Source: Hydrogenophaga sp. (GTDB taxonomy: Bacteria > Pseudomonadota > Gammaproteobacteria > Burkholderiales > Burkholderiaceae_C). From it: a DNA stretch of 16,060 nt. The stretch lies in the NCBI GenBank assembly GCA_030684755.1, contig JAUXXN010000051.1, positions 1-16,060 of the forward strand. The letters are read 5' to 3'. This document shows positions 1 through 16,060 of the stretch, piece by piece; position 1 is the first letter of the stretch, and the number at the start of each line of letters is the position of its first letter. The notes under the pieces were generated by a model. That model ran no database searches and was not told where the DNA came from. It saw only the letters and a program-made list of their open reading frames with translations. Position numbers and translations under genes: made by a program.

Positions 1-1
1 C

Positions 2-796
2 CAACTCGGACTGCCCCAGGTGCTGAAAGACGTGGTGCTGTCCAAGCGCGGTCTGTGCATCCTTGTGGGCGGTACGGGCTCGGGCAAATCCACGTCGCTG
101 GCGGCCATGGTGGACTGGCGCAACGAAAACACGCAAGGCCACATCATCACCATTGAAGACCCGGTGGAGTTTGTGCACCCGCACAAAAATTGCGTGGTCA
201 CCCAGCGCGAAGTGGGTCTGGACACCGACAGCTGGGAAGCCGCTTTGAAGAACACACTGCGCCAAGCCCCCGATGTGATCCTGATGGGCGAGATACGCGA
301 CCGCGAGACCATGGAGCATGCGATCCAGTTTTCTGAAACCGGGCACCTGTGTTTGGCCACACTGCACGCCAACAGCGCCAACCAGGCCCTGGACCGCATC
401 ATCAACTTCTTCACCGAAGAGCGGCGCAGCCAGTTGCTGATGGACCTTTCGCTCAACCTGCGCGCCTTGGTGTCGCAGCGGTTGGTGCCGCGCCAGGACA
501 ACAAAGGACGCCACGCCGCCGTGGAGGTGATGCTGAACTCGCCCCTGATCTCCGACCTGATCTTCAAAGGCGATGTGTCCGAGATCAAAGAGATCATGAA
601 GAAAAGCGGGAACATGGGCATGCAGACTTTTGACCAAGCGCTGTTCAACGCCTATGAGGCCAACCTCATCACATTCGAAGACGCGCTGCGCAACGCCGAC
701 TCCCTGAACGACCTGCGCCTGCAAATCAAGCTCAACAGCCGACGAGCGCGCACGCAAGACCTGTCCGCCGGCACCGAGCACTTCACCATTGTTTGA
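2..796 (+). CDS. pilU: PilU, type IV pilus retraction ATPase (5' end outside window)
   Basis: Partial gene: the reading frame is open from base 2 and about 264 C-terminal residues are present, so roughly the first third of a ~380-residue protein is missing. PilU is a hexameric cytoplasmic ATPase of the secretion-ATPase superfamily that works with PilT to retract type IV pili and drive twitching motility. Walker A (GGTGSGKST) is encoded at bases 68-94. The Walker B/Asp-box region GEIRDRETM follows near base 290, then the His-box segment TGHLCLATLHA. PilU rather than PilT is indicated by KDVVLSKRGL ahead of Walker A, the DTDSWEAALKNTLRQAPDV segment, and a C-terminal region with NADSLNDLRLQIKL. 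The last ~20 residues are a polar tail that is not part of the ATPase core. PilT would be expected just upstream, but that lies off the window. Confidence 0.93.
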   Translation, partial: QLGLPQVLKDVVLSKRGLCILVGGTGSGKSTSLAAMVDWRNENTQGHIITIEDPVEFVHPHKNCVVTQREVGLDTDSWEAALKNTLRQAPDVILMGEIRDRETMEHAIQFSETGHLCLATLHANSANQALDRIINFFTEERRSQLLMDLSLNLRALVSQRLVPRQDNKGRHAAVEVMLNSPLISDLIFKGDVSEIKEIMKKSGNMGMQTFDQALFNAYEANLITFEDALRNADSLNDLRLQIKLNSRRARTQDLSAGTEHFTIV

Positions 797-836
797 CGCA
801 CCTCCATACCATCTCTCACTCTAAGAACACCCCCAC

Positions 837-1739
837 ATGAGCAGCATCGCCGCCAAAACCTACGAATCTGTGGCGCCCAAGAAGGTGGCATTTCTTGGCC
901 TGGGCGTCATGGGTTTTCCCATGGCCGGGCATCTGGCGCGCGCCGGGCATTCGGTCGCGGTCTACAACCGTTCGCCCGCCAAAGCGCGGGCTTGGGTGGC
1001 CGAATTCGGCGGGCAAGCCCGGCCAACGCCTCGCACAGCCGCCATGGGTGCCGACACCGTGTTCGCTTGCGTGGGCAACGACGACGATCTGCGCTCCATC
1101 ACTCTGGGCGCTGACGGCGCTTTCGCCGGCATGGAGCCCGGCACTGTGTTCGTGGACCACACCACCGCTTCGGCCGACGTGGCCCGCGAGTTGCATGGTG
1201 CGGCAAAAACCCTGGGTCTGGCCTTCATCGATGCGCCCGTCTCGGGCGGTCAGGCTGGCGCTAAAAACGGCGCCTTGACCGTGATGTGCGGCGGCGATGA
1301 AAAAGCGTTTGATGCGGTGAAACCCGTGGCGCTGGCGTTTTCGCGCGCCTTTACCCGCATGGGCCCCAGCGGGGCGGGTCAGATGACCAAAATGGTCAAC
1401 CAGATCTGCATTGCCGGGCTGGTGCAGGGGCTGGCCGAAGCGATTGCGTTTGGCCAGAAAGCCGGGCTGGACATGAACCAGGTGCTGGATGTGATCGGCA
1501 AAGGCGCCGCGCAAAGCTGGCAGCTCGACAACAGGGGCAAGACCATGGTGGCCGACCAGTTTGACTTTGGTTTTGCCGTGGATTGGATGCGCAAAGACCT
1601 GGGTCTGGTGCTGGACGAAGCCCGGCGCAACGGTGCCCGGCTGCCAGTGACCGCGCTGGTGGACCAGTTTTACGCCGACCTGCAAGCCCAAGACGGCAAC
1701 CGGCTCGACACGTCAAGCCTGATCAAAAGACTGCGGTGA
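837..1739 (+). CDS. NAD(P)-dependent beta-hydroxyacid dehydrogenase family oxidoreductase
   Basis: A 300-residue cytoplasmic enzyme of the 3-hydroxyisobutyrate / tartronate-semialdehyde / glyoxylate-succinic semialdehyde reductase family, of normal family length. Visible features are the Rossmann dinucleotide motif GLGVMG (residues 21-26), YNRS after the second strand (43-46), the substrate-binding signature DAPVSGG (132-138), and the catalytic lysine in GQMTKMVNQ (Lys185, with Asn189). Asn-Arg where NAD-specific members have Asp hints at NADP(H) preference, which is inference. The substrate cannot be told from sequence, so no gene symbol is given. No clear Shine-Dalgarno precedes the ATG at 837. 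The gene sits 40 bases behind pilU on the same strand and may be co-transcribed, although no functional link to pili is evident. It converges with dolP. Confidence 0.9.
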   Translation: MSSIAAKTYESVAPKKVAFLGLGVMGFPMAGHLARAGHSVAVYNRSPAKARAWVAEFGGQARPTPRTAAMGADTVFACVGNDDDLRSITLGADGAFAGMEPGTVFVDHTTASADVARELHGAAKTLGLAFIDAPVSGGQAGAKNGALTVMCGGDEKAFDAVKPVALAFSRAFTRMGPSGAGQMTKMVNQICIAGLVQGLAEAIAFGQKAGLDMNQVLDVIGKGAAQSWQLDNRGKTMVADQFDFGFAVDWMRKDLGLVLDEARRNGARLPVTALVDQFYADLQAQDGNRLDTSSLIKRLR

Positions 1740-1745
1740 TGGCGC

Positions 1746-1766
1746 GGGCTGGCTCGGCCCCAGCCC
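1746..1766. terminator. Possible terminator hairpin between convergent genes
   Basis: A perfect 7-bp inverted repeat, GGGCTGG (1746-1752) and CCAGCCC (1760-1766), with a 7-base loop, lies just after the oxidoreductase stop and before the end of convergent dolP. There is no T-run on either side, so it is not a textbook intrinsic terminator. It could still block 3' exonucleases or assist Rho. The call rests on position and stem only. Confidence 0.35.
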
Positions 1767-1817
1767 ACGCAGTGGCCTCCAAAAGACCAACGCAACACGG
1801 AGGCAAGGCCGCTGCGC

Positions 1818-2477
1818 TTACTTGGCGGGTGCTGCTTTTTCGTTTTCAGACGGTTTGGGCAACAGGCGCGCCAGTTCTTCCTCGCTGAGGATTTCCAGCA
1901 CCCGCACCACGCGCTGCACGCCCTGGGTGTTGCGGGTGATTTCGGTGGCGCGGTCGGCTTCGCGCTGGGTCAGAAGGCCCATCAGATACACCGTGCCCCG
2001 GGCTGTGACCACCTTGACAGACGACGCCGACAAGTCGCGCGCATCGATCATGGCGGCCTTCACACGACCGGTGACCAAGGTGTCTGAGGAACGCTGGGTG
2101 AGCGAAGAAACCCCCAACACCCCCAGCTCGTTGACGACACTGCGAACATTTTCAACGCCCGCCACCGTGCTTTCGACCAACGCCTTGTCCTGCTCGGTCG
2201 CCACCTCGCCAGTCAGCAATACCCGGCGGTTGTAGCTGGTGACATTGACGTTGCCGCGCTGGCCGATTTGGTCGCGCAGTCGGTTCGATGCGCGCAACTC
2301 AATGCCTTGGTCTTCCAACTGGGCACCCGAGGTGCGTCGGTCTGTGGCCACAAAGGCACTGGCCATGGCGCCGCCCACCACCAGAGGTGCGCAGGCCGAC
2401 AACGCTGCTCCGAACAACACAGCGGCCAAGGTGGTGGCAGCCACGCGGCTCCAGCGTGCGTGCTTCAACAGCTTCAT
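1818..2477 (-). CDS. dolP: DolP-like outer-membrane lipoprotein with two BON domains
   Basis: A 219-residue lipoprotein. The N-terminus has a basic start, a hydrophobic stretch and the lipobox LSAC with Cys29. The residue after Cys is Ala, not Asp, so sorting to the outer membrane is expected. Two BON domains follow at about residues 58-120 and 130-197, each with the family pattern (RRVLLTGEV; GTVYLMGLL). In E. coli, DolP (formerly YraP) maintains outer-membrane integrity and supports the BAM complex. The C-terminal ~20 residues are a charged Ala/Lys/Glu tail. The ATG overlaps the diaA stop as ATGA (2474-2477), and an AGGAG lies 8 bases upstream inside diaA, so the two are probably translationally coupled. 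The order yraN-diaA-dolP supports orthology with the E. coli genes. Confidence 0.9.
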   Translation of the reverse strand: MKLLKHARWSRVAATTLAAVLFGAALSACAPLVVGGAMASAFVATDRRTSGAQLEDQGIELRASNRLRDQIGQRGNVNVTSYNRRVLLTGEVATEQDKALVESTVAGVENVRSVVNELGVLGVSSLTQRSSDTLVTGRVKAAMIDARDLSASSVKVVTARGTVYLMGLLTQREADRATEITRNTQGVQRVVRVLEILSEEELARLLPKPSENEKAAPAK

Positions 2478-3094
2478 ACGGGGGTCTCCTGTTCATTGAT
2501 CACTGCGTCGGGCAGCCCCAGCAGCTGGGCGTCCACTCCGTCGCAAATACAGTGCAACACGATGTGATGCACCTCCAGAATACGGGCCGGCACGTCGTGG
2601 GGTACGCACACCAACACATCGGTGTCGCGCAGCATTTGCGCCAAGCGCCCACCACGCCCGCCCGTGAGCGCCAACACGGTCATGTCGCGCTCGTGCGCGG
2701 CTTCCACCGCTGCCAAAAGGTTGCCCGAGTTGCCGCTGGTCGAAAGCACCAGTAGCACGTCACCAGCCTGGCCCAGCGCGCGCACTTGGCGGGCGTAGAC
2801 GGCGCGGGCGTCAAAGTCGTTGGCAATGCCGGTCAGCACGGCGGCGTCGGCTGAGAGCGAAAACGCGGCCAGTTCGGGGCGCTCACGGTCGTAGCGGCCC
2901 ATGAAACTGGCGGCGAAATGCTGGGCTGAGGCAGCCGAGGCGCCGTTGCCGCAAGTCAGCACCTTGCCACCACCGGTGACGCTCACCAGCACCGCCGTGG
3001 TGGCCGCTTCGACCACCTGCGCAAGCGACTGCGCACACTGGTATTTCAGGTCGGCGCTGTCGATGAATTGTTGTTGTATTCGTTGCAAAAGCAT
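2474..3094 (-). CDS. diaA: DiaA-type SIS-domain protein (DnaA initiator-associating)
   Basis: A 206-residue protein of the SIS (sugar isomerase) fold. The phosphate-binding SIS motifs are CGNGASAASAQHF (residues 48-60) and STSGNSGN (118-125). It resembles the phosphoheptose isomerase GmhA, but the catalytic glutamate expected after HFA in GmhA (HFAEEL) is absent: here it reads HFAASF, as in E. coli DiaA (HFAASM). With its position between yraN and dolP this favours DiaA, which binds DnaA and promotes timely replication initiation, over an LPS heptose enzyme. The start at 3094 gives MLLQRIQQQF, matching the DiaA N-terminus. The frame is open further upstream to 3211, overlapping yraN, but that extension has no family character. 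The gene lies 28 bases downstream of yraN and overlaps dolP by 4 bases. Confidence 0.88.
   Translation of the reverse strand: MLLQRIQQQFIDSADLKYQCAQSLAQVVEAATTAVLVSVTGGGKVLTCGNGASAASAQHFAASFMGRYDRERPELAAFSLSADAAVLTGIANDFDARAVYARQVRALGQAGDVLLVLSTSGNSGNLLAAVEAAHERDMTVLALTGGRGGRLAQMLRDTDVLVCVPHDVPARILEVHHIVLHCICDGVDAQLLGLPDAVINEQETPV
2486..2490 (-). promoter_or_regulatory. Shine-Dalgarno of dolP inside the diaA 3' end
   Basis: On the minus strand AGGAG ends 8 bases before the dolP ATG (2475-2477). It lies within the last codons of diaA. Together with the ATGA stop/start overlap this points to termination-reinitiation coupling of the two genes. Confidence 0.75.
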
Positions 3095-3122
3095 GGGGCG
3101 ATCATAGCGGTCGGGGGTTGTG

Positions 3123-3563
3123 TCAAAAGCTAGCGGAAGCATCAAAGGCCGCACGCAGCCAGTCGATACGCACAGACTCTTGAATCTGGGCTGTCGGCTC
3201 CAAACGGCCATGGATCAGCACCGCATCAAACCGGCATGCAGGTTCCGATCCCAATCGCAGCAAAAAGTGCCGTGCTGCCAACACAATTCGCCGCTGTTTG
3301 TTGGGCGTGATGCTGGCGCCCGCGCCGCCCTGTCGGTTGCTGGCACGCTGGCGCACCTCCACAAACACCAGCGTGCCGTCGGGCTCGCGCATAATCAAAT
3401 CGACTTCGCCACCGCCCCGGCCCGGGGTCTTGAAATTGCGCCGCACCAGCACCAAGCCGTGGCGCTGCAAATGCGCCAATGCCATGTCTTCGGCGGCATC
3501 GCCCATGCCCTTGGTGGTGGGCCGGGTGGGCTCCGGCGCCCCCTGTTTTTTGGAAAACCACAT
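3123..3563 (-). CDS. yraN: YraN / UPF0102 family predicted endonuclease-like protein
   Basis: A 146-residue protein from the ATG at 3563 (an alternative in-frame ATG at 3581 adds six residues). The UPF0102 family has a Holliday-junction-resolvase-like restriction-endonuclease fold and no settled cellular role. Visible motifs are the family start GDAAEDMALAHL (residues 21-32), the Glu-X-Asp of GEVDLI (Glu53, Asp55) and FVEVRQR with Glu69. The family commonly has Arg where canonical PD-(D/E)XK nucleases have Lys. TPNKQRRIV (86-94) is the usual later signature. A GGAG lies 12 bases before the 3563 start, which is a long spacing, so the exact start is uncertain. It is the first gene of the minus-strand yraN-diaA-dolP unit and diverges from rsmI with no intergenic space, so its promoter must lie within rsmI coding sequence. 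Confidence 0.87.
   Translation of the reverse strand: MWFSKKQGAPEPTRPTTKGMGDAAEDMALAHLQRHGLVLVRRNFKTPGRGGGEVDLIMREPDGTLVFVEVRQRASNRQGGAGASITPNKQRRIVLAARHFLLRLGSEPACRFDAVLIHGRLEPTAQIQESVRIDWLRAAFDASASF
3552..3555 (+). promoter_or_regulatory. Shine-Dalgarno deciding the rsmI TTG start
   Basis: GGAA lies 7 bases before the TTG at 3563-3565. The next in-frame ATG (3644) would cut the protein at MVATPIGNL and remove the conserved GALY just before the first motif. The upstream ATG at 3479 would add a Trp/Pro-rich stretch unlike the family. The TTG is therefore the best-supported start. Confidence 0.55.
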
Positions 3564-4495
3564 TGTCTGCAAGCACTCCATCCCTGTTGGCCGCCGCACG
3601 CGAGGCGGCTGCTCACCAACATTATCCGCAGGGCGCGCTCTACATGGTCGCCACGCCCATCGGCAATTTGGCCGACATCGGGCTGCGCGCCTTGCAGGTG
3701 TTGTCGTTGGCCGACACCGTGGCCTGCGAGGACACGCGCCACACCGCTGGCCTGCTGCAAGGCTATGGGCTGCACAAGCCGCTGCTGGCACTGCACGAAC
3801 ACAACGAGGCCGAAGCCGCCCAAACCGTGGTGCAGCGCCTGCAAGCCGGCCAGCGCGTGGCCTATGTGAGCGACGCCGGCACCCCCGGCGTGAGCGACCC
3901 GGGCGCGCGCTTGGTGTCGGCGGTCACAGCGGCGGGTTTTCGCTGCGTGCCCATTCCGGGTGCCAGCAGCATCACCGCGCTGCTGAGCGTGGCGGGCTCA
4001 GGGCGCACAGGCGGCTGGGATGGCCGCTTTGTGTTTGCTGGTTTTTTGTCGCCCAAAGCCGCCGAGCGCCAACGCGAGGTGCAACACATCGCCGATGACG
4101 CCCGCGCCTGTGTGCTGCTGGAAGCGCCGCACCGCATCGAAGCGCTGGCCAAAGACCTGGCCGCTTTGGGCGCGCGCATGCTGACCGTGGGGCGCGAACT
4201 GACGAAGCAATTTGAAGAAGTGGCGCACCTGAGCGCCGAGGCATTTCCGGCCTGGTTGCAGGCCAACGCCCACCGCACACGCGGCGAATTTGTGTTGCTG
4301 GTCCACCCCAGTGCCGCCGAAAAAACCGAGGGCTGCGCACTGAACGCCGCCACCCAGCGCACGCTGAACCTCTTGCTGGCCGAGCTGCCGCTGAAAACCG
4401 CCGTGAAACTGTGTGCCGACATCACCGGCCAGCCGCGCAACACAATCTACGAAGCGGCCCTGGCCCAGCGCAAAAACCGGTCTGAAGAAGACTGA
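3563..4495 (+). CDS. rsmI: RsmI, 16S rRNA (cytidine-1402-2'-O)-methyltransferase
   Basis: A 310-residue SAM-dependent methyltransferase of the tetrapyrrole-methylase fold that 2'-O-methylates C1402 of 16S rRNA in the ribosomal P site. Motifs in order are VATPIGNL (29-36), CEDTRHT (55-61), the SAM-binding VSDAGTPGVSDPG (102-114), PGASSITAL (132-140), LLEAPHR (185-191) and GRELTKQFEE (210-219). The C-terminal small helical domain has LAELPLKTAVKL and the NTIYEAAL segment typical of the family. Length is close to the usual ~290 residues. The start is taken as TTG 3563 on the basis of the GGAA upstream and retention of the GALY lead-in. Divergence from yraN matches the general rsmI/yraN neighbourhood of proteobacteria. 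lpoA, which separates them in E. coli, is not present here. Confidence 0.92.
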   Translation: MSASTPSLLAAAREAAAHQHYPQGALYMVATPIGNLADIGLRALQVLSLADTVACEDTRHTAGLLQGYGLHKPLLALHEHNEAEAAQTVVQRLQAGQRVAYVSDAGTPGVSDPGARLVSAVTAAGFRCVPIPGASSITALLSVAGSGRTGGWDGRFVFAGFLSPKAAERQREVQHIADDARACVLLEAPHRIEALAKDLAALGARMLTVGRELTKQFEEVAHLSAEAFPAWLQANAHRTRGEFVLLVHPSAAEKTEGCALNAATQRTLNLLLAELPLKTAVKLCADITGQPRNTIYEAALAQRKNRSEED

Positions 4496-4540
4496 GCGCT
4501 GTCGCCAGCCACCTGCAGGCGCCCGGCACAGCGGCAGCTG

Positions 4541-4930
4541 TCAGGGAAGCCTCACGACGGGGTCGTTGCCCGAACGCGGCGCAGCACCCGGTGCTGTGGG
4601 CTCGGACACCTCGTGGGCTTGCACATCCACCACATCGCCCCGGTCGGTACCACGGTTGGAAAACGGCGAGGCCGAACCAGCGGGCCGCCCACCACCGGCA
4701 CGGCCGGGCCACACACCACCGGCGTAGCGCTGCGACGCCCGCCGGAAATGCTGAAACATGAGCACCGGCGTGGGCTTGCGCCCAGTCAACAGCGCCCACA
4801 ACGAAGACACCAGCACGACAACCAGCAGCGCCAGCAACAGGCTCAGCACAAAGATAGCCAGTGCCAGCCCAAACACCAGCTTGGTGATGCCGCTGACCAC
4901 GCGGCCGATAAAGTCCGTAAAACCATTCAT
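4541..4930 (-). CDS. Small single-span membrane protein, function unknown
   Basis: A 129-residue protein from the ATG at 4930. One long hydrophobic segment (about residues 17-49) follows a short amphipathic N-terminus, probably one inner-membrane helix or a tight hairpin. After it comes SSLWALLTGRKPTPVLMFQHFR (about residues 42-63 in all), which looks conserved in type. The rest is a Gly/Pro/Ser-rich hydrophilic tail ending with RGDVVDVQAHEV. I recognise it only as resembling hypothetical proteins near rsmI in Comamonadaceae, from memory and not from a search. Upstream in-frame codons (to 4987) give no plausible extension. It converges on rsmI with a 45-base gap and diverges from the exported protein at 5079. 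Confidence 0.7.
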   Translation of the reverse strand: MNGFTDFIGRVVSGITKLVFGLALAIFVLSLLLALLVVVLVSSLWALLTGRKPTPVLMFQHFRRASQRYAGGVWPGRAGGGRPAGSASPFSNRGTDRGDVVDVQAHEVSEPTAPGAAPRSGNDPVVRLP

Positions 4931-5014
4931 AGTGAGAAGAGCCCGACGGGCCAGTAGAGTTCCGCAAGCATCGGCACACGCGCCCAACCGATTTGCCCAA
5001 CAATAAGACAGCGC

Positions 5015-5051
5015 TTAAAAACCGCTTTTAACACATGGGGGCAGGCCCCCC
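5015..5051. promoter_or_regulatory. Divergent control region with two small inverted repeats
   Basis: The 148-base gap between the divergent genes (4931-5078) holds an A/T-rich inverted repeat TTAAAA (5015-5020) / TTTTAA (5026-5031) and a GGGGG (5037-5041) / CCCCC (5047-5051) hairpin. The hairpin begins 42 bases upstream of the ATG at 5079 and would lie in that gene's leader. I see no convincing -35/-10 pair. The function is inferred from placement only. Confidence 0.3.
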
Positions 5052-5078
5052 GCTTGCAAGCACCGTCTGGAAACCGCC

Positions 5079-5732
5079 ATGACTCTGACCCACCCGGAAG
5101 CCCCCACCCGGCGCCTTGCCGCCGCACTGCTGGCCTGCGCCATGCCGCTGGCCTCGCAGGCATTGGAACTGTCGGACGTGGCGCGTGAAGGCGAGCTGCG
5201 CTTTTTGGGCGAACGCCCCGACCCTGGTGCCTACCACTACGCCTCGCGGGTGGAAATCTCCCCAGACAGCCTCACCAGCGGCGTGGTGCAGATCACCACC
5301 TGCCACCATCAGCTGGACCCGAACGCCAAGATCGTCATCACGTTCAACCCGCAGCGGGTGCAACACATAGAAATGGCGTCCACCGAGGGTGTGGAACGCG
5401 CCCAGGTGCAGGATCACCGGGTGGAACTGACGCAGGTGCAGCGCGGCGGCAGCGCCTGCATCAACCTCACGTCCAAAGCGCTGGAGCGGGTGGACGACAC
5501 CACCTGGCGCCTGCACGCCGGGCCGTTGATGCGCCGCTACTTGGACGGCTACCTGCCCATGCAAGCCCGCTTGGCTTTTCACTGGCCCGAAGGCCTGTTG
5601 CAACTGCGCAGCACCGCACCGCAGGCGCAACCCGGTGTGGCGGTCAGCAGCAGCAGCAGCGGCGCAGCGCTGGACCTCGTGTTCGCCGGACGCATGACCG
5701 CCTCTCTGGATTTGGTGCGCGGCACGCCCTGA
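5079..5732 (+). CDS. Exported (periplasmic) protein of unknown function
   Basis: A 217-residue protein that I do not recognise. The N-terminus is a Sec-type signal peptide: Arg11-Arg12, a hydrophobic core (residues 13-26) and a likely cut after ASQA (about residue 28). The mature part is mixed alpha/beta in character with many short hydrophobic strands. It contains Cys75 and Cys127, which could form a disulfide in the periplasm, and a five-serine run (190-194). There is no lipobox, and the C-terminal end (ASLDLVRGTP) is not a typical outer-membrane beta-signal ending in Phe. GGAA ends 6 bases before the ATG. It is followed 97 bases later by the DUF502 gene on the same strand and may be co-transcribed with it. 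Confidence 0.75.
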   Translation: MTLTHPEAPTRRLAAALLACAMPLASQALELSDVAREGELRFLGERPDPGAYHYASRVEISPDSLTSGVVQITTCHHQLDPNAKIVITFNPQRVQHIEMASTEGVERAQVQDHRVELTQVQRGGSACINLTSKALERVDDTTWRLHAGPLMRRYLDGYLPMQARLAFHWPEGLLQLRSTAPQAQPGVAVSSSSSGAALDLVFAGRMTASLDLVRGTP

Positions 5733-5829
5733 TCGCTGGCCGCCAGCCTTGCCATGCAACCAGCATGCCCGGCTGCTATGCTGAGCAACAGTTGCGCGCA
5801 TTCGGCACGTAACTTTTTTACAGCGCTCC

Positions 5830-6453
5830 ATGAAACCGATTTACCAATACTTTTTTCGCGGTCTGATCACGTTTTTGCCCTTGGCATTGACGGTCTACGT
5901 GTTGTTTTTGTTCGTCACCTGGACCGAAGGCGTGGCCATGGCAATCATCCGGCCTGTGATTGGCGACTTCTACCTGCCAGGGCTGGGCATTCTGCTGGGC
6001 GCCGGACTGATTGTTGGGCTCGGTTTCTTCATTTCGCAGCCCTCTACTGCGCGCCTGCTGTCTTGGGTGGAACTTCCATTCACCAACTTGCCGGTGGTGA
6101 AAAGCATTTATTCGTCGTTAAAAAACTTTGCCGACTACTTCGCCCCGCACGAAAAAGACGCCCAACAGGTGGTGCTGCTGCGCATGCCCGGTGGTGAGCT
6201 GTCCATTGTGGGGCTGGTCACGCGCCAGTCCATGAAAGGCCTGGCGCGCGGGCTGAACGAACTGGAAGACCATGTGGCGGTGTACCTGCCCATGGGTTAC
6301 ATGATCGGCGGCTACACCGTGTTTGTCCCACGCAGCTGGACCACCCCCATCGACATGACGGTGGAAGAGGCCATGCGCTCGGCACTGATTGCGTTCATGT
6401 CGTCCAACCGCAGCGACAAAAACAGCGCGCCTGCCAGAGCATCAGAAAGCTAA
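5830..6453 (+). CDS. DUF502 family inner-membrane protein
   Basis: A 207-residue protein of the DUF502 family, which is widespread in bacteria and has no established biochemical role. Two membrane helices are visible at about residues 11-33 (GLITFLPLALTVYVLFLFV) and 51-70. The conserved loop after helix 2 reads NLPVVKSIYSSLKNF (86-100). It is followed by a soluble domain with the family segment YLPMGYMIGGYTVFVPRSW (152-170). The N-terminus beginning just before the first helix supports the ATG at 5830, although no good Shine-Dalgarno precedes it. The stop lies only 5 bases before the next ATG, so it is almost certainly co-transcribed with the PatZ-like gene. This gives an operon link between an uncharacterised membrane protein and acyl-CoA metabolism, but no mechanism. 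Confidence 0.85.
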   Translation: MKPIYQYFFRGLITFLPLALTVYVLFLFVTWTEGVAMAIIRPVIGDFYLPGLGILLGAGLIVGLGFFISQPSTARLLSWVELPFTNLPVVKSIYSSLKNFADYFAPHEKDAQQVVLLRMPGGELSIVGLVTRQSMKGLARGLNELEDHVAVYLPMGYMIGGYTVFVPRSWTTPIDMTVEEAMRSALIAFMSSNRSDKNSAPARASES

Positions 6454-6458
6454 CAGCC

Positions 6459-9182
6459 ATGAGCATTCGCCACCTCGACGCCCTGTTTGCCCCCGCCTCG
6501 GTGGCGGTTTTTGGTGCTTCCGAGCGCACCGGCAGCGTGGGTAGTACGGTGTGGCGCAACCTACAGGGCGACGGAAACAACAACGACAACCGCGCCAGCG
6601 GTTACCGTGGCCGACTCTACCCCGTCAACCCCAAACACAGCCAGCTGGGCGGCGTCACCGCCTACCGCAACGCAAAAGCTTTGCCCGAAGTGCCCGACCT
6701 GGCCGTGATCTGCACCCCCGCCCGCACCGTGGCGCCACTCATCGCTGCCATCGGTGCGCGCGGCACGCGGGCGGCCATTGTGGTCACCGCTGGCCTGGAC
6801 AACGCGCAAAAACAGGCCATGCTGGACGCCGCCCGGGTGCACACGCTGCGCATCCTCGGGCCCAACTGCATCGGCTTGCTGGTGCCCCACCTGGGCCTGA
6901 ACGCCAGCTTTGCCCACATCGGCGCCCTGCCGGGCGACCTGGCCTTTGTGTCGCAGTCAGGCGCGCTGGTCACGGCCATGCTCGACTGGGCGGGCTCGCG
7001 CGGCATCGGGTTTTCGCACTTCGTCTCGCTCGGCGAACGTGCCGACGTGGACTTTGGCGACATGCTCGACTTTTTGGGCAGCGACCCCAAAACCCGCTCC
7101 ATCCTGCTCTACATCGAAAGCATCGACGACGCGCCCAAATTCATGTCAGCAGCACGCGCCGCCGCCCGCAACAAGCCGGTGATCGTGGTCAAGGCCGGGC
7201 GCTCGGCCGCAGGCCAGCAGGCCGCCGCCTCGCACACCGGTGCGCTTGCGGGCTCCGACGCGGTGTTTGACGCGGCCATTGCCCGCGCCGGCATGCTGCG
7301 CGTGGACACGCTGCACGAGCTGTTTTTGGCCGCCGAAACGCTGTCGCGCTTTCGCGACGGCCCCAGCGGCCAGCTCATCGTGCTCACCAACGGCGGCGGT
7401 GCGGGCGTGATGGCCGCCGACGCTGCTGCGGCCAACGGCGTTCCCCTGGCCCCGCTGAACGACGCCTTGCTAGCCCGGCTGGACGCCGTGCTGCCCGCCA
7501 ACTGGTCGCACGCCAACCCGGTGGACATCATTGGCGACGCGCCCGCCGCGCGTTACCAGGCTGCGCTGGAAGCGCTGTCGCACGACACCGACAGCGCCGT
7601 GCTCTTCATTCACGCGCCCACCGCCATCGTGCCCAGCACCGAGATTGCACAGGCACTGCTGCCGCAAGTTACCGCGCAGCCCCGGCGCGTGCTGGGCTGC
7701 TGGCTGGGCGACAACGCCGTTGCCCAGGCCCGCCAGACCTTCCGCCAAGCCGGCGTTCCCGACTACAACACCCCCGAAGAAGCGGTGCGCGCCTTTTCCT
7801 TTCTGCGCACTTACCGCCTGCACCAAGAAGCGCTGCTGCAAACCCCACCCGCGCGCAGCGCCACTCAGCCGGTGGATCTGCCGCGCATCCGCGCCATCGT
7901 GGACGAGGTGCTCAGCAGCGGGCGCGAACTGCTGACAGAGCCCGAAGCCAAAGACTTTCTGGCCGCCGCCGGCCTGCCAGTGGTGCCCACGCGCACCGTC
8001 GGCCCCGACCCCACCGAAGCCGTGGCCGCCGCCGATGCCATGGGCTACCCCGTGGTGGCCAAAATTTTGTCGCACAACATCAGCCACAAGAGCGACGTGG
8101 GCGGCGTGCGCCTGAACATTGGCAGCGCCAACGAGCTGCGCGAGGTATGCACCAACATGCTGGCCCGCGTGCGCGAACTGCGGTCCGACGCCGACGTGCA
8201 AGGCTTCACCGTGCAGCCCATGGTGCGCAAAAAGCACGCCCACGAACTCATCATCGGCGCCAGCGTCGACCCCATTTTTGGCCCCGTGATCTTGTTTGGC
8301 GCGGGCGGCACGGCGGTGGAAGTGCTGGCTGACCGCGCACTCGCCCTGCCGCCGCTGAACACGCCGCTGGCGCTGGCGCAAATCAACCGCACCCGCATCG
8401 CCAAGCTGCTGCAAGGCTACCGCGACGAACCCGCCGCTGACATCGACGGCATTGCTCAGGTGCTGGTGGCCGTGTCGCAGCTGCTGGCCGATGTGCCCGA
8501 ACTCGCCGAGCTGGACATCAACCCCTTGCTGGCCAACCACGAAGGCGCTGTGGCGCTGGACGCCCGCGTGCGCGTGTCGGCCGCCTGCCCGGCGGGTGCC
8601 GCGCATTTTGCGATCCAGCCCTACCCGCAAGAGTTGGTGGAAACTTGGCACTGGAAAGACCACGTACTCACGCTGCGCCCCATCCGCCCCGAAGACGAAA
8701 TGCAGCACCGCGCTTTCTTGGAGAAACTGGACCCGGAAGACATTCGTATGCGTGTGTTTTACAGCCGCCGCACCATCGAGCACAGCGAACTCGCCCGCCT
8801 CACACAAATCGACTACGCCCGCGAAATGGCCTTCATTGCCACCCGGCCCCTGGCCGACGGAGGCGAAGAAACCTTGGGCGCGGTGCGAGCCACAGTGGAC
8901 CCGGACAACGAAACCGCCGAATTCGGCGTCATCGTACGTTCCGACCTGAAAGGCAGCGGCCTGGGCCGCAAGCTCATGGGCAACATGATCGAGCACCTGC
9001 GCGAACGTGGCACACAGCGCTTGGTGGGCACGGTGCTGCGCATCAACACCGGCATGCTGGAACTTGCACAGTCGCTGGGCTTCCAAGAACGCAGCAGCCC
9101 CAGCGACCCGGGTGACCACCAAGTGCGCTACGTCTCGCTGGAACTGCAAACCCAAACCAACGCCCAATCCCCCGCTGTTTGA
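6459..9182 (+). CDS. PatZ/YfiQ-type fusion: ADP-forming acyl-CoA synthetase plus GNAT acetyltransferase
   Basis: A 907-residue cytoplasmic protein. Domain order is: CoA-binding Rossmann domain (about 1-135), succinyl-CoA-ligase-like domains (about 140-460), ATP-grasp (about 488-715) and a C-terminal GNAT domain (about 740-900). This is the architecture of Pat/PatZ lysine acetyltransferases, which acetylate and silence acetyl-CoA synthetase. GNAT features are clear: the acetyl-CoA loop RSDLKGSGLGRKLM (827-840) and Glu821 in TAEFGV, matching the catalytic Glu of Salmonella Pat. Unlike E. coli PatZ as I recall it, where the ligase active site is degenerate, this protein keeps the phosphohistidine motif SHTGALAG (His259) of true ADP-forming acetyl-CoA synthetases. 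It may therefore be catalytically bifunctional, which is inference. Length is close to the ~890 of PatZ. It starts 5 bases after the DUF502 gene. Confidence 0.9.
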   Translation: MSIRHLDALFAPASVAVFGASERTGSVGSTVWRNLQGDGNNNDNRASGYRGRLYPVNPKHSQLGGVTAYRNAKALPEVPDLAVICTPARTVAPLIAAIGARGTRAAIVVTAGLDNAQKQAMLDAARVHTLRILGPNCIGLLVPHLGLNASFAHIGALPGDLAFVSQSGALVTAMLDWAGSRGIGFSHFVSLGERADVDFGDMLDFLGSDPKTRSILLYIESIDDAPKFMSAARAAARNKPVIVVKAGRSAAGQQAAASHTGALAGSDAVFDAAIARAGMLRVDTLHELFLAAETLSRFRDGPSGQLIVLTNGGGAGVMAADAAAANGVPLAPLNDALLARLDAVLPANWSHANPVDIIGDAPAARYQAALEALSHDTDSAVLFIHAPTAIVPSTEIAQALLPQVTAQPRRVLGCWLGDNAVAQARQTFRQAGVPDYNTPEEAVRAFSFLRTYRLHQEALLQTPPARSATQPVDLPRIRAIVDEVLSSGRELLTEPEAKDFLAAAGLPVVPTRTVGPDPTEAVAAADAMGYPVVAKILSHNISHKSDVGGVRLNIGSANELREVCTNMLARVRELRSDADVQGFTVQPMVRKKHAHELIIGASVDPIFGPVILFGAGGTAVEVLADRALALPPLNTPLALAQINRTRIAKLLQGYRDEPAADIDGIAQVLVAVSQLLADVPELAELDINPLLANHEGAVALDARVRVSAACPAGAAHFAIQPYPQELVETWHWKDHVLTLRPIRPEDEMQHRAFLEKLDPEDIRMRVFYSRRTIEHSELARLTQIDYAREMAFIATRPLADGGEETLGAVRATVDPDNETAEFGVIVRSDLKGSGLGRKLMGNMIEHLRERGTQRLVGTVLRINTGMLELAQSLGFQERSSPSDPGDHQVRYVSLELQTQTNAQSPAV

Positions 9183-9210
9183 ACCTGAACGGCAGCGGTG
9201 AACCCCATTG

Positions 9211-9216
9211 AAGGAG
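9211..9216 (+). promoter_or_regulatory. Strong Shine-Dalgarno of the dioxygenase-like gene
   Basis: AAGGAG with a 6-base spacer to the ATG at 9223. It selects this ATG over the in-frame TTG at 9208, which lies upstream of the Shine-Dalgarno. The gap to the preceding stop is only 40 bases, so the gene could be read from the same transcript as the PatZ-like gene. Confidence 0.8.
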
Positions 9217-9222
9217 ACCACC

Positions 9223-9861
9223 ATGCCAACCGTGCCCAGCCCCTCACGCCGCCACCTGCTCGTGGGCAGCGCCTCGGTGCTAGCAGCCACCGCCGCGCCA
9301 GCTTGGCTCACGCCCGCGCTGGCGCAATCGGCGCTGCGGCCCACCCCCAGCCAAACCGAAGGCCCGTTTTACCCCGTGGCCTTGCCCGCCGACAACGACT
9401 TTGACCTGCTGCGCAACGGCAACGCCACCTATGGCAAAGGCCAGCCGGCGTGGGTTGAAGGTGTGCTCACCGACACGCGCGGTGTGCCGGTTTCAGGCGC
9501 TGTGGTGCAAATCTGGCAGTGCGACCAGGCGGGCCACTACCACCACCCAGGCGACGGCGGCAAAGCCGACCCCGCCTTCCAGGGCTTCGGCCAAGTCACC
9601 GTGGGGCGCGATGGCCGCTACCGCTTCCGCACCCTGCGGCCCGCACCCTACAGCGGGCGCACGCCGCACATCCACGTCAAGGTGCGGCTGGACGGCCAAG
9701 ACCTGCTCACCACGCAGCTCTATGTGGCGGGCGACCCCGGCAACGAACGCGACTTTCTGTGGCGCCGCCTCAACGCCGAAGGCCGAGCCGCGCTCACCGT
9801 ACCGTTTGTGCCCGGAGCGGATGGCGCACGGGCCACGTTTCCCATCGTGGTGCAGGCTTAA
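9223..9861 (+). CDS. Tat-exported intradiol ring-cleavage dioxygenase-like protein
   Basis: A 212-residue protein of the protocatechuate 3,4-dioxygenase / intradiol dioxygenase fold, enzymes that cleave catechols between the two hydroxyls using non-haem Fe(III). All four expected iron ligands are visible: Tyr106 in WQCDQAGHYHH, Tyr143 in RPAPYSG, and His149 and His151 in TPHIHVKV. The N-terminus has a twin-arginine signal, SRRHLLVG (8-15), then a hydrophobic stretch and PALAQ (31-35) as a likely cleavage site, so the folded metalloprotein would be exported to the periplasm. TPSQTEGPFYP (41-51) is the usual start of this family's mature domain. The substrate is unknown and no other aromatic-degradation genes are nearby. 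The family also includes extracytoplasmic members of unproven activity. The start is fixed by AAGGAG. Confidence 0.88.
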   Translation: MPTVPSPSRRHLLVGSASVLAATAAPAWLTPALAQSALRPTPSQTEGPFYPVALPADNDFDLLRNGNATYGKGQPAWVEGVLTDTRGVPVSGAVVQIWQCDQAGHYHHPGDGGKADPAFQGFGQVTVGRDGRYRFRTLRPAPYSGRTPHIHVKVRLDGQDLLTTQLYVAGDPGNERDFLWRRLNAEGRAALTVPFVPGADGARATFPIVVQA

Positions 9862-9882
9862 GCACGATCCCCGCACGATCCC
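9862..9882. repeat. Tandem pair of GCACGATCCC
   Basis: The same 10-mer occurs at 9862-9871 and 9873-9882, directly after the dioxygenase stop codon, with a period of 11 bases (one helical turn). The rest of the 125-base gap to the next gene shows no clear promoter or terminator. It may be a chance or slippage duplication, or a pair of binding sites for the following gene. Confidence 0.5.
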
Positions 9883-9986
9883 GCGCGCTGCCTACGGCGG
9901 CATCCCGGGTGGAGGCACTTCAATCCGCAGGCACCACAATTCCCCCGCAACTTATGCAGTTTGCCTGCTGCCACTAAGCTCTTTGC

Positions 9987-11081
9987 ATGGATTCTTTAAC
10001 CCAAATCACCCTTGGTTCGGCGATCGGCGTGGCCGTGATGGGCCGACGCACCGCCGTGTGGAAAGCCGCCCTGTGGGGCGGCGTGGCCGGCACTTTGCCC
10101 GACCTCGATGCCTTCATCGACCACGGCGACGCCATCCTGAACATGACGCGTCACCGCGCTGAAAGCCATTCACTGCTGCTGCTCACGCTGGCATCGCCGC
10201 TGCTGGCCTGGGCGGTTTCGCGCATGGACGGCGAAGTGGTTGGGCTCCAGCGCCGGGCCGCCCCAAGCGGGAACAGCATCCCCTCAGGGGGCAGCGCCCT
10301 GCACGGCGGCACACCGCAGGCACCAACGTTCTTCTGGTGGTGGCTTGCGCTGTGGCTGGTGCTGTTCACCCACCCGCTGCTCGACACCATGACCATCTAC
10401 GGCACCCAGCTGCTGCAGCCGTTCACCGACCACCCCTTTGGCGTGGGCAGCATCTTCATCATCGACCCTCTCTACACCTTGCCGCTCATCGGGGGCGTGG
10501 TGGCCGCGCTGCGACTCAAGAGCGCGCGCGGCCTGCGCTGCAACTTGGCTGGCCTGGCCCTGAGCACGTTCTACCTTGCCTGGAGCTTCGGCGCCCAGCA
10601 ACACGCCACCCAAGTGGCCCGCGCTTCACTGGCCGAGCAAAACATCAACGCCCAAGGCCTGCTCGTCACGCCGTCGCCGTTCAACACCGTGCTCTGGCGC
10701 CTGGTAGCCACCACGCCCACGCAGTATTTTGAGGGCCATTACTCGCTGTTCGATAACAGCCAACGCATCACCTGGACCGCCCACGACCGGGGCGCAGAGC
10801 TGATAGAACAGCACCGCAGCGAGCCCTCGGTGGCCCGCATGGCCGCCTTCACCCACGGGTTTTACAGCCTGTCTGAGACCGATGGCCGCCTGTTCGTGAC
10901 CGATTTGCGCATGGGCCAAGAACCTGCCTACAACTTCCGCTTTGACTTGGGCAACACGCCCGCTCGCGTCAGTGGCCAACACCTGCCAACGCAGCAAAGC
11001 ATGCGCCCCGACCTGGGCACCGCGCTGCCCTGGCTGTGGCAGCGCATGTGGGGAAACGACGTTCCATTGCCCCGGATGTAG
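9987..11081 (+). CDS. YdjM-type (DUF457) membrane-bound metal-dependent hydrolase family protein
   Basis: A 364-residue membrane protein. The N-terminal family signature is present: MDSLTQITLGSAIGVAVMG, then GTLPDLDAF (Pro38, Asp39, Asp41), HRAESHSLLL (His56, His61), and THPLLDTMTIYGT with His129 and Asp133. These are putative metal ligands of the YdjM group, whose biochemical activity is largely inferred. Hydrophobic helices lie near 62-78, 115-130, 155-175 and 185-200, followed by a soluble C-terminal domain of about 150 residues. Residues about 86-113, between the first and second helices, are a Pro/Gly/Ser-rich insertion encoded by a palindromic repeat element (10242-10325) that keeps the frame open. 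No good Shine-Dalgarno precedes the ATG. It converges with the CopD-like gene across a 10-base gap. Confidence 0.8.
   Translation: MDSLTQITLGSAIGVAVMGRRTAVWKAALWGGVAGTLPDLDAFIDHGDAILNMTRHRAESHSLLLLTLASPLLAWAVSRMDGEVVGLQRRAAPSGNSIPSGGSALHGGTPQAPTFFWWWLALWLVLFTHPLLDTMTIYGTQLLQPFTDHPFGVGSIFIIDPLYTLPLIGGVVAALRLKSARGLRCNLAGLALSTFYLAWSFGAQQHATQVARASLAEQNINAQGLLVTPSPFNTVLWRLVATTPTQYFEGHYSLFDNSQRITWTAHDRGAELIEQHRSEPSVARMAAFTHGFYSLSETDGRLFVTDLRMGQEPAYNFRFDLGNTPARVSGQHLPTQQSMRPDLGTALPWLWQRMWGNDVPLPRM
10242..10325 (+). repeat. Comamonadaceae-type GC-rich palindromic repeat inserted in frame
   Basis: This stretch contains GCCGCCCCAAGCGGG and then CCCCTCAGGGG followed by GCAGCGC. That order resembles an intergenic repeat common in Comamonadaceae genomes, recalled from memory. 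It is 84 bases (28 codons) if the edges are placed where the protein changes from membrane-helix to Pro/Gly/Ser-rich sequence, so the host frame is preserved. The exact boundaries are approximate. Confidence 0.6.
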
Positions 11082-11091
11082 GGCACCCGCT

Positions 11092-11562
11092 TTAAGCCAT
11101 CAAAAACGTGATCGCAATGATCACCACGCCCAGCCCCAGGTTGATGCCCACCGCCGTGCGGATGCTGGCCAGTGCGGCGCCACCGGCAGACCAGTCGCTG
11201 GCGGCCACGGCTTTGCTCAGGCGCTTGAACAGGGCGAAGCGGATGTGGCCAAAAATCAGCATCATCACAATGCCCAGCGTGGCCATGATGGTCCAGTTCA
11301 GGGGCATGGCGAAGCCCAAGCCGGCCTGCACCGACTCTTTGGCCACGCGCCCGATCATCCACAAGCCGCTGGCCAGCACCACCCCAATGGCCACCAGCAC
11401 GGCCGCAAAAAAGCGTTGCAGCGTGGCGTGCATCAGGCGCACACGCACCGGGGCTTCAAGCTGCATGGCGGCTGGGCGAAGGAAGAAATGGGCAAACACC
11501 ATGCCGCCAATCCATACCACAAGGGCCAGGACGTGCAACAGTTTCAGGGTGGCGTAAATCAT
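11092..11562 (-). CDS. CopD-like four-helix integral membrane protein
   Basis: A 156-residue inner-membrane protein from the ATG at 11562, beginning MIYATLKLLHVLALVVWIGG. Four helices are visible at about residues 6-26, 53-72, 88-107 and 137-155. Histidines at 10 and 25 in helix 1, 45 before helix 2 and 106 in helix 3 could bind metal or haem, in the manner of the CopD/YebZ-like fold. Helix 1 with LHVLALVVWIGGMVFAHFFLRP is typical of small proteins annotated as the CopD family in Burkholderiales. A role in copper handling is not shown, and no copper genes lie alongside. Upstream in-frame codons to 11655 encode a non-membrane, unlikely extension. There is no clear Shine-Dalgarno. It lies downstream of and in line with the helicase, 114 bases away. 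Confidence 0.7.
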   Translation of the reverse strand: MIYATLKLLHVLALVVWIGGMVFAHFFLRPAAMQLEAPVRVRLMHATLQRFFAAVLVAIGVVLASGLWMIGRVAKESVQAGLGFAMPLNWTIMATLGIVMMLIFGHIRFALFKRLSKAVAASDWSAGGAALASIRTAVGINLGLGVVIIAITFLMA

Positions 11563-11676
11563 GTGGGGGGTTCTCGTTGAGGGTGGAACAGGGTTTTCAC
11601 ATCGCACGGGATGTGCGGCGAACCAGGAGGACCCGCACGCTTTCAAAACGTTCAACGGCGCAGCCCAACGGGTTGT

Positions 11677-14130
11677 TTAAGCGCTCACGTCCGACAGCAC
11701 GCCGTTCTGGCGGCGCTGCAACCGGTACGGTGGCAGGCCCTTGAGCATGCGCCGCCCGTAGCTCTGGCGCAGCAACCGGGCATCGTAGCAAACGACCACC
11801 GCTTCGTCGGTCTCGGCGCGGATGGCCCTACCCGTCCACTGCAATAGGCGCGCGCCGGTGGCGGGCACCACCAGTTCGCTGAACGGGTCGCGGCCCTGGC
11901 TTTTCAGCCAGTCGGCGCGGGCCTGGCCCACCGGGTCGCTGGGCGAGGCAAACGGCAACTTGGTGATAAACACCCATTCGCACAACTCGCCCGGCAAATC
12001 GAGCCCTTCGCCAAACGACTGCAGGCCAAACAAGATAGACGGGCTGCCTGCCGCCACGCGCTCGGCGTGTTTGCGCAGCAACTGGATGCGCGAGACGTCG
12101 CCCTGCACCAGCACCCGGCCGCGCAGATCGCTGTGCAGGCCGCGTTCGAGCAGCGCTTGCGCGCGCCGCATTTGCACCCGGGACGTGAACAGCACCAACG
12201 CCCCGCGCTGCACCTCGGCCAGGTCGGTCATCAGCACGTCGAGCATTTCGCGGGTGTAGGCCTCCACGTCTTTCGGGTCGGCCTCGGTTTGCACCACCAC
12301 CAGGCGGCCCTGGCGGGCGTGGTCGAACGGGCTTTGCACCTCGCGCGCCACCACCGCGTCGTCGTACGCCAGACCGGATTCGTGCAGAAAATGGTCAAAC
12401 CCGCCGCAGGTGACGAGCGAGGCCGACGTGACCACCGCCGCACGCACTTTGCTCCAGAGCTGGTTGCGCAGCAAGCTGCCGGGCTCCAGCGGGCAAGCGT
12501 GCGCGGTGAGGGTGACGAGCCCGTGGTTCAGGCCCGCTTGCAGCCATTTGGCCAGCGGCGGCTGCCGGGGTTGGTCGGGGTTGTTGGTCGCGGGCTCTTG
12601 CAGCCACAGCGTGGCGGTTTCTTGCGCGCTTTGCAGGCGCGGCGCCAACACGCCCAGGCGGCTGTAAAGCTTGGCACAGCGTGCGGCGTCGCCGGGGTTG
12701 TCGCGCGCGGTGGCCTTGAGCTGGGTGGCCAGCGTTTCAAACACCTTCAGCAGCGCGCTGGCGTTGGCCTGCAACCGGGCCACGGTTTCCAGCCAGTCGG
12801 GCGGCAGGGCACCGCCTTCAAAGCGGTCGGTCACCGAGGCCGCGCCGTCGCCCCAACCGCCGCCTGAGGCGCCCTTGGCTGCACCCGATCCCGCAGAACC
12901 GTTGGAGCCCGCTGCACCCGCTTTGCCCGCTGCGCCACCCGCCCAGCCACCGCGTGTGGCCGTGCGTGCCGGGGCTCGCCCGGTCAAGGTTTGCCAGTCA
13001 GGGTTGTCGCCCAGCCGCGCCATGGCCATGCGCGCCAGCTCGTTTTGGGCCGACTTCATCTCACGCGCCAGCGTGGCCACGTCGGCATTGGGCGTGTGCT
13101 GCATCGCGCCGGCCACCTCGTCCACCGCGCGCGGCAGGCGGTCGAGCCACTGGGTGCGCATCAGGTCCATCGACGCGGTGAACTGCCCCTGCGCCACCGC
13201 GCCCAGGTGGTGCGCTTCGTCAAACACCAGGTAACAGTCTTCGGGCGCGGGCAGCGCGTGCAGCCCCAGCGTGGCCAGCAGCAGGTCGTGGTTGACCACA
13301 ATCACCTGCGACTGCGCCAGCTTGGCCCGCGCCTGGTAATAGCTGCAGCTGTTGTAGCTGGGGCAGTGGCGCGCGGTGCAGCTGTGGCGCTCGGCCGCTA
13401 CCGGGCTCCACACCTCGCCCTCGGGCGGCTCGTCCAGGCGGTCGCGGTCACCGTCCCAGGCGCCGCTGTCGAGCTGGTGCGTCCACTGCATGTATTGCTT
13501 GGCGCTCTCGCTCCAGCGCTCGGCCGCCCGTGCGCTGGCCGCCGCCGTGGCCACCGTGTGCGCGGCCACGCCAGCGGCCGATTCGTCGGCTGCGGCGGGT
13601 GCGTCGTCGCTCTCAAACAGGTCGGCGCTGGCCGCGTCGCCACCGCTGAGCTGGTCCAGCTTCAGGCGGCACACATAGCGCCCGCGCCCCTTGGCCAGCG
13701 AAAACGTGAACGGCTCGGGCAGCGCCGCCGCCAGCGCCGGCAGGTCTTTGGCAATCAGCTGCTCTTGCAGCGCCACCGTGGCGGTGGAAATGACCACGCG
13801 CTTTTGCTGCGCCAGCGCCAGCGGAATCACAGTGGACGCATACGCCGCCGACTTGCCTACGCCCGTGCCAGCCTGCACCACCGCAATGCCGCGATCGGGC
13901 AAACCGGCCTCGCCACTGACCGAACCGTCGCCCAGGCTCACGCCACTGAGCGTGTGGGCGATGAGCGCAGCCATGTCACGCTGGCCGGGCCGCGCCCGAA
14001 AGCCGCTGGCGTGCGACACCATGTGGTCAAACGCGGCCAGCGCCAGCGCCTCGCGCGCCAGATGGCCAGAGGGCATGGCATCGGGCGCGGTGCCGTCGGT
14101 GTCGGCGTTGAATTCGGGGGTTTGGGACAT
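11677..14130 (-). CDS. DinG/YoaA-type ATP-dependent DNA helicase with 4Fe-4S cluster
   Basis: An 817-residue superfamily 2 helicase of the XPD/DinG group: 5'-3' unwinding in DNA repair and in resolving replication or R-loop obstacles. Walker A is AGTGVGKS (residues 87-94). The DEAH box is FDEAHH (Asp304-His307). Four cysteines (154 in YVCRL; 251, 256 and 262 in SCTARHCPSYNSC) are placed as the iron-sulfur ligands. Motif VI is QWTGRAIR (764-771). At about 700 residues expected, it is long because of a Gly/Ala/Ser-rich insertion at residues 384-433 (bases 12832-12981) and an Ala-rich stretch (about 165-205) within the iron-sulfur region. The start is the ATG at 14130 (MSQTPEF). An in-frame TTG at 14181 is possible but adds a Pro/His/Ser sequence with no family character. 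No strong Shine-Dalgarno is seen. It diverges from the Fic gene. Confidence 0.9.
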   Translation of the reverse strand: MSQTPEFNADTDGTAPDAMPSGHLAREALALAAFDHMVSHASGFRARPGQRDMAALIAHTLSGVSLGDGSVSGEAGLPDRGIAVVQAGTGVGKSAAYASTVIPLALAQQKRVVISTATVALQEQLIAKDLPALAAALPEPFTFSLAKGRGRYVCRLKLDQLSGGDAASADLFESDDAPAAADESAAGVAAHTVATAAASARAAERWSESAKQYMQWTHQLDSGAWDGDRDRLDEPPEGEVWSPVAAERHSCTARHCPSYNSCSYYQARAKLAQSQVIVVNHDLLLATLGLHALPAPEDCYLVFDEAHHLGAVAQGQFTASMDLMRTQWLDRLPRAVDEVAGAMQHTPNADVATLAREMKSAQNELARMAMARLGDNPDWQTLTGRAPARTATRGGWAGGAAGKAGAAGSNGSAGSGAAKGASGGGWGDGAASVTDRFEGGALPPDWLETVARLQANASALLKVFETLATQLKATARDNPGDAARCAKLYSRLGVLAPRLQSAQETATLWLQEPATNNPDQPRQPPLAKWLQAGLNHGLVTLTAHACPLEPGSLLRNQLWSKVRAAVVTSASLVTCGGFDHFLHESGLAYDDAVVAREVQSPFDHARQGRLVVVQTEADPKDVEAYTREMLDVLMTDLAEVQRGALVLFTSRVQMRRAQALLERGLHSDLRGRVLVQGDVSRIQLLRKHAERVAAGSPSILFGLQSFGEGLDLPGELCEWVFITKLPFASPSDPVGQARADWLKSQGRDPFSELVVPATGARLLQWTGRAIRAETDEAVVVCYDARLLRQSYGRRMLKGLPPYRLQRRQNGVLSDVSA

Positions 14131-14294
14131 GTAGGGCGGATGGCAGGGTGAACCAGAGGGGTGGACGCAGCTTGCGACCAAGTTCGAGCGCGCATTGTCC
14201 CAGACCCATCACCCGCACAACTGGTGCAACCAACCCCCTTCAGCCGCCCCACCCCCAGCGGGCACAAGGCGGCAACCGTTCCGTCCGACGGCAT

Positions 14295-14353
14295 TTGGCG
14301 CGATTCATGGCACCGCTGGCGCAATTTCAAGTTTTGCACCAAAATCGCGCCAA
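14295..14353. promoter_or_regulatory. Operator-like three-copy repeat upstream of the Fic gene
   Basis: A perfect 11-bp inverted repeat, TTGGCGCGATT (14295-14305) and AATCGCGCCAA (14343-14353), brackets a third, direct near-copy, TGGCGCAATT (14317-14326). The first and second copies are 21 bp apart, i.e. two helical turns on the same face. The sites end 22 bases before the ATG at 14376, where a repressor operator would be expected. The Fic protein's own N-terminal winged-helix domain is the natural candidate binder (inference). Confidence 0.55.
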
Positions 14354-14366
14354 TCATCTGTTAAAT
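14334..14366 (+). promoter_or_regulatory. Tentative promoter of the Fic gene
   Basis: TTGCAC (14334-14339) and TTAAAT (14361-14366, with TG just before it) are the only promoter-like pieces before the gene. The 21-base spacer is too long for a classical pair, so an extended -10 alone may serve. Transcription would then begin within a few bases of the ATG at 14376, which also lacks a Shine-Dalgarno, suggesting a leaderless or very short leader mRNA. Confidence 0.25.
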
Positions 14367-14375
14367 AGCACCCCC

Positions 14376-15764
14376 ATGAACAACGACACCGGCCTTTTGC
14401 AAAGCCTTCAAGCCAGCACCACCAGCCTGAGCCTAGCGCAGCTGCTGGCGTTGCATCCTGCGCTGCCGCGCCGCAGCGCGCAGCGCCAGTTGGCGCAGTG
14501 GGTGGCCGCTGGCTTGGTGCGGGCTGAGGGCCAGGCTCGGGCGCGCCGTTACCAGGTGTCCACGTTCGCGGCACCCGCCCCGACCACACCCGCCTTTGCG
14601 GTGCGTGAAACGGTGGCCGACCTGCTGGCTGGCAGCGTGGCCTTGTCGCCAGAGGGCCGGGAGATCCTGGCCTACATTGAGCAAGCGCCCACCGCGCGCA
14701 AGCCCGTGGGCTACCAAACCGACTTTTTGGCGGCCTACCAGCCCAACCAGACCCACTACCTGCCCGAAGCCCTGCGCAGGCATTTGCACCGCCTGGGCCG
14801 CACCCCACCGGGCCAGGCGCAAGAACCCGCTGGCACCTACAGCCGCGCCATCTTGAACCGCTTGTTAATCGACCTGTCATGGGCCTCCAGCCACCTGGAA
14901 GGCAACACCTACTCGCGCCTGGACACCCGCAAGCTGATCGAACACGGCACCGCCGCCAGCGGTAAGCCCGCCATAGAAACCCAGATGATCCTGAACCACA
15001 AGGCCGCTATCGAGTTTTTGGTGGGCAACATCGACAGCGTGGGCTTTGACCGCTACACCCTGCTCAACCTGCACAGCACCCTGGCCGAAAACCTGTTGCC
15101 CAACCCCGCCGACGAAGGCCGGGTGCGTCAGCACGCGGTGGACATTGGCTTGTCCGTTTACCGCCCCCTGTCGGCCCCCCAACAGATTGACCACCAGCTC
15201 AACCTGCTGCTGACCCAAGCCAGCCAGATTACCGACCCCTTTGAGCAATCGTTTTTCATGATGGTGCACCTGCCTTACCTGCAGCCCTTTGCCGACATCA
15301 ACAACCGCACCTCGCGGCTGGCGGCCAACCTGCCGCTGTTCAAGGCCAACCTCTGTCCGTTGACCTTTGTGGACGTGCCCGAGCCCGCTTACCGCAAGGC
15401 CGTGTTGGGCGTGTACGAAATGACGCGTGTCGAGCTGCTGCGCGACCTGTATGTGTGGGCCTACGAACGCTCCACGCAAGAGTATCTGGCCATCCGCCAG
15501 GAGCTCAGCGAACCCGACCCGCTGCGACTGGCCTGGCGCGACCTCATCAAAACCACCGTGCGCCAAGTGGTGCAACACCCCGAGCAGCACCCCACCAGCA
15601 CCATCGCACAAGCCGTCGCCGACAGCGTGCCCAGCTCTGAACGCGCCACCGTGCAAGCCCTCATCGAAGCCGAACTGCTCCGCCTGCACGAAGGCGTGCT
15701 GGCACGCTATGGACTGCGGCCTTCGGAATGGGTCGCTTGGCGGCGGGCGCAGGCGGGTGCTTGA
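14376..15764 (+). CDS. Fic-fold protein with N-terminal winged helix and altered active-site motif
   Basis: A 462-residue protein. Residues about 18-62 look like a winged helix-turn-helix (ALPRRSAQRQLAQWVAAGLV, then basic ARARRYQV), and a Fic domain follows (about 155-330). Typical Fic enzymes transfer AMP using the motif HPFx(D/E)GN(G/K)RxxR. Here it reads QPFADINNRTSR (303-314): the catalytic His is Gln303 and the first Gly is Ile308, while Phe305, Asp307, Asn309, Arg311 and Arg314 remain. The inhibitory-helix motif (S/T)xxxE(G/N) is present N-terminal to the domain as SSHLEG (171-176), so it is a class II arrangement. The C-terminal ~130 residues (ELLRDLYVWAYERS onward) resemble those of other large Fic proteins. 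The start at 14376 is preferred; an in-frame ATG at 14307 would overlap the operator repeats. Whether it modifies proteins, has different chemistry or acts mainly as a regulator is unknown. Confidence 0.85.
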   Translation: MNNDTGLLQSLQASTTSLSLAQLLALHPALPRRSAQRQLAQWVAAGLVRAEGQARARRYQVSTFAAPAPTTPAFAVRETVADLLAGSVALSPEGREILAYIEQAPTARKPVGYQTDFLAAYQPNQTHYLPEALRRHLHRLGRTPPGQAQEPAGTYSRAILNRLLIDLSWASSHLEGNTYSRLDTRKLIEHGTAASGKPAIETQMILNHKAAIEFLVGNIDSVGFDRYTLLNLHSTLAENLLPNPADEGRVRQHAVDIGLSVYRPLSAPQQIDHQLNLLLTQASQITDPFEQSFFMMVHLPYLQPFADINNRTSRLAANLPLFKANLCPLTFVDVPEPAYRKAVLGVYEMTRVELLRDLYVWAYERSTQEYLAIRQELSEPDPLRLAWRDLIKTTVRQVVQHPEQHPTSTIAQAVADSVPSSERATVQALIEAELLRLHEGVLARYGLRPSEWVAWRRAQAGA

Positions 15765-15769
15765 AGAAT

Positions 15770-16060
15770 TCAGGACATGAAACCACCGCTCAAGGCTTCT
15801 CTTCGTTGCGTGGTCAGATGCGCCCCATCCAGGTACTGGGCCAGAATTTCAAGGTCTGCCGCGCAAACACCCATGTCCTGAAACAACGACTTCCACTGCG
15901 CCACCTGCTGCGCTATATGTGCGGCCATGCGGCGTGCGCTGGCGGCGCTCAAACCAAACGCGCTGGCCTCTGACAAGACGTTGGCCAGACTGGCGTCGTG
16001 GCCTTGCTGGCCCACGCGCATTTGCTGGTAGCCCAGGCCTTGTGCGGCGGGCAGCACGTC
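15770..16060 (-). CDS. HipA-family kinase, C-terminal end (5' part outside window)
   Basis: Partial: 96 codons plus stop, with the frame open through base 16060. The visible part reads DVLPAAQGLGYQQMRVG, then LANVLSEASAFGLS, an amphipathic helix (RRMAAHIAQQVAQWKSLFQ) and AQYLDGAHLTTQRREAL. This matches the helical C-terminus of HipA-like Ser/Thr kinases (type II toxin-antitoxin HipA family, phosphorylating targets such as glutamyl-tRNA synthetase in E. coli). The kinase catalytic residues lie outside the window, so activity cannot be judged. The gene runs tail-to-tail with the Fic gene, with 5 bases between stop codons. A HipB-type HTH antitoxin would be expected upstream, beyond the right edge. 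Confidence 0.78.
   Translation of the reverse strand, partial: DVLPAAQGLGYQQMRVGQQGHDASLANVLSEASAFGLSAASARRMAAHIAQQVAQWKSLFQDMGVCAADLEILAQYLDGAHLTTQRREALSGGFMS

Follow-up and report, generated by a model that had tools for sequence, protein, structure and literature searches.

Fic proteins in which the catalytic His is replaced by Gln have been in print since 2015, when Khater and Mohanty (PMC4454073, accessible sections) described the Doc/Fic clade D2, a bacterial-only group of 45 sequences with the motif Qx[FY]x[DE][GV]NKR, whose function was left open and whose members, the authors argued, may not be dead. According to the available text on CccR of Yersinia pseudotuberculosis (PMC9755527), its helix-turn-helix (HTH) domain acts as a repressor that binds to inverted repeats close to the -35 and -10 of its own gene; the H192A substitution abolished toxicity and AMPylation while repression was retained, so that repression by CccR needs no catalytic His. 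CbFic2 of Coxiella burnetii is described as a Fic enzyme whose activity can be altered by DNA binding (PMC10628234, in part), and the conserved Glu of FICD is said to support deAMPylation (PMC6408439, in part). In the open-access literature, a scope outside which most subscription papers lie, no publication was found that deals with the operator arrays of Gln-bearing Fic proteins or with their activity. Against the accessible sections of PMC4454073, what is new here is thus not the Gln-for-His substitution, but the winged helix and the operator arrays.

The window analysed here, a stretch of 16,060 nucleotides from Hydrogenophaga sp., carries a Fic gene of this kind, hereafter Gln-Fic, with the following features:

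14376..15764, + strand: Gln-Fic gene, 462 aa, with an N-terminal winged helix, a class II Fic domain and C-terminal helices
14376..14558, + strand: predicted winged helix-turn-helix domain, residues 1-61 (helices 3-13, 20-26 and 32-45; strands 48-51 and 58-61)
14469..14510, + strand: putative recognition helix, residues 32-45 (RRSAQR...), from the model helix and the operator-similarity analysis
14886..14903, + strand: inhibitory motif SSHLEG, residues 171-176, from translation, alignment and model
15282..15317, + strand: Fic motif QPFADINNRTSR, residues 303-314, with the Gln303 codon at 15282-15284, from alignment

The translation agrees with the open reading frame and both motifs reported by the first-pass annotation. 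The protein has the Fic fold of the Fic/Doc family, Pfam Fic (PF02661) spanning residues 224-320 (E 9.2e-11; score 42.9 bits, cut-off 24), and belongs to class II, an inhibitory helix of the (S/T)xxxE(G/N) type lying N-terminal to the Fic core; in the AlphaFold2 model, SSHLEG is located at the end of helix 160-173. The mean pLDDT is 91.7 for the whole protein and 84.4 for the winged-helix domain alone, and the fold matches of the N-terminal domain are mostly winged-helix proteins, a confident prediction that upholds the winged-helix N-terminus proposed earlier. The reading that we favour, with somewhat better than even confidence and from sequence comparison, is that of a solitary, self-repressing Fic protein in which the nucleotide pocket is kept and canonical AMPylation would be crippled. 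The winged helix would keep expression low by binding the TGGCGC-type half-sites that are arrayed across the gene's own promoter, a step well supported by comparison. The Fic module, with its phosphate/metal residues and SSHLEG helix kept, most likely still binds nucleotide under control of the helix. Gln303 would stand in place of the catalytic base, by which the target hydroxyl is activated, and from Fic chemistry canonical AMPylation is expected to be absent or very weak. The module may act as a nucleotide-gated effector, perhaps of a toxin or defence kind, that would be released when repression fails.

Alignment with FICD places Gln303 on the His of HPFIDGNGRTSR, as does a profile alignment. 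Where AMPylating Fic enzymes carry the catalytic His of HPFx(D/E)GN(G/K)R, Gln was found in all 361 proteins examined, 359 by motif pattern and two by eye (one whose sequence beyond QPFADG is foreign, the other reading QPFDDVNKGVSR); this set comprises the window protein and three lists of 120, the best of 8000, 8000 and 405 matches, two of them seeded with distant members. All of the 80 genome loci considered (best 80 of 576) also carry Gln, 79 by pattern and L023 by translation, reading QPFADINKQTSR. The residue is retained down to approximately 30% identity, in Bacteroidota, and in plasmid relatives at 30-40% identity. A close homologue with His, which would have pointed to an isolated change, was absent among the matches listed, the His-bearing matches of the plasmid-relative search having only about 24-31% identity. 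Among the best matches listed, these counts (361/361 proteins and 80/80 loci) support the earlier expectation of a subfamily and not a lone mutant. A sequencing error or a single decay event at Gln303 is excluded by the same 361 proteins. The Gln303 codon is CAG in 60 cases and CAA in 19, and this synonymous variation, with His one base away, indicates that Gln is kept. A tree computed from 58 Gln and 41 His rows, with the Gln column omitted, placed the Gln rows on one side of one branch with weak support (63); its 99 rows, 96 of them different, include one very long His row (L149), and the His rows are mostly best-scoring matches. Two distant, shorter Fic proteins reading QFFWD[GV]NKR (L116 and L118) lie on the Gln side. 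The window's genome (G000) contains five other Fic matches (L001-L003, L005 and L006), all with HPF..GNGR and two in short open frames; among its Fic matches, Gln occurs only in the 14376..15764 copy.

Conservation extends beyond Gln303 to much of the motif and pocket. Across the window protein and the best 120 relatives listed, Q303, P304, F305, N309, R311, S313, R314, S171, S172, L174 and E175 are present in 121/121, Gln thus being invariant at the His position in these aligned proteins. Asp307 is found in 118/121, and the phosphate/metal residues Asp307, Asn309, Arg311 and Arg314 are kept as first noted. The positions invariant in 79 diverse members include R108, P123, S171, S172, E175, G176, N207, H233 and R251, as well as Y301, Q303, F305, N309, R311, R314, Y347 and E348. 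Across the wider subfamily, position 308 may be I, V, C, M, A or S, and members from Bacteroidota, L123 and the group formed by L011, L120, L121 and L178 have Gly there. His298, raised in the first-pass annotation as a possible active-site residue, is Gln in six and Arg in one of the 121 proteins and Asn in L011, and in the model it lies five residues before Gln303 on the preceding helix, 288-302; with its position variable, it is excluded as a substitute base. Retention of the phosphate-binding residues and the inhibitory Glu suggests that nucleotide still binds.

The same residues could instead belong to an active enzyme of altered chemistry, in which Gln303 and the pocket (N207, H233, R251, Y301 and E348) would run another nucleotide reaction under autoregulation; AMP removal from proteins, Doc-like phosphotransfer and transfer without a strong base are candidates. 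We regard this as unlikely, the candidates taken jointly, yet as the most serious alternative. It would account for the retention of Gln when one base change gives His and for the invariance, across the 79 diverse members, of residues outside the motif; NKR is moreover the Doc-type motif ending, Glu175 corresponds to the FICD Glu tied to deAMPylation in the accessible part of PMC6408439, and the not-dead argument made for D2 (PMC4454073, in part) points in the same direction. However, no activity in print was found for any member in searches of the open-access literature, and loss of the His in CccR H192A abolished both toxicity and AMPylation (PMC9755527, in part). On balance, a ligand-gated effector without catalysis appears somewhat more likely than an enzyme of other chemistry.

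Upstream of the gene, the window contains the following candidate regulatory elements:

14296..14305, + strand: putative operator half-site TGGCGCGATT, inside a perfect inverted repeat of 11 bp (14295-14305 / 14343-14353)
14317..14326, + strand: putative operator half-site TGGCGCAATT, from a motif match
14336..14341, - strand: degenerate half-site core GCACCA (GCGCCA in L015, a relative with 98% identity)
14340..14345, + strand: -10-like CAAAAT between half-sites, noted by eye
14343..14352, - strand: putative operator half-site, reading AATCGCGCCA on the + strand, from a motif match

A consensus scan for a sigma-70 promoter in the window gave no match. The predicted array sits in the gap between the Gln-Fic gene and a divergent gene at 11677-14181 (- strand), which encodes a helicase that is DinG/XPD-like by its domains (Helicase_C_2 and DEAD_2).

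In the window's clade, the half-site is the 10-bp TGGCGC[AG][GA]TT, spaced mostly by 11, 19 or 21 bp. Other clade loci in unrelated surroundings have as many as six exact cores, commonly around positions -107, -86, -65, -46, -35 and -14 from the start (40 of 66 loci listed). Over 150 bp, 66 loci have a mean of 4.65 cores; shuffled sequences have 0.27, and a control set of 811 other upstreams has 0.30. Two or more cores occur in 65/66 loci versus 46/811 control upstreams; the corresponding count is only 7/14 among distant loci, because their tblastn matches started within the gene. The periodicity measure of the spacings is 0.72-0.74 for 9.5 to 10.5 bp, so that 10.5 bp is not singled out, and GCRCCA-NAAT-NGC, with a -10-like NAAT between half-sites, is present in 43/65 loci. 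A motif-blind, mismatch-tolerant repeat score, in which the window itself scores 3, reached at least 3 for 67/69 non-redundant Gln-Fic genes, 72/357 neighbour genes and 11/40 His-Fic genes, and at least 4 for 58/69, 13/357 and 3/40, respectively, the His-Fic comparison using first-ATG starts that may be wrong for some genes. It replaced an exact 7-mer statistic that, with redundant loci included, had given at least 3 in 86/122 versus 74/665 and at least 4 in 44/122 versus 21/665. The 104 proteins were reduced to 75 non-redundant ones and then to 71 by removal of L045, L049, L079 and L088, whose start codon had been assigned wrongly and which show half-sites once another start is used; the 69-gene set also lacks L080, and L086 with its short upstream, and the Mantel test used 70.

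The repeated word differs between subclades, with array types including TGGCGC, TTGCGC, TGGCCGTAT and AATCTTGTCA. Individual loci show GGCCGTAT (L119), TGGCCTAAT (L104), AATCAGCTC (L120), AATCTT[AG]TC (L121), TGTCC-type words (L164 and L166), TGTCGC (L086, L091 and L094) and TTGCGC-type words (the RRTLQY group). TTGCGC-type arrays accompany Tyr37 in 7/7 loci versus Arg37 in 0/64, a pattern picked after the loci were seen and resting on seven related, not independent, Tyr37 loci; TGGCGC occurs at least twice in 0/7 Tyr37 and 49/64 Arg37 loci. With Fic similarity removed, operator similarity is best explained by protein segments starting at residues 25 and 29 (partial 0.24), compared with 0.195 for the best segment elsewhere, at 296; overall, it tracks Fic relatedness (partial 0.52) more than the helix (partial 0.19; 4/2000 permutations). 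Twelve viral-contig loci were seen after the pattern had formed, of which 10 scored at least 3, the exceptions being L187, with a score of 2, and L190, for which no start was obtained. Among them, L189 (RRTLQY) has TTGCGC sites, in agreement with the earlier pattern, and L183-L185, whose helix is as in L086/L091/L094, have TGTCGC-type sites in one common upstream. The Bacteroidota locus L179 scored 3, a level reached by a fifth of controls, and the plasmid copy L127 is 5'-truncated. Genome G263 holds two Gln-Fic paralogues, L101 and L119, with different recognition helices and different arrays. Across subclades, the operator sequence goes with the recognition helix. The comparison as a whole argues strongly for DNA binding at the gene's own promoter, and Gln-Fic very probably represses its own gene through the upstream repeat array.

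A further possibility, which we consider quite unlikely and put forward as speculation, is that Gln-Fic genes form a phylum-crossing class of selfish or defence elements, each consisting of a single gene. Gln would then be a functional residue in a new kind of Fic chemistry, and each lineage would have evolved its own winged helix and operator array, like phage immunity repressors, such that several copies might coexist in one cell without cross-repression.

The search for a wider regulon bears on the proposal, made at first reading, of a nucleotide-sensing transcription regulator. Within the genome from which the window comes, which is 83% complete, the exact paired operator was found at the Gln-Fic promoter only. 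It was found in 13 of 15 further genomes, every match lying at the fic promoter by coordinates, and the other two lack it even at fic; the reversed pattern gave no match in the 15 genomes. A looser pattern, searched in 20 genomes, gave eight places off fic (nine strand matches), one of them in the window's own genome, versus six strand matches for the control, and none of the eight has the full half-site on both arms. With these paired-operator patterns, which cover pairs of a set form and would miss other arrangements, no wider regulon was found in the window's genome or the compared genomes. DNA binding at the gene's own promoter is the part of the proposal that comparison strongly favours, and it is doubtful that the protein is a transcription regulator of the conventional kind. 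Confinement of the paired operator to its own promoter suggests that the Fic module, and not a regulon, is probably the useful, selected product. A pure pseudoenzyme regulator, whose Fic domain would sense nucleotide and switch DNA binding at genomic targets that these searches missed, would be in keeping with the winged helix, the conserved pocket residues and the absence of the base from every protein of the set, but the finding of the exact operator at one promoter only and the nine off-promoter strand matches of the looser pattern, against six for the control, make it very unlikely.

With regard to genomic context, Gln-Fic is a single-gene accessory unit with a patchy distribution. There was no recurrent neighbour among genes of at least 70 aa, the largest cluster occurring in 5/77 loci, and no Pfam family was shared by more than 3 of 93 adjacent proteins (genes of at least 90 aa; 93 of 119 adjacent ORFs listed); Hist_deacetyl in three neighbours fits a cluster placed at +1 in three loci. 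No recurrent antitoxin or operon partner, such as a FicTA or Phd-Doc module would have, was found among the genes considered. PADLOC matches among the 93 proteins were scattered (mad2 and mad3 in three members each, AAA ATPase models in two), in a scan with 25 of 198 families listed and no control set that supports no defence-island claim. Convergent with the Fic gene, the C-terminal end of a HipA-like kinase gene lies at 15770-16060 (- strand), of which L015 has a whole copy (9398-10642; HipA_C, E 4.3e-46); HipA also occurs near Gln-Fic genes on two plasmids (L172 and L175) but not generally. Matches were found in 59 of 72,556 plasmid records, 19 of them over 80% of the length, and 8 of 13 annotated plasmid stretches contain an integrase/recombinase or IS transposase gene, suggesting that the gene is mobile. 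The phylum survey gave matches in 23 of 299 genomes at E 1e-5, including the window's own and several His-Fic proteins; within the genus, 3 of 35 other genomes match (31-53% identity, two only in part). Phage records gave two distant matches among 50,697, and viral contigs 11 loci with A1 and one with P0130.

The window copy has features of its own. Asn310 (codon 15303-15305) is private to it, the other 120 aligned proteins (best listed), and also L015, having Lys; ten residues distinguish it from L015, including K310N in the near-invariant NKR, with dN 0.011, dS 0.096 and dN/dS of approximately 0.11, indicating purifying selection. Asn310 may be erroneous or a mark of decay in this copy alone, and the copy itself may be weakened, given this residue and one degenerate half-site. 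That the subfamily as a whole represents a decaying Fic toxin, its activity lost and carried as a passenger of mobile elements, is scarcely credible: patchy occurrence, plasmid copies, K310N and the damaged half-site would suit it, but strong subfamily conservation, the low dN/dS between near copies and arrays in nearly all subclades examined oppose it.

Among described systems, Gln-Fic resembles CccR in that a Fic domain is joined to a predicted HTH and inverted repeats occur in the promoter of the gene itself. It differs in that its winged helix is N-terminal, whereas CccR, as far as PMC9755527 was available, has a C-terminal HTH, a catalytic His and two 10-bp boxes 26 bp apart, and AMPylates FtsZ. 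CbFic2 (PMC10628234, PDB 8cil) and SoFic of Shewanella (3eqx, 3zcn) likewise have a C-terminal winged helix, with DUF4172 at the N-terminus; in the sources as available, CbFic2 carries the motif HPFDDGNGRIGR in place of the Gln303 motif and has AMPylation activity, and SoFic is without demonstrated DNA binding. FICD/HYPE is an animal protein with the catalytic His, and its matched chains have no winged helix. The phage-defence protein Sofic (PMC12249575, in part) is encoded by a mobile Fic gene of a toxin or defence kind, as Gln-Fic may be, but it is said to AMPylate targets and to be counteracted by a 47-aa neighbour; the match to the PADLOC SoFic model covers residues 156-327 (E 2.9e-11), the Fic part only, and Gln303 occupies the place of the catalytic His. 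The D2 pattern fits many relatives, the window copy not letter for letter (Ile308, Asn310), in a comparison with D2 by motif only. Members of D2 are called usually single-domain, and section 6 names the clade without a winged helix, operator or autoregulation (PMC4454073, in part). With these arrays, the CccR precedent broadens to a family of wide occurrence, in which the paired helix and operator changes form a natural data set for DNA-recognition rules. The arrays also offer a handle on whether Gln-for-His Fic proteins are dead or different, each member being predicted to have a private promoter switch that could be used to seek its inducer.
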